This document shows positions 1 to 64,000 of a stretch of 64,000 bases of DNA, piece after piece. The position numbers and the translations under genes were made by a program. The DNA lies in NCBI RefSeq assembly GCF_016623585.1, contig NZ_JAEHFY010000014.1, positions 1 to 64,000 on the forward strand, given 5' to 3'. The stretch comes from Pedobacter segetis. Lineage in GTDB: Bacteria; Bacteroidota; Bacteroidia; Sphingobacteriales; Sphingobacteriaceae. The notes beneath the pieces were generated by a model that was not told where the DNA came from, searched no databases, and saw nothing but the letters and a program-made list of their open reading frames with translations. Every line of letters starts with the position of its first letter. The stretch's first letter is position 1.

Positions 1-276
1 ACGGCATAATCTTTTGGTTTGATTGACATGATTGTTGAGCATACCACTTTGTTATAAATATTTGAATCCTACGGATTCTGGTATAGGTTAAATATGTTGA
101 AATTCTTAAAATAAGCTTTTTTTCCACTTAGAACGTTATTTCTAGTGTTAGTTCGCAAAACTTTCATTATGATTTAAAACGGCATAATCTTTTGGTTTGA
201 TTGACATGATTGTTGAGCATACCACTTTGTTATAAATATTTGAATCCTACGGATTTTTGGATAGGTTAAATATGTT
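1..276. repeat. 98-bp direct repeat, two copies (1-98 and 179-276)
   Basis: The sequence starting acggcataatcttttggttt at position 1 recurs at 179. The two 98-bp copies differ only in a few bases after the internal hairpin AATCC-TAC-GGATT (65-77 and 243-255). Copy 1 begins at the window edge, so the array may extend further left. No reading frame crosses it. It looks like a non-coding repeat family rather than a gene duplication. Confidence 0.85.
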
Positions 277-342
277 CATAACATTAAATTTCTTTGATAT
301 TATGTTTAAATGGATGGATTTTCCTTAGATATTAAAACTTTC

Positions 343-664
343 TTATCCCGAAGGGATAATACCTTTATAGGCAATAAACATTTAAATCCTACGGATTCTC
401 TTATGAGGATTTATAATTTTTTTATCCCGAAGGGATAACACATTTATAGCTTGTTTGGATGATTTTGTTCGACCCCGTGGGGGTCGCATAGCGGTTATTA
501 AAATTGTGTTTAATTAAATACCCACAATCAATCATCAACCATTTAGCAAGGTTGGTAGCACAGGTTTGCGGCAAGGATGGTAATGGCGGAATGAAATGAC
601 GGTTAAGCTTTTGAAAAAAGTTTAACGGAACCCCTGAACAGCCTGACCCCGATTTTCATCGGGG
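343..664. repeat. Cluster of REP-like hairpin elements
   Basis: Five short inverted repeats lie here. TTATCCC-GAA-GGGATAA occurs twice (343-359 and 422-438), AATCC-TAC-GGATT once (385-397), CGACCCC-GTG-GGGGTCG once (470-486) and CCCCGAT-TTTC-ATCGGGG once (647-664). All have perfect stems and 3-4 nt loops, and none has a long T-tract. They resemble the extragenic palindromes (REP/BIME) of Bacteroidota. Positions 1-691 contain no supportable gene. Confidence 0.7.
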
Positions 665-691
665 TGCCGCCCAAATTATTATTTTAAAGCA

Positions 692-1708
692 CTAGGAAAT
701 TATCTTTTCTTTTGGTTTTTGAAAGCTATAGATCAAATAGACCAATGCGGGGAGAATGAAGATACTGCCCGCTATTAAGGCCCAAGCCAAAGCATCTATG
801 GTTTTGGCATTCCCCTGTTCTTCTAATAAGGATAAAGAGCTCCCGTTTTTTAGCAAGATGATGTTTGGATAATGTTTCCAGGTGGTTATCAATAAAATCA
901 TGGTGATTTGAAAACCAGCCAGAACCCTCATCAGATTTGTTTTATCGGTGTTCCATAAGTTCCATAGAATAACAACGGAAACGGTAGCTAAACTAAATGC
1001 GGTTATCCCCACAGAATTTCCAAATACCCAATCTAATAATGGGATCTTTTCATACAAAGAAGCTAAAAAAACCAGACCTCCGCATAAAATGGCGGCGATA
1101 TTAAAAGTTTTCGCTTTTCTTATAAACCTTATTCTCTCTTCAAGGTTTTCTGTTTGCCCGATAATAAATATGGCCGCTAGAAACCCACAAATAGCAACCG
1201 TGAACAAACCAACCGTAATAGAAAACCAGTGTAGCCAACTGAAAACATAAGCATCCAAAAAATTTGAAGCTTCGGTGTCAATCCTTCTTGCAACGGTGCT
1301 TCCTGCTATAATGCCTAAAAACAAAGGAGTGATGAAACTGGAGTAAACGAATATTTTGTTGTAAACTTTTTGCATATCGTCTTTTACGGCATCATAATGC
1401 CTAAAAGTGAAGGCCGTACCTCTGGCGATAATCCCTAAAAGCATCAATACCAATGGTATGTGTACATAAACCGACATGGTTGTGTAAATATTGGGGAAGC
1501 CTACAAATAGAATTACGATGGTGATGATCAGCCACATGTGGTTGGCTTCCCAAACCGGGCCAATTGCCCGGTACATTGTTTTTCTGGTTTTGCTTTTGTT
1601 GGGATAGGAGGTAAAGAGTTCTAAGATCCCAGCTCCAAAATCGGCACCGCCTAAAAGCAAATAAAGCAAAATGGCCATCCATAAAAATATCATTACAACG
1701 TACAGCAT
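692..1708 (-). CDS. cydB: Cytochrome bd ubiquinol oxidase subunit II
   Basis: A 338-aa integral membrane protein with about eight hydrophobic segments and the conserved CydB N-terminus GGADFGAGILELF (about residues 20-32). Length is normal for the family. With CydA it forms the bd-type quinol oxidase, which reduces O2 to water with high affinity in the cytoplasmic membrane without pumping protons. The gene lies 3 nt downstream of cydA on the same strand, so they are co-transcribed. No CydX-like small ORF and no cydCD genes are visible next to it. The downstream side is the gene-free REP region. Confidence 0.95.
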   Translation of the reverse strand: MLYVVMIFLWMAILLYLLLGGADFGAGILELFTSYPNKSKTRKTMYRAIGPVWEANHMWLIITIVILFVGFPNIYTTMSVYVHIPLVLMLLGIIARGTAFTFRHYDAVKDDMQKVYNKIFVYSSFITPLFLGIIAGSTVARRIDTEASNFLDAYVFSWLHWFSITVGLFTVAICGFLAAIFIIGQTENLEERIRFIRKAKTFNIAAILCGGLVFLASLYEKIPLLDWVFGNSVGITAFSLATVSVVILWNLWNTDKTNLMRVLAGFQITMILLITTWKHYPNIILLKNGSSLSLLEEQGNAKTIDALAWALIAGSIFILPALVYLIYSFQKPKEKIIS

Positions 1709-1711
1709 GTT

Positions 1712-3028
1712 TTAAGGATTAGTTTTATCATACAATTGAGGAACCATTTTTATTTGTCGATAGAGCATAAAAACTACGATAACCGCTAGAGAGAAATAAA
1801 CCGCAGAGAATAAATAAAAAGAATATTGTATGCCCGGCATTGGTGTTACGGCATCTTTTGTTCGCATTACGCCGTTAATTATCCAAGGTTGTCGGCCTAC
1901 TTCTGTTACTACCCAGCCAGCTTCAACGGCTATAAAGCCTAGAGGTGTGGCTAATACAAATAGCTTTAAAAGCCATTGCTGTTTGAGCCAACTTTTCTTT
2001 TTAAACAATGCTATAAAATAAGCAAAAGCAATTCCCATCATGATCATCCCTAAAGCAACCATTATTTGAAATGCGTAATGCGTGATGGCAATTGGGGGTT
2101 GGTTTTCTTTTGGGATTTGATCTAAACCGGTAACTTCAGCTTTAAAATTGCCCTTGGCCATAAAACTTAAGGCACCGGGGATTTTAATGGCGTAATCTAC
2201 TTTTTGATTTTTAACATCTGGGATGCCACCAATAATTAACGGTGCCGATTTTTCTGTATGGAAATGCGCTTCCATTGCCGCTAGTTTGGCAGGTTGAGAT
2301 TTGCCGACAAATTTTGCGCTGATATCTCCGCTTAGGGGTTGCATAACCGCGGCAATTGTACCAAAAACAGCTGCGATCTTAAATGATTTGGCATGAAAAG
2401 CAACATTCTGTTTCCTCAAGATCATAAGTGCATGGATGCCAGCTACGGCAAAACCCGTTGCCGCAAAAGCTGCAATACTCATGTGTAAAGCTTGTGAAAA
2501 CCAAGCATCGTTAAACATTGCCGCAAGAGGATCTATGTTGATATATTTCCCATCAACATAATCAAAACCAGCAGGGGTATTCATCCAAGCGTTTGCAGCA
2601 ACTACCAAAACACCTGACAACAAGCCACTTACACCAACAATTACCCCTGTAAACCAATGAAACCATTTATTAAAGCGATCCCAACCATAAAGAAAGAAAC
2701 CCAATGCAATGGCTTCAATAAAAAATGCTGTTCCTTCTAAAGAGAATGGCATCCCAAAAATAGGGCCTGCGTGTTCCATAAATTTTGGCCAAAGCAATCC
2801 TAATTCAAAAGAGAGTACAGTGCCAGAAACTGCACCAACCGCAAAAAATATCGCTACGCCTTTGCTCCAAGCCTTGGTGATATTTTTATAAGAAACATCG
2901 TTGGTTTTTAAATATAGATAATGGGAAACTGCCATAAAAAATGGCATTACCATCCCAATACAAGAAAATATAATATGGAAACCCAATGAAAGGGCCATTT
3001 GCGAACGGGCTGCTATAAAATCGTTCAT
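1712..3028 (-). CDS. cydA: Cytochrome bd ubiquinol oxidase subunit I
   Basis: A 438-aa polytopic protein. The haem b595 ligand is His18 in the N-terminal helix (GFHIIFS). LEGTAFFIEAIALGFFLYGW carries the two conserved glutamates, and GWVVTEVGRQPW is the family signature near the C-terminus. It is shorter than the 522-aa E. coli protein, which fits the short-Q-loop class. It carries haems b558, b595 and d together with CydB and oxidises menaquinol in this type of organism (inference). It is the first gene of the cydAB pair, and a TAnnTTTG box lies 24 nt upstream of the start (3052-3059). Confidence 0.96.
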   Translation of the reverse strand: MNDFIAARSQMALSLGFHIIFSCIGMVMPFFMAVSHYLYLKTNDVSYKNITKAWSKGVAIFFAVGAVSGTVLSFELGLLWPKFMEHAGPIFGMPFSLEGTAFFIEAIALGFFLYGWDRFNKWFHWFTGVIVGVSGLLSGVLVVAANAWMNTPAGFDYVDGKYINIDPLAAMFNDAWFSQALHMSIAAFAATGFAVAGIHALMILRKQNVAFHAKSFKIAAVFGTIAAVMQPLSGDISAKFVGKSQPAKLAAMEAHFHTEKSAPLIIGGIPDVKNQKVDYAIKIPGALSFMAKGNFKAEVTGLDQIPKENQPPIAITHYAFQIMVALGMIMMGIAFAYFIALFKKKSWLKQQWLLKLFVLATPLGFIAVEAGWVVTEVGRQPWIINGVMRTKDAVTPMPGIQYSFYLFSAVYFSLAVIVVFMLYRQIKMVPQLYDKTNP

Positions 3029-3051
3029 TTGGTTATGTTTTTATTACCATG

Positions 3052-3059
3052 CAAATTTA
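3052..3059 (-). promoter_or_regulatory. -7 promoter box of cydA
   Basis: Read on the minus strand this is TAAATTTG, an exact match to the Bacteroidota -7 consensus TAnnTTTG, 23 nt before the cydA start codon. No well-spaced -33 TTTG is evident, so this rests on one element. Confidence 0.4.
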
Positions 3060-3269
3060 CATAATAACAAATGTGCTGATGAAGATTTACAGCTTTGTAT
3101 TTAATTTATAGTGATTATTGATTAGAAAAGATGTTGTTTTAAATAAGGACGTTATTCTGGATTTATTTCAAAATCATTCAATAACAAGTTCCCATTTAGA
3201 TTGTTAGTCTGCAGATCAGATGCTGAAATAAATTCAGCATAAAAAATTTTGCTTTTAAGATGTCTTCTT

Positions 3270-3307
3270 TAATTATAGCCCATGGCTTAAGCCATGGGCT
3301 ATAATTA
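3270..3307. terminator. 38-nt perfect palindrome between pepF and cydA
   Basis: Positions 3270-3307 are a perfect self-complementary palindrome centred on TTAA (core AGCCCATGGCTTAAGCCATGGGCT). It starts 3 nt beyond the pepF stop codon. RNA from either strand would fold into one hairpin of up to 17 bp. There is only a short AT-rich tail, so it may act as a terminator or 3'-end stabiliser for pepF, or be a dispersed palindromic repeat. Confidence 0.6.
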
Positions 3308-3310
3308 TAA

Positions 3311-5017
3311 TCAATCTAATTTCTCTAGTTCTAATCTTACAAAATCCATTAATTCTTTAATGTATGGTGCGCTAAAATTAAATGCTATCCCAGCAGTTTC
3401 ATAAATGGTTTTCATGTCTTTTGTATATCCTAATTTTAAAGCTTCCATATAATTTGAAAGGCCTTTTTTTGGATTTTCTTTATAATTTTTCCAGACTGCT
3501 ATTGCCCCAAGTTGCGCAATGGCATATTCTATATAATAAAATGGAACTTCAAAAATATGTAGTTGCTTTTGCCAAAGGTTTTCCATGGCTTCTTGATGCC
3601 CGCTCCAATCTACAAAATTTGCCCCAAACCTGTTAAATATTTTAGTCCAAGCTTGTGTTCTTTCTTCGGTTGTATGATTTGGATGTGTGTAGATCCAATG
3701 TTGGAAAGAATCTATCACGGCTACCCAAGGCAGGGTTTTTAAAACATCTTTTAATTGATAGCGTTTTGCTCTTTTTAATTCTTCTTCGTTTTTAAAAAAC
3801 TCGTCCCAATGGTCCATAGAAATCAATTCCATGCTCATAGATGCCAATTCTGCTACTTCAGAAGGGCAATGTTTAAAGTCGTTAAGTTCTAAATTGGCCG
3901 TTAAAAAAGTATGTATAGCGTGGCCACCTTCATGTACCATTGTTGTTAGATCTCTAAAAGAATTTGCCGAATTCATGAAAATAAACGGTGCACCGGTTTC
4001 TGATAATGGATAATTGTAACCCCCGGGCGCTTTTCCTTTTCTACTTTCAACATCAAAAAGGTTGTTCTCTTTCATTATTTCTAAACGGGAACCTAAATAG
4101 CTGTTTAACTTGTTGAAACAATTTATTGTTTTTTCGATCAGCTCAATACCATTTTCAAATGGTTTTAAAGCTGCTTTTCCAGATGTATCAACTTCTGTAT
4201 CCCAGGGTTTAAGCGTCTCTAATTTTAAAAGTTTTTTTCTTTCATCCGCTTGCGCTGATAATAATGGGACAACTTCTTTTTCTATTGCATCATGAAAATC
4301 AAAACAATCTTGCGGCGTGTAGTCAAATCGGCCCAGAGCCTGAAACATATAATCCCTAAAATTATCGAAACCAGCATTTAAGGCAACTTGGTGGCGTAAA
4401 TCTTTTAGCTTATTAAATAAACCATCAAGCTTATCTTTATCTTCTAGCCTTCTTGCTGTAATACCTTCCCAAGCTTCTTTTCTAGTATCACGATTTAAGT
4501 CTTTTAAGAAATTAGATGCTTGCTCTAAAGTATATTCTTGTCCGTTAAGCGTTACAGACATTGCGCCGGTAATGCCTTGATACTTTTGTTGTTCTACCTG
4601 TAATTCTGTTTGTAAGGGGATATTTTCTTCTCTGAATAATTCTAATGCTTTTCTTACTCCACGCAGATATATAAAGTATTTTTCTTGGTCTAAATCTTTT
4701 ACAAACTCAGAGTGGTTTAGTTTTTTGTTTAGCTCATTACCTATCGGGGCTATTTTTGGCTCAATTTCGGTAGCAAAATATTGGAAAGATTTTACCAGAT
4801 CATGATTTGCCGTATCGCAACTCATTTTAATATATCGCCATGCAAAATCTTCTTCTAAAGCGGCTTCAACCTCGCTTTTATCTGCAAGCCATTGCTCTAA
4901 ATTATCAACTGAGGTAATCTTTCTATTTAGAAGTTCATCAAATATAGGTTCTAAAGTTTCCCAATCTATATTCAAATCTTGGGGTAAATAATTTCTTTTT
5001 GCTTTTTCTAAAATCAT
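3311..5017 (-). CDS. pepF: M3-family oligoendopeptidase F-type metallopeptidase
   Basis: A 568-aa protein with the zinc motif HEGGH (in MVHEGGHAIHTFL, about residue 360) and a downstream glutamate helix (SEVAELASMSMEL, about 388), the M3/PepF arrangement. There is no signal peptide, so it acts in the cytoplasm on oligopeptides. Length matches the family. Its ATG overlaps the stop of the upstream UbiA-family gene by four bases (ATGA), which implies translational coupling, and it is the last gene of an engB-ubiA-pepF transcription unit. A 38-nt palindrome follows the stop. Confidence 0.92.
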   Translation of the reverse strand: MILEKAKRNYLPQDLNIDWETLEPIFDELLNRKITSVDNLEQWLADKSEVEAALEEDFAWRYIKMSCDTANHDLVKSFQYFATEIEPKIAPIGNELNKKLNHSEFVKDLDQEKYFIYLRGVRKALELFREENIPLQTELQVEQQKYQGITGAMSVTLNGQEYTLEQASNFLKDLNRDTRKEAWEGITARRLEDKDKLDGLFNKLKDLRHQVALNAGFDNFRDYMFQALGRFDYTPQDCFDFHDAIEKEVVPLLSAQADERKKLLKLETLKPWDTEVDTSGKAALKPFENGIELIEKTINCFNKLNSYLGSRLEIMKENNLFDVESRKGKAPGGYNYPLSETGAPFIFMNSANSFRDLTTMVHEGGHAIHTFLTANLELNDFKHCPSEVAELASMSMELISMDHWDEFFKNEEELKRAKRYQLKDVLKTLPWVAVIDSFQHWIYTHPNHTTEERTQAWTKIFNRFGANFVDWSGHQEAMENLWQKQLHIFEVPFYYIEYAIAQLGAIAVWKNYKENPKKGLSNYMEALKLGYTKDMKTIYETAGIAFNFSAPYIKELMDFVRLELEKLD

Positions 5018-5874
5018 AAATGGTGTCTGTAATAAATATCAAATAAAAAACATACGGCAAAGGCAACAGAAGCTATGCCGTTGGTAGTCATAAAGGCAAA
5101 ATTTACCTTACTTAAATCGGTTGGTTTTACCAATTGATGCTGGTAAACCAACATCCCAATAAAAATAGCTAAACCAATAAAATAAGGCCATGCCAATGGA
5201 GTGAAAAATAATGGTGCAATAACAAAAATGGCGGCAAAAAAATGTAAAATGTTACTGACCATTAAGGCGTTTTTCTTGCCTAAATAGGAGGGAATAGAAT
5301 GTAGGTTTTCTGTTAGATCAAAATCTTCATCTTGGAGTGCATAAATAATATCGAAACCGCTTACCCAACATAAAACCGCTAAAGAAAATAAAATTGGCAG
5401 CAATGCAAACTCTCCGGTTACTACCAAATATGCGCCAATAGGAGCGAGGGAAAGGCCAAGGCCAAGAACCAAATGACAAAGTGCCGTAAATCTTTTTGTT
5501 GCGCTGTATCCCAAAACCACCAATAATGCAACTGGCGATAGAAAGAAGCATAATAGGTTAATGAACCAAGTAGCGCCAATAAAAAGTAAGCAATTGATGA
5601 TGGTAAATAGCAAAGCGCTTTTTGCGGTTATTCTTCCGGAAGGAATATCCCTCACTTTTGTTCGAGGATTTTTAGCGTCAATTTCCCTGTCTAAATAACG
5701 ATTAAATGCCATTGCCGCATTTCTAGCGCAAATCATGCAAATGATCATTAAAATTAACTTTAACCAAGAAAATTGGTGGCTAGTGGTGCTTATGGCCAAA
5801 AAAAAACCGATAAAAGCAAAGGGCATTGCAAATATGGTATGTGAAAACGTTACTAAAGAAAGGTATTTTTTCAT
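5014..5874 (-). CDS. UbiA-family prenyltransferase (menaquinone pathway, MqnP-like)
   Basis: A 286-aa polytopic membrane protein with both aspartate-rich motifs of UbiA prenyltransferases: NRYLDREIDAKNPRT and, later, LQDEDFDLTENLHSIP. They bind the Mg-diphosphate of the polyprenyl donor. I place the start at 5874 (MKKYLSLVTFSH), because the longer reading from 5901 would overlap engB by 14 nt and adds nine unconserved residues. Annotation pipelines call this subgroup 4-hydroxybenzoate polyprenyltransferase. In menaquinone-using Bacteroidota a role in quinone prenylation, for example as MqnP of the futalosine route, is more likely, but the pathway cannot be settled from this window. Confidence 0.85.
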   Translation of the reverse strand: MKKYLSLVTFSHTIFAMPFAFIGFFLAISTTSHQFSWLKLILMIICMICARNAAMAFNRYLDREIDAKNPRTKVRDIPSGRITAKSALLFTIINCLLFIGATWFINLLCFFLSPVALLVVLGYSATKRFTALCHLVLGLGLSLAPIGAYLVVTGEFALLPILFSLAVLCWVSGFDIIYALQDEDFDLTENLHSIPSYLGKKNALMVSNILHFFAAIFVIAPLFFTPLAWPYFIGLAIFIGMLVYQHQLVKPTDLSKVNFAFMTTNGIASVAFAVCFLFDIYYRHHL

Positions 5875-5887
5875 TAAAATTAAGCCA

Positions 5888-6508
5888 TTAGTTTCCTTCA
5901 AACTCGGGGATTACAAAATGTTTATTGATTTCTGTGATCGATTCAAGAACATCTTTTTTACCCAATTGGTTTTCTGCAGAGGTTAAAATCATTTTAGGCA
6001 CCTCTTCAAAAAATTCTGAAAGTTGTTTTTTAAACGCCGCCATATTCTGTTGAGATTTCACGCTACCCTGTTTATCGGCCTTGGTAAAAAGTAAAAAGAA
6101 GGGGATTCCTTTTTCCCCTAGTGAACAACAAAATTCAATATCTATTTTCTGAGGTTCTAACCTGCTATCTATCAACACAAAAACGCATTGTAAACTTTCT
6201 CTTTTCTCTAAATAAAACCTGATGAATTTTGCCCAATCGGCCCTATTGCTTTTAGAACTTTTTGCATAACCATAACCTGGTAAATCTACTATGTACCATT
6301 CTTTGTTTATTAAAAAATGATTGATCAATTGCGTTTTCCCCGGTTTTTGAGATGTTTTTGCCAAACCTTTTACATCTACCAACATATTTATCAATGAAGA
6401 TTTACCAACATTAGAACGCCCTATAAAGGCATATTCTGGCAATATCGGTGGAGGTAGTTTGCTTACTTTGGTATTGCTTACCGTAAACTCGGCAGATCTT
6501 ATAATCAT
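5888..6508 (-). CDS. engB: Ribosome biogenesis GTP-binding protein EngB/YsxC
   Basis: A 206-aa small GTPase with G1 GRSNVGKSS (about residues 30-38), G3 DLPGYGYAK (about 75) and G4 TKADK (about 140), the YihA/YsxC/EngB pattern. The family is a cytoplasmic assembly factor for the large ribosomal subunit and is usually essential. It heads the minus-strand unit engB-ubiA-pepF. The sequence TAATTTTG (6514-6521, minus strand) sits only 5 nt before the ATG, so the transcript may be leaderless or nearly so. Confidence 0.95.
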   Translation of the reverse strand: MIIRSAEFTVSNTKVSKLPPPILPEYAFIGRSNVGKSSLINMLVDVKGLAKTSQKPGKTQLINHFLINKEWYIVDLPGYGYAKSSKSNRADWAKFIRFYLEKRESLQCVFVLIDSRLEPQKIDIEFCCSLGEKGIPFFLLFTKADKQGSVKSQQNMAAFKKQLSEFFEEVPKMILTSAENQLGKKDVLESITEINKHFVIPEFEGN

Positions 6509-6513
6509 AAGAG

Positions 6514-6521
6514 CAAAATTA
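6514..6521 (-). promoter_or_regulatory. -7 promoter box of engB, very short leader
   Basis: On the minus strand this reads TAATTTTG, matching TAnnTTTG, and it ends 5 nt before the engB ATG at 6508. If it is the -7 element, transcription would begin at or within a few bases of the start codon. Confidence 0.45.
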
Positions 6522-6566
6522 CGATTTTTAAAACAGCTTATTAATGATGATAAAAATTAAATCCGT

Positions 6567-6574
6567 TACATTTG
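6567..6574 (+). promoter_or_regulatory. -7 promoter box of the DUF3078 gene
   Basis: TACATTTG matches the Bacteroidota -7 consensus and lies 12 nt before the chosen ATG at 6587. It overlaps the alternative TTG codon at 6572, which argues against starting translation there. Confidence 0.45.
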
Positions 6575-6586
6575 AAAAAAAATGCA

Positions 6587-7456
6587 ATGAAAAAGCTATT
6601 TATAATTATGCTACTTTTTGTTTTCTATTTTAGCGGTAAAGCTCAAGACAAGAAAGAAGAAATAAAAGATGGTTGGGTTAAAAAAGGAAATGTTTCTTTT
6701 CTTTTAAATCAATCTACGTTTAGTAATTGGCAAGCCGGGGGTGAAAACAACCTATCGGGCAATTTGGGTTTAAATTACGATTTCGATTATAAAAAAGCTG
6801 ATTTAACTTGGGATAATAAGCTGATTGCTTCTTACGGATTGGTAAAGACAAAAAATGCCGCTTTTACAAAAAAAACAGATGACCGTTTGGAGTTTAATTC
6901 TTTAATTGGCCAAAAGGCCGGTGGAAACTGGTATTATTCTGGTATTTTAAATTTTAAAACCCAATTTACAAAAGGATATAAATACAATACCGCCGCAGGT
7001 GTAGAAACAAGAACAGAATATACCAATTTCTTTTCCCCTGCTTATTTGAATATCGGCCCTGGCTTTTTATGGAAAAAATCTGATGATCTAAAAGTCAATA
7101 TCTCTCCGGCTGCTTCAAAATTTATCTTTGTTGATAAAAACCTCACATTGCCAGATCAGGCTTATTTTGGTGTAGATGAGGGTAAAACATTTAGATACGA
7201 ACTGGGTTTTTATACTTCTGCCTATTATAAATTTGGTTTGATAGAGAACGTTTCTGCAGAGAATATCTTGAATTTATACGCTAATTATTTGCAGGACCCG
7301 CAAAATATAGACATAGATTACCAATTGAATTTGATGTTGAAGATCAATAAATTTTTGACCACAAATATTGCTTTCCAAACTATTTATGATGATAACGCTT
7401 TTAAAGGTTTCCAAATAAGACAGGTATTTGGGCTTTCTGCAAACGTGGCATTTTAA
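6587..7456 (+). CDS. DUF3078 family outer-membrane/exported protein
   Basis: A 289-aa protein with a signal peptide (MKKLFIIMLLFVFYFSGKAQ) followed by the DUF3078 pattern: a GWVKKGNVSFLLNQSTFSNW start, then alternating aromatic beta strands and a terminal AF. This suggests an outer-membrane beta-barrel. I use the ATG at 6587; a TTG at 6572 would add MKKNA and overlap the promoter box. The family is widespread in Bacteroidota and has no known biochemical function. It is transcribed alone, divergently from engB. Confidence 0.85.
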   Translation: MKKLFIIMLLFVFYFSGKAQDKKEEIKDGWVKKGNVSFLLNQSTFSNWQAGGENNLSGNLGLNYDFDYKKADLTWDNKLIASYGLVKTKNAAFTKKTDDRLEFNSLIGQKAGGNWYYSGILNFKTQFTKGYKYNTAAGVETRTEYTNFFSPAYLNIGPGFLWKKSDDLKVNISPAASKFIFVDKNLTLPDQAYFGVDEGKTFRYELGFYTSAYYKFGLIENVSAENILNLYANYLQDPQNIDIDYQLNLMLKINKFLTTNIAFQTIYDDNAFKGFQIRQVFGLSANVAF

Positions 7457-7512
7457 TAAATTTTAATTTTTTAATGCCAATTACAATTTAAGATCTAAAT
7501 TGCAAGGCTAAT

Positions 7513-7596
7513 GTCCGGGTGGCGAAATTGGTAGACGCACCAGCTTGAGGGGCTGGCGCCCTTTGGGGTGTGGCAGTTCGAATCTGCTCTCGGACA
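7513..7596 (+). tRNA. tRNA-Leu (GAG)
   Basis: An 84-nt class II tRNA. The acceptor arm GTCCGGG pairs with CTCGGAC, anticodon stem CCAGC/GCTGG encloses loop TTGAGGG (anticodon GAG), a long variable arm follows, and the T-arm contains GTTCGAATC. The discriminator is A and CCA is not encoded. A terminator follows directly. Confidence 0.95.
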
Positions 7597-7598
7597 CA

Positions 7599-7636
7599 GA
7601 AAAGCCGCTCTAAAATTAATTAAAGCGGCTTTTTTA
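7599..7636 (+). terminator. Rho-independent terminator after tRNA-Leu
   Basis: AAAGCCGCT pairs with AGCGGCTTT around an AT-rich loop and is followed by a T run. It ends the tRNA transcript on the plus strand. A shorter T run on the other side could also stop hppD transcripts from the minus strand. Confidence 0.8.
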
Positions 7637-7658
7637 GTTTATTATAAACAATTAAGAA

Positions 7659-8762
7659 TTACAAATTTCCCCTCAATTCTTGCTCTCTCTCAATTGCCTC
7701 AAATAATGCCTTAAAATTACCGGCACCAAAAGATTGGGCTCCTTTTCTTTGGATGATTTCAAAAAACACAGTTGGGCGATCTTGCAGGGGTTTGGTAAAA
7801 ATTTGCAATAGGTAACCTTCTTCATCTGTATCTACCAAAATTTTATGCTCTCTTAACAACTTAACGTCTTCATCAATTTCACCAACCCTTTGCAATAAAG
7901 TATCGTAATAAGTATCTGGGGTGTTCAAAAACTCAATCCCATTTGCTTTCAATTTTTTTACCGTATCAACAATATCGGCGGTAGCAATGGCAACGTGTTG
8001 TACGCCTTCTCCTTCATAAAACTCTAAATATTCTTCTATCTGCGATTTCTTTTTGCCTTCCGCAGGTTCGTTTATCGGGAATTTTACATAACCGTTCCCA
8101 TTGCTCATCACTTTGCTCATCAAAGCAGAATATTCTGTAGAAATAGCTTTATCATCAAAAGTTAAAATATTTTTGAAACCCATGGTATCTTCATAAAAAC
8201 CTACCCATTTATTCATTTGGTGCCAACCTACGTTCCCAACACAATGATCTACGTGTAAAAAACCTATTTCTTCTGGATTATACGCCGATTGGTAAGGCTC
8301 AAATCCGGGTAAAAACAAACCATTATAGTTTTTTCTTTCTATGAATAGATGGATGGTTTCGCCGTAAGTATAAATTCCACTCCGTTTTATCTCGCCATTT
8401 TCATCAGATAATGTTTCTGGTTCTAAAAAAGACCTAGCACCTCTTTTAACCGTTTCTTCATAGGCCTTAAAAGCGTCATCAACCCAAAGTGCCAATATTT
8501 TAACACCATCGCCATGCTTCAAAACATGGTGCGATACTGGATGATTTGATCTTAAACCAGAAGTTAATACAAAACGTATTTTCCCCTGCTGGATCATGTA
8601 AGAGGCGGTATCCTTAACACCAGTTTCTGGGCCAGCATAAGCCACGCTTTGAAAACCGAAAGCGGTTTTATAAAAATGAGCCGCTTGTTTTGCATTCCCA
8701 ACATAAAACTCAATATAATCTGTTCCGTTTATGGGTAAGAAATCTTTTAGTTTATTAGTCAT
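7659..8762 (-). CDS. hppD: 4-hydroxyphenylpyruvate dioxygenase
   Basis: A 367-aa vicinal-oxygen-chelate protein. It has an N-terminal half beginning TDYIEFYVGNAKQAAHFYK and a catalytic C-terminal half with iron ligands in HVDHCVGN, GVQHVAIAT and FFEIIQRKG, then the typical C-terminal helix (FGAGNFKALFEAIE). It converts 4-hydroxyphenylpyruvate to homogentisate in tyrosine catabolism. I start at 8762 (MTNKLKDFLPING). The frame stays open to 8828, but the extra 22 residues are encoded by an intergenic direct repeat (TNEP twice) and are not family-like. The next step, hmgA, lies 5' on the same strand. Confidence 0.95.
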   Translation of the reverse strand: MTNKLKDFLPINGTDYIEFYVGNAKQAAHFYKTAFGFQSVAYAGPETGVKDTASYMIQQGKIRFVLTSGLRSNHPVSHHVLKHGDGVKILALWVDDAFKAYEETVKRGARSFLEPETLSDENGEIKRSGIYTYGETIHLFIERKNYNGLFLPGFEPYQSAYNPEEIGFLHVDHCVGNVGWHQMNKWVGFYEDTMGFKNILTFDDKAISTEYSALMSKVMSNGNGYVKFPINEPAEGKKKSQIEEYLEFYEGEGVQHVAIATADIVDTVKKLKANGIEFLNTPDTYYDTLLQRVGEIDEDVKLLREHKILVDTDEEGYLLQIFTKPLQDRPTVFFEIIQRKGAQSFGAGNFKALFEAIEREQELRGNL

Positions 8763-8827
8763 TGGTTCATTGGTATTTTTATTAGGACTAGCTAGTTCAT
8801 TAATCATTGGTTCATTGGTATTTATCA
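8755..8827. repeat. Imperfect direct repeat overlapping the 5' end of hppD
   Basis: The segment cattggttcattggtattt occurs at 8760-8778 and again at 8806-8824 within AT-rich DNA. The two copies encode the repeated NTNEPM of the extended hppD frame, so they belong to the untranslated leader or to a recent upstream start. Confidence 0.6.
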
Positions 8828-8882
8828 TGTCTTTGTTGTTCTAAAACTTATTCAATTTATAATCTTGATTATTTAAGCGTTT

Positions 8883-8948
8883 ATCCGCCAGTTGACGGAT
8901 TACATTATATCTTTTTTTGTATTATCCTTCTACTCCGCTCAGGATGAC
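8883..8948. repeat. Two dispersed-repeat-type palindromes between hmgA and hppD
   Basis: ATCCGCCA-GT-TGACGGAT (8883-8900) is a hairpin with one mismatch. The segment 8924-8948, atccttctactccgctcagg plus atgac, has ATCCT/AGGAT arms and matches the 'gtcatcctgagcggagt' dispersed repeat type that I recall from many genomes. The remaining bases between hmgA and hppD are AT-rich with no visible gene. Confidence 0.5.
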
Positions 8949-9097
8949 AAAAATAAGGATGCCGCTTCAATCGTTAACGCCCCTTTTACAACTTATAAAA
9001 ATTTATTTAACAAGAATAAAAATCGGTTTTACCCTCAGTTCTTTTGTCTTAATTCTAATCGGTTTTTGTCTTGATTCTTGTGTCTAATATCTTGATA

Positions 9098-10258
9098 CTA
9101 TCCTGCCATCCAACTTTTATAATAATCAGGGTCTTCTATTTCAATAGCATCTTCGGTAAGCATTAACGGATTAAAGGGATCAATCATTACGGCCAATTCT
9201 TCTGTACTTTCTTTCCCGATGGATTTTTCTACCGTTCCCGGATGTGGGCCATGAGGTATCCCGCCAGGATGTAAAGTGATTTGTCCACGCTCAACAGATT
9301 TACGGCTCATAAAATCACCATCTACATAATAAAGAACTTCGTCAGAATCTACATTTGAATGATTATATGGTGCAGGAATCGACAATGGGTGATAATCATA
9401 TTTACGAGGAACAAATGAGCAAACTACAAAATTATGTGCCTCAAATGTTTGGTGCACCGGAGGTGGTTGGTGCAAACGACCCGTTATGGGTTCAAAATTA
9501 TGGATGCTAAAAGCCCAAGGATAATGGAAACCATCCCAACCGATAAAATCGAAAGGATGCGTACCATAAGTGTAAGGATAAATCAAGCCTTGTTTTTTTA
9601 TCAGGATTTTAAAATCTCCTACAACGTCATTTGTTTCTAAATTTTGGGGCGTTTTAATGTCACGCTCACAATAAGGCGAATTTTCTAAAAGCTGCCCGTT
9701 TTCATTTCTGTAACGTTTTGGGGCCTTTATAGGGCTAAAACTTTCTACTATAAACAACCTGTTTTTTTCATCATTAAAATGGATTTGATAGATTACACCT
9801 CTAGGAACGATCAGGTAATCGCCGTATTCAAATTTGATGTTGCCATAACCGGTTTTTAAAACCCCCGATCCTTCATGTATGAAAATCATTTCATCGGCCA
9901 TGGTGTTTTTGTAAAAATAATCGGTCATGGATTTTCTCGGCGCAGCCAAAGAAATATGAAGATCGTTATTTACCAATACAGGTTTTCTGCTTTCCAGATA
10001 ATCATCCTCGGGCTTAATTTTGAAACCCATTAAACTGGTATGTTTGAGGTGCTTATCTCTTGTTATCTTTGGTTCCACAACGTATGGTTCTCCTAAATTT
10101 TTAACGATGGTAGGAGGGTGGCAATGGTAAACCAAAGAATAATTGCTAGAAAAGCCTTCGGTAGAAACCAGTTCTTCTGCATAGAGTTCTCCATTGGGTT
10201 TACGAAACTGGGTATGTCTTTTAGGAGGGGTTTCTCCTAATTTATAATAAAACGGCAT
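9098..10258 (-). CDS. hmgA: Homogentisate 1,2-dioxygenase
   Basis: A 386-aa protein. Its N-terminus has PFYYKLGETPPKRHTQFR, and the C-terminal cupin contains the iron-binding region around HQTFEAHNF and RKYDYHPLSIP and the HPGGIPHGPHPG motif, as in homogentisate dioxygenases. It opens the homogentisate ring to maleylacetoacetate, the step after HppD. It lies upstream of hppD on the same strand with a 335-bp gap, so the two probably act together but may have separate promoters. No fumarylacetoacetase or isomerase gene is in the window. Confidence 0.94.
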   Translation of the reverse strand: MPFYYKLGETPPKRHTQFRKPNGELYAEELVSTEGFSSNYSLVYHCHPPTIVKNLGEPYVVEPKITRDKHLKHTSLMGFKIKPEDDYLESRKPVLVNNDLHISLAAPRKSMTDYFYKNTMADEMIFIHEGSGVLKTGYGNIKFEYGDYLIVPRGVIYQIHFNDEKNRLFIVESFSPIKAPKRYRNENGQLLENSPYCERDIKTPQNLETNDVVGDFKILIKKQGLIYPYTYGTHPFDFIGWDGFHYPWAFSIHNFEPITGRLHQPPPVHQTFEAHNFVVCSFVPRKYDYHPLSIPAPYNHSNVDSDEVLYYVDGDFMSRKSVERGQITLHPGGIPHGPHPGTVEKSIGKESTEELAVMIDPFNPLMLTEDAIEIEDPDYYKSWMAG

Positions 10259-10768
10259 AATAAAATCGGTTTATAATTTATATAACGATTTGAATACGAA
10301 AAGGTTGTAGAGATTTTAAGTTCGATATAGGAAGCTATCGAAAAAAATTAAGCAGAATATTGTGCAAAAACAATTTTAGCCACCATTGCAGAACGGAATT
10401 TAGCAAGTACTGCCGAAGAAACTAACCTAAGATGCTTTAAGTTTTGCAATGTTTATTTATTTTGATTGATTGACAATATAAGGTTTTTAAATTTAGCATT
10501 GAAATTAATTTCTAAATATTGATTGGCAATATTATAGGATTTTATTGATGCCCATAACGTTTTTAGGTGCTTGCTTAATGACGATAAAAGAAATTAAAAT
10601 ATTGGCAAAAAAAAATCGGGCATAACCCGACTTTTCAACTTTCGTTATTCCGTTAGCCACTGGCTAATCAGAATCATATTAAAATAAGCTTCAATTTAGT
10701 GTCATAAGCTGCAAATGAGATGCTGATCCGCCATCTGGCAGATCAACATTACAACACGCATACAAACC
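10259..10768. other. 510-bp intergenic region without a gene
   Basis: No supportable reading frame is present. It holds the presumed hmgA promoter region, a minus-strand terminator at 10607-10634, and a hairpin TGATCCGCCA-TC-TGGCAGATCA at 10724-10745 with one mismatch that resembles the element at 8883. The rest is AT-rich sequence with no recognised RNA motif. Confidence 0.5.
10607..10634 (-). terminator. Rho-independent terminator downstream of the M13 peptidase gene
   Basis: Read on the minus strand, GTCGGG-TTATG-CCCGA is followed by nine T residues. It lies about 135 nt beyond the stop codon of the M13 peptidase gene and would end that transcript. Confidence 0.75.
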
Positions 10769-12802
10769 TTACCAAATCTTTATCCTGTCTTCTGGGGCTT
10801 TATATAATTTATCGCCAGGTTTAACATCAAATGCTTTATACCAAGCATCCATGTTTACCGGTGCCCCAATGGTTCTGTATTTCCCTGGAGAATGTGGATC
10901 CACAATGATGTATTGAGCTTCTGTCTCTGGTAAAATATTGCCTCTCCAAACTTGTGCCCACGCTAAGAAAAATCTTTGATCTGGTGTAAAACCATTTATT
11001 TTTTCATCAGACTGGCCTTCTTTGGTTAGCTTAAATGCAGTATAAGCTGCGTTTAAACCACCTAAATCGCCAATATTTTCGCCTAAAGTTAGCTTTCCAT
11101 TTACATGGATGGTATCTAAAACGGTGTAAGCGTCGAACTGTTTTGCAAGAGCTGCGGTTTTTGCTTTAAAGTTTTTCAAATCTTCGGGAGTCCACCAGTT
11201 ACGTAAACTACCATCTTTGTCATATTGGCTTCCTTGATCATCAAAGGCATGAGACATTTCATGGCCGATAACAGCACCTATTCCTCCATAGTTCACGGCA
11301 TCATCAGCATTAGGATCAAAGAAAGGGAACTGCAATATCCCGGCAGGGAAAACAATTTCATTCATTACAGGATTGTAGTAGGCATTAACCGTTGGAGGAG
11401 TCATTCCCCATTTAGTTTTATCTACTGGTTTCCCTAGTTGATCAACCATTTTGTTATACCCCCAAACACCTGCGTTTCTTAAATTTTGAAAATAGGTAGC
11501 TCTATTTATTGCTAGGCCTGTATAAGTTTCCCATTTATCTGGGTAACCTATTTTTTTTGTAAAGGCATGTAGTTTATCTAAAGCTTTTTGTTTGGTTACA
11601 TCGCTCATCCAATCTAACTGAGAGATCCTTATTTCATAGGCTTTGGATAAATTGCTGACCAATTCTTTCATCCTAGCTTTTGCCTCTGGCTTAAAATAAG
11701 ACTTCACATATATTTGGCCCAATAATTCGCCAATGGTGCCATCTGTTAAAGACGACATTCTTTGCCATCTTGGAGTTTGCACTTTTTGGCCAGATAAGGC
11801 TTGTGAGAATTTAAAACCCGCATTAACAAAAGGCGAGCTTAAGTTATTTGCAGAACTTTTAAGAACATTCCATTTTAAGTAAGTTTTCCAATCTGCTAAA
11901 GGAACAAATTTTAACATAGAACTTGTTGTTACAAAAAAAGCGGGGTTACTTACCAAAATAGAATCTTCGCCAACTACTTTCATTTTCTGCATTAAATATC
12001 CCCAATTTAAACCGGGCGTTGTTTTAGAGAAATCTGCAACACTAAATTTATTGTAGGTTTTATAGGGATCACGCAATTCTACACGGCTCATTTGCGCTTC
12101 GGCAAATTTCTTTTCTATATCAAAAATTGTTTTGGCGTTTTTTTCTGCCTGGGCAGCCGGTGTTCCTGTCAGGGTAAAAAGGCTAACTATAAAATCATGA
12201 TAAGCAGCCCTAATTTTAACAGAACGAGCATCATCTTTTAAATAATAATCGCGATCTGGCAATGTTGTACCACCTTGGCCTAATTGTGCTATCATTACCG
12301 TAGGATGTTTTTCGTCTTGGCCAACAGAAAATCTAAACATTGGCGAACCAATACCTTTAGTACGCATGGTTGCGGCTTCATCAATTACGCCGTTTAAATC
12401 TTTAATGGCAGAAATACGGGCTAAATCTCTTTTAATAGGAGTGTAGCCTAACTTTTCGATAGTTAAACTATCCATACCTGCTGCATAAAAATCTCCCACT
12501 CTTTTTTCAATAGAACCCGGAGCGGCATTTTTATCATTCATTGCTTTGGTCACAATGGTTTTAACGGCATTAATGTTAAAATCCCTTAACTCGTTAAAAC
12601 TTCCCCACCTTGTTTCTTTAGCTGGTACAGGATTGTTTTTCACCCAATTTCCACTGGCGTAGGTATAAAAATCGTCGCCCGGTTTTACGGTTAAGTCCAT
12701 GTTAGACCTATCAATAAATTTTTTGCTGCCATCTTGTGCTTGGACATTTGAAAACAAAAAGCCCGAACTCAATAGCATTAAAGAAGCTAATTTAAGTTTC
12801 AT
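10769..12802 (-). CDS. M13-family (neprilysin/PepO-like) exported metallopeptidase
   Basis: A 677-aa protein with a signal peptide (MKLKLASLMLLSSGFLFSNVQAQ), the zinc motif HEMSH (in VIGHEMSHAFDDQGS, about residue 517) and the third ligand in GENIGDLGGL (about 572), which is diagnostic of family M13. The N-terminal region includes the M13_N start DLTVKPGDDFYTYASGNW. Length is typical. It is expected to cleave oligopeptides in the periplasm or outside the cell. It is monocistronic by context, with large gaps on both sides and its own terminator at 10607-10634. Confidence 0.93.
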   Translation of the reverse strand: MKLKLASLMLLSSGFLFSNVQAQDGSKKFIDRSNMDLTVKPGDDFYTYASGNWVKNNPVPAKETRWGSFNELRDFNINAVKTIVTKAMNDKNAAPGSIEKRVGDFYAAGMDSLTIEKLGYTPIKRDLARISAIKDLNGVIDEAATMRTKGIGSPMFRFSVGQDEKHPTVMIAQLGQGGTTLPDRDYYLKDDARSVKIRAAYHDFIVSLFTLTGTPAAQAEKNAKTIFDIEKKFAEAQMSRVELRDPYKTYNKFSVADFSKTTPGLNWGYLMQKMKVVGEDSILVSNPAFFVTTSSMLKFVPLADWKTYLKWNVLKSSANNLSSPFVNAGFKFSQALSGQKVQTPRWQRMSSLTDGTIGELLGQIYVKSYFKPEAKARMKELVSNLSKAYEIRISQLDWMSDVTKQKALDKLHAFTKKIGYPDKWETYTGLAINRATYFQNLRNAGVWGYNKMVDQLGKPVDKTKWGMTPPTVNAYYNPVMNEIVFPAGILQFPFFDPNADDAVNYGGIGAVIGHEMSHAFDDQGSQYDKDGSLRNWWTPEDLKNFKAKTAALAKQFDAYTVLDTIHVNGKLTLGENIGDLGGLNAAYTAFKLTKEGQSDEKINGFTPDQRFFLAWAQVWRGNILPETEAQYIIVDPHSPGKYRTIGAPVNMDAWYKAFDVKPGDKLYKAPEDRIKIW

Positions 12803-13034
12803 AAATTATTTTAATTAAAATTGTATTTGAAAAATATCAGGTAATGTAAGTATTTGTAGAAAAAGATTAATCAGCGTAATCTAAATTTTACTTATTAAAC
12901 CAATAATAAATTGATCTAAACACATACCTGATGTCTAAAAAGTTTGATAGATTTGATTTTAAGCGCATTTTTGATTTTTATCTTACCGTTTTAATAGAAA
13001 CATCCAATACATAAAAATATTGTTACCTAACCTT

Positions 13035-13679
13035 ATGGATATAGCCATTTTCCCACTTCAACTGATTGCTTTCCCCGGCGAACGTTTAAATCTCCATGTT
13101 TTTGAGCAACGTTATCGTGATCTTTTTAATGATTTAAAAGCTGATAGGACGATGACTTTCGGAATTCCGCCTGTGGTAAAAAACGAGATTCACTTAATGG
13201 GTACACAATTAAAATTAGTAGAGATTGTGAAACAATATGAAACCGGCGAAATGGACGTTATTACAGAAGGTATCGGGGCATTTGCGATCAATAAGATTTT
13301 TAACCCTTATGGGGATAAGGCCTATGCAGGGGCAAATGTAGAAATTTTACTAGATGATGATCATTATGATCTGGCCAAATTTGAAGAACTACAAAACCTT
13401 TATGAAGAGTTTCAAGCCATGCTTACCCAACGAAAAGAAATTTTGGATAAAGATCCTAAGAAATTCTCTTTCCAAATTGCGCATTATGCAGGCTTAAATG
13501 AAGAACAAAAGCTGGCTTTGTTAGCAACCCCATCAGAAGAAGAAAGGCAAGAGATCATGATCGATCATTTTAAATTTATTATGCCCTCTATGCGTAGTAT
13601 CCAAGAAACGCAAAGCAGGATCATTGCTAATGGACATTTTAAGAATTTACAATCTTTTAAGTTTAACCCGGGTAAATGA
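13035..13679 (+). CDS. Lon-protease N-terminal (LON substrate-binding) domain protein
   Basis: A 214-aa protein consisting essentially of one Lon-N/PUA-like domain, with IFPLQLIAFPGERLNLHVFEQRY near the start and a helical C-terminal half. No ATPase or protease domain is present, so it is a stand-alone LON-domain protein of the kind found in many Bacteroidota. The biochemical role is unknown, presumably protein or peptide binding. The frame is open from a TTG at 13020. I prefer the ATG at 13035, although family members often have a few extra N-terminal residues. Confidence 0.8.
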   Translation: MDIAIFPLQLIAFPGERLNLHVFEQRYRDLFNDLKADRTMTFGIPPVVKNEIHLMGTQLKLVEIVKQYETGEMDVITEGIGAFAINKIFNPYGDKAYAGANVEILLDDDHYDLAKFEELQNLYEEFQAMLTQRKEILDKDPKKFSFQIAHYAGLNEEQKLALLATPSEEERQEIMIDHFKFIMPSMRSIQETQSRIIANGHFKNLQSFKFNPGK

Positions 13680-13700
13680 AAGGTTTTAGGCATCAACTAT

Positions 13701-13798
13701 CAAGATGCAAGATGCAAGAAACAACACTCAAGATGCAAGAAACAAGATGCAAGAAACAAGACTCAAGAGGCAAGAAACTAGATGCAAGAAACTAGATT
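13701..13798. repeat. Heptanucleotide tandem repeat (CAAGANN, 14 units)
   Basis: From 13701 the sequence divides into 14 consecutive 7-mers: caagatg, caagatg, caagaaa, caacact, caagatg, caagaaa, caagatg, caagaaa, caagact, caagagg, caagaaa, ctagatg, caagaaa, ctagatt. Units vary mainly in the last two or three bases. The array is intergenic, between the LON-domain gene and recQ, about 100 bp upstream of the recQ start, and is not translated. Confidence 0.9.
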
Positions 13799-13900
13799 AT
13801 ATTTGTTTTTGAATTAAAATTCAATTTATTATTAAATTCAATCCTTCAAAACTCTATCAGTTACCTGTGCAAAAATCAAATCCTCAATCATTTATTATAG

Positions 13901-15793
13901 ATGGCAATTAACGAGATTTTAAAGCAATATTGGGGTTTTGATAAGTTTAGGCCGCTTCAAAAAGAAATCATTAAATCTGTTTTAGATAAAAAAGACACCC
14001 TGGCTTTATTGCCAACCGGAGGTGGCAAATCGGTTTGTTTCCAAGTTCCGGCGATGGCAATGGATGGGATCTGCATCGTAATTTCCCCATTGATCGCTCT
14101 GATGAAAGATCAGGTTCAAAATCTTCAAAATAAAGGGATTCAAGCTATTGCGGTAGTTTCTGGGATGGGAAAAAGGGAAATTGATATTGCCTTGGATAAT
14201 TGTATCTATGGCCCCATAAAATTCTTGTACCTCTCGCCAGAGCGTTTGCTTTCTGATCTGGTAAAAGAGCGCATCAAACACATGAACGTTAATTTATTAG
14301 CTGTTGATGAAGCGCATTGCGTATCTCAGTGGGGTTATGATTTTAGGCCGCCATATCTACACATTGCCGATTTTAGGGAAATACATCCAAAAGTACCCGT
14401 TTTGGCACTTACAGCTTCGGCAACAGAAAAAGTACAAGAAGATATTTTAGAAAAGCTGCACTTTAAAAGCAAAAATATATTTAAGAAAAGTTTTGAAAGG
14501 GATAACCTTAGCTACTCTGTTTTAAACCAAGAAAACAAGCTACAAAAACTTTTGGATGTTTGCAATGGTGTAAAAGGAAGCGGTATTTTATATGTACGTA
14601 CCAGAAGAGATACGGTAGAATTAGCAAAATTCCTCAATCAAAATAAAATTTCGGCTCAATACTATCATGCTGGTTTAAATTTAGAAGAAAGGGCACAAAA
14701 GCAACAATTTTGGTTAAACGATAAGGTGCGTATTATGGTGGCTACCAACGCTTTTGGGATGGGAATTGATAAGCCAAACGTAAGGTTTGTGATACATTAC
14801 GAGATGCCAGAAAGCTTGGAAGCCTATTACCAAGAAGCGGGAAGGGCGGGAAGGGACCAAAATAAAGCTTACGCTGTATTGCTTTACCAGCCAAGGGATA
14901 AATTGGTTTTCGAGAAAAAATTTGAACAGAACTTCCCGGATGTAAATTACATTAAACAGATTTACCATTTTTTGTGCAATTACCTACAAATCCCTTATGA
15001 AGGTGGCTCAGAAACTAATTATGAGTTCAACATTGCCGATTTTTGCTCAAAATTTCAGCTCAATGTTTTAAGTGCCATAAGTGCCATCAAATTTTTGGAG
15101 CATGACGAGTATTTTATACTAAGTGAAAATGCCTTGCTACCCTCAAGGATACAATTTATTGTGGGTGGTGATGATCTATACAAATTTCAGGTAGAAAACG
15201 CCAGGTTTGATGGTTTTATAAAATCTATATTAAGGCTTTATGGCGGTGCCTTTGATCAATTTATACAAATCAGAGAGTTTGATATTGCCAAAAAAAACAA
15301 TATCGATAAAAGCTTGGCAATCTCTTACTTAGATGAGCTTGACAAGCTAGAAATCATCAGTTATCAGAAGCAAACAGATTTACCACTGCTCACTTTTTTA
15401 AAACCAAGGATCCCAAGCAAAGATTTACTCATCGATCAAAATTACTATCAAGATCGAAAAAAAAATTATCATCAAAAGATGGTTGGGATGTTGGATTTTG
15501 TTGAAAAGGAAATTTGTAGGAGCATTATGCTATTAACTTATTTTGATGAGAAAAACGCCCAAAAATGCGGGATCTGTGATGTTTGTTTAGCAGAAAAACG
15601 TAGTCGGCTAAACGATTTAAGAGAGCAGATAGCCCTAAATATCAATCAACTATTGGCCCAAAATACCCACTTAATATTAAAAGATCTATTGTCAAAAATA
15701 AAAAAGGGCGATGAAAGCGAGAAGTTGGATATTATTAGATTAATGTTGGATGCGGGCGAACTCAAAACCGATGGAGATTTATACTATCTTTAG
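13901..15793 (+). CDS. recQ: RecQ-family ATP-dependent DNA helicase
   Basis: A 630-aa superfamily 2 helicase with an N-terminal FRPLQKEII Q-like motif, Walker A LPTGGGKS (about residues 38-45), DEAH box with the RecQ aromatic loop (AVDEAHCVSQWGYDFRPPY, about 130), motif V/VI MGIDKPNVRFVIHYEMP and QEAGRAGRD. A zinc site (CRSIMLLTYF...CGICDVC, about 545-565) marks the RecQ C-terminal region. No clear HRDC domain follows. It unwinds DNA 3'-5' in recombination and fork repair. The end overlaps the convergent glycosyltransferase gene by four bases. Confidence 0.95.
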   Translation: MAINEILKQYWGFDKFRPLQKEIIKSVLDKKDTLALLPTGGGKSVCFQVPAMAMDGICIVISPLIALMKDQVQNLQNKGIQAIAVVSGMGKREIDIALDNCIYGPIKFLYLSPERLLSDLVKERIKHMNVNLLAVDEAHCVSQWGYDFRPPYLHIADFREIHPKVPVLALTASATEKVQEDILEKLHFKSKNIFKKSFERDNLSYSVLNQENKLQKLLDVCNGVKGSGILYVRTRRDTVELAKFLNQNKISAQYYHAGLNLEERAQKQQFWLNDKVRIMVATNAFGMGIDKPNVRFVIHYEMPESLEAYYQEAGRAGRDQNKAYAVLLYQPRDKLVFEKKFEQNFPDVNYIKQIYHFLCNYLQIPYEGGSETNYEFNIADFCSKFQLNVLSAISAIKFLEHDEYFILSENALLPSRIQFIVGGDDLYKFQVENARFDGFIKSILRLYGGAFDQFIQIREFDIAKKNNIDKSLAISYLDELDKLEIISYQKQTDLPLLTFLKPRIPSKDLLIDQNYYQDRKKNYHQKMVGMLDFVEKEICRSIMLLTYFDEKNAQKCGICDVCLAEKRSRLNDLREQIALNINQLLAQNTHLILKDLLSKIKKGDESEKLDIIRLMLDAGELKTDGDLYYL

Positions 15794-16668
15794 TTCTTTT
15801 GCTTTAAACGTATTTGATGGTATTTGTAAAGCTTATAAATGGTTAACATTAAGTTGCTGTTTTTTGTTGGATTTTCTATTAATAACCCTCTGATTTTTTC
15901 TGTAATAGAACTGTTTTTTATTGATAATAAATTAGTTAAATAAAACTTGCCCAAAAATTTGTATCTCTTGCTAATCCCAACAAAATCAACAATTTGTAAT
16001 TGTTTTTTTATATCGATGATTTTTAAAAGGTTGATCAAAGATTGGTCAACATCGTTCAAAAAAAGCCGATTGTTTTTTAAATCATCATGTATCACTTTAT
16101 TGTTTATAATCGCCATGCTAATTCCCAAAAGTTTTGCCTCTAAACCAAAAACAACGTCTTCATAACCATAATCTTTGATCTGCTCGCCGAATCGCAAGTT
16201 ATCAAACACACTTTTTCTTATCATGAAGTTATTAGAATGGAAAAAACCCTGATTTTTACTTTCAATGTTAAAACCATAATTCCAATGTAAAAAGTGGTTA
16301 TTATCGGGTTTTAAATCAGCGTAAGCCCTTCCGCCGCTTACAATGTCTGCTTTTATATTATCAAGGTAGGTTTTAATAAAATTATGGTCTTCGATCTTGC
16401 CATCAGCATCCAAAAAAAGCAGTAAACCATAAGCAGCTTCTTTTGCGAGCAAGTTTCTAATTGCAGATCGCCCAATATTTTTATCTAAATAGATTATCCT
16501 AAAAGGCTTTCTTTCAAATTGTTGTAGGTATTTTTTTTTATTGTTTTGAGAAGCATCATCGATAATCAAGATCTCGAATTTTAGCCTTAAACGCTCGCAT
16601 TGCTCTTTTAAAGTATTAAAAAGCAATGGGTTTTGGTAATTAAAATGCGGGATGCAAATAGATAGCAT
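15790..16668 (-). CDS. Family 2 glycosyltransferase
   Basis: A 292-aa GT-A fold protein. The N-terminal strand LSICIPHFNY, the ILIIDDAS nucleotide-binding strand, the NIGRSAIRN segment and the DxD-like LFLDADGKI (about residue 95) are typical of GT2. A second conserved region, DYGYEDVVFGLEAKLLG, resembles galactosyltransferase-type GT2 acceptor regions. There are no obvious membrane helices. It probably adds a sugar to a surface polysaccharide, but donor and acceptor cannot be told. It stands alone, convergent with recQ (4-bp overlap at the stops). Confidence 0.88.
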   Translation of the reverse strand: MLSICIPHFNYQNPLLFNTLKEQCERLRLKFEILIIDDASQNNKKKYLQQFERKPFRIIYLDKNIGRSAIRNLLAKEAAYGLLLFLDADGKIEDHNFIKTYLDNIKADIVSGGRAYADLKPDNNHFLHWNYGFNIESKNQGFFHSNNFMIRKSVFDNLRFGEQIKDYGYEDVVFGLEAKLLGISMAIINNKVIHDDLKNNRLFLNDVDQSLINLLKIIDIKKQLQIVDFVGISKRYKFLGKFYLTNLLSIKNSSITEKIRGLLIENPTKNSNLMLTIYKLYKYHQIRLKQKN

Positions 16669-16968
16669 GGCGAAATTTACAATATTAAGTAGAAATATTT
16701 TTATTAAGAGCCTGTTTAAATTTGTATCGTAAAAATGTTTATAGCTTATTTTTTCATCTTCTGTTTATTGTTTTTGAAGGATATTCAAGAAGACTTATTG
16801 TTTTTTTGATTTTAAAAAAGCAAATTTTGTAAAGATATTAGGGACTATCTCGAAAAAAGCAGAGCTTTTTTGAGCGCCGATAAAAATTAACTCTTAATTG
16901 CATTTAGCATTGTAGGATCAAATCAGATAAAGAAAAACCGGTATATTTATCACAAAATTAGAACCCAC
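16669..16968. other. 300-bp intergenic region
   Basis: This AT-rich divergent region lies between the glycosyltransferase and the GIN-domain lipoprotein gene. A hairpin, CTCGAAAAAAGC-AGA-GCTTTTTTGAG (16849-16874, one bulge), is the only structure seen. No gene was found. Confidence 0.4.
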
Positions 16969-17679
16969 ATGAAAAAATTAGCTTATTTATTTTTGTTCAC
17001 GGTCATCTTGGCGATTAGTGCCTGCAATTCGGAATGTATAAAAGGTTCTGGCAACCAAAAAACAGAAGAAAGAAGTATCCCAGAGTTCAGTAAAATTGAA
17101 TTTGAGGGCAATATTAAGCTTACTCTTTATCAAGATGATAATACATCTATGAATATAACCTCTGATGATAATATCTTAAAAGAAATAAAAACAAGTGTAG
17201 ATGGCGATGTTTTAAAGATAAAAATTAAAGGCAATTATTGTGATCTAGGCCCAATTGAAATTGTATTGCACACAAAAAAAATAAATAAAATTGATGCTTC
17301 CGGTTCGGCAGAAATTAATTCTGCAACTGCTATCAAGTCGGATAACTTTGAATTGGACCTAAGCGGGAATTCTAACGTAAATTTAGAATTGGTTACAGGG
17401 AGATTAGATGTCCAATCTTCTGGTTCTGCTGCCATAAACCTAAAAGGGCAGGCTAGGGAGAATAATTTAGAAATGAGCGGCTCTACACAATTAGAAGCAT
17501 TTGATTTAGTTGTTGGAGATTATAACATCAAATCATCTGGTTCTTCAGATTGTAAGATAAACGTTTTAAATAGTTTAAATGTTAAATCTTCTGGCGCAAG
17601 CAACATCCAATATAAAGGAAATCCTAAAACGGTTAATAATGATAAGAGCGGCAGCTCAGATTTGGTTCATATAAATTAA
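16969..17679 (+). CDS. GIN-domain (DUF2807) putative lipoprotein
   Basis: A 236-aa protein with a lipoprotein signal (LAISAC lipobox, Cys at about residue 19) followed by one DUF2807 / putative auto-transporter adhesin head GIN domain. ERSIPEFSKIEFEGNIKLTLYQ is the family start, followed by repeated beta-helix turns rich in SGSS/SGSA/SGAS. It is probably anchored to the outer membrane. The domain is very common in Bacteroidota and its function is not known. It is monocistronic by context. Confidence 0.85.
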   Translation: MKKLAYLFLFTVILAISACNSECIKGSGNQKTEERSIPEFSKIEFEGNIKLTLYQDDNTSMNITSDDNILKEIKTSVDGDVLKIKIKGNYCDLGPIEIVLHTKKINKIDASGSAEINSATAIKSDNFELDLSGNSNVNLELVTGRLDVQSSGSAAINLKGQARENNLEMSGSTQLEAFDLVVGDYNIKSSGSSDCKINVLNSLNVKSSGASNIQYKGNPKTVNNDKSGSSDLVHIN

Positions 17680-17733
17680 GTCAGATCAATTTCAATCTAT
17701 TGGGGTATAATTTCTAAAAGATACCTTATTTAT

Positions 17734-17741
17734 TATCTTTG
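17734..17741 (+). promoter_or_regulatory. -7 promoter box of rpe, very short leader
   Basis: TATCTTTG matches TAnnTTTG and ends only 4 nt before the rpe ATG at 17746. If used, it would give a leaderless or near-leaderless mRNA. Confidence 0.45.
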
Positions 17742-17745
17742 GAAA

Positions 17746-18417
17746 ATGAAACCTTTAGTATCCCCGTCTATACTTTCTGCAAATTTTGCCAATCTAGAAG
17801 ATGATATCATCATGCTGAATAAAAGCGAGGCGGATTTAATCCATGTAGATGTAATGGATGGCGTTTTTGTACCCAATATTTCTTTTGGTTTCCCGATAAT
17901 TGCGGCAGTTAAAAACTTTGCTAAAAAACCTTTGGATGTACACTTAATGATCGTAAACCCCGATAGGTATTTAAAAGAATTTAAAGAATGCGGTGCCAAT
18001 ATTATTACCGTACAATATGAAGCTTGTACGCATTTGCACAGAACTATCCAACAGATCAAAGAGCTTGGCTGTAAAGCTAGCGTAGCGGTAAACCCACATA
18101 CGCCCGTAATGTTGTTAAAAGATGTGCTTATAGATCTGGATATGGTTTTGATCATGTCTGTAAACCCCGGTTTTGGTGGGCAAAAGTTCATAGAACACAC
18201 TTACACCAAAATTAGGGAATTAAGAAATATGGCCAACGAATTAAACCCAGCTTTATGGATAGAGGTTGACGGGGGCGTAAGTACACATAATTCTTTAGCA
18301 CTATTAAAAGCAGGTGCAAACGTTTTGGTTTCTGGTAGCGCAATTTTTGGGTCTATCGATCCGTTACATACCATAGCCGAACTAAAAAATATCACTCCAG
18401 ACTTATTATCAGCCTAA
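17746..18417 (+). CDS. rpe: Ribulose-phosphate 3-epimerase
   Basis: A 223-aa TIM-barrel protein with the family motifs PSILSANFANLE, HVDVMDGVFVPNISFG (metal-ligand His and Asp), LDVHLMIVNPDRY, MSVNPGFGGQ and EVDGGVS, and a C-terminal phosphate-binding VSGSAIFG. It interconverts D-ribulose 5-phosphate and D-xylulose 5-phosphate in the pentose phosphate pathway. Length and motif order are normal. The next gene, a TonB-dependent receptor, begins 14 nt downstream, so they may be co-transcribed, though no functional link is evident. Confidence 0.97.
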   Translation: MKPLVSPSILSANFANLEDDIIMLNKSEADLIHVDVMDGVFVPNISFGFPIIAAVKNFAKKPLDVHLMIVNPDRYLKEFKECGANIITVQYEACTHLHRTIQQIKELGCKASVAVNPHTPVMLLKDVLIDLDMVLIMSVNPGFGGQKFIEHTYTKIRELRNMANELNPALWIEVDGGVSTHNSLALLKAGANVLVSGSAIFGSIDPLHTIAELKNITPDLLSA

Positions 18418-18431
18418 AATTTCCTATCTTA

Positions 18432-20855
18432 ATGCTTAAAAAGCTACTATTAATTTTGTTTTTTATCCCTTTTGTTTCAAAGGCCCAAGATGTTTTTTTG
18501 GTAAAAGGACTGATAAAAAATGAACAAGAAGAGCCTTTGGAAGGTGTTAGGATAAAGGTTCAAGACAGTAAAACTTTTGCCATAAGCAAAGAAAACGGTA
18601 GCTATCAGTTTAACTTAAAATCTGGGGATTACATCTTCACATTTTCTTACTTGGGTTATAAAACAATGAATGTTCAAGTGAAGATCGTCAATAAAAACAT
18701 TGATCTATCTGTTACTTTAAATAAAGACCTTCAAAGTTTAAAACAAGTGGTAGTACAAGATCGCCAGGCCAGAAATACCGGGATGATCAATATCGATGCA
18801 AAATTGGCATCCAGCAATCCTAATGTTTCTCAAAGTTTCGAGTCTATTTTAAAGCAGCTCCCGGGCGTATCTACCAATAACGAGCTAAGCTCCCAATACT
18901 CGGTTAGGGGAGGTAATTTCGATGAAAATCTTATTTACATTAATGATGTTGAGATTTATAAACCTTACTTGGTAAGAAATGGGCAACAAGAGGGTTTAAG
19001 CTTGATCAACCCCGATATGGTTGGCAACGTAAAATTTTCTGCTGGTGGTTTTACGCCAAAGTACGGCGATAAGCTATCTTCTGTTTTAGATGTACAATAT
19101 AAAAACCAAGATTCTGTTAAATATACTGTTGGAGTAGGTACAAACGGCGTATCGGCAACTGGCTTTTTTAACTATAAAAAGCTTTCTGGTGCGGTAGGCT
19201 TTAGAAACAAACAGAATAAACTCATTCTTAATTCTCAGCCTGTTGTTGGTGCTTACAACCCTCAGTTTTATGATTTACAGGCTTTGTTAAATTATCAAAT
19301 TAACGATAAAACGAGCTTGAATTTCTTAGGGATCTACAATACCAGCAAATTTGGTTTAATACCAGAATCAAGAGAAACACAGTTTGGAACGTTTAATCAA
19401 TTATTAAGGTTGAGCGTAGATTATGAAGGCCAAGAGAAAGACGAGTTTAATAACCAAGTTGCGGCACTCACTTTAAACAGTAGGCTAGGAACAAAAAGCA
19501 ATTTAAAATGGATAAATTCTATGTTTTTGATAACAGAGAAAGAGAATTTCGACATTTTGGGCACCTATATTTTTGATGAAATTGAAAACGATTTTGGCAG
19601 TAGCAATTTTGGGCAGGTAAAAGCCAACAGAGGCATTGGTGCTTACCAGAATTATGGAAGAAACGAGCTAAGGGCAGATGTTTATGCAAGCGATTTAAAG
19701 TTTAACTTCCAAACAAGAAAAGGCTTTTGGGAAACAGGAGTCCGTTTTCAATATGATAAAGTTGCCGATGTTTTAAAAGAATTTGAACTGATAGACTCTG
19801 CGGGTTATGCCATCCCAAACAAATATGATAATTTCAGCTTATCAAAATCTGTTGATGCTGCCAATGGTGTAAATACGCTCAGATATAGCGCTTATGTACA
19901 AAACACCGGAGATATAAGCCCTAAAATCTCATATACAGGTGGCTTAAGGTTTAACTATAATAATTTTACCAAAGAGTTTATCCCAAGCCCAAGGATGGTG
20001 TTTGCTTACAGGCCAAATGAGAAAAAAGATTTGGTCTATCGTTTTGCAACCGGTTTATATGTGCAACCACCATTTTATAGGGAAGTGAGAAATTTTGACG
20101 GCAGCCTAAATAGAAATGCAAAATCTCAGAAATCTTTACATTTTGTGCTTTCTTCCGATTATAATTTCAAAGGTTTGGGAACCAATTTAAGGTTTAGTGC
20201 CGAGGCTTATTACAAAGACCTATATCAACTCACACCTTATGATATAGAGAATTTAAAGATACGTTATTATGCCGATCAAAACGCAAAAGGTTATGCCACC
20301 GGTCTAGATTTTAGCATCAGCGGCGAGTTTGTGAAAGATCTAGAATCTTCTTTTAGGCTATCATTAATGAAAACCGCAGAAAATATTGATGGGGATTCAT
20401 ACCTCCAAAAAAAACAAGATGGTAGTACGCAAACCATTTATCCTGGCTATATCAACCGCCCAACAGATCAAAGGGTAAATTTCTCGGCATTTTTTCAAGA
20501 TAAATTATTCAAAAGCCCAACTTATAAGGTACACATGAATTTGCTGTACGGTTCAAGGTTGCCAACCGGGCCGCCTGCATCTCCCCGTTATGCCCAAAGT
20601 TATAAAATACCAGCCTATAAACGCTTTGATATTGGTTTCTCAAAAGATATTCTAGATCCAGAGAGTACGCACAAACCCAAACTTTTAAATAAATATTTTA
20701 AATCGATAATTATCTATGCCGAGATTTTCAACGCTTTAAATATCGATAACACAGTCTCTTACCTTTGGGTTACCGATGTAAACAACTTACAGTTCGCAAT
20801 CCCGAATTATTTAACATCACGACAATTAAATATCCGATTGATCACTAAATTTTAA
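18432..20855 (+). CDS. TonB-dependent outer-membrane receptor with carboxypeptidase-like regulatory domain
   Basis: An 807-aa protein with a signal peptide (LLLILFFIPFVSKAQ), a CarboxypepD_reg-like domain (about residues 23-105; VKGLIKNEQEEPLEGVRIKV), a plug (about 115-230; ILKQLPGVSTNNELSSQYSVRGG) and a beta-barrel ending in an aromatic residue (RLITKF). It takes an unknown ligand across the outer membrane using TonB energy. There is no SusD partner next to it, so it is not a typical polysaccharide-utilisation pair. It follows rpe by 14 nt. Confidence 0.9.
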   Translation: MLKKLLLILFFIPFVSKAQDVFLVKGLIKNEQEEPLEGVRIKVQDSKTFAISKENGSYQFNLKSGDYIFTFSYLGYKTMNVQVKIVNKNIDLSVTLNKDLQSLKQVVVQDRQARNTGMINIDAKLASSNPNVSQSFESILKQLPGVSTNNELSSQYSVRGGNFDENLIYINDVEIYKPYLVRNGQQEGLSLINPDMVGNVKFSAGGFTPKYGDKLSSVLDVQYKNQDSVKYTVGVGTNGVSATGFFNYKKLSGAVGFRNKQNKLILNSQPVVGAYNPQFYDLQALLNYQINDKTSLNFLGIYNTSKFGLIPESRETQFGTFNQLLRLSVDYEGQEKDEFNNQVAALTLNSRLGTKSNLKWINSMFLITEKENFDILGTYIFDEIENDFGSSNFGQVKANRGIGAYQNYGRNELRADVYASDLKFNFQTRKGFWETGVRFQYDKVADVLKEFELIDSAGYAIPNKYDNFSLSKSVDAANGVNTLRYSAYVQNTGDISPKISYTGGLRFNYNNFTKEFIPSPRMVFAYRPNEKKDLVYRFATGLYVQPPFYREVRNFDGSLNRNAKSQKSLHFVLSSDYNFKGLGTNLRFSAEAYYKDLYQLTPYDIENLKIRYYADQNAKGYATGLDFSISGEFVKDLESSFRLSLMKTAENIDGDSYLQKKQDGSTQTIYPGYINRPTDQRVNFSAFFQDKLFKSPTYKVHMNLLYGSRLPTGPPASPRYAQSYKIPAYKRFDIGFSKDILDPESTHKPKLLNKYFKSIIIYAEIFNALNIDNTVSYLWVTDVNNLQFAIPNYLTSRQLNIRLITKF

Positions 20856-20986
20856 AATAAATTAGTTATCCGCAATGTTTATCATAAATTTGAACATAAT
20901 TTAAAATCGATATAAAAACTATAAAAAACACATGATAAATCAGGTTTTTTAACGATAAATATAAAACAACCCCAAACTATATAAAA

Positions 20987-22054
20987 ATGAAACATAATTT
21001 TGGCGCTGGCCCGTGTATCTTACCTCAAGAAGTATTTAAACAAGCCTCTCAAGGAGTTTTAAATTTTAATGATACAGGTCTGTCTATTTTAGAAATCTCA
21101 CACAGGGCACCAGAATTTGTTGCCGTAATGGAAGAAGCCATTGCTTTGGTAAAAGAATTATTGAAAGTGCCAACTGGTTATTCTGTGATTTTCTTACAGG
21201 GTGGTGCAAGTTTGCAATTTGCAATGGTTGCCTATAATTTATTGGCAGAAGGAAAAAAAGCAAGTTATATTGATAGCGGTGTTTGGGCTAAAAAAGCTAT
21301 TGCAGAAGCTAAATTATTTGGCCAAGCCGATGTAGTTGCATCTTCTAAAGATAAAAATTATAGCTATATCCCCAAAAACTATACAGTTGCTGCCGATAGC
21401 TCTTACCTTCATTTTACTTCTAACAATACCATTTTTGGTACAGAGTTTCATCAGTTTCCCGATAAAAAGAATCACTTGGTTTGCGATATGTCATCTGATA
21501 TTTTTAGTAAAGAAATTAATGTTGCAGATTTTGATTTGATTTATGCAGGAGCTCAAAAAAACATCGGGCCGGCGGGTGCTACCCTGGTTATCGTAAAAGA
21601 TGAGATTTTAGGCAAAACGGGTAGAACAATACCTTCTATGTTAGATTATGAAAAGCAGATAGCTGCCGAATCTATGTATAACACGCCTCCGGTTTTTTCT
21701 GTTTATGCAGCCATGTTAAATTTAAGGTGGTTAAAAGCAAAAGGAGGCGTTGCAGCAATAGAGAAAGAAAACATCACAAAAGCCGATGCTTTATACAAAG
21801 AAATTGATAGGAACCCATTATTTAAAGGAACTACGGCTACAGAAGATAGATCTAGGATGAGCGTATGTTTTGTAATGGAAAATCCAGACCTAGAGAAACC
21901 TTTCTTAAAATTTGCAGAAGAAAAAGGCTGCATCGGGATTAAAGGGCATAGGAGCGTAGGTGGTTTTAGGGCATCTTTGTACAATGCCTTACCAATTACG
22001 AGCGTTCATGTATTGGTAGAGGCAATGCAAGAGTTTGAAGAAAAAAACAAATAA
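20987..22054 (+). CDS. serC: Phosphoserine aminotransferase
   Basis: A 355-aa fold-type I PLP enzyme with the SerC start HNFGAGPCILP, ILEISHR, the loop VIFLQGGASLQF and the PLP lysine in YAGAQKNIGPAG (about residue 195), with a C-terminal GHRSVGGFRASLYNA that binds substrate. It converts 3-phosphohydroxypyruvate and glutamate to phosphoserine in serine synthesis. Length is standard. serA follows 19 nt downstream, so the two form an operon. No serB was seen in the window. Confidence 0.97.
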   Translation: MKHNFGAGPCILPQEVFKQASQGVLNFNDTGLSILEISHRAPEFVAVMEEAIALVKELLKVPTGYSVIFLQGGASLQFAMVAYNLLAEGKKASYIDSGVWAKKAIAEAKLFGQADVVASSKDKNYSYIPKNYTVAADSSYLHFTSNNTIFGTEFHQFPDKKNHLVCDMSSDIFSKEINVADFDLIYAGAQKNIGPAGATLVIVKDEILGKTGRTIPSMLDYEKQIAAESMYNTPPVFSVYAAMLNLRWLKAKGGVAAIEKENITKADALYKEIDRNPLFKGTTATEDRSRMSVCFVMENPDLEKPFLKFAEEKGCIGIKGHRSVGGFRASLYNALPITSVHVLVEAMQEFEEKNK

Positions 22055-22073
22055 CCAAACCAAATAATATATA

Positions 22074-23021
22074 ATGAGAATTTTAGCTAACGACGGAATA
22101 GACCCAATTGGAAAAAAACTTTTGGAGGATGCCGGAATTGAAGTGGATACCAATAACATTCCCCAAGATCAATTGGCTGCAAAGCTGAATGATTATGATG
22201 GAATTACCGTGAGAAGTGCAACCAAGGTAAGAAAAGACTTAATTGACGCTTGCCCCAATTTAAAGATTATTGGCCGAGGGGGAGTTGGGATGGATAATAT
22301 CGATGTGGAATATGCTAAAAGCAAAGGTATTGCCGTAGAAAACACACCAGCATCTTCTTCACAATCTGTTGCCGAATTGGTTTTTACACATTTGTTTAAC
22401 GGTGTAAGGTTTGTTTACGATTCTAACAGGAAAATGCCTTCATTGGGAGATTCTAAATTTAACCAACTAAAGAAAGATTACGCCAAAGGAATTGAGCTAA
22501 AAGGTAAAAAAATAGGTATAATTGGTTTTGGGCGTATTGGAAAAGAAACGGCCAAACTAGCCTTGGGCCTTGGTATGGATGTTTTAACATTTGATTTATA
22601 CGATATTCCTGCAACTTTAAAATTAGAGCTTTCTGGTGGTGTAACCGTTGATGTACCTGTCAAAAAAGTAACTATGGACCAACTGCTAAAACAATCAGAT
22701 TTCATCAGTTTACACATTCCGTTTACAGAAAAACCGGTTTTAGGGGCAGAGGAATTTGAAAAAGTTAAAACAGGCGTAGGCATTGTAAACTGCTCTAGAG
22801 GCGGTACAATTGATGAAGATGCTTTAATTGCAGCTTTAGATAGCGGTAAAGTTTCTTTTGCGGGTTTAGATGTTTTTGATAACGAACCAACTCCCAGAAA
22901 AGACCTGTTAAATCATCCAAAAGTTTCTTTAACGCCACATATTGGTGCCGCAACAAACGAAGCTCAAGAAAGAATTGGCGTAGAATTGGCAAACCTGATC
23001 ATCGGACATTTAAAGAACTAA
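22074..23021 (+). CDS. serA: D-3-phosphoglycerate dehydrogenase, short form
   Basis: A 315-aa D-2-hydroxyacid dehydrogenase with the NAD-binding [16 protein letters not shown] (about residues 143-158), catalytic Arg in [13 protein letters not shown], Glu in FDNEPTPR and His in [13 protein letters not shown] (about 288). It lacks the C-terminal ACT regulatory domain of long SerA proteins, so serine feedback through ACT is not expected. Clustering with serC supports the assignment over other hydroxyacid dehydrogenases: together they make phosphoserine from 3-phosphoglycerate. Confidence 0.93.
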
Positions 23022-23171
23022 TCTTTTTCTCATCTAATTTAATATCCAACCAGATTTATCAAGTTTTAAACTTGATGGATCTGGTTTTTGGTTTTAGGGC
23101 TCTTTTTCTTAAATAGATTCCTTCCAAAATAAAATTTAACTATTTTCACGGCACAATTTAATTTATCGATA

Positions 23172-23915
23172 ATGAAATTATTGGAAGGAAAAACTGCCCT
23201 GATCACAGGCGCATCTAAGGGAATTGGTCGTAAAATAGCAGAAAAATTTGCCCAACATGGTGCCAATGTGGCTTTTACCTATCTATCATCTGTAGAAAAA
23301 GGCGAAGCTTTAGAAAAAGAATTAACCAATTTCGGGACAAAAGTTAAAGGTTACCGATCTGATGCCTCTAAATTTGCTGAAGCCGAACAATTGATCGCAG
23401 ATATAGTATCTGATTTTGGAACTTTGGATATTGTAGTGAACAATGCGGGGATTACAAAAGATGGTTTGCTAATGCGCATGAGCGAAGAGAATTTTGATGA
23501 TGTGATCGAGGTTAACTTAAAATCGGTTTTCAATACAACCAAAGCAGCATCTAAGGTTATGATGAAAAATCGTAAAGGTGTATTCATTAACATGAGTTCT
23601 GTTGTTGGGGTGCAAGGAAACGCTGGTCAGGCTAATTATGCGGCTTCTAAAGCTGGTATCATCGGTTTTACAAAATCTGTTGCTAAAGAGTTAGGCTCCA
23701 GAAATATCCGTAGCAATGTTGTTGCCCCAGGTTTTATCCGTACAGAAATGACAGAGGTATTGGACCCAAAAGTTGTGGAAGGTTGGGAAAAAGATATTCC
23801 TTTAAAGAGGGCCGGGGAAACAGAAGATATAGCCAATGTTTGTGTGTTTTTGGCCTCTGATATGAGCGCTTATATTACCGGGCAAGTTTTGAGCGTGTGT
23901 GGCGGAATGTTGTAG
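23172..23915 (+). CDS. fabG: 3-oxoacyl-[acyl-carrier-protein] reductase
   Basis: A 247-aa short-chain dehydrogenase with cofactor motif TGASKGIG, NNAGIT, catalytic Ser in NMSSVVG, YAASK (Tyr/Lys) and a C-terminal ITGQVLSVCGGM typical of FabG. It reduces 3-oxoacyl-ACP with NADPH in fatty-acid elongation. It is transcribed alone, without other fab genes nearby, so a related SDR role is possible, but the overall match to FabG is strong. Confidence 0.9.
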   Translation: MKLLEGKTALITGASKGIGRKIAEKFAQHGANVAFTYLSSVEKGEALEKELTNFGTKVKGYRSDASKFAEAEQLIADIVSDFGTLDIVVNNAGITKDGLLMRMSEENFDDVIEVNLKSVFNTTKAASKVMMKNRKGVFINMSSVVGVQGNAGQANYAASKAGIIGFTKSVAKELGSRNIRSNVVAPGFIRTEMTEVLDPKVVEGWEKDIPLKRAGETEDIANVCVFLASDMSAYITGQVLSVCGGML

Positions 23916-23931
23916 TTTATTTGCTCATTAG

Positions 23932-24016
23932 TCAATGGTTAATTAGGTTTTTAAGTTTTAGTCCATTAGGTTGGGGTAAGTTTTTAGTTAATTAATCAAT
24001 GCTTAATTAGGTTTTT
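23932..24016. repeat. 21-nt imperfect direct repeat after fabG
   Basis: TCAATGGTTAATTAGGTTTTT (23932-23952) recurs at 23996-24016 with one mismatch, period 64. It lies in a low-complexity intergenic stretch rich in 'attaatc/attagt' words, similar in texture to the repeat before hppD. Confidence 0.6.
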
Positions 24017-24128
24017 GGATTAAAAGCTTGATAATTATTTAAACTTATTAAGTTACAAATGATAACCAGCAAAGCAACTGATTACAGAATACAAATAACC
24101 ACAATAAAAGTCAACCGATTACTAAAAA

Positions 24129-26207
24129 ATGCTCATTTCACTGCTCTTTAACGATCTAAGTGCCTGGCTCATTATCCCTTGTTTATTTTTGGGCGGTGGC
24201 TTTGCTTGGTTGTTGTATCAAAAAAGCAATCTGGATGATAAAAATCTTAAAACAATTCTTTTTGCCACAAGGTTTTTAACTATCAGCGTTCTTTCTTTTT
24301 TGCTGCTTGCACCATTACTAAAATCGGTTAAGCAAAGGTTAGAGAAACCCTTGATCATTATTGCCCAAGATGCCTCCGCATCTATAAGCATTGCTGCTAA
24401 CCCCAATTTCGATAGCTTAAAATACCATCAAGATTTTAAACAACTAGCCAAACAATTATCAAAAGATTATGATGTAAAGGTGTTAAACTTTGGAGACGGC
24501 GTTAATGCAGGCTTCCAATTCAATCAAGATCAAAAACAAACCGATTTTTCACAATTGTTCTCTTACATCAAAAATCAATATATTAACCAGAATATTGGGG
24601 CGTTGATCTTTGCATCTGATGGGATTTATAACCGAGGCGCAAGCCCCGTTTCAGAAAATAATAAACAGCTTTTCCCTATTTATACGGTTGCCCTGGGCGA
24701 TACTATCCCTAAAAAAGACCTAGTAGTTTCTCCTATCAACTACAATAACCTAGTATATCTAGGCAATGATCACGAGATAGAAATACCTGTTTCTGCTTTT
24801 ATGGCCAAAGGCTTAAATTCTGTGTTAAAAATTACCACTAATGATGGCCAATCAAAAAATATTGCTTTAAATATCGATAAAGAGAATTGGAACAAAACAT
24901 TCAAGATCAATTTAGAGACAAAGAAAAAGGGCATACAAAAAATTGTGGTGCAAGCAGCGGCAATTAAAAACGAACTAACTACCCAAAATAATACCCAAAC
25001 TATTTTTGTAGAGGTTTTAGATGGGAAAGAGAAAATCCTGATTTTAGCAAACGCCCCGCATCCCGATATTGCTGCCATTAAACAAGCCATAGAAAACAAT
25101 AAAAATTATGAGGTAAAAGTGGCTTTCGCCGATGATTTGCCAAAGAACATCAAAGATTACGGATTGATTATTTTTCATGATCTTCCGTCTGTCGATCATC
25201 CGATAAATCAAGTTTTTGAGCAAGCAAATCAAAAATCAAAATGGTTTATTATTGGTAACCAATGCAATACATCGGCTTTAAGCCAAAAACAAAACTTGTT
25301 GAATATTAGTGGCCAAAGCGTATCACAAGAATATTTATCGGTTCTAAATCAAGATTTTACCGCTTTTAGTTTGAACGATTCTACAAAAACGGCTTTAAAC
25401 AATTTAGCACCCTTAAACGCCCCTTTTGGTAATTATAGTTTAAAATTGCCCGGTTCAATTCTATTTTATCAGCAGGTTGGAAATGTAAAAACCAATGCGC
25501 CATTATTGGCTTTTGCAAACGATGCTGGCGTTAAAACGGCTATTTTAACAGGGGAGGGCATTTGGCGTTGGCGGTTAGAGGATTTTGAGAAAAACGAAAA
25601 TCATGATGCTTTTGATGAACTGATCTCAAAATCTGTTCAGTATTTAAGTGCAAAAGATGATCAAAGAAAGTTTAGGGTTTACCCATCAAAAAATAGATTT
25701 GCTGATAATGAGCAAGTTATTTTAAATGCAGAGCTTTATGATGATGCTTATAATTTGAATAACCAACCAGATGTAAATATTGATATTAAGGGCAAATCTG
25801 GGAAAAAATATAGTTTTTTGTTTTCTCGTATGGGTAAATCTTACCAATTGAACGCTGGTTTTTTACCCGCAGATGAATATACCTTTGAAGCGAAAACAAA
25901 ATTGGGCAAAAACAATTTTACAGCAACCGGATCTTTTTTAATTGAACAACTGAATATAGAGCTGATGCAGACCACCGCAAACCATCAATTATTATATAAT
26001 ATGGCCAAAACTAGCGGAGGGGAAATGGTACAAGCCCGAAATCTGAAGAAATTGGCAGAACTTATCCCTAAAAACGAAAAAGTTAAAACCATCAGTTATG
26101 AAGAAAAAAGTTATGATTCTTTAATCAACCTAAAATGGGTATTTGCTACCATCATTCTTTTATTAAGTATAGAATGGTTTTTAAGAAAAAGAAATGGCGC
26201 TATCTGA
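24129..26207 (+). CDS. Membrane protein with VWA-like domain
   Basis: A 692-aa protein with two N-terminal membrane helices (about residues 10-30 and 42-62), an extracytoplasmic region starting with a MIDAS-like DASAS (in PLIIIAQDASASISI, about 80) and ASDGIYNRG, a long beta-rich region, and a C-terminal helix (WVFATIILLLSIEWFL) with a basic tail. This is the layout of Bacteroidota VWA membrane proteins related to BatA/aerotolerance-type proteins. The precise function is unknown. The end overlaps the next gene by 14 nt, so they are likely co-expressed. Confidence 0.7.
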   Translation: MLISLLFNDLSAWLIIPCLFLGGGFAWLLYQKSNLDDKNLKTILFATRFLTISVLSFLLLAPLLKSVKQRLEKPLIIIAQDASASISIAANPNFDSLKYHQDFKQLAKQLSKDYDVKVLNFGDGVNAGFQFNQDQKQTDFSQLFSYIKNQYINQNIGALIFASDGIYNRGASPVSENNKQLFPIYTVALGDTIPKKDLVVSPINYNNLVYLGNDHEIEIPVSAFMAKGLNSVLKITTNDGQSKNIALNIDKENWNKTFKINLETKKKGIQKIVVQAAAIKNELTTQNNTQTIFVEVLDGKEKILILANAPHPDIAAIKQAIENNKNYEVKVAFADDLPKNIKDYGLIIFHDLPSVDHPINQVFEQANQKSKWFIIGNQCNTSALSQKQNLLNISGQSVSQEYLSVLNQDFTAFSLNDSTKTALNNLAPLNAPFGNYSLKLPGSILFYQQVGNVKTNAPLLAFANDAGVKTAILTGEGIWRWRLEDFEKNENHDAFDELISKSVQYLSAKDDQRKFRVYPSKNRFADNEQVILNAELYDDAYNLNNQPDVNIDIKGKSGKKYSFLFSRMGKSYQLNAGFLPADEYTFEAKTKLGKNNFTATGSFLIEQLNIELMQTTANHQLLYNMAKTSGGEMVQARNLKKLAELIPKNEKVKTISYEEKSYDSLINLKWVFATIILLLSIEWFLRKRNGAI

Positions 26208-26811
26208 TCTAAACATTGGGGAGGTAATTACCGTTTTAGGAACATTTTCTTTTGCGGTATCTGGGGCTTTTGCGGCAATGCAAAAAAGATTAGACGCTTT
26301 TGGGGTGTTGATCATCGCATTTGCAACTTCTGTTGGTGGTGGTACTTTACGTGATATTTTGATTGGCGATTCTCCGGTTTTTTGGTTAAAAAACGCCAAT
26401 TATTCTTTATTGATCTTAGCTACTGGCTTGGTAGCCATGATCTTTTGGAAGAAAATAAAATCGTTAAAAATCACACTTTTTTTATTCGATTCTTTAGGCC
26501 TTGGTTTTTTTACTGTGGTGGGCCTTCAAAAAGGTATCGCTTTTGGTTTAAGTCCGGGTATTTGTGTAGCCTTAGGAACAGTAACCGGCTGCTTCGGTGG
26601 TATTACCAGGGATATTTTATTAAATAACATTCCGCTTATCTTTAGAAAAGAAATTTATGCAACTGCCTGTATTATAGGGGGTTTGGTTTACCTATTGTTA
26701 AGATATTTTGGCTTAGACGAGGCAATAGTAAAGTTTACCGCAGTAAGCGTGGTATTTTTGATCAGGATAATAGCCGTTAGGTTTAAACTTACTTTACCAC
26801 GTATTTATTGA
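26194..26811 (+). CDS. TRIC-type (UPF0126) membrane channel
   Basis: A 205-aa protein with seven predicted membrane helices made of two homologous halves. Each has the family motif: GAFAAMQKRLDAFGVLIIAF then GGGTLRDILIG in the first, and GLGFFTVVGLQKGIAFGL then FGGITRDILLN in the second. The family (YicG/YadS-like) is related to trimeric intracellular cation channels and probably conducts K+ or other small cations in the inner membrane. It begins within the 3' end of the VWA-like gene. Confidence 0.9.
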   Translation: MALSDLNIGEVITVLGTFSFAVSGAFAAMQKRLDAFGVLIIAFATSVGGGTLRDILIGDSPVFWLKNANYSLLILATGLVAMIFWKKIKSLKITLFLFDSLGLGFFTVVGLQKGIAFGLSPGICVALGTVTGCFGGITRDILLNNIPLIFRKEIYATACIIGGLVYLLLRYFGLDEAIVKFTAVSVVFLIRIIAVRFKLTLPRIY

Positions 26812-26887
26812 TTTATTTTCTCCTGCTAATAATCAGTAAATTGTCTGAATAAGAATGATTTTAGGATGGACAGGATTAAACCTCAAC

Positions 26888-26941
26888 CAATTTTACCATT
26901 CAGCTTTGTGAACTCTGTGTCCTTTGCGGTTAAAGAATTTC
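26888..26941. repeat. Dispersed 'ctttgcggttaaag' repeat
   Basis: The segment around 26897-26940 (ccattcagctttgtgaactc, then tgtgtcctttgcggttaaag) has a degenerate relative at 29891-29935 (ccattcaactctgcgttctt...acggttgaaa). Both are intergenic. They resemble short dispersed repeats common in Bacteroidota intergenic DNA. No gene lies in 26812-27108. Confidence 0.45.
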
Positions 26942-27108
26942 TCCAGCAGATTTCGCAGAAAACCGCAGATAAAAAATTAGCTTTATTCTTTAATGATATA
27001 AAAAACCATTAAGGAATGAAGAAACATTAAGCTTTTGATGCGTTATTTTTACTCACCGGATAAACGGAATTGCAATACACTCTGCGGTAAAATAGAAAAG
27101 ATCAAAAT

Positions 27109-27675
27109 TTACCTAGAAACCCAAGTGCCAATTCCTACTCCAAAAGAAGTAATCATAGGCTTTCCGTTTGTTAAAATAAAGCCATCAATCTGTTGATAGT
27201 TATAAATGGCCTGCAAAAAATATTTAGATTTCCTTTTTGTGGTTAAAATTGTGCCAACGCAGGCTTCGTAGTTTAAACCCTTATCATATCCATCAAAAAT
27301 TCTTACGGCATATCCCGCAGCGCCCTTTATAAAAAAGTTTAGATCATCATCTTGTATGGGTTTTAGTAATTGGTGCAAGTTTCCATTAAAACTTAAAGTG
27401 TTAAAATTAGCCCCATTGCTGCTGTTTGGGTTTCTAAATGAAGCATTTTCTATTCCGATACCAAATCCGGTTTTGGGGTTGGCCAAGCCAAAAACCGTTT
27501 TAAGGTGTAAAGAGTTCAATTTTTCGTCTAAAGCACCACTGTTTATCCCAAAGGTGTAGCTTAAAGAACTCCAATTAAAAAATTTGAGGCCGCTTTTAGG
27601 GCTTTTGTTTTCTTGAGCGTAAATAGTAGAAATAAAAATGATAAAGAAAAAAACAGAAGAGAATAATTTTTTCAT
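27109..27675 (-). CDS. Exported hypothetical protein, probable small beta-barrel
   Basis: A 188-aa protein with a signal peptide (MKKLFSSVFFFIIFISTIYAQ). The mature part is rich in alternating hydrophobic and glycine residues (TFGINSGALDEKL, FGIGIENASFRN, FFIKGAAGYAVRIFDGY) and ends in strand-like segments. This suggests an outer-membrane or periplasmic beta-structure. I do not recognise the family. It is monocistronic and divergent from the polyprenyl synthase gene. Confidence 0.7.
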   Translation of the reverse strand: MKKLFSSVFFFIIFISTIYAQENKSPKSGLKFFNWSSLSYTFGINSGALDEKLNSLHLKTVFGLANPKTGFGIGIENASFRNPNSSNGANFNTLSFNGNLHQLLKPIQDDDLNFFIKGAAGYAVRIFDGYDKGLNYEACVGTILTTKRKSKYFLQAIYNYQQIDGFILTNGKPMITSFGVGIGTWVSR

Positions 27676-27744
27676 GATTTATTGATAAGCTAGGGGTAAA
27701 GATATGTAAATACAATACAAAAGCATATAAAGGTTTAACATTGC

Positions 27745-27777
27745 TTTGCCTTAATCGGGTTTTTTACATTATGTTTG
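27745..27777 (+). promoter_or_regulatory. Promoter of the polyprenyl synthase gene
   Basis: TTTG at 27745-27748 and TATGTTTG at 27770-27777 are 21 nt apart, the spacing of Bacteroidota -33/-7 promoters. The start codon at 27812 leaves a leader of about 30 nt. Confidence 0.6.
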
Positions 27778-27811
27778 CAAACCATAAGCAATACCGCTTG
27801 TTTGTTTGTAA

Positions 27812-28783
27812 ATGCTGAAATTAGGTCAGATTAAAAAACCCATAGAAAAAGAAATTGATGCCTTTGAAGAAAAGTTTAAAGCATCAATGCAAAGTTCTGT
27901 ACCGCTTTTAGACCGCATAACGCACTATATCGTAAAACGCAAGGGAAAGCAAATGCGCCCTATGTTTGTTTTCTTTTCTGCCAATATTTGCGGTGGTATT
28001 ACAGAATCTACCTATCGGGCCGCCTCTTTAGTAGAGCTTTTGCATACCGCCACTTTAGTACATGATGATGTGGTAGATAATTCTTTTGAACGACGTGGTT
28101 TTTTTTCTATCAACGCTTTATGGAAAAACAAGATCGCCGTTTTAGTGGGCGATTATTTGTTAGCTAAAGGATTACAGCTTTCGGTAGATAACAATGAGTT
28201 TAAGCAGCTCAAAATAGTATCAGACGCAGTACAGCAGATGAGCGAAGGCGAGCTGTTGCAAATAGAAAAAGTGCGCAGGATGGATATTAGCGAGGAAGTT
28301 TACTATGAAGTTATTCGTCAGAAAACAGCTTCTTTAATTGCCTCTTGCTGTGCCGCAGGTGCCGCTTCTGCTGGTGCCGATGAAGAAATCATTAAATTGA
28401 TGCACTCTTTTGGAGAAAATGTTGGCATCGCTTTTCAAATAAAAGACGATTTATTCGATTTTGGCTTGGATGATGTAGGTAAACCAAAAGGAATTGATAT
28501 TAAAGAGAAAAAAGTAACGCTTCCGCTGATTTATGCTTTAAACAAAACAGATAAATCTGAAAAGAAAAGGATGATAAACTTAGTGAAGCACCATGAAGAC
28601 GATGCGGCTAAAATCAACCAGATCATAGATTTTGTACAAAAAAGCGGCGGTTTGGCTTATGCCGAAGAACAGATGGTTAAATACCAAGAGAAAGCTTTTC
28701 AAATCATATCAAAATTCCCTTCATCAGAATCTAAAACTGGTTTAGAGCAATTGGTTCGCTTTACAACAGAAAGAAAAAAATAA
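27812..28783 (+). CDS. ispB: Long-chain polyprenyl diphosphate synthase
   Basis: A 323-aa trans-prenyltransferase with the first aspartate motif LVHDDVVDNS (about residue 83) and the second QIKDDLFDFG (about 211), GKQMRPMFV at the substrate end, and GDYLLAKG. It condenses isopentenyl diphosphate units into the side chain of the respiratory quinone. Chain length cannot be read with certainty. The following terC gene starts at the very next base. The UbiA-family enzyme at 5014 would use the product. Confidence 0.9.
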   Translation: MLKLGQIKKPIEKEIDAFEEKFKASMQSSVPLLDRITHYIVKRKGKQMRPMFVFFSANICGGITESTYRAASLVELLHTATLVHDDVVDNSFERRGFFSINALWKNKIAVLVGDYLLAKGLQLSVDNNEFKQLKIVSDAVQQMSEGELLQIEKVRRMDISEEVYYEVIRQKTASLIASCCAAGAASAGADEEIIKLMHSFGENVGIAFQIKDDLFDFGLDDVGKPKGIDIKEKKVTLPLIYALNKTDKSEKKRMINLVKHHEDDAAKINQIIDFVQKSGGLAYAEEQMVKYQEKAFQIISKFPSSESKTGLEQLVRFTTERKK

Positions 28784-29824
28784 ATGAGTCATGAATTAAT
28801 TTTCTTTGGGGCTTTCACGCTTTTTATTGTTTTGATGCTTGCTTTAGATTTAGGGCTTTTCCATAAAAAGGATAAACCCGTTACCCTTTCTCAAGCAGCC
28901 ATCATGAGTGCGGTTTGGGTATCGTTAGCGATCGGTTTTTTTTTCTTTTTAAAAACCGAAGGCCAAGAACTGCATAACATCAGAAACCAAGCGCAATTAG
29001 AACAAATTGTAAAAGACTCTCAACATAATATAACCTTAAATTCCGCAAATTTTGAAGAAAACCTAAACCGTTACAAAGATAACCTTGGCCTAGAATTTAT
29101 TACAGGCTATGTGATAGAATATGCCTTATCGGTTGATAATATTTTTGTTATGGTATTGATATTTGCCGCTTTTAATGTAAACGAAAAGTATTACCACCGT
29201 GTATTGTTTTGGGGCATTTTGGGTGCCGTAGTAATGCGGTTCATTTTTATATTTTTAGGCTCAACGCTCATCAACCAGTTTGAGTGGATTTTATATATTT
29301 TTGGCGTTTTTTTGATATACAGTGGTGTAACCATGTTTTTGAGCAGAAACGAGGATGACGAAATTGACCCAGAAAACCATAAAGTGGTAAAATTTACCGC
29401 CAAATACTTCCCTGTTTATCCAAAATACGTAGGGCATAAGTTCTTTCATCGTGTTAACAAAAAGCTATTTATTACCCCACTTTTTTTGGTACTATTGGTT
29501 ATAGAATTTACCGATGTTATTTTTGCCGTTGACTCTATCCCTGCAATTTTTGCCGTTACCAAAGATCCTTATATTGTTTTCTTCTCTAATATATTTGCCA
29601 TTTTGGGTTTGCGGTCTATGTTTTTCTTATTGGTAAACGTGATAGAGAAATTCCATTATTTAAAAACCGGTTTGGCCGTTCTTTTGGTTTTCATCGGTGT
29701 TAAGATGTTGGCCCATCATTGGTTGGTAAAATGGGGTTTTAGCACCATAGATTCTCTTTTTGTGATCCTTGCGATACTTACCGTTAGTGTAGTGGCCTCT
29801 TTAATTTTCCCTAAAAAAGATTAA
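28784..29824 (+). CDS. TerC/Alx family membrane protein
   Basis: A 346-aa polytopic protein with the TerC core: EYALSVDNIFVMVLIF, LVIEFTDVIFAVDSIPAIFAVT and FSNIFAILGLRSMFFLL, which carry the conserved acidic residues within membrane helices. An inserted hydrophilic stretch (about residues 70-100) follows the second helix. TerC/Alx proteins are linked to manganese efflux or metal homeostasis and to metalation of exported proteins. The start codon directly follows the ispB stop, so they share a transcript, but no functional tie is obvious. Confidence 0.9.
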   Translation: MSHELIFFGAFTLFIVLMLALDLGLFHKKDKPVTLSQAAIMSAVWVSLAIGFFFFLKTEGQELHNIRNQAQLEQIVKDSQHNITLNSANFEENLNRYKDNLGLEFITGYVIEYALSVDNIFVMVLIFAAFNVNEKYYHRVLFWGILGAVVMRFIFIFLGSTLINQFEWILYIFGVFLIYSGVTMFLSRNEDDEIDPENHKVVKFTAKYFPVYPKYVGHKFFHRVNKKLFITPLFLVLLVIEFTDVIFAVDSIPAIFAVTKDPYIVFFSNIFAILGLRSMFFLLVNVIEKFHYLKTGLAVLLVFIGVKMLAHHWLVKWGFSTIDSLFVILAILTVSVVASLIFPKKD

Positions 29825-30039
29825 TTTCTAAGACTTAAATAATATTAGCTTCATGAATGTGTTGATAGCAAAAGATAAATGGAAATTAAACCATTCAACT
29901 CTGCGTTCTTTGTGCCATCTACGGTTGAAAAAATTATCTAAATCATGATTTCCGGGATTTTTTGATTGGTAGAATTAAAGCTCAAAAAAATTGAAGTTAT
30001 AACTTCCTTTAATCTTAGCACTTCTTTTAAATAATATTC

Positions 30040-30627
30040 TCAATCCAGTTTGTAAAAAATTCCCACTTGCCGTCCATCAAAATTGAGGCTTACCTTTTGT
30101 AAAACTTTATCAAACCCTTTTCCGTTGTGTTGATGGATGGCATACATCCCAGAATCAAAAACCAATAAAAAAGCGCCTTGTAGCAATAATGAGTTTCCGT
30201 ATCCTTTAAGCCTATCGCTCTTTTTGTTTTCTCCTCTTTGGTTTAAGAAAAGCCCGGTGGCCATGTAACCAACGTCTAACCCTGCATTTAATAAAAGTAT
30301 CTTTTCGATCTTATATTGATCATGTACAGCTTGCGCCAAGCTTAATTGTTGGTTTAAACCTGATTTGGCCCCTAAATAACCAGCGGTGGCCAAACCTAAG
30401 TTAGCCACGTTCCAAAACACGTTCATTTGGTTAAAGTATTTTTTCTTACCAGATGAATTAAAATAAGCAATACTACCAACTGCCATATTTGCCAAGGCCC
30501 ATCCGCCCAAAATTTTCATCCCAGTTAGGTTTATCTCATTTCTTTGATGGTTGATAGTTTGAATCTCTTGTTGCGCAAAAGCAGGAATGGTAAAAAATAA
30601 ACAGCAAACAACAGTTAATTTTTTCAT
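30040..30627 (-). CDS. Exported hypothetical membrane protein
   Basis: A 195-aa protein with signal peptide MKKLTVVCCLFFTIPAFAQ and four hydrophobic stretches (LGGWALANMAVGSIAY, WNVANLGLATAGYLG, LLLNAGLDVGYMATGLFL, LLLQGAFLLVFDSGMY). It resembles an uncharacterised Bacteroidota family (possibly DUF6992; recalled, not verified). I use the ATG at 30627. The upstream ATG at 30648 would overlap the thioesterase gene and spoil the signal peptide. It is probably co-transcribed with the thioesterase, which ends 10 nt before this start. Confidence 0.7.
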   Translation of the reverse strand: MKKLTVVCCLFFTIPAFAQQEIQTINHQRNEINLTGMKILGGWALANMAVGSIAYFNSSGKKKYFNQMNVFWNVANLGLATAGYLGAKSGLNQQLSLAQAVHDQYKIEKILLLNAGLDVGYMATGLFLNQRGENKKSDRLKGYGNSLLLQGAFLLVFDSGMYAIHQHNGKGFDKVLQKVSLNFDGRQVGIFYKLD

Positions 30628-30637
30628 GTTCAATTTT

Positions 30638-31087
30638 TTAAACCTCATTTAACCAAATATTGTCATAACTTTTCATCAACGCTCTTTCTTTAGGTGGGAT
30701 TGGAGTTGGTTTACCTGTTTGGTAATTTATTGCAACCTGAACGGTTTTTCCTTGCGTTCTGATAGATTCTGTGCCGTCATCATTTGCGCAAACCAGTGCA
30801 TACTCAATTTCCCAACTGCTATTCCCCAACCTGCTGGTTTTTACATAAGCAAAAATCTGCTCTTCTAAAACAATTGGTTTAACATAGTTTATCTCTGCTT
30901 TTGCTACAATGATCCCTATTTTTTTCCAATCCCATTTAATAATATCGCTCCAATAGCAAGACCTAGCCTGTTCAAAATAGGTTAAGTAAACCGCATTATT
31001 GGCATGGCCAAACATATCCATATCAGAAAATCTAATAGGGATCGCTACTTTATATTTAAAGTTTTTTGTAATGTCTTTTATGTCCAT
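30638..31087 (-). CDS. Acyl-CoA thioesterase, 4-hydroxybenzoyl-CoA thioesterase type
   Basis: A 149-aa single hotdog-fold protein with VAIPIRFSDMDMFGHANNAVYLTYFEQARSCYW, in which the DMFGHANN aspartate and the following helix are the catalytic signature of the FcbC/YbgC-like group. It hydrolyses an acyl-CoA thioester; the substrate is unknown. Length is typical. It is the first gene of a minus-strand pair with the exported hypothetical protein. Confidence 0.9.
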   Translation of the reverse strand: MDIKDITKNFKYKVAIPIRFSDMDMFGHANNAVYLTYFEQARSCYWSDIIKWDWKKIGIIVAKAEINYVKPIVLEEQIFAYVKTSRLGNSSWEIEYALVCANDDGTESIRTQGKTVQVAINYQTGKPTPIPPKERALMKSYDNIWLNEV

Positions 31088-31207
31088 AATCGGAAATATT
31101 GTCGTGTATTATATTTATTAAGCGACAAAATGTCGTAAAATTTATTGATTACAATGATTGGTATTTGCTTTGAACAAGGATAAGCATAATCATAAAAATA
31201 AATAAAT

Positions 31208-31213
31208 AGGAGG
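31208..31213 (+). promoter_or_regulatory. Strong Shine-Dalgarno of hsp20
   Basis: AGGAGG lies 8 nt before the hsp20 ATG. This is the ideal anti-Shine-Dalgarno complement and is unusual here, because other starts in the window have no recognisable SD. Confidence 0.7.
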
Positions 31214-31221
31214 ATATAAAA

Positions 31222-31659
31222 ATGACTTTAGTAAAATTTAACAACGACAAAAGAGTAAACGGATACTCAACTTTTAATGAATTGTTTGATTCTGTTTTCA
31301 ATCAAGACTTTATCAACAAGCAACCAGTTTCCAAAGTACCTTCTGTAAATGTTTCTGAAACAGAAGATCATTTCTTTTTAGAATTGGCCGCCCCCGGCAT
31401 GAAGAAAGAAGATTTTAAAATTAATGTAGATAAAGATGTACTAAAAATATCTGCCGAAGTTAAAAGTGAGGAAACCGAGGAAAATAAAAAATTTAACAGA
31501 AAAGAATTTAATTATTCATCTTTTGTAAGATCTTTTAACTTACCAGAGTTGATAGACCATTCAAAAATCGATGCTTCTTATGCTGATGGTATTTTGAATA
31601 TCAGCATTGCTAAAAAAGAAGAGGCAAAATTCCAATCGAGAGAAATCTCTGTGAAATAA
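31222..31659 (+). CDS. Hsp20/alpha-crystallin small heat shock protein
   Basis: A 145-aa protein with an alpha-crystallin domain from about residue 40: VPSVNVSETEDHFFLELAAPGMKKEDF, then ADGILNISIAKKEEA with the characteristic GxL-like turn near the C-terminus. It is an ATP-independent chaperone holding unfolded proteins in the cytoplasm. It is monocistronic: a perfect AGGAGG ribosome-binding site precedes it and a strong terminator follows (31681-31719). High translation on demand fits a stress protein. Confidence 0.94.
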   Translation: MTLVKFNNDKRVNGYSTFNELFDSVFNQDFINKQPVSKVPSVNVSETEDHFFLELAAPGMKKEDFKINVDKDVLKISAEVKSEETEENKKFNRKEFNYSSFVRSFNLPELIDHSKIDASYADGILNISIAKKEEAKFQSREISVK

Positions 31660-31680
31660 TTTTTTTTAATTTGGTTAGCA

Positions 31681-31719
31681 GCAATCCCGGCTTTTTTTTA
31701 AAGTCGGGATTGCTTTTTT
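31681..31719 (+). terminator. Rho-independent terminator of hsp20
   Basis: GCAATCCCG (31681-31689) pairs with CGGGATTGC (31705-31713) and is followed by six T residues. It lies 22 nt after the hsp20 stop. Confidence 0.9.
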
Positions 31720-31740
31720 AGAATACGTTTTAATTTATTT

Positions 31741-31748
31741 TACATTTG
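31741..31748 (+). promoter_or_regulatory. -7 promoter box of the 435-aa gene, very short leader
   Basis: TACATTTG matches TAnnTTTG and ends 5 nt before the ATG at 31754, again suggesting a leaderless or near-leaderless transcript. Confidence 0.45.
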
Positions 31749-31753
31749 TAAAC

Positions 31754-33061
31754 ATGATATTAGAAATACTGGACACTCGCCGTAAGGCCTTAACCATAAA
31801 CCTTGATGAAAACATATATGGCACCTTTGCCGAGATTGGTGCAGGGCAAGAAGTAGCAAGGAATTTTTTTACCGCAGGTGCGGCTTCTGGTACGATAGCC
31901 AAAACTATGTCTGCTTATGACATGACTTTTAGCAACGAGATTTATGGTTTAGAAGAGTCTGGTAGGTACGTTTCTAAATCTAGGTTAGAGAAAATGCTAG
32001 ACCATGAATTTGCTTTATTGGGCGAGCGTTTATGTGGTGTAAATTATCAATCCAGAACTTTCTTTTCTTTTGCCGATACCGTTACAACCCTAAACTACAA
32101 TAAATCAAACGATCCACACGGTTGGTTGGGCATAAAATTTCAATTAGAACCTTGTGGGCCTGCAAACACCATTATTTTTCATGTACGTTTATTAGATAGC
32201 GATGCCACCCTGCAACAAAATGTGTTGGGTATTTTAGGTGTAAATTTAGTATATGCCGCCTTTAAACATCAAAATGATCCCAAAAGAATGATAGAATCTT
32301 TGGCGGATAACCTAAGCCAAGGTTCTGTAGAAATAGATTTAATTAGTGTTAAAGGCCCTGCCTTTGCAGATTTGAGCGATGTTTTGGTCAATTTATATTT
32401 GATCCAAAAAGGGTTTTCTAGTGCTGCTATATTTATACCCGAAGTTGGTGTAATGCAAGCCAAAGATTTAATGTACAAACAACATATCATGATTTTGAGA
32501 ACTCGGTTTAACCAAAAAACCAAACCAGATTTCGAGTTTTTTAACCATGCCATAACCCAATATAAGGCCTATTTACAAATTAGCGATGTTGAGCTGATAA
32601 CCATGGCAGAACTTACGCTAAACAATATGATGAACCATGCCGATACCGATGATGGAGAATTGTTGAACAGGGTTGCTAAACGGGCAAAAGATATTACAGA
32701 AATGGGCCATGCGGTTATCATCTCTAACTTTAACAGACATAACAAATTGGCTAAATATTTGGCCAAATGTAAACCCAAAAGTGTGGGTATTACCACTAAT
32801 ATCGCTAATCTTAAACATATATTCTTATCAGAAAATTATGGCTCAAATTATACAAATGAGCTTTTATCTTACATCAGCGACCTGTTTAGCGGTAATGTTA
32901 AATTATTGACTTATCCGTTTAGGGATATAAAGAATAAGCAAATGGTAACCACAAAGAATTTAGAGGTATCACCAGAAGCGAAGCCACTTTTCGATTTTTT
33001 GTTACAGAACAAATATATCTTAGATATTGAAGAGATCAAGGAAGAAATAGGGGCCAAGTAG
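31754..33061 (+). CDS. Conserved cytoplasmic protein of unknown function
   Basis: A 435-aa soluble protein without signal peptide or membrane helices. The N-terminus has LDENIYGTFAEIGAGQEVARNFFTAGAASGTIAKTMSAYD, a glycine/alanine-rich motif, followed by mixed alpha/beta sequence (LLGERLCGVNYQSRTFFSFADTV; FSSAAIFIPEVGVMQAKDLMYKQHIMILRTRF). I have the impression of a family conserved across Bacteroidota and some other bacteria, but I cannot name a function. It is transcribed alone between the hsp20 terminator and the convergent yajQ. Confidence 0.75.
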   Translation: MILEILDTRRKALTINLDENIYGTFAEIGAGQEVARNFFTAGAASGTIAKTMSAYDMTFSNEIYGLEESGRYVSKSRLEKMLDHEFALLGERLCGVNYQSRTFFSFADTVTTLNYNKSNDPHGWLGIKFQLEPCGPANTIIFHVRLLDSDATLQQNVLGILGVNLVYAAFKHQNDPKRMIESLADNLSQGSVEIDLISVKGPAFADLSDVLVNLYLIQKGFSSAAIFIPEVGVMQAKDLMYKQHIMILRTRFNQKTKPDFEFFNHAITQYKAYLQISDVELITMAELTLNNMMNHADTDDGELLNRVAKRAKDITEMGHAVIISNFNRHNKLAKYLAKCKPKSVGITTNIANLKHIFLSENYGSNYTNELLSYISDLFSGNVKLLTYPFRDIKNKQMVTTKNLEVSPEAKPLFDFLLQNKYILDIEEIKEEIGAK

Positions 33062-33062
33062 G

Positions 33063-33557
33063 TTAATTTCTCATGTTGATGTACTGCAGGGGTTGGCCAA
33101 AATCTTCTGTTCTACAAAGTGAAATCACAGCTTGTAGGTCATCTATCTTTTTACTGGTAACCCTAACCTGGTCTTCCATAATAGCGGCCTGTACCTTTAT
33201 GCCAGAATCTTTGATTTTTTTGACTATCTTTTTGGCAGCTTCCTTTTCTATTCCCTCTTTTACCATTATTTCTTTACGTATCATATTTCCGGTTACGCTA
33301 AAAAATGGTTTGTCTAGGTCTAAAGCCTTGGGATCTAAACCCTGTTTCACAAAACGAGAGATGATAGAATCTATTATCGCTTTTAAACGCATATCGTTTT
33401 CTGTAATAACTGTCAATAAACTAGATTTTTTATCTAACTCTACACTACTTTTAGAATCATTAAAATCATAGCGGTTCAGGATTTCATTTTTAGCGTTGTT
33501 AATCGCATTATCAAGAGTTTGGGCATCAATTTTAGAAACAATATCAAAAGAAGGCAT
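33063..33557 (-). CDS. yajQ: YajQ-family nucleotide-binding protein
   Basis: A 164-aa protein beginning MPSFDIVSKID, with SSLLTVITENDMRLKAIIDSI and a C-terminal half containing KDSGIKVQAAIMEDQVRVTSKKIDDLQAVI, as in the YajQ (UPF0234) family. Members have been described as cyclic-di-GMP-binding effectors, and the fold resembles RNA-binding ferredoxin-like domains. I set the start at 33557. The same frame stays open to 34169, but that extension is the antisense of a lysine-rich gene and is not coding. Confidence 0.9.
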   Translation of the reverse strand: MPSFDIVSKIDAQTLDNAINNAKNEILNRYDFNDSKSSVELDKKSSLLTVITENDMRLKAIIDSIISRFVKQGLDPKALDLDKPFFSVTGNMIRKEIMVKEGIEKEAAKKIVKKIKDSGIKVQAAIMEDQVRVTSKKIDDLQAVISLCRTEDFGQPLQYINMRN

Positions 33558-33624
33558 AATTGGAATGTTATTTGATGTTAAAAAATTAAAGATAAATTTA
33601 TAACTGTTAATTAATATTAAAATA

Positions 33625-34371
33625 ATGAAAACTCCTAAGGCCAAAGCTAAATCAACCAAAAAAGAAATTAAAAAAGTTAAATCAAATATAGAGATTGATT
33701 TATCAAAAAAAATTAAAGATTTTATTGTTAGCCTAGGGCATGATGCCGAAGATATTGGGGGCGAGATTAAAAAAGCAAGTAAAATAATTACCAAAAAACT
33801 ATCTAAAAAGGCAACGGGAGTAAAGAACTCTATTAAAGATAAGTTTAAGAAAGCCGATAAAAAGGTTGTAAAAGATAAAAAAGAAGTAAAAAAGGTTGTA
33901 AAAAAAGAAATTGCAAAAGCAAAAAAAGAAGTTGATAAAACAGTTAACAAAGCCATAAAAAAAGCTGCAGAAGTAAAAAATGTAACCACAGAAAAAGTTA
34001 ATTCTGTAAGTAAATTAAACCCGGTGGCACAAACCGCCTCTAAAATAGACAAGACAACTGCGGCAAAACCAGTTGTAAAAAGAAGAGCAACTACAACCAC
34101 TAGCTCAACATCAAAAACCGTTGCTAAAAAAACACCTGCAGCAAGCACTAGAAAAACAGCCGCATCCAAGCCTACTGCTAAACCAAGAGTTTCAGAACAA
34201 AAAAAAACAATAAAAAATGATGAGGGCGTAAACCAGAATTCTCACCCAGAAACACCGCAAGCGGTAAACGGACGTAAAAAAACCAGTGCTGCACCAAAAT
34301 CTGATACAAAACCAAGCAATACCGACCTGCCCACACAAGCTGGCCCTCAGAATAAATATAAAAGAGGTTAG
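33625..34371 (+). CDS. Histone H1-like lysine/alanine-rich basic protein
   Basis: A 248-aa very basic protein. About residues 1-90 contain a somewhat more complex segment (IEIDLSKKIKDFIVSLGHDAEDIGGEI, then KKASKIITKKLSKKATG). The rest is low-complexity: KK/EVKK/VVKKEIAKAKKEV repeats, then a Pro/Thr/Ser/Ala/Lys-rich tail. This is typical of bacterial H1-like (AlgP/Hc1-type) DNA-binding proteins. It likely binds DNA or other polyanions non-specifically. It is divergent from yajQ, followed by a terminator and then ppk1; polyphosphate as partner is only a guess. Confidence 0.75.
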   Translation: MKTPKAKAKSTKKEIKKVKSNIEIDLSKKIKDFIVSLGHDAEDIGGEIKKASKIITKKLSKKATGVKNSIKDKFKKADKKVVKDKKEVKKVVKKEIAKAKKEVDKTVNKAIKKAAEVKNVTTEKVNSVSKLNPVAQTASKIDKTTAAKPVVKRRATTTTSSTSKTVAKKTPAASTRKTAASKPTAKPRVSEQKKTIKNDEGVNQNSHPETPQAVNGRKKTSAAPKSDTKPSNTDLPTQAGPQNKYKRG

Positions 34372-34430
34372 TCAGCAAGCGTTATTTAACCTTATTTTAA
34401 TAATTTATTAACAAAATAATTTGCAGTTTT

Positions 34431-34464
34431 GAATCCCGGGTGCATGCCCAGGGATTCTTTTTTA
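34431..34464 (+). terminator. Rho-independent terminator after the H1-like gene
   Basis: GAATCCC (34431-34437) pairs with GGGATTC (34451-34457), with further GGG/CCC pairing inside, followed by six T residues. It ends the H1-like transcript and lies just before the ppk1 ATG, which argues against starting ppk1 at the TTG at 34429. Confidence 0.85.
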
Positions 34465-34470
34465 TTTTAC

Positions 34471-36531
34471 ATGACTCAAGAAAAACCTCCTTTAATAAAT
34501 AGGGAAATCAGTTGGCTTTATTTTAATGCCAGGGTGTTGCAAGAGGCAACAGATAAAACTGTCCCTTTGATAGAGAGATTGAGGTTTTTAGCCATATTTT
34601 CTTCTAATTTAGATGAGTTTTATAGGGTTAGGGTTGCCACTTTAAATAGGCTGGTAACGGTGGTAAGTAAGGTAAAAGAAGAATTTGGCTACAATCCTAA
34701 AAAAATACTTAACCAAATAAAAAATATCGTTGTAAAACAAGAGAAAAAATTTAACCTCCTTTATGAAGAGATCATCAAAGAACTGGCAGAAAATAAAATA
34801 TTCATACTTAACGAGCATCAACTAAACGTAAGCAGGGGCGCTTTTGTTAAAAAATATTTTAGGGATAAGGTGCTTTCTACCATAGTCCCTATTATTATCG
34901 ACGATAAGAAACCTTTCCCAGAACTAAGGGACAGGGTTATTTATTTTTTGGTAAAACTAACCCAAAACTCTAAAAAGCAAAAAGTAAAATACGCTCTAAT
35001 AGAAATACCAGATAGTTTAAATCGTTTTTTGGTTTTGCCAGAAACCAACAACCTTAAATTTATTATTCTTTTAGATGATATTATTAGGTACAGTATAGAT
35101 GAGATTTTCTTTGTTTTTGATTACGACGAAGTAGAGGCCTATTCTATCCAAATTACAAGAGATGCAGAATTAGACCTAGATAAAACCGTGAGTGATAAGT
35201 TTATAGATGCACTTACCAAAAGCTTGCAAAAGCGCAAAAAAGGTAAACCAATGCGTTTACTTTATGATAGTGCCATGCCTATAGAAATGCTAAATACGGT
35301 AATCAATAGATTAGAGTTAAGTTCAGAAAGCCTCATTCCGGGTAATAAATACCATAATTTTAAAGATTTTATCGCTTTCCCGAATGTTGGGGATGCAGAA
35401 CTTGAATATAAAAAAATTACGCCTTTACCAATAAAAGACCTAAGCGTTTTTAAAGGTATGTTTGAGCTGATCAAGAAAAAAGATTACCTCATCAACTTAC
35501 CTTATCAATCTTTTGATTATATCATCCATTTTTTAAGGGAAGCCGCTATTGATCCTAGGGTAACAAGCATCCATATAACGCTTTACCGTTTGGCAGAAAA
35601 CTCTAGGATCGTAAACGCATTGATCAACGCTGCCCGAAACGGTAAAAAAGTAAACTGTTTGGTAGAATTAAAAGCCCGGTTTGATGAACAGGCAAACATC
35701 TTTTGGACAAACAAACTAGAAGACGAGGGGATAAACGTTAATTACGGTATCACTGGCTATAAAGTACACACCAAAATTTGTATGGTAACCCGCCTAGAAA
35801 AAGGCAAGCCGGCCTATTATGCAAATTTGGCCACAGGTAATTATAACGAGAAAACTGCCACTATTTATTGCGACCATAGCCTTTTTACGGCCGATGAGCG
35901 CATTACCAAAGAGTTAAGTAAGCTTTTCTTAAACATTGAAAAAAAGAAAATTTCTAAAGATTATGATAATCTGATTGTTTCGCCACTAGAAACGCGTAAA
36001 AGATTATTCTTTATGATTGATAGAGAAATAAAAAACGCAAAAGCAGGCAAAGATGCTTACTTGATCTTGAAAATGAATTCATTGGCAGATGAAATTACCA
36101 TTAAAAAGCTATATGAAGCAAGTAATCAAGGGGTTAAAATTAAACTGATAGTGAGAGGGATGTGTTGTTTAGTGCCAAAACAAAAAGGCTTTAGTGAAAA
36201 TATTGAAGTGTTTTCTATTGTCGATAAATTTTTAGAACACGCCAGGGTTTGGATTTTTGCCAATGGCGGAGATGAAGAGATCTATCTGCTTTCTGCCGAT
36301 TTGATGACACGAAACCTAGATCATAGAGTGGAAGTGGGTTTCCCTATTTATGATAGAGAAATAAGGGAAGAGATCAAAGAACTCATCAACATACAATTAA
36401 AGGATAATGTTAAGGCTAGGGAAATAAATGCTTTAAATACTAATAGATATAGAAAAACCAACAGCACTTTACCAGTAAGAACACAAACAGATTCTTACAA
36501 TTATTTAAAATATAAAAACAAATCATCTTGA
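34471..36531 (+). CDS. ppk1: Polyphosphate kinase 1
   Basis: A 686-aa protein with the PPK1 N-terminus LINREISWLYFNARVLQEA and IFSSNLDEFYRVRVA, two phospholipase-D-like catalytic domains, the autophosphorylated His in YKVHTKICMV with LATGNYNEKTA beside it, and a second His in FLEHARVWIFANGG. It reversibly polymerises ATP gamma-phosphate into polyphosphate. I start at ATG 34471 (MTQEKPPLINRE). The frame open from 34429 runs through a terminator hairpin. The stop codon overlaps the TTG start of ppx (TTGA). Confidence 0.96.
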   Translation: MTQEKPPLINREISWLYFNARVLQEATDKTVPLIERLRFLAIFSSNLDEFYRVRVATLNRLVTVVSKVKEEFGYNPKKILNQIKNIVVKQEKKFNLLYEEIIKELAENKIFILNEHQLNVSRGAFVKKYFRDKVLSTIVPIIIDDKKPFPELRDRVIYFLVKLTQNSKKQKVKYALIEIPDSLNRFLVLPETNNLKFIILLDDIIRYSIDEIFFVFDYDEVEAYSIQITRDAELDLDKTVSDKFIDALTKSLQKRKKGKPMRLLYDSAMPIEMLNTVINRLELSSESLIPGNKYHNFKDFIAFPNVGDAELEYKKITPLPIKDLSVFKGMFELIKKKDYLINLPYQSFDYIIHFLREAAIDPRVTSIHITLYRLAENSRIVNALINAARNGKKVNCLVELKARFDEQANIFWTNKLEDEGINVNYGITGYKVHTKICMVTRLEKGKPAYYANLATGNYNEKTATIYCDHSLFTADERITKELSKLFLNIEKKKISKDYDNLIVSPLETRKRLFFMIDREIKNAKAGKDAYLILKMNSLADEITIKKLYEASNQGVKIKLIVRGMCCLVPKQKGFSENIEVFSIVDKFLEHARVWIFANGGDEEIYLLSADLMTRNLDHRVEVGFPIYDREIREEIKELINIQLKDNVKAREINALNTNRYRKTNSTLPVRTQTDSYNYLKYKNKSS

Positions 36532-37412
36532 AATACGCAGCAATCGATATTGGCTCTAATGCAGTAAGACTTCTTATCGCTAACATTATTAACAATGACG
36601 GTGTAATTTCTTTTAAGAAAAACACATTGATTAGAGTACCGGTTAGGTTGGGCGACGATGCATTCTTAAAACAGTCTATTTCTGATAAAAAAGCAGCCGA
36701 ATTAGTTAAAACGATGGTAGCTTTTAAAAACTTGATGGAAGTTTACCAGGTAGAAGATTATATGGCTTGTGCAACATCTGCACTAAGAGAATCTAAAAAC
36801 GGCGCCGAATTGGTTAAAAAGATAAAATCTGTTGCAAACATAGATCTAGAGATAGTAGAAGGTCAAAAAGAGGCACATATCATTTATTCTAGCCATGCAG
36901 ATCAAACCTTAGAAAGAAATAAAAACTATTTATATATTGATGTTGGCGGTGGAAGTACAGAATTATCCATTTTTTCTGATGGTAAACTAAAAGCATCTAG
37001 ATCTTTTGATCTTGGTACTATCCGTATTTTAGACAATCAAGATAAAGAAGAAACTTGGGACAGTTTAAAATTCTGGTTAAGGAACGAGACCAAAAACCAC
37101 AAAGGTTTAATTGGCATTGGTACTGGGGGCAACATCAATAAACTATTCAAATTATCTGAAGAAAAGGAAGGCAAACCTTTAAGTTTTATCAAGCTAAAAA
37201 CACAATATCAATACCTAAATTCTTTCTCTTTAAAAGACAGAATCAATATTTTAGGCTTAAACCAAGATAGGGCAGATGTTATTATACCCGCTTGCGAGCT
37301 TTTTATAACCGTAATGAAATACGCCAGCATCAAACAGATTTATGTGCCAAAAGTTGGCTTGGTAGATGGCGTGATACAGGTTTTGATAGAGAAAAATTTC
37401 CCTAAAATTTAG
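36528..37412 (+). CDS. ppx: Exopolyphosphatase / Ppx-GppA phosphatase
   Basis: A 294-aa ASKHA-fold protein with the phosphate-1 motif AAIDIGSNAVRLLI at the very N-terminus and the second motif YIDVGGGSTELSIF (about residue 137), which define Ppx/GppA. It hydrolyses polyphosphate ends, or pppGpp. Translation must begin at the TTG at 36528, as DIGSN is only five residues in and no ATG precedes it. That TTG overlaps the ppk1 TGA by three bases, so the two opposing enzymes are translationally coupled. It is short relative to E. coli Ppx, with only the catalytic two-domain core. Confidence 0.92.
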   Translation: MKYAAIDIGSNAVRLLIANIINNDGVISFKKNTLIRVPVRLGDDAFLKQSISDKKAAELVKTMVAFKNLMEVYQVEDYMACATSALRESKNGAELVKKIKSVANIDLEIVEGQKEAHIIYSSHADQTLERNKNYLYIDVGGGSTELSIFSDGKLKASRSFDLGTIRILDNQDKEETWDSLKFWLRNETKNHKGLIGIGTGGNINKLFKLSEEKEGKPLSFIKLKTQYQYLNSFSLKDRINILGLNQDRADVIIPACELFITVMKYASIKQIYVPKVGLVDGVIQVLIEKNFPKI

Positions 37413-37647
37413 AAGATCGTTACGTCCCTCAATCTTGATCAAATCAATAATATTGAGATAACCATAGGTTTTTCTACCATAAGCCCTAAAAATACTTTCA
37501 CTAAAATTAGGCAAGGCTTATTGCCAAAACAATCATAGATTAAAAAAATTGCATAAATATATTTAATACATATTATAACTATTATAAATAAAAATTAATG
37601 CTTTAGTTTTTTCAGATTTGCCATTGTTAAACAACAATCAAACAAAA

Positions 37648-39138
37648 ATGGAAAAACAATCAAATTTATCCTTAGCACAAAACCTAAATCTCAAATATTT
37701 AGGTACACAACAAGAGCAAAAGAAACCTTATTTAGGTTTTTTAGGGTTTACAAATATCTTTCTATGGATATTATTTTTCGCTAGCCTTCTGCTCCTAATT
37801 TTTAAGGGCAATATCCCCAATTATGATTTTGATGGATGGTTCCGAATCAATGGTTTTACATTAATTATTTGGGCAACGGTAACTTTTTTTAGCGCTATTG
37901 TAAACACATATAGCAGAAGTTATCTGATAGGTTTTAAATATCACCAGCGTTTTGTGAAATTGAGTTTGGGTTTTACCTTCTCTGTAATGCTTTTTGTAGC
38001 CTCTAACCATGTTGCGCTGTTTATTCTTTCTTGGTTTACCATGGGCTTTTTTATGGCAAAATTGATAGGGGTTAACAAAGAATGGAAAGATGCCAAGGAA
38101 GCCGCTAAGTTCTCCCACAAATATTTTTTGATCGGTACATTATTTTTAGCTGCAGGCACATTGTTATTGGCCTTTAAATGCCAGTCGTTATTCTTGAGCG
38201 ATATTATAGGTAGGCTGGGTAATTTATCGATATTAAATTTAACGTTATCCGCCATTTTTATAATTGTTGCGGCCATTATCCAATCTGCAATTTATCCTTT
38301 TCATAGGTGGTTACTTTCTGCCATGACGGCTCCAACCCCGGCATCGGCGTTAATGCATGCGGGTTTTGTAAATGGTTCTGGAATATTGTTGGCTATATTC
38401 TCTAGCCTTATATTTCACTCGCAAACCTTTACCTTATTATTGATAATTGGGGGTTTAACGGCTATCATAGCTCAGTTTACCAAATTGTTGCAAGTGAACG
38501 TTAAACAAAAATTGGCTTGTTCTACCATTGCCCAAATGGGTTTTATGATCATGCAGTGCGGTTTGGGTTTTTTTAACGCAGCGGTTGCACACCTAATCTT
38601 ACATGGCTTTTATAAAGCTTACCTTTTTCTTTCATCTGGTGAAACAGTAGAGCACACAAAACCAAAAAACAACCAACAAATTGTGATCAAACCAATGCAA
38701 GCTGTAATAGTATTGATATATGGCTTAATTGGGGCTTGGCTCTTTGCAACATTAACAGGCAAAGGAACTGCATTAAATAGTGGGATTTTCTTAACGCTGA
38801 TAGTTGCCATAACAGTAGGACAGGTTACTTACAACATCGTAAAACAAAAAAACCTTTCGCTCATTCAAAAAGCGTTTATCCCACCAATGTTATTCTTTAT
38901 AGGCATAGGTTTATATGCCGCAATTTATAGCGGGGTAACCTATATGATGTCTGGTATGCCATTCTCTGATACACCTTTACCACTTTCATTCATCCAAATC
39001 GGTTTCGGGATTATTTTTCTTGTCGGGTTTTTTATCATGAAACTGGGCGGCTACCAAAAAGTACCTTGGTTGTACGTGAAATTGCTAAACCTATCCCAAC
39101 CTTACCATAAAACTACTTTAAACTTTAATAATAAATAG
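37648..39138 (+). CDS. dabB: DabB-type proton-conducting membrane subunit of an inorganic-carbon transporter
   Basis: A 496-aa protein with about 13 membrane helices, homologous to the NuoL/MrpA antiporter-like subunits: SAMTAPTPASALMHAGFVNGSGILL is the conserved half-channel loop, and lysines occur within helices. It is not part of a complex I operon. Its immediate partner is a DUF2309 protein (dabA, 3 nt downstream), so it is the DabB subunit of the DAB bicarbonate/CO2 pump, which couples cation flow to carbon uptake. I start at ATG 37648 rather than TTG 37618. Confidence 0.9.
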   Translation: MEKQSNLSLAQNLNLKYLGTQQEQKKPYLGFLGFTNIFLWILFFASLLLLIFKGNIPNYDFDGWFRINGFTLIIWATVTFFSAIVNTYSRSYLIGFKYHQRFVKLSLGFTFSVMLFVASNHVALFILSWFTMGFFMAKLIGVNKEWKDAKEAAKFSHKYFLIGTLFLAAGTLLLAFKCQSLFLSDIIGRLGNLSILNLTLSAIFIIVAAIIQSAIYPFHRWLLSAMTAPTPASALMHAGFVNGSGILLAIFSSLIFHSQTFTLLLIIGGLTAIIAQFTKLLQVNVKQKLACSTIAQMGFMIMQCGLGFFNAAVAHLILHGFYKAYLFLSSGETVEHTKPKNNQQIVIKPMQAVIVLIYGLIGAWLFATLTGKGTALNSGIFLTLIVAITVGQVTYNIVKQKNLSLIQKAFIPPMLFFIGIGLYAAIYSGVTYMMSGMPFSDTPLPLSFIQIGFGIIFLVGFFIMKLGGYQKVPWLYVKLLNLSQPYHKTTLNFNNK

Positions 39139-39140
39139 TT

Positions 39141-41492
39141 ATGAAAACTCTAACGATCAATAATAGCATAGAAAAAGCGGCTAGCGTAATTGGCAAAACA
39201 TGGCCTTTATATGGCTTTGTAACCTCTAATCCTTTATCGGGTTATGAAAAAAGTTCTTTTTTGGATGCCGTAAAAAACGCAAATAACTTATCAGGAGGTT
39301 CATTTTTTCCAACCGCAGCAGTTTACACCGAAGCATTGGGGAAAAAAGAAATCGATAATGATATTTTGTTGGATTTACTTGTTGAAAAAGGTTACCAACA
39401 GTCGCCAGATTTTTATTTAAACCAAATGGCTTCAGAAAAAACGGTCTCAAAAGAAAACCCCAATCGGCTTTTAGATCAATTAACCGTTAAATGGTTATCG
39501 GCATTTTTAGATGAAGGGATGGCAGAGTGGCAAATGCCTTTCAAATCTGAGGGTTTTTTTAAGGCTTGGAAAAAGATAGCCGTTTTTGATGATCAATTCA
39601 AATCTATAAAAAATATTTCGGCTGATCCAGAAGAGGCGATCAAAAACGCTTTAGCGGGTATTAACGAAGCCGGCTACGAGGAAATCTTCAAATTTCATAT
39701 CAGTTCTTTGGCGGGTTGGGTTGGTTATATCAAATACAGAACAGACACAGATTCTTTATGGCAACAAAAATACCCGATTTCTATAATGGATTATTTGGCC
39801 GTAAGATTAACCATCGCAAAACTGATTGATGCACAAATTGCACCTCTAAAAAACTATAACGATCATTTATCAGAACTCATCCAACTAAAACACATCTTTT
39901 TAAAAGCTTGGGAGATGAGTTGGCAATCAGAATTGAAGGGTATTTTAAAGGAAAATTCCATCCAACTATCCAACCAAACCAAAGAAAAAAAATTGCCAGA
40001 TGCACAAATGGTTTTTTGTATCGATACAAGATCAGAATTGATCAGAAGGCATATAGAAAGCAAAGGTAATTATGAAACCTTTGGCTTTGCGGGTTTCTTT
40101 GGTATCGCTATGGATTATGAAGATTTAGCAACTGGGATCAGTAGAAAATCTTGTCCTCCAATTGTTCCGTCTGCGTATAAAGTTTCAGAAATCCCACAGA
40201 TTGGAAAAGGAGAGGAGCTAGCAAATTATCAAAAGAAAAAAGAGGAACAAAAATTTTCTAATTACTTTTTAAACAGGCTTAAAAGTATGTTGCCTTCCGC
40301 TTTCGGTTTTGTAGAAGGTTCAGGGATTTTATACGGAGTTTCACTACTGGCAAGATCAATATTCCCCGGTAATTTATACAGGTATGAAAAGAAGAACGAA
40401 TTATCTCATGAGGGTATTTGTGAGCCATCTTTAAATCATCATCAGGTATCGTCCGATAAATTTGATAATATCCCATTAGAGCAAAAAGTAGCCATCGTAA
40501 AATCTGCTTTTGATGTGATGGGATGGAAAGAGTTTGCGCCTTTAGTAGTTTTTGCGGGGCATGGAAGCCATACCAAAAACAATGCCTTTGGATCTAGCCT
40601 AGATTGTGGTGCTTGTGCTGCAAGCCCCGGAAGACATAATGCTAGGATGTTGGCAAAGCTGGCCAATATTAAAGAAGTAAGAATGGTTTTAAAAGAGAGT
40701 TACAACATAGCGATACCAGAAAACACCTTCTTTTTAGGGGCAGAACACAACACCACAACTGATGAGATTGTATTGTTTGATAGCGAAGCACCATTATCCC
40801 TACAAAAAAACCTCGCAAAATTAAAAGCCGATTTACTATCGATACAAAGAAGTAGCTCTGCCGAAAGAAGAGGAATGCTAAACGGAGCTGTTAAATTATC
40901 TGAAAAGAAAGCAAATAACTGGGCAGAAACAAGGCCAGAATGGGGTTTAGCTAAAAATGCAGGTTTTATAATTGGGCCAAGAAACTTAAGCAAGCATGTA
41001 AACTTGGGAAGCAGATGTTTTTTACAATCTTATGATTGGAAAACAGACACAACCGGGGCTGTTTTAGAAGCCATTATGCAAGGCCCAATGGTGGTTACAC
41101 AATGGATCAACAACCATTATTATTTCTCTACGGTTGATAATGAGAAGTTTGGCGGAGGCTCTAAAATTACCCATAACGTGGTGGGCAAATTTGGTGTGGT
41201 GCAAGGCAACGGTGGCGATTTAAAAAGAGGGATCCCTTTACAATCTGTTAAAGCTTCAGATGATGAGATATATCATCAACCATTAAGGTTATCTGTGGTA
41301 ATAGAAGCACCAACAGAAAGGATCGATCAAATTTTGGAAAGAAATGCGCATATAAAATCTTTATTAGAAAACGAATGGATTTATTTGATGATCATGGATC
41401 CACAGAAGGGAGGCGAAATTACGCACTACTCAAAAAATGATAACCCTTTATCACCCATAAATGCAATAGAAAATTTAGAAACAGTATTATAA
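39141..41492 (+). CDS. dabA: DabA-type (DUF2309) carbonic-anhydrase-like subunit of an inorganic-carbon transporter
   Basis: A 783-aa cytoplasmic-side protein of the UPF0753/DUF2309 family. The zinc site is recognisable: Cys293 and Asp295 in VFCIDTRSE, His474 in VVFAGHGSHT and Cys489 in SSLDCGACA. The spacing (2, then 15 between His and last Cys) equals that recalled for C351/D353/H524/C539 of the Halothiobacillus protein. It is thought to hydrate CO2 vectorially with DabB, trapping bicarbonate inside. It starts 3 nt after dabB. In a heterotroph this probably supplies bicarbonate for carboxylases. Confidence 0.93.
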   Translation: MKTLTINNSIEKAASVIGKTWPLYGFVTSNPLSGYEKSSFLDAVKNANNLSGGSFFPTAAVYTEALGKKEIDNDILLDLLVEKGYQQSPDFYLNQMASEKTVSKENPNRLLDQLTVKWLSAFLDEGMAEWQMPFKSEGFFKAWKKIAVFDDQFKSIKNISADPEEAIKNALAGINEAGYEEIFKFHISSLAGWVGYIKYRTDTDSLWQQKYPISIMDYLAVRLTIAKLIDAQIAPLKNYNDHLSELIQLKHIFLKAWEMSWQSELKGILKENSIQLSNQTKEKKLPDAQMVFCIDTRSELIRRHIESKGNYETFGFAGFFGIAMDYEDLATGISRKSCPPIVPSAYKVSEIPQIGKGEELANYQKKKEEQKFSNYFLNRLKSMLPSAFGFVEGSGILYGVSLLARSIFPGNLYRYEKKNELSHEGICEPSLNHHQVSSDKFDNIPLEQKVAIVKSAFDVMGWKEFAPLVVFAGHGSHTKNNAFGSSLDCGACAASPGRHNARMLAKLANIKEVRMVLKESYNIAIPENTFFLGAEHNTTTDEIVLFDSEAPLSLQKNLAKLKADLLSIQRSSSAERRGMLNGAVKLSEKKANNWAETRPEWGLAKNAGFIIGPRNLSKHVNLGSRCFLQSYDWKTDTTGAVLEAIMQGPMVVTQWINNHYYFSTVDNEKFGGGSKITHNVVGKFGVVQGNGGDLKRGIPLQSVKASDDEIYHQPLRLSVVIEAPTERIDQILERNAHIKSLLENEWIYLMIMDPQKGGEITHYSKNDNPLSPINAIENLETVL

Positions 41493-41509
41493 ACTTAAAA
41501 GAAAATAAA

Positions 41510-41794
41510 ATGGAAAAATTCAAATTAATAGATGGTGTTTTTAACGCAGTTGATGCAAAAGAAATTCTTTTAACCTTAATTGATAAAAAGATCAAGTTTC
41601 ACGAGCTAAAAAGTTTCAGTAATGAGATTAAAGCGGGCAGCACAGATGGCGAATCTTTAGAAAGAGTGGAAGAATTAAAAAAAACCAGAGATCATATAAT
41701 CCTTTTCCTCAAAGATAAGCTGATAGATAACCTATCGTTCAATATTAAATCTTTTATAGAAATGGAAGAAGTTGATGTAGAAGTTATGAAATAA
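41510..41794 (+). CDS. Small conserved hypothetical protein downstream of dabA
   Basis: A 94-aa acidic soluble protein (KLIDGVFNAVDAKEILLTLI then DKKIKFHELKSFS, followed by a helical ERVEELKKTRDHIILFL) with no signal peptide or membrane helix. It begins 17 nt after dabA in the same direction, so it is likely in the dabBA operon. I recall similar small proteins in Bacteroidota but no function. It could be an accessory or regulatory factor for the pump, or an unrelated passenger. Confidence 0.75.
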   Translation: MEKFKLIDGVFNAVDAKEILLTLIDKKIKFHELKSFSNEIKAGSTDGESLERVEELKKTRDHIILFLKDKLIDNLSFNIKSFIEMEEVDVEVMK

Positions 41795-41836
41795 ATTAAA
41801 GAGGTGGTTGCCATCATACGTGATAACCATTTTTCA

Positions 41837-42772
41837 TCAACTGGTTTTCAAAAAAGAGATATTTCTTTTTAAACCTTCAATTTTGGTGCGTTTAACCGCC
41901 GATTTTTTAAATACCTCAGAGAAAACCTCTGAGGTTATTTCTTCCCAATCTTTTTTATTGAGCTTCAATAAATCGGGATGTGGTTTAAACTCTTCAATTT
42001 GATTAGGGACAGAAAACCTGTTCCATGGGCAAACATCTTGGCAAACATCGCAACCGAACATCCAATTATCCATTTTTCCTTTGAATTCATCGGGGATCTG
42101 TTCTTTTAACTCTATGGTCAAATAAGAGATACATTTGCTCCCATCAACCACATAAGGTGCTACAATGGCTTCAGTAGGGCAGGCATCTATACATTTAGTG
42201 CAAGTTCCGCAATGGTCGTTTTCAAACGTATCATCGTAATCCAATTCTATATCCACGATCAACTCGGCAATAAAAAAGAAAGAGCCACTATCTTTAGAGA
42301 TCAAATTGGTGTTTTTTCCCATCCAACCTAAACCGGCTTTTTTGGCCCAAGTTTTATCCAAAACGGGTGCAGAATCTACAAATGCTCTCCCATTTACTTC
42401 TCCGATATTTTCTGTTATAAAATAGAGCAAAGATTTCAGTTTATCTTTTATTACAAGATGATAATCTTTTCCGTAGGCGTATTTAGATATTTTTGGCGTA
42501 TTTGGATCTTGCTGCTTTTCTTCCGTAAAATAATTTAGGGCAACAGAAATAACCGATTTGGCATCATCAACCAATAACCTTGGATCTAATCTTTTATCAA
42601 AATGGTTGTTCATATAATCCATTTTGCCATTATAATTGTTTTTTAACCAGTTTTCTAATTTGGGTGCTTCTTCTTCTAAAAAGGCTGCTTTAGCTATCCC
42701 ACAAAACGAAAAACCCAAGCGTTTTGCTTCGGCTTTTATGGTTTTAGAATATTTGTTTTTAGAAATCAGCAA
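41837..42772 (-). CDS. queG: Epoxyqueuosine reductase
   Basis: A 311-aa protein with two 4Fe-4S cluster motifs, [16 protein letters not shown] (about residue 180) and [13 protein letters not shown] (about 239), plus the cobalamin-binding N-terminal region ([22 protein letters not shown]). It reduces epoxyqueuosine to queuosine at tRNA position 34, a B12-dependent step. Length is a little shorter than in E. coli (379 aa), as usual in this phylum. It follows the HAD gene by 12 nt on the minus strand. Near its 3' end two tandem copies of a 12-base unit encode SEVFSEVF. Confidence 0.94.
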
Positions 42773-42784
42773 TTTTGCGATAGA

Positions 42785-43420
42785 TTAAAGGTCTTTAAAC
42801 AGCTTTTGTATAGTGTCTGGGTAGGTCATCAAATAAGTGTTGATACCTAGATCTGCAGCGGTTTTCAAGTGCTGGGGGCTATCATCAATAAATAACGTTT
42901 CTTCTTTTATCAAATTATTTTCTTCTAAAACCTGTTCAAAAATTTCTTTGTTGGGTTTACGTTTACCTACCAAATGAGAATAATAAACCTTTTCAAAAAA
43001 ACCTTCGTTACCCGATAAGTTAAACTCTGTTTTTAGGTATTTATTTATAAAATCGAGGTGGATTTCATTGATGTTGCTCAATAAAAAAGTACGGTATTTA
43101 TCTTTTAACCTAAGAAGCAGATCATGGTTGCCTTCTTCAACGCCAATTAAAAGCGAGTTCCAGGTGCGATCAATCTGTTGGTCTGTTAAATCAGGTCTTT
43201 CACATATTTTTCTAACTCCGTCCCTAAACTCGTTGGCGTTAATTTTACCGGTTTCAAAATCGTTAAATATGGTATGGTGTTGTTTATGTGAAAAAAAACT
43301 TTCAACGTTATTGATCCCTAGGCTTTCGAAAGCTTTTTGCGTTCTTTCAAAGTCTATCTTAAATATTACGTTTCCGTAATCGAAAATGATGTTCTTGATT
43401 TTTTTATCTATTGTGGGCAT
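42785..43420 (-). CDS. HAD-family hydrolase (YihX-like)
   Basis: A 211-aa HAD subfamily IA protein with motif I IIFDYGNVIFKID near the N-terminus, motif II FLLSNINEIH (Ser/Asn), motif III Lys in GKRKPNKEIFEQVL and motif IV FIDDSPQHLKTAADLG. It is likely a phosphatase of small sugar phosphates or nucleotides; the substrate is not predictable. It lies upstream of queG (12-nt gap) and is preceded by the DUF1573 terminator. Confidence 0.88.
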   Translation of the reverse strand: MPTIDKKIKNIIFDYGNVIFKIDFERTQKAFESLGINNVESFFSHKQHHTIFNDFETGKINANEFRDGVRKICERPDLTDQQIDRTWNSLLIGVEEGNHDLLLRLKDKYRTFLLSNINEIHLDFINKYLKTEFNLSGNEGFFEKVYYSHLVGKRKPNKEIFEQVLEENNLIKEETLFIDDSPQHLKTAADLGINTYLMTYPDTIQKLFKDL

Positions 43421-43434
43421 AAAAATTTCGGCAT

Positions 43435-43463
43435 AAAAAAAGCCATCCTATCAGGATGGCTTA
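43435..43463 (-). terminator. Rho-independent terminator of the DUF1573 gene
   Basis: On the minus strand AGCCATCCT-GAT-AGGATGGCT is followed by seven T residues. It lies 18 nt beyond the DUF1573 stop and separates that gene from the HAD-queG unit. Confidence 0.9.
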
Positions 43464-43480
43464 AAGTGAATTTCAGTAAA

Positions 43481-43876
43481 TTAGTTGGCTGCCGCAACTA
43501 CCTCGCCTTTAATGTATAACATTTTTAAAGGTGTTTTAGAGTTAGAGGTAATTTTTACATACTTGTTAAACGGTGCCGCCACTGCTGCGTTGTAAGTAAT
43601 TGTGATTGAACCAGATTCTCCTTTTTTAACAGGGGTACCTTGTTTTGGTTCTACACTTGGTACGGTACAGCCGCAAGTAGATTCTACAGATGTAATAATT
43701 AAAGGCTCGTCGCCAACGTTTGTGTATTTGAAAACAAAAGAAACCGGCTTACCTTGTGGTACATTGCCAAAATCATGCGTTTCCTCATTAAATTTAAACT
43801 CGGCAGTATTATCGCTCATAGAAGAAAGGGCTATAAAACCTATCAGCACAGAGCATATTAACAAAATCTTTTTCAT
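43481..43876 (-). CDS. Exported DUF1573 protein
   Basis: A 131-aa protein with a signal peptide (MKKILLICSVLIGFIALSS) followed by a single DUF1573/Ig-like domain: FNEETHDFGNVPQGKPVSFVFKYTN and the CGCTVPSV motif. The cysteines might form a disulfide outside the cytoplasm. Such proteins are very common in Bacteroidota and have no established role. Monocistronic: a promoter (43898-43928) and a terminator (43435-43463) flank it closely. Confidence 0.88.
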   Translation of the reverse strand: MKKILLICSVLIGFIALSSMSDNTAEFKFNEETHDFGNVPQGKPVSFVFKYTNVGDEPLIITSVESTCGCTVPSVEPKQGTPVKKGESGSITITYNAAVAAPFNKYVKITSNSKTPLKMLYIKGEVVAAAN

Positions 43877-43897
43877 GTCTTTTTAAATTTATTTATT

Positions 43898-43928
43898 CAA
43901 ATATAGGTAATTCAACAACTGTTCCAAA
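43898..43928 (-). promoter_or_regulatory. Promoter of the DUF1573 gene
   Basis: On the minus strand TTTG (43928-43925) and TATATTTG (43905-43898) are 19 nt apart, a good Bacteroidota -33/-7 pair, with the ATG 22 nt further on. Confidence 0.65.
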
Positions 43929-43975
43929 AGAATTTTAAAGAATAACGCTTATTTTAAAGCTATCTTATATTTTAC

Positions 43976-43983
43976 TAAATTTG
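43976..43983 (+). promoter_or_regulatory. -7 promoter box of the fused E1 gene
   Basis: TAAATTTG fits the -7 consensus and lies 22 nt before the ATG at 44006. No convincing -33 element is present. Confidence 0.4.
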
Positions 43984-44005
43984 GATTTTGAGCATCAGAT
44001 TAAAC

Positions 44006-46429
44006 ATGATAGAGACCAAAGACATTTCCGGCACATTAAACCAGGTAGAGAACCTAACTTTTGATGATTTTAAAAAAGTTGTTATAAATGATTATGAAAT
44101 AGCTTTTAAAAGTCGCCAGGCGAGTGTTTTGGGCAGAAGAGAGGTGCTAACGGGTAAAGCTAAGTTTGGTATTTTTGGAGACGGGAAAGAAGTTGCCCAA
44201 CTGGCAATGGCCAAGGTTTTTAAAAATGGCGATTGGCGGGCCGGATATTACCGCGATCAAACTTTTATGTTTGCCACGGGAATGTCAACAATTAAAGAGC
44301 TTTTTGCCCAACTGTACGCAAACGCCGATGTGATAAAAGAGCCAGCATCTGCCGGCAGGCAAATGAACGCACATTTTGCAACCCGTTTTTTAAACGATGA
44401 TGGGACTTGGAAAAACCAGGTCGAAAATAAAAATTGCTCTTCAGATATTTCTACCACGGCTGGGCAAATGGCAAGATTGGTAGGCTTGGCTTATGCTTCA
44501 AAGTTATACCGAAAAAATAGCGATTTAAAACAATTCGATAATTTTTCTATAAATGGTAACGAGGTAGCCTTTGGTACGATCGGGAACGCCTCAACTTCAG
44601 AAGGGGTGTTTTTTGAGGCCATAAATGCTGCCGGGGTTTTACAAATACCAATGGCCATTTCTGTTTGGGATGATGATTATGGTATCTCTGTCCCTGCTAA
44701 ATATCAAACAACTAAAGAAGATATTTCTGAAATATTGAAGGGTTTTCAACGTGAAGAAGGGAAACCCGGTTTCGAGATTTTTAAAGTAAGAGGATGGGAT
44801 TATCCCGCCCTTTGTGAAACTTATGAGAAAGCGATCAAGGTTTGTAGAGAAGAACACGTACCCGTTTTGATCCATGTTACAGAAGTTACCCAACCTTTGG
44901 GGCATTCTACTTCTGGCTCTCATGAAAGATATAAATCTAAGGAAAGATTAGATTGGGAAAAAGAGCATGATTGCCTCTCAAAAATGAAAGAATGGATGCT
45001 GGCGTCTGCTATTATTACTGAAGATGAGTTATCAGATCTAGAAAACGAAGCCAAGAAATCTGTAAAGTCCATTTTAAAAGAAGCCTGGGCAGATATGATG
45101 GCCGATATCAAAGTTGAAAAACAAGAAGCTTTAAACCTTTTAGATGCTTTGGGCAACGAGGTTGAAGAAGTGAAAAAGGTTTCGGTAATTCTAAAATCCG
45201 ATATTGACCCATTAAGAAAAGAAATAATTTCTTCGGTTAGGAAGGCCTTAAGATTGGGCAGAAAAAATCAATCATCACAAAAAACCGACTTGATCAATTG
45301 GTATAAAACCCAACAAGGCAATAACAATGGGCGTTTTAACTCCAAATTATTTTCAGGCACAGAAAAATCTCCGCTAAATATTGATGCGATACAGGTTAGC
45401 TATCACCAAAATTCTAAAATGGTAGATGGAAGAGAGGTTTTAAACGCCTGTTTTGATGCTAATTTTGATAGAAACCCCTTATTAATTGCCTTTGGCGAAG
45501 ATTTGGGTAGCATCGGCGATGTTAACCAAGGTTTTGCAGGTTTGCAGGCAAAATACGGCGAAAACAGAATTTCTGATACCGGCATCAGAGAAATGACCAT
45601 CATAGGGCAAGGGATAGGATTGGCAATGCGTGGCTTTAGACCAATTGCAGAGATACAATATCTTGATTATGTGCTGTTTGCACTCAATATTTTAAGTGAT
45701 GATTTAGCCAGTTTAAGTTATAGAACCAAAGCGGGGCAAATTGCACCCATGATTGTAAGAACAAGGGGGCATCGTTTAGAGGGGATTTGGCATGCAGGTT
45801 CTCCCATCGGGATATTATTAAATTCCCTAAAGGGTATTCATCTTTGCGTCCCTCGTAACATGACCCAAGCGGCTGGTATGTATAACACTTTATTAAGGGG
45901 AGATGAACCGGGTTTTGTGATAGAATGTTTAAATGCTTATCGTTTAAAAGAGAAAATGCCAGATAACCCAGGCGATTTTTGCGTTGCTTTAGGGAAGGTA
46001 GAGATTCTAAAAGAAGGAAGAGACATCACTTTAATATCTTATGGATCAACTTTGAAAATAGTTTCTGAGGCTGCCTTAGAATTAGAGAATTACGGAATTG
46101 ATGCAGAAGTGATAGATGCGCAAACGTTGATGCCTTTTGATTTGGAAATGGATTGCGTAAAATCTTTACAGAAAACAAATAAATTACTGATCATAGATGA
46201 AGATGTGCCCGGGGGTGCTTCTGCTTTTATATTACAAGATATTTTAGAACGCCAAAACGGGTATTTTTATTTGGATGCAAAACCTCAAACTTTAACCGCC
46301 GCACCGCACAGGCCACCCTATGGATCGGATGGAGATTACTTTAGCAAGCCAAGTTTGGATGATGTGATAGAAAAAGTTTATGAGATGATGCAGAATGTAA
46401 ACCCGGCTAAATATCCAAATATTTTTTGA
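44006..46429 (+). CDS. Fused 2-oxoacid dehydrogenase E1 alpha/beta subunit
   Basis: An 807-aa protein that joins both E1 subunits. The alpha part (about residues 20-400) has GYYRDQTFMFATGM and the TPP region FGTIGNASTSEGVFFEAINAAG. The beta part (about 455-807) starts with LNACFDANFDRNPLLIAFGEDLG, includes DTGIREMTIIGQGIGLAM, and ends with YGSDGDYFSKPSLDDVIEKVY. It is the thiamine-dependent decarboxylase of a pyruvate- or branched-chain 2-oxoacid dehydrogenase complex; in Bacteroidota this fused form is usually annotated as 2-oxoisovalerate dehydrogenase. I use the ATG at 44006, not the TTG at 43988. No E2/E3 genes lie nearby. Confidence 0.9.
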   Translation: MIETKDISGTLNQVENLTFDDFKKVVINDYEIAFKSRQASVLGRREVLTGKAKFGIFGDGKEVAQLAMAKVFKNGDWRAGYYRDQTFMFATGMSTIKELFAQLYANADVIKEPASAGRQMNAHFATRFLNDDGTWKNQVENKNCSSDISTTAGQMARLVGLAYASKLYRKNSDLKQFDNFSINGNEVAFGTIGNASTSEGVFFEAINAAGVLQIPMAISVWDDDYGISVPAKYQTTKEDISEILKGFQREEGKPGFEIFKVRGWDYPALCETYEKAIKVCREEHVPVLIHVTEVTQPLGHSTSGSHERYKSKERLDWEKEHDCLSKMKEWMLASAIITEDELSDLENEAKKSVKSILKEAWADMMADIKVEKQEALNLLDALGNEVEEVKKVSVILKSDIDPLRKEIISSVRKALRLGRKNQSSQKTDLINWYKTQQGNNNGRFNSKLFSGTEKSPLNIDAIQVSYHQNSKMVDGREVLNACFDANFDRNPLLIAFGEDLGSIGDVNQGFAGLQAKYGENRISDTGIREMTIIGQGIGLAMRGFRPIAEIQYLDYVLFALNILSDDLASLSYRTKAGQIAPMIVRTRGHRLEGIWHAGSPIGILLNSLKGIHLCVPRNMTQAAGMYNTLLRGDEPGFVIECLNAYRLKEKMPDNPGDFCVALGKVEILKEGRDITLISYGSTLKIVSEAALELENYGIDAEVIDAQTLMPFDLEMDCVKSLQKTNKLLIIDEDVPGGASAFILQDILERQNGYFYLDAKPQTLTAAPHRPPYGSDGDYFSKPSLDDVIEKVYEMMQNVNPAKYPNIF

Positions 46430-46505
46430 TAATGAAGCAGTTAGCTTTCTCAGAACAAAATGTCTCAAATATTAATCTAGAATATGCTAATTAAGCTTGA
46501 TTTAT

Positions 46506-46537
46506 TTTGTAATTTTTAAAAAAAAGCCCTATCATTG
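46506..46537 (+). promoter_or_regulatory. Promoter of the tRNA-Met/tRNA-Arg unit
   Basis: TTTG (46506-46509) and TATCATTG (46530-46537, one mismatch to TAnnTTTG) are 20 nt apart, about 26 nt before tRNA-Met. Confidence 0.5.
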
Positions 46538-46562
46538 CAGCCGCAAATCGGTTTAGATTTCA

Positions 46563-46636
46563 GCACCTATAGCTCAGTTGGTTAGAGTAGAAGACTCATA
46601 ATCTTTTGGTCCCTGGTTCGAGCCCAGGTGGGTGCA
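46563..46636 (+). tRNA. tRNA-Met (CAT)
   Basis: A 74-nt cloverleaf. GCACCTA pairs with TGGGTGC, the anticodon loop is CTCATAA (anticodon CAT) between GAAGA and TCTTT, and the T-arm is CCTGG-TTCGAGC-CCAGG. Acceptor pair G1-C72 and the anticodon stem without GGG/CCC indicate an elongator rather than an initiator tRNA (tRNA-Ile2 cannot be excluded). CCA is not encoded. Confidence 0.92.
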
Positions 46637-46662
46637 CTTTTAAAACATCATTAAATTGATAA

Positions 46663-46736
46663 GGTCGCATAGCTCAGCTGGATAGAGCAACTGCCTTCTA
46701 AGCAGTAGGTCTCAGGTTCGAATCCTGATGTGATCA
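46663..46736 (+). tRNA. tRNA-Arg (TCT)
   Basis: A 74-nt cloverleaf. GGTCGCA pairs with TGTGATC (with G-U pairs), anticodon loop CTTCTAA (anticodon TCT) between ACTGC and GCAGT, and T-arm CAGG-TTCGAAT-CCTG. It lies 26 nt after tRNA-Met and is probably co-transcribed with it. Confidence 0.94.
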
Positions 46737-46741
46737 CTAAA

Positions 46742-46766
46742 AGCCACCAATAGGGTGGCTTTTTTT
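46742..46766 (+). terminator. Rho-independent terminator of the tRNA unit
   Basis: AGCCACC-AATAG-GGTGGCT followed by six further T residues, 5 nt after tRNA-Arg. Confidence 0.9.
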
Positions 46767-46811
46767 GTATAATCGTACTTATATCTCAAACTTAAACCCT
46801 TAACAATTTCT

Positions 46812-46819
46812 TACCTTTG
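46812..46819 (+). promoter_or_regulatory. -7 promoter box of mnmE, very short leader
   Basis: TACCTTTG matches TAnnTTTG and ends 6 nt before the ATG at 46826. It overlaps the TTG at 46817, which is therefore unlikely to be the start. Confidence 0.45.
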
Positions 46820-46825
46820 TATTTC

Positions 46826-48193
46826 ATGATGCAACAACAAGAAGAAACAATAGTGGCGTTAGCTACCCCGAACGGAATTGGTGCTATCGGGGTGATCCGT
46901 TTATCTGGGCCAGATGCCCTAAAAATAATCAATCGGGTTTTTAAAGGTAAAAACTTGGAAGAACAAGATAGCCATACCATTCATTTTGGTACGATCAGAG
47001 ATGCAGAGCATATCATTGATGAAGTTTTGGTTTCATTATTTATAGCCCCAAAATCTTACACCAAAGAAAACGTGGTAGAAATTAGCTGCCACGGCTCCAA
47101 ATATATTATTGATAGGATCATTAAATTGTTGATGAAACAAGGCGCAAGGCTTGCCAAAGCAGGGGAGTTTACTTTAAGGGCTTTTTTAAATGGTGGATTG
47201 GATTTGTCTCAGGCAGAAGCTGTTGCAGATTTAATTTCATCTAATTCCAAAGCTTCTCATCAACTGGCCATGCAGCAAATGCGTGGCGGTTTTTCTAACG
47301 AGTTGAAATTATTGAGGGAGCAACTGATTCATTTTGCATCTATGATAGAGCTCGAATTGGATTTTGGTGAGGAAGATGTTGAATTTGCCAACCGTGATGA
47401 CCTGAGACGATTAATCTTACGTCTCCAATCTAATACATCAAATCTAATAAGGTCTTTTGATTTAGGTAACGTAATTAAAAACGGTGTGCCAGTGGTAATT
47501 GCCGGGAAACCCAATGTGGGTAAATCTACCTTATTGAATGCCTTATTAAATGAAGAAAGGGCCATTGTTTCTGAAATCGCAGGGACCACAAGAGATACCA
47601 TTGAAGATGAAATTAACATCAAAGGAATAACTTTTAGGTTTATTGATACCGCCGGAATTAGAAAAACACAAGACATCATCGAAGCAAAAGGAGTGGAGCG
47701 TACTTTTGAGAAGATCAAATCTTCAGCGGTGGTTATGTATCTTTACGACGCATCAGAAACCAATGAGGAAGAATTAAACCAGATACTTGAGGATTTAAAA
47801 GCAGTAAGCAATGAGCATAATAGTTCATTGATCGTAGTTGCTAATAAATCAGATCTTCATCCATTGAATTATAAAAAAGCAGGTGTTATAGAAATATCGG
47901 CGAAAGACAAATTAAATCTAGACAGCTTAGAAAATGCTTTGTTGGCAGCCGTAAACCTTAATTTGCTCAACTCTGACGAGATAATAGTTACCAATATTCG
48001 CCACTTAGAAGCGTTGCAAAAAACAAGGGAAGCTTTAGACAAGGTAATGTATGGGATAGATAATCCTGTAACTTCAGACTTTTTAGCTTTGGATATAAAA
48101 CAAGCTTTACATTATTTGGGAGAGATTGTTGGTGTGGTTACCACAGATGATTTGTTGGATAATATTTTCAGTAAATTCTGCATCGGGAAGTAA
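46826..48193 (+). CDS. mnmE: tRNA modification GTPase MnmE (TrmE)
   Basis: A 455-aa protein with the TrmE N-terminal folate-binding domain (IVALATPNGIGAIGVIRLSG; HGSKYIIDRII), a central helical domain, an inserted G domain (G1 GKPNVGKSTLLNALL about residue 225, TTRDTIED, G3 DTAGIR, G4 NKSD) and the catalytic C-terminal FCIGK. With MnmG it installs cmnm5 on wobble uridines. Starts at ATG 46826 or 46829 are equally possible. It is the last well-conserved housekeeping gene before the accessory block at 48295-60664. Confidence 0.96.
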   Translation: MMQQQEETIVALATPNGIGAIGVIRLSGPDALKIINRVFKGKNLEEQDSHTIHFGTIRDAEHIIDEVLVSLFIAPKSYTKENVVEISCHGSKYIIDRIIKLLMKQGARLAKAGEFTLRAFLNGGLDLSQAEAVADLISSNSKASHQLAMQQMRGGFSNELKLLREQLIHFASMIELELDFGEEDVEFANRDDLRRLILRLQSNTSNLIRSFDLGNVIKNGVPVVIAGKPNVGKSTLLNALLNEERAIVSEIAGTTRDTIEDEINIKGITFRFIDTAGIRKTQDIIEAKGVERTFEKIKSSAVVMYLYDASETNEEELNQILEDLKAVSNEHNSSLIVVANKSDLHPLNYKKAGVIEISAKDKLNLDSLENALLAAVNLNLLNSDEIIVTNIRHLEALQKTREALDKVMYGIDNPVTSDFLALDIKQALHYLGEIVGVVTTDDLLDNIFSKFCIGK

Positions 48194-48294
48194 AATAGCC
48201 CTTAAAACTTTTATTTTCTTCCCTAATGTTTTCTATGTAATTACGGATTTAATTGGGAAAGCCGCTACATATTTTTTTGTTTCTATTGTTACAC

Positions 48295-48683
48295 CTATTG
48301 AAGAGATTTGTACTTGAACTCTATTTTTGTTTCAGCTGGTAATTCAGTTGCTGGTTTTTTGGGGTCAAAAGCCTTCTGTATAACAATAAATTTTTAGAAC
48401 TGGTTTTGCTACTGAACGCCTCGTCTCTTACCGCTTGCTTGTTGTATTGCAAAACAAGGTTCGTTTTGTTTGCCAGAGAAATAATGAAAGTTGAGAGTGT
48501 CATCTAACTAACTGGTAAGTTCCTTTTTCATAGGCATAAATAATATCGTAGTGGTATAGATGGCTGATATTTTTTGAAGGAATTGGTAAGTTCAATCGGC
48601 ATCGAAATATTACTCACGCCAGTAGTAGCCTAAGATATTTGAATATCACTTTGTTAATACCCCCAAATACCAGTGAGGGCTTC
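48295..48683 (-). pseudogene. Decayed lipocalin-like domain (lost C-terminal half of the adjacent 179-aa gene)
   Basis: Beyond the stop of the 179-aa gene the same frame continues EALTGIWGY (48683-48657), matching the SLVGLW/SIVGIW start of the second domain in the two upstream paralogues. YAYEKGTYQLV (around 48515-48535) matches their FIYETGTYSV, and TNLVLQYNKQAVRDE (48464-48420) matches their LILN..KATQRDG, each now in a different frame and separated by stops. About 50 codons are missing between the last two blocks. A final frame ends KKPATELPAETKIEFKYKSLQ at 48295. This explains most of the otherwise gene-free 490 bp. Confidence 0.6.
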
Positions 48684-49223
48684 TTAGTTTGGGGTCTTAA
48701 CAGCATTTATGGTAGGTTTATTTTTAATGTTTTGAGGTGGTGCTTCTTTTAATTCAACAGAATTTATAAATGCAAGTAATTCATTCTGGTATTTGTTGGT
48801 GTTGGTAATGAGTACGATGTTAACCATTTTACTATTCGCTGTTGCGGTTACCAATGTTACTAATCCTTTGATATGGCCATCGGTATAGTTTGCCTGCCCA
48901 ATAATACAGGTCCAGCCATTTTCTATGTCCATATCAGAAATGGTGGGTGCTTCCAATACTTTTACCGTTCCTTGCACTAGCGATTTCCAACTGCTACTAA
49001 AATTATCGTTTGGTAATTTTGTACTGGCAACGGAACGAACAATTACTGCAGCTGCATAATTCCCTTTTCCATCATCTTTAGTAGAAAGTTGTACGCCATT
49101 TTCGGTTTCTATTTTATCCCAACCTCGGGGCATTTCATAATTTACCACATCAAAACTTTGCTTTTGGGCAAATAATCCCATGGCAAGGAATAAGATCATG
49201 ATGAACAGCAGTAAATGTTTCAT
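48684..49223 (-). CDS. Exported single-domain paralogue C of a tandem family
   Basis: A 179-aa protein with a signal peptide (MKHLLLFIMILFLAMGLFAQ). The rest is one alpha/beta domain (FDVVNYEMPRGWDKIETENGVQLS; FSSSWKSLVQGTVKV; VNIVLITNTNKYQNELLAFINSVEL) like the N-terminal domain of the two upstream genes. In them it is followed by a lipocalin-like domain; here the frame stops and the second domain survives only as a wreck (48295-48683). Family unknown to me; it is vaguely PsbP/DUF1795-like. It is third in a minus-strand unit, 18 nt after paralogue B. Confidence 0.8.
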   Translation of the reverse strand: MKHLLLFIMILFLAMGLFAQKQSFDVVNYEMPRGWDKIETENGVQLSTKDDGKGNYAAAVIVRSVASTKLPNDNFSSSWKSLVQGTVKVLEAPTISDMDIENGWTCIIGQANYTDGHIKGLVTLVTATANSKMVNIVLITNTNKYQNELLAFINSVELKEAPPQNIKNKPTINAVKTPN

Positions 49224-49241
49224 AATTGTATTTGTAGAAAG

Positions 49242-50279
49242 TTATAGGTGTTTCCATCCGGGTGGGTTATCTATTAACGATTCCAATTCCCGTTTGGAAT
49301 AATAAAATTCAAAAGAGCCAACACCTGTGTTGGAATTATCACCATCTCTTACCGTTGGTCTGCCTGGGTTCAGTATCAATTTATTGCCATACGATGTGTC
49401 TTGCAGAACCTCAAAGGTATAAGTGGTTTTTTCTAAATTATAATCGGCATATTTTAAAAATTTACCCCATTCTTTAGTGCTTTTGGTTTTTCCCCAAAAA
49501 CCGCTTTTCCCATTCTTAGGTGTAATAGTTAGTTGATTGCCGTTTACAGAATAAGTGCCGGTTTCATAAATAAACAAAATATTTGCTGTTTTTGTAAGCC
49601 ATTGCTTATTCCTGAACAAATAAGTACCATCAGGATAGAATACATATTCTTTTCTCAAATAGCCTGCTGTGTATTGCGGCATACCATTAATATTATTGCC
49701 TGTTGCTTCCAAAACATAATAAGTCCACAGACCTACCAAAGAAAGAATGTTTACTTTATTTGCCGATGCAGCAGTTTTGCTGGGTGTGCTTGATGTAACC
49801 TTTGCCAGTTCTAATGAGTTAATAAATGCAAGCAACGCATTTTGATATTGTTGTGTGTTGGTCATCAAGACTACACTTACTGTTTGCCCGCCTCCGGTAG
49901 CGTTTAAAAGTGTAGCTACACCTTTATTATTTCCATCAGTATAGTTTGTCTTGCCTGATAAAATATCCCATCCATTTTCTGATAAAGGATTCTGCATTGC
50001 AGGGTCATCATCGACCTTGACAGTGGATTTTACAAGTCGTTGCCAGGCATTATTAAAATTTTCGCTTGTAGATAAATTACTTTCAGTTGCTTTTGTAATG
50101 ATAGCGATTGCATAGCCTCCGGTTTTTTTATCGGTAACAGAAAATTGAATACCTCCAACATTTTCTACCTTTTGCCATTTTGCCGGAGCAGTGAAGGAAA
50201 CAACCTCAAAGGTTCTTTTTTGGGCAATGATGCTCATTGAAAAAAAGAGCAATGTTACTAAAATGAGTGTATATTTCAT
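49242..50279 (-). CDS. Exported two-domain paralogue B (N-terminal domain + lipocalin-like domain)
   Basis: A 345-aa protein: signal peptide (about 1-19), an N-terminal domain (about 20-160; FEVVSFTAPAKWQKVENVGG, VSVVLMTNTQQYQNALLAFIN), a Ser/Thr/Ala linker, and a C-terminal lipocalin-like domain (about 178-345; LVGLWTYYVLEA, LRKEYVFYPDGTYLFRNKQW, YETGTYSVNGNQLTITPKNG). The C-terminal half resembles the lipocalin-like families that bind small hydrophobic ligands, but no ligand is known. It lies 24 nt after paralogue A and 18 nt before C, so the three share a transcript. Confidence 0.85.
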   Translation of the reverse strand: MKYTLILVTLLFFSMSIIAQKRTFEVVSFTAPAKWQKVENVGGIQFSVTDKKTGGYAIAIITKATESNLSTSENFNNAWQRLVKSTVKVDDDPAMQNPLSENGWDILSGKTNYTDGNNKGVATLLNATGGGQTVSVVLMTNTQQYQNALLAFINSLELAKVTSSTPSKTAASANKVNILSLVGLWTYYVLEATGNNINGMPQYTAGYLRKEYVFYPDGTYLFRNKQWLTKTANILFIYETGTYSVNGNQLTITPKNGKSGFWGKTKSTKEWGKFLKYADYNLEKTTYTFEVLQDTSYGNKLILNPGRPTVRDGDNSNTGVGSFEFYYSKRELESLIDNPPGWKHL

Positions 50280-50303
50280 ACTGATGTATTTACATTGAAA
50301 TCG

Positions 50304-51344
50304 TCAGAGTTTAAAGCCTGGGGGATTATCAATCAGCGTTTCCTTTCTTTGAACATAAACAAATCGATAGGGCGGATTATTCAGTTGACCTCCGTCTCGT
50401 TGGGTTGCCTTCTTTGAGTTAAGAATGATTGAATTGCTATAATTGGGATCTATTTTTATTTCGAGCATATACGTTGCCGTTTGGAGTTTGTAATTGCTCG
50501 CTTCTTGAAAAATACCCCATTTGTTTACATCGTTTGTTACTTTGTCTTTAAGCCACCATCCTGCTTCCCCTTTTTTAGGAGTAATGGTTAGCTGGTTCCC
50601 ATTCATAACCCATGTTCCCGTCTCGTAAACAAAGTAGATGGTTTCTTTAACAGCCAGCCAGTTTTTTTCACTGAAAACGTAAGTGCCGTCATCATTAAAT
50701 TGATACTCCTTGCGCATGTATCCGCCTGTGTACATCAAATGTCCGTTTATAAATCCGTTTGATTCTGCCTGGTTAACTATCCATATACCTACAATAGAAT
50801 TATCATGGATAGCTGCAGGTAAACCGTCAACTTCAGCTTTGTTTTTTGTGTCGGAGCCCAGTTGAGCTTTTTCAGCATTTAGTACCATTGAAGAAAGCAA
50901 TGCTTGGTAATCATTTAAAAAAGACTTATTGGTGGAGTTACATAATACTGATATAGAAACCTGACCATTAGAATAAACAGTTAATTGGGATGTTACTTTT
51001 GCTCCGTTATAACTCCAGGTTCCGCTACCGCTTATTACCATCCAGCCTTCTGTGGTTTTTGGGCTTGTTTTTTCTGGTAAAGAAATAGTTTTGTTTGCAG
51101 CAACCAATTCATTCCAATCCTTATCAAAATCTGCGGCAATATTACCAGAACTCGCCATGCTTTTGTAAATTACTATTTGGGCCCAAGTTCCTCCATCAAT
51201 ATTTGAATAAGAAATATTGCCTTTACCAGCTTTTTCAGTCCAGCCATTTGGTGCAGTATAAGTAACGATGTTATAAGTTTTTTGCTGGGCAAGTAAATTT
51301 ATGGCGGTAGCAAAAAAGACAAACAAAATAAAAACTGATTTCAT
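50304..51344 (-). CDS. Exported two-domain paralogue A (N-terminal domain + lipocalin-like domain)
   Basis: A 346-aa protein with signal peptide MKSVFILFVFFATAINLLAQ and the same plan as paralogue B: N-terminal domain (YNIVTYTAPNGWTEKAGKG, VSISVLCNSTNKSFLNDYQALL) and lipocalin-like domain (SIVGIWIVNQAE, MRKEYQFNDDGTYVFSEKNW, YETGTWVMNGNQLTITPKKG, ending LIDNPPGFKL as B ends LIDNPPGWKHL). It is the first gene of the A-B-C unit. An ATTAAAAA-containing sequence at about 51394-51411 lies where the dyad motif sits at other promoters of the block. Confidence 0.85.
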   Translation of the reverse strand: MKSVFILFVFFATAINLLAQQKTYNIVTYTAPNGWTEKAGKGNISYSNIDGGTWAQIVIYKSMASSGNIAADFDKDWNELVAANKTISLPEKTSPKTTEGWMVISGSGTWSYNGAKVTSQLTVYSNGQVSISVLCNSTNKSFLNDYQALLSSMVLNAEKAQLGSDTKNKAEVDGLPAAIHDNSIVGIWIVNQAESNGFINGHLMYTGGYMRKEYQFNDDGTYVFSEKNWLAVKETIYFVYETGTWVMNGNQLTITPKKGEAGWWLKDKVTNDVNKWGIFQEASNYKLQTATYMLEIKIDPNYSNSIILNSKKATQRDGGQLNNPPYRFVYVQRKETLIDNPPGFKL

Positions 51345-51428
51345 ATTTTTTATTGATTAATTGTAAAACTAGTTTGGGTAGCAGTAAAAAAGTTTTATTA
51401 AAAACGAAGAAAAGGGAAGTATAGTCAG

Positions 51429-53786
51429 TTACATTTTTATTAGTTTTATGGATGGGGGCTTAGTTCCATCATCTAATTGTACTGTGTAAATCCCTTTGGA
51501 TAGTTGGGATATATCTGCTACCAGTACACTTTGGTTTATAATTTTCTGGGCAAATACCTTTTTCCCTGTTGCATCAAAAATCGTCATCATTATAATTTTT
51601 TGATGGCCAGAATATTTTATGGTAATTGTATTTATCGCAGGGACAGGAAAAATACTGAATAAGGGATTGTTGTTTCTGAAACTTACTTTCACAATAGGGC
51701 TAAATGTGTAATGGCCGTCACGGTCAACCATTTTCAACCGATAATAATTAATATTATTTAGTGGAGTATTATCAACAAAATTATAGTGATGTATTGCATT
51801 ATTGTTAATTGCCGATATACTGCCTATGTTTTGAAACAGAGCGCCACTATTACTGCGTTCAATTTCAAAATGCGAACAGTTGATTTCGGCTGTTGTTGTC
51901 CATTTTAATAATGCATAAAGCCCTTGATTGCCAGCTGTAAAAGAAAGCAGCTGCAGAGGCAAAGGGCCTGAAGCCCCCAGTAAATACTCTGTGCTTTGCC
52001 CGCTTAAGGTTAAGCTTTTGGCTGACGTGTTCAGGCTGGCGAACCCATTCGTCCAGGTGGTAACAGCATTGTCTGTGCGTTTATATAAGGCGAGTGTATT
52101 TTCGTTTGCAGCGGTTACGTAAGGGTTACCAGTATAATTATACACGGTGTTGTATTGTGGTGTGGAGCCGCCTGATTGAAAAACCCCAAAGTATTTATTA
52201 GGATTACCAAGAGTAATCACTCCATCCACGGTATTGGGTTGCTCCTCAACTCCGTAAACCTGGATGCCATCGGGATTGCCCGATGTGGATGTAACGGTAA
52301 TACTTTCGCCATTTGAATTATTGATTGAAACCGATTTTACTGCATTCATGTAATCATGTGCTGCTGCATCTCCAACTGGCGCAGCACTTAATAACCTGGT
52401 GCCGTCATTCAAAAAAGCAATATTATTATTTTTTGAATCCACTAATGAAGTTCCTATTGTCTCATTAAAATGATAATAAGCCAGCAGGTTGCCATACAAA
52501 CCATCGCTGCTGGTTGTTTTTTTGCACATGCGGTCCCTGATTTGGGTTTGCGATAGTGCCGTATCCCAAATCCTGAACTCATCGATCGTAGCATTAGCTG
52601 GAGAACCATTTGAACAGCAGGAATTACCCTTTCCAATACTCCAAGGACGAGCAGCCGTTTGTAGTGCTCCCCCGCTGGTTGGGATGCTTCCTGATAGTAG
52701 CATACCATCAATATATAAAACCATCTTACTGCCATCGTTTACCGCTGCAACATGGTGCCAGTTATTATCGTTTATTGCTTTAGTAGTTTGTAAAACCTGA
52801 TCGCCGCAACTGCAGATACCACTCCAAACGCCAATTTGCCCATTGTTAAGGGTAATACCAAAATCACCATCAGGAGAACTCGGATTTACATTACCAACCA
52901 GCGTAGGGTTTTGCCAGTAAGTTGGATTAGAACCACTTTCTGTTGTTTTTACCCAAAAATCCACAGTAAAAACATTGGTGCCATCCAGTAATGAAGGCAG
53001 TTGGGCATAATATTGACTAGCCGTTCCATTAAATTGTATAGCACTGCCGCTACCCGGATTATTATATGTTATACCTGCGCTATAATCGCTGGCAATTTGT
53101 TGAGCCGAAAGAGCAGCATCATAAATTTTTATATCGTCTAATTCTCCATCCATAGGAAAACTGAGACCGTTGTTTTCAAGTGCTGCGCCGATATACATTT
53201 TACTATTATCGTAACCAATAGTATTGCTGAGGGTATTGGTTGATCTAAGTACGCCGTCAACATATAGTTTGTGCAATTTGCTGTTGTTGTCGAAAGTAAA
53301 TACAATATAATGCCAATCGCCTATGTAAGCAGGAGCCGTAATTTGTGAACCTGTTGCAGATCCGGGGTCGTTAAATATCCAGGATGAATAAAGATCTCCT
53401 CCGTTGGTAATAACACCCAAGTGCCAACTATCAGATGCGCCTGTGCCTAAGGGTTTATCCACTATCGTTTTTATAATCGCGTTAATCCCTATTTCCTTTA
53501 CCCATGCTGAAATGGTAATACTGGGCAAATGCAGCAAAGCATTGTCATCTACTTCAATACGGTTTGCTAAGTTGCCAGAAATGGCAATAGCACTATTGGC
53601 ATTCCCAAACCTGTCTGTAACAAAGGCAGGTGTGCCGATGATGGTGCCGTTAAGATTATTGCCGCTGATATCATTGGCATTGCCATTTAAAGGATAACTG
53701 GCTATGAGATTTTGCGAAAAAGCTTTGTTGTTTACGCATGACAAAGAAATCAAAATTAGGATACCGTGTAGAATTTGTTTTTTCAT
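51429..53786 (-). CDS. Secreted LamG-domain protein with T9SS C-terminal sorting domain
   Basis: A 785-aa protein starting at ATG 53786 (signal peptide MKKQILHGILILISLSCVNNKAFS). The longer frame from 53852 adds a non-signal segment and runs into the upstream dyad. Two concanavalin A-like/LamG domains (about 25-225 and 240-430; ITISAWVKEIG, MYIGAALENNGLSF, DFWVKTTESG, IDEFRIWDTALSQTQI) precede a beta-rich region. The end is a type A T9SS sorting domain (FSIFPVPAINTITIKY ... LSKGIYTVQL ... IKLIKM), so it is exported through the type IX system. LamG folds bind glycans or proteins. An adhesin or matrix role is likely. Confidence 0.88.
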   Translation of the reverse strand: MKKQILHGILILISLSCVNNKAFSQNLIASYPLNGNANDISGNNLNGTIIGTPAFVTDRFGNANSAIAISGNLANRIEVDDNALLHLPSITISAWVKEIGINAIIKTIVDKPLGTGASDSWHLGVITNGGDLYSSWIFNDPGSATGSQITAPAYIGDWHYIVFTFDNNSKLHKLYVDGVLRSTNTLSNTIGYDNSKMYIGAALENNGLSFPMDGELDDIKIYDAALSAQQIASDYSAGITYNNPGSGSAIQFNGTASQYYAQLPSLLDGTNVFTVDFWVKTTESGSNPTYWQNPTLVGNVNPSSPDGDFGITLNNGQIGVWSGICSCGDQVLQTTKAINDNNWHHVAAVNDGSKMVLYIDGMLLSGSIPTSGGALQTAARPWSIGKGNSCCSNGSPANATIDEFRIWDTALSQTQIRDRMCKKTTSSDGLYGNLLAYYHFNETIGTSLVDSKNNNIAFLNDGTRLLSAAPVGDAAAHDYMNAVKSVSINNSNGESITVTSTSGNPDGIQVYGVEEQPNTVDGVITLGNPNKYFGVFQSGGSTPQYNTVYNYTGNPYVTAANENTLALYKRTDNAVTTWTNGFASLNTSAKSLTLSGQSTEYLLGASGPLPLQLLSFTAGNQGLYALLKWTTTAEINCSHFEIERSNSGALFQNIGSISAINNNAIHHYNFVDNTPLNNINYYRLKMVDRDGHYTFSPIVKVSFRNNNPLFSIFPVPAINTITIKYSGHQKIIMMTIFDATGKKVFAQKIINQSVLVADISQLSKGIYTVQLDDGTKPPSIKLIKM

Positions 53787-53847
53787 GACAAGAAATTTTT
53801 CGGTTATAAACAGACGATAAAAGTATGCAGAGAGAGCGAGGCTTTCT

Positions 53848-53865
53848 ATCATTAAAAAGAATGAT
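53848..53865. promoter_or_regulatory. Dyad operator candidate upstream of the LamG gene
   Basis: ATCAT-TAAAAAGA-ATGAT is a perfect inverted repeat (ATCATT/AATGAT arms), 62-79 bp before the LamG gene start. Seventeen consecutive bases are identical to the element at 58008-58025. Confidence 0.6.
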
Positions 53866-53874
53866 TTTTAAAAG

Positions 53875-55086
53875 CTATTCAAATAGTTTTTTCAAGGCAT
53901 CAAAATCGAAATTCTTTGTAAAGTTGTTTAATATTCTAAGGGAGGATGGCATCGTAACATAGCGAAAAGCAATGGTTGCCAGTTGCGGCTTTGCTGAAAC
54001 TGATGTTGTTTTAAAATAGGCAGGGTTATATTTATAGAGCGTTTCGCTTTTATTATCGTTGTCATAAAATTTCCAAAACCGGTTGTAGTTGGTTCTTTCT
54101 TTCAATTTGGCCTTATAGTTTTGAGAAGCATCTTCCATACGATTTATGAGTGCAGGTGCAGCCAGCCATTCTTCATTGCGTTCGCCTAAAACTTTTTTTA
54201 CCACTGCAATTTTATCGGCCACATCGGCCTCCCAGTTTCCATAATTCCGTTCAATGCTTTTGTCATGATTTGAGGTTAATTCTGCAATCAATTTCAGGAA
54301 GTATAGTTTTTCCCTGTCGTAGTATTCTAACAGGCTTTGCAGGTATTCTTTCCTGCTTACCGGCACTACAACAGGAATATCTTTTTTCTTTATAAACCAG
54401 TAGCGGTAAATGTAATTATTGCGGTTGTTGGGCTTGATGTCTTTTTCCGGCACATCCTGAAAATAATTTTCGCCAGAATTTATTGCATCAATCAGTGAGT
54501 TGCTGTTGCATGAAAAATAGGTGAACAGGCTTATGAGTTGTGCATTTACATCAGCGGGTTTATGATTTTTCCAATCCATGTATTGCAAACCAAAATCATA
54601 ATCGCCCATGCTACTGCCAAAAGGGTTGTTGATAAATCGGCTAAGCGTATTTACGGGTATTGCGTTTACATATATCCGTAATACAGAACTATACTCACTG
54701 TTTCTCACGGGTTTGCCTTTTGCACAAAATAATTCATACAGGGCCGCTTGAAATGTATATTTGCCTAGTTTGGTATTACCAGCATATCCATAGCCTTCTG
54801 TATCGTAAATATTTTCCCAATTACCACCAGTAAGGGTAAAACCATTGTGGCTTTGTTGTTCTATTTTTTCAATTTGCCCCAATTTTTGCTTTGCCATGGC
54901 TTTATCTGCCGCTGTTGCCAGTTTATTAAAATATTCTGCTCTTACGGCAGGCCAGGGATATTGAGCCGCAGTTAAGTATTTGCCGGGTATTGCATCTAAC
55001 TCTGCATTTGTTTTGCAATCTTGTGCATAACCATATTGTACCCATAATAGCGCAGCCATTATTTGGAAAAGAATTGTTTTTTTCAT
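53875..55086 (-). CDS. Exported hypothetical protein
   Basis: A 403-aa protein with a signal peptide (MKKTILFQIMAALLWVQYGYAQ) and a mostly helical mature part rich in Asn, Tyr and Lys (YPWPAVRAEYFNKLATAADKAMA; EKIEQQSHNGFTLTGGNWEN; SLLEYYDREKLYFLKLIAEL). There are no membrane helices or recognised enzymatic motifs, and I do not recognise the family. It follows the 697-aa TPR gene (50-nt gap) and precedes the LamG gene on the minus strand; the motif ATTAAAAA occurs at 55128-55135 in that gap. Confidence 0.75.
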   Translation of the reverse strand: MKKTILFQIMAALLWVQYGYAQDCKTNAELDAIPGKYLTAAQYPWPAVRAEYFNKLATAADKAMAKQKLGQIEKIEQQSHNGFTLTGGNWENIYDTEGYGYAGNTKLGKYTFQAALYELFCAKGKPVRNSEYSSVLRIYVNAIPVNTLSRFINNPFGSSMGDYDFGLQYMDWKNHKPADVNAQLISLFTYFSCNSNSLIDAINSGENYFQDVPEKDIKPNNRNNYIYRYWFIKKKDIPVVVPVSRKEYLQSLLEYYDREKLYFLKLIAELTSNHDKSIERNYGNWEADVADKIAVVKKVLGERNEEWLAAPALINRMEDASQNYKAKLKERTNYNRFWKFYDNDNKSETLYKYNPAYFKTTSVSAKPQLATIAFRYVTMPSSLRILNNFTKNFDFDALKKLFE

Positions 55087-55136
55087 TTTGTAATAAATAA
55101 AAATTGAATTTTTTAAATCGTTATTCTATTAAAAAC

Positions 55137-57230
55137 TTATTTACCAAAGCCGCTTATGGCTCCCGTCATATTTCCTGAAATCAAACTCATGCGCCCTGAG
55201 ACGGTTATGTTAACACTTGGGTCATTTACTACACCCGAAGGGTCACTTACGGTATTGGAACCCGCCTTTACGGATGCTCCTCCGGTAGCATACACATCTT
55301 CTATTCCCCGGCTGCTGAACTCCATGCCCATTCCTGCCTTAACGGAAGCGCCTACCTGCAAAGGGCCCTTACCCGCAGAAACCGATTTATCAATTACCGT
55401 AGCCTCTAAAGTACCTTTTACAAAACGGTCTTTCCCTGTATTATCAGATTTGAAATCGAAATTGCCATTTAACTTTCCGGCATCAAATTCCACATGCATC
55501 TTGCCACATGCTATTACCTGTTTGTACACAATAAAATCAAGTGTGGAGTTGAATGCACAATGCATATCATCAAAGTCTGCCAGTTTATAGCTGGAGGTTT
55601 TCTTTTGCTGTGGGGTGCAGTTGCCATATTTGTTGGTTGAGATATAACGGGTGTTACCCAATGCGGTCAGCCATTCCTTCTTAGCTGCAATTTTTGTGGC
55701 TTCAAATGTGGGTGCATCCTCCATAAATTGCTTCCAGTATAATTCTTCAGAAATTTTTAAATAAAACTGGTGCAAGTAGTTCTTGTAAGCTTCTTCTAAT
55801 TGTTTGTTGTAGGTGGCATACATCCATTCGCTGTATTTTTCCTGGACAACGCAATTATCATAACCCATATTTTCTCCTTTTTTGGCCAGTTCGGTTTCTT
55901 GAGTTGCCATGATACTGCTTTGCTTTTCTATCTTTTTTCTTTGTGCGTCATCCTTTGCCTGAAAATCTTTACGAAGTGAATCAATTGTTGCTATTGTTTT
56001 TTTAAGACGATAGCCTGCGCCTCCGTCTTTATCCATTTCCTCCAGGTTTTTTTCAGCAACTGTTCTGTACATATTTTCAGAAGAAACCATACCTGATTTC
56101 ATTCCGTTAATTTCTTTTGCTGTCTTATTATTAAACTTTTTATATGCCTGTTCAGCATTTTTTGCAGCCGCCTGCTGGTACGGCAGCAGGTCTTTCGCCA
56201 ACTGCATGCTCTTTTCGTTTATTTGTTTTTGAAAAGCATCCCAGTCTGCACTTAACCGTAATTCGTCTGTATAAGATGCAGGTACATCCGGCCTTTTAAA
56301 ATTTTGTAATCCCAAAGGATTGGGGTCAGGCCGAAATGGAATACGCATATCACTTCCTTTAATTTTATATCCCAGTTTTCGCAGCATATTTATTTTATCA
56401 GGAGAGAAGCTATATGCCAGCGAGTTTTTCATTTTCTCTATTGCCTTTGCTGTGTTGCCTTTTTGTTGCTGAATCAGGCATTGTGTATAGTTGGCCTGCG
56501 GGTGATAAGCAAACGCTTTTACTACTTTATCCAATTGAGCATTGGCTTTATCTGTTTCGCCCAGGTAAAACCATGCCTGTCCCAGGTTATTGAGGATGGT
56601 AGTATTATCAGGATATAACTTACTTAGGTATTCCAGCAGCGGTATAGCCTTGTGGGGTGCACCACCCATACTTAGAATGGCTGCAAAGTTGCTCAGCAAA
56701 TCTGCATCTGCCACATTATCTGTACAAGCTTTACCTGTCATATATGTTGCAATGGCAGGATATCCCATACTCCAAAATCCAATGGCTTCATTGCCTATCA
56801 TTTGCGCATCGCACTTATTATTTTTAAAATAATTATAGGCATGTTCTCCGTTAAACCGGGCATCATCCGCCAGCCCTTTTTGAATATAATCATTTAGCGA
56901 TTTTATGTAGGATGGTAGCGTTGCCGCTGTTAGTGTTATTTTTGGAATAGCAGCGATGAGTGTTGCATTTTTTGAGGGCACACTAAAAGCATCTCCTCCT
57001 ACAGCCGTTTTTACATCAGCATCGGTAATTCCGGTTGGTAGGGATGGAGCCGTAGTTGACATACCCATTTGCTCCATCATCTTCTTTTGTTCGGGAGTGA
57101 GTTTATCTAATTGCTGCTGTGCCTGTTTTATTTTATCTTGTATTTCTTTTGTGGTAGTCGGATTTTTTTGCTGAGCAGATACAATTGTTCCCATGAGTAC
57201 TGCAAACACCATTGTACAAAAAAGTTTCAT
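55137..57230 (-). CDS. Exported TPR-containing hypothetical protein
   Basis: A 697-aa protein: signal peptide (MKLFCTMVFAVLMGTIVSAQ), a Lys/Gln-rich helical segment (TTKEIQDKIKQAQQQLDKLT), a TPR-like region (about 190-290; AIPLLEYLSKLYPDNTTILN, LGQAWFYLGETDKANAQLDKV, AKAIEKMKNSLAYSF), a long coiled or helical region (about 330-520) with ELAKKGENMGYDNC, and a Gly/Ser-rich C-terminus (KGPLQVGASVKAGMGMEFSS; MTGAISGFGK). Family not recognised. It could scaffold the other exported proteins. It is probably co-transcribed with the 403-aa gene downstream. Confidence 0.75.
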   Translation of the reverse strand: MKLFCTMVFAVLMGTIVSAQQKNPTTTKEIQDKIKQAQQQLDKLTPEQKKMMEQMGMSTTAPSLPTGITDADVKTAVGGDAFSVPSKNATLIAAIPKITLTAATLPSYIKSLNDYIQKGLADDARFNGEHAYNYFKNNKCDAQMIGNEAIGFWSMGYPAIATYMTGKACTDNVADADLLSNFAAILSMGGAPHKAIPLLEYLSKLYPDNTTILNNLGQAWFYLGETDKANAQLDKVVKAFAYHPQANYTQCLIQQQKGNTAKAIEKMKNSLAYSFSPDKINMLRKLGYKIKGSDMRIPFRPDPNPLGLQNFKRPDVPASYTDELRLSADWDAFQKQINEKSMQLAKDLLPYQQAAAKNAEQAYKKFNNKTAKEINGMKSGMVSSENMYRTVAEKNLEEMDKDGGAGYRLKKTIATIDSLRKDFQAKDDAQRKKIEKQSSIMATQETELAKKGENMGYDNCVVQEKYSEWMYATYNKQLEEAYKNYLHQFYLKISEELYWKQFMEDAPTFEATKIAAKKEWLTALGNTRYISTNKYGNCTPQQKKTSSYKLADFDDMHCAFNSTLDFIVYKQVIACGKMHVEFDAGKLNGNFDFKSDNTGKDRFVKGTLEATVIDKSVSAGKGPLQVGASVKAGMGMEFSSRGIEDVYATGGASVKAGSNTVSDPSGVVNDPSVNITVSGRMSLISGNMTGAISGFGK

Positions 57231-57386
57231 AATAAAATTTTTGAGTTAGTTGTATATTTTCAATTTATCATTTTCCTCAAAGCCATTAAATCAGGATTTT
57301 CAGGATTTGCCAAGGTCTCCCTGCCAGTAAGGAGAAAAAAGGATAATTTCTTTCCGGTTTTTTTAATGTTCATTACTTTATAATTA

Positions 57387-57920
57387 CTACGGGTTTATTT
57401 CCATCTTCATCCATGATTGTGCACTATTACCTGCTGCATATCCATTCAATACCTGAAAATTATATGAACCGTTCAATTTTTTTGTGCTGTCATCATACAC
57501 AAGATTACCGGTGAGTATTGCGGTGGTATCTTGTTTTATAATAATGGTTATTTTATTGCCACTTACAGTATAGGTCCCGTTTAATAATTGGTTGCCACCT
57601 AAATTCATGATGGAACTGCTGCAACTCACTGTTCCGTTACCATGAAATGTAAAATCCGGGGCAGATATTTCACCCTTCCACATAGCGCTTTCAAACCAAC
57701 GGGCGGCTTTCCATTTATAAAAAACCAAATTTTCATTTACCGTAACAGGCAATGCCCTATTAATTAGGGGAGCTGCGGTAACCGGCTTTTTATAACTGCT
57801 ATTCGTATTTGCCTTTGCAGTTTGCGTTTGTTTTACCATCGGGGTGGCTAAAGGCCTGGTTTGTGCGTTTAACAACCCGGAAGAGCAAATGCCAATAGCC
57901 AGGATAAATCGTTTTTTCAT
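57387..57920 (-). CDS. Exported small lipocalin-like protein
   Basis: A 177-aa protein with signal peptide MKKRFILAIGICSSGLLNAQ. After a low-complexity linker comes a beta-barrel-like segment: FYKWKAARWFESAMWKGEIS, FTFHGNGTVSCSSSIMNLG, LLNGTYTVSGNKITIIIKQDT and LNGSYNFQVLNG. This follows the same 'nGTY.vsGN.iTI' pattern as the lipocalin-like domains of paralogues A and B. It is the gene nearest the kinase on the minus strand; two dyad elements lie in the shared intergenic region (57970-57987 and 58008-58025). Confidence 0.78.
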   Translation of the reverse strand: MKKRFILAIGICSSGLLNAQTRPLATPMVKQTQTAKANTNSSYKKPVTAAPLINRALPVTVNENLVFYKWKAARWFESAMWKGEISAPDFTFHGNGTVSCSSSIMNLGGNQLLNGTYTVSGNKITIIIKQDTTAILTGNLVYDDSTKKLNGSYNFQVLNGYAAGNSAQSWMKMEINP

Positions 57921-57969
57921 TTATAAAATTTTCGTGTTGTAAAAATAGATGTATGCAAACAGGCCCGCA

Positions 57970-57987
57970 ATCATTAAAAAAGATGAT
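57970..57987. promoter_or_regulatory. Dyad operator candidate 1 in the kinase / secreted-protein divergent region
   Basis: ATCAT-TAAAAAAG-ATGAT: the same 18-nt layout (5-nt arms, 8-nt A-rich core) as at 53848. It lies 50-67 bp upstream of the 177-aa gene start. Confidence 0.6.
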
Positions 57988-58007
57988 TTTATTCTTTATC
58001 TCAAAAA

Positions 58008-58025
58008 ATCATTAAAAAGAATGAG
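58008..58025. promoter_or_regulatory. Dyad operator candidate 2 in the divergent region
   Basis: ATCAT-TAAAAAGA-ATGAG: identical over 17 bases to 53848-53864, with one arm mismatch. It lies 61-78 bp upstream of the sensor-kinase start codon. The distance to element 1 is 38 bp centre to centre. Confidence 0.6.
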
Positions 58026-58085
58026 AGAAAAGAAATAGCTTTATTATTTATTTTGTAATGGATAAAACGGTTTAAAGTCTCGTTC

Positions 58086-60050
58086 ATGAAGAAGTTATTA
58101 TTATTCCTTACCGGATTTTTAATTACCGTGTGTGGTACAGCACAATCGCCTTCAAAAAAAGACAGCCTGGCCCGGGTATTATATGCAGCCAAAGAAGATA
58201 CGGGTAAAGTGATATTGTTTTTGAGAGTGGGGGAGCAGTTCGAAAATTCGGATCCAGAGAAAGCGAAACAATATTACCGGCAAGCTTTGGCGCTGAGTAA
58301 AAAAATAGGATATAAAGCCGGAGAGCTAAAATATGCTTCTTATTACAGTTCGGTTTTAAACATACAGGGCTTATTTTATTCTTCTCTTGCTGTTAATTTA
58401 AGGGCTTTGCAGATGGCTAAAAAAATGAAAGACTCTCTTGCTATCGTAAAGGCATCTTTTAACGTAGCCAATTCATATACTTTTTTAGGTAAAAATGATT
58501 CCACTCTTTATTATTATTTTCAGGTACTTCCTTACCTCGAAAAACAAAAAGACAACCGGATGCTATCCATTGCCTATAATAATTTGCAAGATATATACCG
58601 GAGATTACACCAATATCATAAAGGAATTACCTATGGAAAAATAGGCGTAGCGATGAGCAGGGCTAATAAGGATTCTTTAAAGTTGGAATACGGTTTAACA
58701 AACCTGGGGACAAACTATGCTTCTTTGCATTTAATGGATACCGCATTAGCCTGTTATAAAGAAGCTTTTGAAATAAGTAAAAAGATAGGCGACCAATATG
58801 GTGAGTCTGCGGCCTGGCTTAATATTGCAGATATTGATTACCAGCAAGGAAGGTATGAAGTAGCAAAAAACGGGTATTCACAGGCTTTAAAAATTGCAAG
58901 GGAATTGGCATTAAATGAAACGGCAACAATTGCTTTAAAAGGCCTGGCAATGTACTTTTTGCAAATGAAAAATTATGCTGCCGCCCTGCAATATGCAGAC
59001 TCCTCCCTGGCGCTTGCCGCACAAAATGAAAACAGGGAGCAACGGGTAAAAATATACAAGATACTTTCTGATATAGCTTATGGAAACCAGGATTTAATCT
59101 CAGCAAAAGAATTCGATAGCAAAGAAGATCAGCTAAATGACAGCATCAATAACGATAATTTATCTGAAATAACCACACGGTATGAAAAGGAATATGAAAC
59201 TTCAAAAAAGGAATCGCAAATAAAGCTTCAGCAGGTGCAGCTTAAACAAAAGTCGGTACTTAATTATTGTCTTATTGCTGGCGCTACTGCATTGCTGATC
59301 ATTTCATTATTAACCTACCGCAACCACCGTCACACACAAAAATTGCAACAGTTTAAAATTGACGAACTAGAAACAGAAAGACAACTTACCGCCACCGAGG
59401 CGGTACTAAAAGGCGAAGAACAGGAACGTACCCGCTTGGCCAAGGACCTGCATGACGGATTGGGGGGCATGCTTAGCGGTATAAAATTTTCATTAAGCAA
59501 TATGAAAGAAAACTTAATTATGACACCTGACAATGCACAGGCTTTTGAACGCAGCATTGACATGCTAGACAGTTCTATACAGGAAATGCGCCGGGTGGCG
59601 CACAATATGATGCCCGAAATGCTATTGCGATATGGGCTTAAAGTTGCGCTGGAGGAGTTATGTAATGAAGTTAACCGAAGTAGCGCCATTTATGCAGATT
59701 ATCAATTTATTGGCACACATACTACAATAAATCAAACCATAGCTGTTACGGTTTATCGCATTGTGCAGGAACTGGTAAACAACGCCATTAAACATGCTCA
59801 TGCGCAGAATGTATTGGTGCAGCTGCATGCACTCGAACAGGAAAAATTATTAACTATAACAATAGAAGATGATGGGAAAGGGTTTGATAAAAATCTACTT
59901 ACCGTCTCCAAAGCCCGCCCGCATGGCCAGGCCGGACGGGGAATGGGATGGAACAATATTCAAAACCGGGTTGATTTTTTAAAAGGAAAAATTGATGTCC
60001 ATTCAGAAATAGGCAAAGGCACTTCTGTGTTAATAGAAATAAATATTTAA
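58086..60050 (+). CDS. TPR-domain sensor histidine kinase (HisKA_3/NarX type)
   Basis: A 654-aa protein with signal peptide (MKKLLLFLTGFLITVCGTAQ), a periplasmic array of tetratricopeptide repeats (about 30-345; ALAYKEAFEISKKIG-like units), a coiled linker, one membrane helix (about 395-413; LNYCLIAGATALLIISLL), a HisKA_3 domain with phospho-His456 (TRLAKDLHDGLGG), and a HATPase_c domain (VQELVNNAIKHAHA, DDGKGFD, GRGMGWNNIQNRV). It senses something in the periplasm through the TPRs and phosphorylates the response regulator, whose ATG overlaps this stop (TAATG). Confidence 0.93.
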   Translation: MKKLLLFLTGFLITVCGTAQSPSKKDSLARVLYAAKEDTGKVILFLRVGEQFENSDPEKAKQYYRQALALSKKIGYKAGELKYASYYSSVLNIQGLFYSSLAVNLRALQMAKKMKDSLAIVKASFNVANSYTFLGKNDSTLYYYFQVLPYLEKQKDNRMLSIAYNNLQDIYRRLHQYHKGITYGKIGVAMSRANKDSLKLEYGLTNLGTNYASLHLMDTALACYKEAFEISKKIGDQYGESAAWLNIADIDYQQGRYEVAKNGYSQALKIARELALNETATIALKGLAMYFLQMKNYAAALQYADSSLALAAQNENREQRVKIYKILSDIAYGNQDLISAKEFDSKEDQLNDSINNDNLSEITTRYEKEYETSKKESQIKLQQVQLKQKSVLNYCLIAGATALLIISLLTYRNHRHTQKLQQFKIDELETERQLTATEAVLKGEEQERTRLAKDLHDGLGGMLSGIKFSLSNMKENLIMTPDNAQAFERSIDMLDSSIQEMRRVAHNMMPEMLLRYGLKVALEELCNEVNRSSAIYADYQFIGTHTTINQTIAVTVYRIVQELVNNAIKHAHAQNVLVQLHALEQEKLLTITIEDDGKGFDKNLLTVSKARPHGQAGRGMGWNNIQNRVDFLKGKIDVHSEIGKGTSVLIEINI

Positions 60051-60664
60051 TGAAAATAAAAGTATTTGTAGTGGATGACCATTATATGGTAATAGAAGGT
60101 ATTCGTTCATTATTACAAAATGAAAATGATATCGAGTGGATGGGGCATGCCACTAATGGCACTTCCTGCCTTGCATTTTTAAAACAGCAGTTACCTGATA
60201 TTATTTTAATGGATATAAACCTGCCCGATGTTAGTGGCATTGAACTTTGCAAACAGGTAAGGCAGCAATATCCTTCCGTACTTGTGTTGGGGCTAAGCAC
60301 TTTCAACCAACAACCCATTATCAGGAACATACTAGAGAATGGCGCATCGGGTTATATATTAAAGAATGCTACAAAGGAAGAATTACTTGAAGCGGCTAAA
60401 GCAGTAATGGCCGGTAAATCTTATCTCAGTTTTGATGTAGCACTTTCATTACATAAAACCGATAATGAATTGCCCATCATCACCCGCCGTGAAAAGGAAA
60501 TTTTATTATTGATAGCCGACGGGCTGACAAATACAGAAATGGCGGCCAAACTTTTTATCAGTATTCCTACAGTGAACACCCATCGTAAAAGCCTGTTGAA
60601 CAAGTTTAGAGTAAACAATACGGCAAGCTTGATAAAACTGGCAGCGAAACATCACTTTATATAG
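60050..60664 (+). CDS. NarL/LuxR-family response regulator
   Basis: A 204-aa protein. The receiver domain (1-120) has the acidic pair VDDHY, phospho-Asp55 in IILMDINLPD, Thr/Ser in LGLSTF, and Lys in YILKNATKEE. The C-terminal LuxR helix-turn-helix follows (about 140-200; LTRREKEILLLIADGLTNTEMAAK ... IPTVNTHRKSLLNKF). It shares one base with the kinase gene (TAATG), so the two are translationally coupled. It probably binds as a dimer to an inverted repeat; the ATCAT-N8-ATGAT elements of this block are the obvious candidates. Confidence 0.94.
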   Translation: MKIKVFVVDDHYMVIEGIRSLLQNENDIEWMGHATNGTSCLAFLKQQLPDIILMDINLPDVSGIELCKQVRQQYPSVLVLGLSTFNQQPIIRNILENGASGYILKNATKEELLEAAKAVMAGKSYLSFDVALSLHKTDNELPIITRREKEILLLIADGLTNTEMAAKLFISIPTVNTHRKSLLNKFRVNNTASLIKLAAKHHFI

Positions 60665-60686
60665 AATTTCCTAAATTGTTTTTTTT

Positions 60687-60795
60687 TGCGTTGGGAATAA
60701 TTTCGAGAGAATTTTCTTCGTTTTGTAAGAAGGCTTTGCTTTTGTGTTAGCTATTTTGTTTGTAATGTGATTTAAGGTTTGACCATCCATAATCT
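60687..60795. repeat. 109-bp direct repeat, copy 1
   Basis: Begins tgcgttgggaataatttcg and ends gaccatccataatct. It is identical to 63415-63523 except for one base (60744 region, g versus a). Copy 1 abuts the DUF2281 pseudogene and starts 23 bp after the response-regulator stop. On the minus strand the repeat carries a short open stretch (MDGQTLNHITNKIANTKAKP), possibly coincidental. Confidence 0.93.
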
Positions 60796-60989
60796 CTGAA
60801 ATCTTCCAAAGGTTCATCAAAATCAGCTGTTATATTAAAGGTTCCTTTTGCGGACCCAAAACTGGTTTTCTCTTTTGTGAAATACTATTTTGTTGAGCAA
60901 GTAGAAATTCAAGATATTTGATCAATTCTTTTTTCAAATCATCTGATTTGAAGTTGTTGCATTTTAGAATATATTGCGTCATTATTCAT
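60747..60989 (-). pseudogene. DUF2281-type antitoxin pseudogene with two frameshifts
   Basis: The start is MNNDAIYSKMQQL, after which the frame ends at TGA. Shifting frame restores SDDLKKELIKYLEFLLAQQN and SISQKRKP, and a second shift restores FGSAKGTFNITADFDEPLED then FRDY. In order these are the DUF2281 (VapB-like antitoxin) signature. The natural C-terminus is replaced by the 109-bp repeat (GWSNLKSHYKQNS then stop). No PIN-domain toxin gene follows, so the toxin half seems to have been lost. Confidence 0.7.
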
Positions 60990-61065
60990 AAGACTTGGAT
61001 AATTTTATAATAAAATTTAAGATATTGGTAGCTATATTTTAGTTTTTAGATTTTTTGTTTCGTTG

Positions 61066-61410
61066 CTAATCCTGATTTTGCAATTCCCTAATTTCTGCAT
61101 AACCCCCAAACTCATAAATTGGGCAAGTCTTCATTATTTCTACCGCTTCATCAAGGTTGGTAGCATTTAATAATAAATAACCACCAACAATTTCATCGCC
61201 ATTCTTGTAGATTTCGTTTACTACTATGTTTCCATCGCCTTTTATGATTTTCCCATTTAATGTCAGGCCACTGCCTCCCTCTAATTTTCCCTTTTGTCCC
61301 CAAGTCGAGAACCAATTTTTCCAATTTTCTTGATGTGCTTTAATTTCACTTTCAGAATGTTCTATTGCCCTACCATCGGGCTCTCTAAATAGTACGATAA
61401 GTTTTTTCAT
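61066..61410 (-). CDS. YCII-related (DGPF-type) small protein
   Basis: A 114-aa protein beginning MKKLIVLFREPDGRAIEHS. It has KNWFSTWGQKGKLEGGSGL, then GDEIVGGYLLLNATNLDEAVEIMKTCPIYEFGGYAEIREL, the ferredoxin-like YCII/DGPF pattern (a strand, the Asp/His region, and a C-terminal 'aaCPv...g...EvRpl'). The family's enzymatic activity is unclear; some members sit beside ECF sigma factors, but none is visible here. It is an intact gene between two decayed ones (DUF2281 and the IS4 remnant). Confidence 0.82.
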   Translation of the reverse strand: MKKLIVLFREPDGRAIEHSESEIKAHQENWKNWFSTWGQKGKLEGGSGLTLNGKIIKGDGNIVVNEIYKNGDEIVGGYLLLNATNLDEAVEIMKTCPIYEFGGYAEIRELQNQD

Positions 61411-61494
61411 TGTTAATTTTATTTCATTAGCGGGTATTTAAAACCCATTGATTTTCAGTTATTTGCTTTTTAGTTCTTTGATATCTTTTTAATA

Positions 61495-61840
61495 TTAAAC
61501 CGTGAGTATATTTCTTACATGAGTTTTGTCGAATAGCGATATACTCAAAATCCGTAGTGTTTCGTATATATTGCGCCCCAATCTGAGTTTGCTCCCGATT
61601 ATCGCCACTAGGCAATAGACAATGATTACACAATAGATTTGTATCTTAGCAGTGTTGATGGTGGTGCCCCAGAACGATTTTATCCTAAGCCATCCACTTT
61701 AAGAACAATTCCACCTCCCAGCGTTTCTTGTTCTTGAAACAGTGAACGATGAATTGAAAAATACCTACCAGATCGAACATCCAGGCATCGGTCATTTACC
61801 AATTTCATTGTCAACAAAGTAGCGGGGCTTTCTACGTATA
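61495..61840 (-). pseudogene. Remnant of an IS4-type transposase C-terminus
   Basis: On the minus strand, frames that must be joined across stops and frameshifts read RRKPRYFVDNEIGK, then KNKKRWEVELFLKWM (around 61735-61695), then KSFWGTTINTAKIQIYCVII, VYCLVAIIGSKLRLGRNIYE and TLRILSISLFDKTHVRNIL, ending at TAA 61495. This follows the C-terminus of Bacteroidota IS4-family transposases (RWxvELFFKWIKQHLRIKSFWGT with the catalytic Glu, then an AVRIQIY-like helix). The N-terminal two thirds and clear terminal repeats are missing, so it is a dead fragment. Confidence 0.72.
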
Positions 61841-61904
61841 GTTTCTTTCCTAAAAAACCAGCAATCAAATATCAAACTGTTAAATCTAACCAACCAGCAA
61901 TGTT

Positions 61905-62348
61905 TTATTTATTGAACTCAGGGTCGTAAACAATATCACTAACCAAGATGACAGGGGTAACATCAGTATAATTAGGAAAATCTGCTCTAATGGCATCTCT
62001 ATTTGGTTCGATAGCTGCTTGATAGTCACCTAGGCTTTTTACATAGAAGGAGCCAATAGCCATAAATGGCAATTGCGTGTTCGGAATACCGGTGGCAAAT
62101 CCTTTTTCAACGGTGTATTTTACCAGATTTGATCCTAAAAAACCTGCTACCATAGGCATGTGCTTAGTTTCATAATACCTCATATCAAAAGTCTTGCCTT
62201 CTGCAAACGGGTACATAATGGACACTTTAATTAATCTTTTTTCTACACCTTGATGACTATTCCTTTTAGTTTTGCCTGATTGCTTTTTTTGACTAAATGC
62301 CAGGCATGTAATCAGAAGTAAGATCGGTAAAATGAGTTTTAATTTCAT
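61905..62348 (-). CDS. Exported EthD-domain protein
   Basis: A 147-aa protein with a hydrophobic signal-like N-terminus (MKLKLILPILLLITCLAFSQ), a short basic linker and an EthD domain: KVSIMYPFAEGKTFDMRYYE then TKHMPMVAGFLG, followed by LPFMAIGSFYVKSLGDYQAA and PVILVSDIVY. EthD proteins are dimeric ferredoxin-like and usually cytoplasmic, so the signal peptide is unusual. The substrate is unknown. It is divergent from the LysR gene, with a 137-bp shared region, which suggests that regulator controls it. Confidence 0.82.
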   Translation of the reverse strand: MKLKLILPILLLITCLAFSQKKQSGKTKRNSHQGVEKRLIKVSIMYPFAEGKTFDMRYYETKHMPMVAGFLGSNLVKYTVEKGFATGIPNTQLPFMAIGSFYVKSLGDYQAAIEPNRDAIRADFPNYTDVTPVILVSDIVYDPEFNK

Positions 62349-62485
62349 GATTGTTTTTTTTAGAAATGGATTTTAGATGATAAAATTTTTAGTTTAATAT
62401 CTTATACCACAAATCTCAGGGTAATTTCTATATTTACAAAACGCTATTTTTCGATAGAATCAATCGATAAAACCAATTTAGAACT

Positions 62486-63379
62486 ATGGAACTTAGACAG
62501 ATTAAATACTTTCTTAAGGCAAAGGAATTATTAAATTTTACCGAAGCTGCTAAAATTTTGAATATTAGCCAAAGTACATTATCGCAGCAAATTAAGCAAC
62601 TTGAAAATGAATTGAACTTACCATTGTTTAACCGAATTGGCAAACGCATAATCCTTACAGAGGCAGGTAAAATGTTCGGTGAGTACGCTTTGCAGAGTTT
62701 AAATAAGGCGAACGAAGGATTAATGCTCTTGAAGGATCTAAACAATATTAATACAGGGAGAATTACCATTGGCATTATTTATTCCATGCGAATCTTTATT
62801 GTTAAAGCATTGGTAAAGTTTGCTGTGCAATATCCCAATATCAAAATTCAATTAGTTTTTGGTACCACCAAGGATCTTTTAGAAAAACTCAATGCGCATC
62901 ATTTTGACTTTGTGTTGGCATTTCAAGAAAAGATTAAACACTTTCATCTGAAATATCAGCCACTTCTATCTTCAACAATGGTTTTGGTAACAGCTAAAAA
63001 ATCATCATTGGCCAATAAAAGTAGTATTTCCCTGAAAGAAGTGTCTAAGCTTCCATTGGCTTTACCTTTTAGTGGTTATTCTACTACTCAATTTTTTGTG
63101 GATTCATTCAATCAAAAAAAACTAGAGCCTAATATTTGTATGGAAATAAATGACATTCATACAATATTTGAAATCGTTAAGACCGGCCATTGGCATACAA
63201 TTTTGAGTAATACTAGTGTAAACGACCCCAAAGTAACAGGTATTCCCATTGAAGGAAAGAACATGAAGCGAGACATAATGATTATTTCTCTAAAAGAAGC
63301 CTACGAAAAGAAAGCGGTAAAAAAATTCTGCGAACTTCTTACAGAAATCAAAGGACAATTTTCAGATTTCTCTTATTGA
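62486..63379 (+). CDS. LysR-family transcriptional regulator
   Basis: A 297-aa protein with the N-terminal winged HTH (MELRQIKYFLKAKELLNFTE then AAKILNISQSTLSQQIKQLE, then LPLFNRIGKRIILTEAG) and a C-terminal periplasmic-binding-like effector domain (from about residue 90; GRITIGIIYSMRIFIVKALV). It resembles the CynR/CbbR-like general class; the effector is unknown. It is divergent from the EthD gene, its likely target, as is common for LysR regulators. Confidence 0.93.
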   Translation: MELRQIKYFLKAKELLNFTEAAKILNISQSTLSQQIKQLENELNLPLFNRIGKRIILTEAGKMFGEYALQSLNKANEGLMLLKDLNNINTGRITIGIIYSMRIFIVKALVKFAVQYPNIKIQLVFGTTKDLLEKLNAHHFDFVLAFQEKIKHFHLKYQPLLSSTMVLVTAKKSSLANKSSISLKEVSKLPLALPFSGYSTTQFFVDSFNQKKLEPNICMEINDIHTIFEIVKTGHWHTILSNTSVNDPKVTGIPIEGKNMKRDIMIISLKEAYEKKAVKKFCELLTEIKGQFSDFSY

Positions 63380-63414
63380 GAACGGATATTAGTGTCCTGA
63401 CTTGTCCCTTTAAG

Positions 63415-63523
63415 TGCGTTGGGAATAATTTCGAGAGAATTTTCTTCGTTTTGTAAGAAGGCTTTGCTTTTATGTTAGCTATTTTGTTTGTAATGTGATT
63501 TAAGGTTTGACCATCCATAATCT
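63415..63523. repeat. 109-bp direct repeat, copy 2
   Basis: The second copy of the 60687-60795 repeat, in the same orientation, with one mismatch. It begins 35 bp after the LysR stop. Together the copies bracket 2.6 kb holding the antitoxin pseudogene, YCII gene, IS4 remnant, EthD gene and LysR gene. It is followed by 120 bp without a gene before the tRNA-Leu terminator. Confidence 0.93.
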
Positions 63524-63611
63524 TCTTCGATTAATCTGGGAATCCTCTTACGGATAATCTGGTTTTCAGTTCTATTTGTTTGGATATGACCAGGACTATA
63601 AAAAAGAACAT

Positions 63612-63644
63612 AAAAAAACCTCTACGGGGCATATAGAGGTTTTT
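63612..63644 (-). terminator. Rho-independent terminator of the tRNA-Gly/tRNA-Leu unit
   Basis: On the minus strand ACCTCTA-loop-TAGAGGT is followed by seven T residues, directly after tRNA-Leu(TAA). Confidence 0.88.
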
Positions 63645-63645
63645 G

Positions 63646-63730
63646 TACTCAGAGCGGGAATCGAACCCGCACTCCCTTAACGGGAACAGGATTTTAAGTC
63701 CTGCGTGTCTACCAGTTCCACCATCTGAGC
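63646..63730 (-). tRNA. tRNA-Leu (TAA)
   Basis: An 85-nt class II tRNA on the minus strand. The acceptor arm GCTCAGA pairs with TCTGAGT (a G-U first pair), anticodon stem CAGGA/TCCTG encloses CTTAAAA (anticodon TAA), a long variable arm follows, and the T-arm is GCGGG-TTCGATT-CCCGC. Discriminator A; CCA is not encoded. Confidence 0.94.
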
Positions 63731-63782
63731 AGCTTGTGATAAGCATCTAAAAAAAATCCCCTCCTGGTAGGAAGGGAATACT

Positions 63783-63858
63783 TGGAGCGAAAGACGAGAT
63801 TCGAACTCGCGACCCCAACCTTGGCAAGGTTGTGCTCTACCAACTGAGCTACTTTCGC
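63783..63858 (-). tRNA. tRNA-Gly (GCC)
   Basis: A 76-nt cloverleaf on the minus strand. GCGAAAG pairs with CTTTCGC, anticodon loop TTGCCAA (anticodon GCC) between CAACC and GGTTG, T-arm GCGAG-TTCGAAT-CTCGT. The discriminator is T, and here CCA is encoded, unlike the other tRNAs in the window. It lies 52 nt upstream of tRNA-Leu in the same transcript. Confidence 0.95.
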
Positions 63859-63894
63859 TTATATTTAAAAGAACTTTGTTTCCCTTGCGGGTTG

Positions 63895-63924
63895 CAAATA
63901 TAGGTAGAAAATATTTCTTTGCAA
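63895..63924 (-). promoter_or_regulatory. Promoter of the tRNA-Gly/tRNA-Leu unit
   Basis: On the minus strand TTG (63924-63922) and TATATTTG (63902-63895) are 19 nt apart, fitting the Bacteroidota -33/-7 promoter, 36 nt before tRNA-Gly. Confidence 0.65.
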
Positions 63925-64000
63925 TATTGAAGTTAAAAAAATTGCAATCCAATTTATAATTCCCTATCATTCAATACAAAAAAAATCAAATCTTGTTCAA

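Follow-up and report, generated by a model that had tools for sequence, protein, structure and literature searches.

The window, the whole 64-kb stretch of Pedobacter segetis DNA that was analysed, carries a dabB gene, a dabA gene and a 94-aa ORF that are confirmed to form one operon, with a predicted operator ahead of it (Table 1). The gap between dabB and dabA is 2 nt, and the small ORF lies 17 nt beyond dabA. As in DAB and MpsAB, PF10070 (DabA) and PF00361 (DabB) genes are found side by side. The nearest PDB chain to DabB is DabB2 (9rd0_B, E 7.5e-40), and DabA matches the solved Halothiobacillus DabA2 (9rd0_A) with an E of 1.3e-92. An earlier note on this DNA had read the tandem genes, with DabA zinc residues C293, D295, H474 and C489, as a DAB-type inorganic-carbon pump. 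When aligned to 9rd0 these residues are conserved, and they correspond to C351, D353, H524 and C539 of DabA2: the zinc site (C351/H524/C539) is kept as C293, H474 and C489, the Asp-Arg dyad (D353-R355) as D295 and R297, and the finger residue E444 as E392. The residues of the window DabA that match DabA2 further include R297, S298, A317, E392, H536, D541 and L603, and all seven proton-path residues of DabB2 (S256, H260, K310, S316, H339, H343 and K347) are identical in the window DabB. The list of catalytic and proton-path residues was taken from the work on DAB2 (PMC13144422). Because every residue tested is conserved, the reading that the operon encodes a DAB-type pump is supported by sequence.

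Table 1. Genes and predicted control elements of the dab locus, in positions of the window
Feature	Position	Strand	Description
Predicted LysR operator and promoter of dab operon	37555-37622	+	model R1, E 8.3e-10
TAATA-N5-TATAA half-site region	37564-37578		within predicted operator
Second AT-rich half-site TATAAATAAAAATTAATG	37583-37600		within predicted operator
Bacteroidetes -7-like element CAGATTTG	37613-37620		consensus TAnnTTTG (PMC6847099)
dabB	37648-39138	+	proton-conducting membrane subunit (NuoL-like), 496 aa; PF00361 E 6.8e-33
dabA	39141-41492	+	cytoplasmic beta-carbonic-anhydrase-like zinc subunit, 783 aa; PF10070 E 1.7e-229, 747/747 positions
Small ORF	41510-41794	+	soluble, 94 aa; member of subfamily S2 in a so far undescribed Bacteroidota family; family alignments A1/A2

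The small ORF, whose place beyond dabA was borne out, is a real gene, since it is 67% identical in a congener, the differences falling mostly at third codon positions (22/14/52 by codon position), and matches to its family reach E-values as low as 1e-28 in the class. The product had been called acidic, and so it is, but only mildly (20 D/E versus 16 K/R). There was no match in Pfam, and Pfam and NCBIfam searches gave chance-level matches only. An AlphaFold model (pLDDT 91.4, pTM 0.74) shows a beta-alpha-alpha-beta arrangement for which Foldseek returned nothing from the PDB at E <= 0.001; the top match, 4dci, was disregarded (E 0.48, TM 0.27). Neither the model nor Pfam nor this Foldseek search revealed a PII/ferredoxin-like fold that would identify the protein as SbtB/PII-type. 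It lacks any transmembrane stretch (hydropathy over 19 aa peaks at 1.3), and being soluble it is ruled out as a transmembrane third component like hneap_0908. A contig search with this single protein found one relative, in a Pseudopedobacter MAG.

The protein represents what is an undescribed family, present in 65 of the 395 draft genomes of the class that were surveyed. Its gene is usually not beside dabBA; it adjoins a divergent LysR gene, NADP-isocitrate dehydrogenase (IDH), SbtA, DUF6671 or, in a minority, DabAB. LysR, IDH, SbtA, DabA or DUF6671 is encoded within 7 kb at 77 of 78 small-gene loci, and the same neighbour families occur at 51 of 52 loci that were retrieved after those families had been defined.

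An operator-promoter of about 68 bp is common to the LysR-target intergenic regions. Model R1 rests on 43 LysR-divergent intergenic regions, all from other genomes and none from this one, and in the window it has a single match, directly upstream of dabB, where the PWM score is 55 bits and that of the next best place is -5. Across the whole 3.84 Mb genome R1 finds two sites, one upstream of dabB and one between lysR and the Sua5 gene, which are 74% identical to each other and have flanks that are 32% identical. Within the genus, the operator is present in nine of nine LysR-positive genomes; it is absent from three of the four LysR-negative ones, the fourth having a marginal partial match. Over the 395 genomes its presence is associated with that of the small gene (odds ratio 34, p 7e-29) and of SbtA (odds ratio 14, p 4e-20). 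Additional sites lead sbtA, IDH, SPFH and a DUF6671-aminotransferase-Sua5-dihydroorotase-like operon. The small protein is strongly linked to carbon supply through a common LysR regulon.

The regulator gene (G000:C71:142905-143825) is unlinked to the dab operon. NdhR (CcmR) and CmpR are cyanobacterial LysR regulators of inorganic carbon and the CO2-concentrating mechanism, and it is to these that the regulator is closest in full-length homology: its best PDB match is NdhR 5y2v (E 1.5e-72 with the family profile, 4.4e-50 with its own protein), and CmpR 5z49 is among the next. Nearly all of 66 orthologues keep the 2-oxoglutarate (2-OG) interface residues of NdhR, Y105, S224 and N225 (Y105 in 65, S223 as 60 S and 6 T, N224 in 65). 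In the 2-phosphoglycolate pocket (NdhR T101, T102, H130, N164, R195, T201 and R267), T102, N164, R195 and T201 are kept, and T101 is replaced by S, H130 by K and R267 by S/T. Since this site is only partly kept, the effector may differ from that of NdhR. We call the regulator NdhR-like, and not NdhR, because reading the sequence of the window operator reveals no ATAG-N8-CTAT, the NdhR motif. A LysR gene within the window (62486-63379) was rejected as the regulator, scoring 93 bits versus more than 500 for the true family.

We consider it likely that the dab operon serves as the uptake branch of a low-inorganic-carbon regulon of NdhR-like type in heterotrophic Bacteroidota, and that the 94-aa protein belongs to this regulon as a soluble protein and is no subunit dedicated to DAB. 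In this genome the unlinked NdhR/CmpR-related LysR would have two predicted targets, of which the operon is one. In the mechanism that we infer, scarce inorganic carbon would shift the level of a carbon-status metabolite, the best candidate being 2-oxoglutarate, and LysR bound at the conserved operator would alter transcription so that more DabAB is made. DabAB could then draw on the ion-motive force to convert CO2 into bicarbonate, which would stay trapped and feed housekeeping carboxylations. Sua5 is an enzyme that consumes bicarbonate, and in this genome it would be co-controlled with the dab operon. Elsewhere in the Bacteroidota this regulator family and operator accompany SbtA, IDH, DUF6671, Sua5, a gene resembling dihydroorotase and the family of small proteins. 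The likeliest role of the 94-aa protein may be to tune enzymes or transporters of the regulon. A supply of bicarbonate in a heterotroph, suggested earlier, gains indirect support here, as no RuBisCO large subunit was detected in the genome and the operator is common to the dab operon and the Sua5 gene; supplying housekeeping enzymes is our suggestion for why a genome of this kind would keep a DAB pump. The genome also encodes a beta-carbonic anhydrase, so DAB may be conditional.

Whether the 94-aa family always follows dabA was surveyed, and the idea that it is an unrecognised DAB accessory subunit is mostly not borne out: the family occurs mostly away from dabBA, with the small gene within 8 kb of dabA in 8 of 65 genomes and neither DabA nor SbtA encoded in 12 of the 65. 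A dedicated third DAB subunit was rejected as the main reading on this phyletic pattern and the gene neighbourhood. That the protein is nevertheless a true subunit or gate of the pump ("DabC"), possibly also binding SbtA like cyanobacterial SbtB, we regard as unlikely. The small gene directly follows dabA here and in one congener, sits within the dab cluster of six other genomes (G066, G085, G128, G200, G251 and G358) and has a degenerate copy behind dabA in G005; the next gene in subfamily S2 is often SbtA (11) or DabB (4), and DIC transporters with small soluble partners are known, namely SbtB and, as reported in a review (PMC13249358), SbtC. However, 53 of 78 DabA genomes have no small gene, the congeners G009 and G011 keep dabBA with no small gene nearby, the solved DAB2 is a complex of two proteins (PMC13144422), and MpsC, the product of the gene after mpsAB, is dispensable (PMC6689103). 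Another reading, also rather doubtful though a little easier to entertain, is that the family mainly binds and adjusts isocitrate dehydrogenase as a controller of 2-OG level, the S2 member persisting with another target where that IDH is missing, as it is here. Of 32 subfamily S1 members, 31 lie near IDH, mostly 8-37 nt behind its gene, IDH is near 32 of 59 S2 genes, and 2-OG is the NdhR corepressor; yet the 478-aa IDH paralogue is missing from this genome, and the window protein belongs to S2, the subfamily with LysR and transporters as its closest neighbours.

It is very unlikely that the small gene has merely hitch-hiked in the operon with an unrelated housekeeping role. The protein has no known fold or domain, and in some Sphingobacteriaceae-like genomes the gene adjoins an ABC/HlyD/TolC set that has no obvious carbon-related role, but the LysR/operator/DIC linkage at nearly every locus spans many families with reshuffled gene order. 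More improbable still is that the similar operator sequences simply descend from a single lysR intergenic region, or are just AT-rich, and are not binding sites. The motif is AT-rich and the training sites are mostly orthologous, but sites lie away from lysR at dabB here, at sbtA in G009, G011 and G012 and at IDH in G104 and G225, their flanks are unrelated, each genome has one or two, and genomes lacking lysR have none or a marginal one. Beyond the low-inorganic-carbon regulon itself, we tentatively raise the possibility that the 94-aa family represents a novel type of protein for controlling inorganic carbon, with no relation to PII/SbtB, which in heterotrophs would act together with SbtA and DabAB, two transporters unrelated to each other, and with isocitrate dehydrogenase, within the regulon of an NdhR-like LysR that senses 2-oxoglutarate.

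Little is known of how heterotrophs sense a shortage of CO2 and respond to it, and to our knowledge the well-studied LysR systems of CO2 response come from autotrophs. Our searches of the accessible literature found no report on DUF6671 or on a Bacteroidota LysR/SbtA regulon, and in many Bacteroidota the operator marks a gene network that has not been reported before and is apparently responsive to CO2. From one conserved operator, a compact low-carbon regulon can be predicted over much of the class, its regulator named and two uncharacterised families, the 94-aa family and DUF6671, assigned to it; the question of CO2 shortage thereby becomes directly testable in a genetically tractable Bacteroidota strain.

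Among known systems, DAB2/DabAB of Halothiobacillus neapolitanus and MpsAB of Staphylococcus aureus likewise consist of two neighbouring genes with PF10070 and PF00361; the window proteins retain the zinc ligands, the Asp-Arg dyad, the finger Glu and the residues of the proton path, and as with MpsAB the user is a heterotroph. The window DabA is shorter (783 aa versus 870 aa), the DabB2 ion-pair residues I151, R182, D185 and K235 are not conserved in the window DabB, and unlike DAB2 and MpsAB the operon has a leading predicted LysR operator and a trailing soluble small protein. Extra genes also occur within the DAB1 (hneap_0908) and mps (mpsC) clusters, although the DAB1 third gene encodes a small transmembrane protein. 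SbtB (PII-like) and SbtC, partners of SbtA, are likewise encoded next to a DIC transporter gene; SbtB has the PII ferredoxin-like fold, in contrast to the modelled fold of the window protein, and SbtC is described in a review as a small partner of SbtA (PMC13249358). The regulator resembles NdhR and CmpR, its best PDB homologues, in targeting genes for DIC transporters (SbtA in each case), in a lysR gene often divergent from its target and in the conserved 2-OG interface. It differs from them in its host without detected RuBisCO, its operator sequence, its partly altered 2-phosphoglycolate pocket and its predicted targets, which include DabAB, IDH, Sua5, DUF6671 and the new small-protein family.

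Intergenic regions between genes for NdhR/CmpR-like LysR regulators and their divergent neighbours share a sequence of about 68 bp, AAATATTTTTTATGnTTTnCATTACAAATATAAATAAAAATTTATGAAT followed by approximately 10–12 variable bases and A-nn-TTTGC, the last part of which resembles the Bacteroidetes -7 element, TAnnTTTG (PMC6847099). A model (R1) of this predicted operator-promoter, trained on 43 such sequences, none from the window's own genome, matched the window only once (E 8.3e-10), and a position weight matrix gave 55 bits at this site versus -5 at the window's next best place. From the spacing reported for Flavobacterium, the dab transcript would start near 37625, which would favour ATG 37648 as the dabB start.

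Searching the 3.84-Mb genome with R1 returned exactly two sites at E <= 0.01, with 74% identity to each other and 32% in their 80-bp flanks. The Sua5 gene at the second site has PF01300 and PF03481 domains; Sua5 is the threonylcarbamoyl-AMP synthase, for which bicarbonate is a substrate. Sua5/YrdC genes recur in the predicted regulon (L208:7861-8817, L244:2662-3612, and loci L061, L123, L130, L131 and L139). Within the genus, sites were found in 9/9 LysR-positive genomes searched, while three of four LysR-negative genomes had none and one had a marginal partial match.

Genes of the dab operon and R1 sites in the Pedobacter segetis genome (G000)
Feature	Coordinates	Strand	Match or location
dabB	37648-39138	+	PF00361
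dabA	39141-41492	+	PF10070 across entire profile, E 1.7e-229
94-aa ORF	41510-41794	+	
Site 1	37555-37622 of window		R1; upstream of dabB
Site 2	G000:C71:142837-142904		R1; between lysR orthologue and divergent Sua5 gene

Just upstream of the operon, polyphosphate kinase (PPK1 domains) and Ppx/GppA-family phosphatase genes with a 4-nt overlap (34429-37412) lie outside the regulon as far as tested. A Lys/Ala-rich, low-complexity histone-like ORF of 248 aa (33625-34371) matches no Pfam family above cut-off.

R1 sites occur in 73 of 395 genomes of the class and co-occur with the small gene (odds ratio 34, p 7e-29) and with SbtA (odds ratio 13.7, p 4e-20), these p-values being indicative only as the genomes are related. 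Sites distant from the small gene precede SbtA, IDH (NADP-isocitrate dehydrogenase) or SPFH genes, or an operon of DUF6671, class-III aminotransferase, Sua5 and dihydroorotase-like genes. A site lies within 8 kb of 8/9 DabA genes of the window's subtype versus 1/72 others. A second dabA subtype (L087-L092), mostly with a DabB of about 620 aa, outnumbers the window's subtype in the class and hardly ever lies near the operator or the small gene.

Judged from a 67% identical congener copy with mostly third-position changes, the 94-aa ORF is a real gene. No Pfam or NCBIfam model covers its product and no transmembrane stretch is present; a profile built from 25 relatives detected the family in 65/395 genomes. 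The AlphaFold model (67 sequences) is a confident beta-alpha-alpha-beta fold (pLDDT 91.4, pTM 0.74) with no significant match in the PDB. By sequence motif rather than a tree, the family splits into S1 and S2, often encoded in tandem; the window protein is S2.

The earlier note had suggested that the small protein could be an accessory DAB subunit, an idea it counted as refuted if the gene occurred mostly away from dabBA. That is the pattern seen, and the idea is improbable: the gene lies within 8 kb of dabA in only 8/65 genomes carrying it, and 12/65 have neither DabA nor SbtA. Layouts vary within the genus: dabBA and the small gene (G000, G010), dabBA followed by LysR and the small gene (G003, G017), or dabBA with no small gene nearby (G009, G011). 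In G005 a degenerate copy immediately follows dabA (L074:8872-9129); here the small gene is decaying while dabBA remains. At least one of LysR, IDH, SbtA, DabA or DUF6671 lies within 7 kb in 77/78 small-gene loci, and in 51/52 loci fetched after these families were defined. The recurring order over about 80 mapped loci is divergent LysR, optional SPFH, IDH, S1, S2, DUF6671, sometimes Sua5, then SbtA, or alternatively LysR, S2, DabB, DabA. S1 is near IDH in 31/32 cases. That the small protein is an IDH partner is rather unlikely. Most likely, it tunes an enzyme or transporter of the regulon.

DUF6671 proteins, mentioned in no paper found by our literature search, recur in clusters with LysR, SbtA and IDH genes as well as immediately downstream of the operator (L244, L241, L080, L131 and others), and are predicted to be a second uncharacterised family linked to inorganic carbon. 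A protein of about 185 aa lies between the small gene and SbtA (L068:9518-10072, L158:8356-8916); the L068 copy has no Pfam match.

The best PDB match of the LysR family profile is 5y2v (E 1.5e-72), titled 'Rubisco operon transcriptional regulator', which we take to be NdhR, with CmpR (5z49) among the next; the P. segetis protein matches NdhR over its full length (E 4.4e-50). This identity of 5y2v fits the residue numbers in PMC13249358. The 2-oxoglutarate residues Y105, S224 and N225 are kept in nearly all of 66 orthologues, whereas the 2-phosphoglycolate pocket keeps T102, N164, R195 and T201 but has K for H130 and S/T for R267. The search for a RuBisCO large subunit in P. segetis was negative, which makes a RuBisCO product an unlikely effector; we prefer 2-oxoglutarate or another carboxylate. 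Three congeners have PF00016 (RuBisCO large-subunit family) genes (G001:C23, G009:C1, G011:C15). Scarce inorganic carbon may change a carbon-status metabolite, and LysR at the operator would alter transcription. DabAB would hydrate CO2 one way, driven by ion-motive force, trapping bicarbonate and protecting carboxylating housekeeping enzymes.

DAB pumps, heterotroph ones (MpsAB) included, and NdhR/CmpR were already known. Our literature search, with most subscription journals outside its scope, found no report of the Bacteroidota regulon, its operator or the small-protein family, so their novelty is provisional. The three genes of the earlier note were recovered at the same coordinates, all on the forward strand, and the conservation it described for the DabA zinc ligands holds: an alignment with the cryo-EM structure of the Halothiobacillus DAB2 pump (PDB 9rd0) shows the ligands, the Asp-Arg dyad, the finger glutamate and the residues surrounding the site unchanged. 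The window's pump shares these residues of DAB2 and seven DabB2 proton-path residues, with functions as given in PMC13144422, but differs from it in the DabB2 ion-pair residues, which are not conserved.
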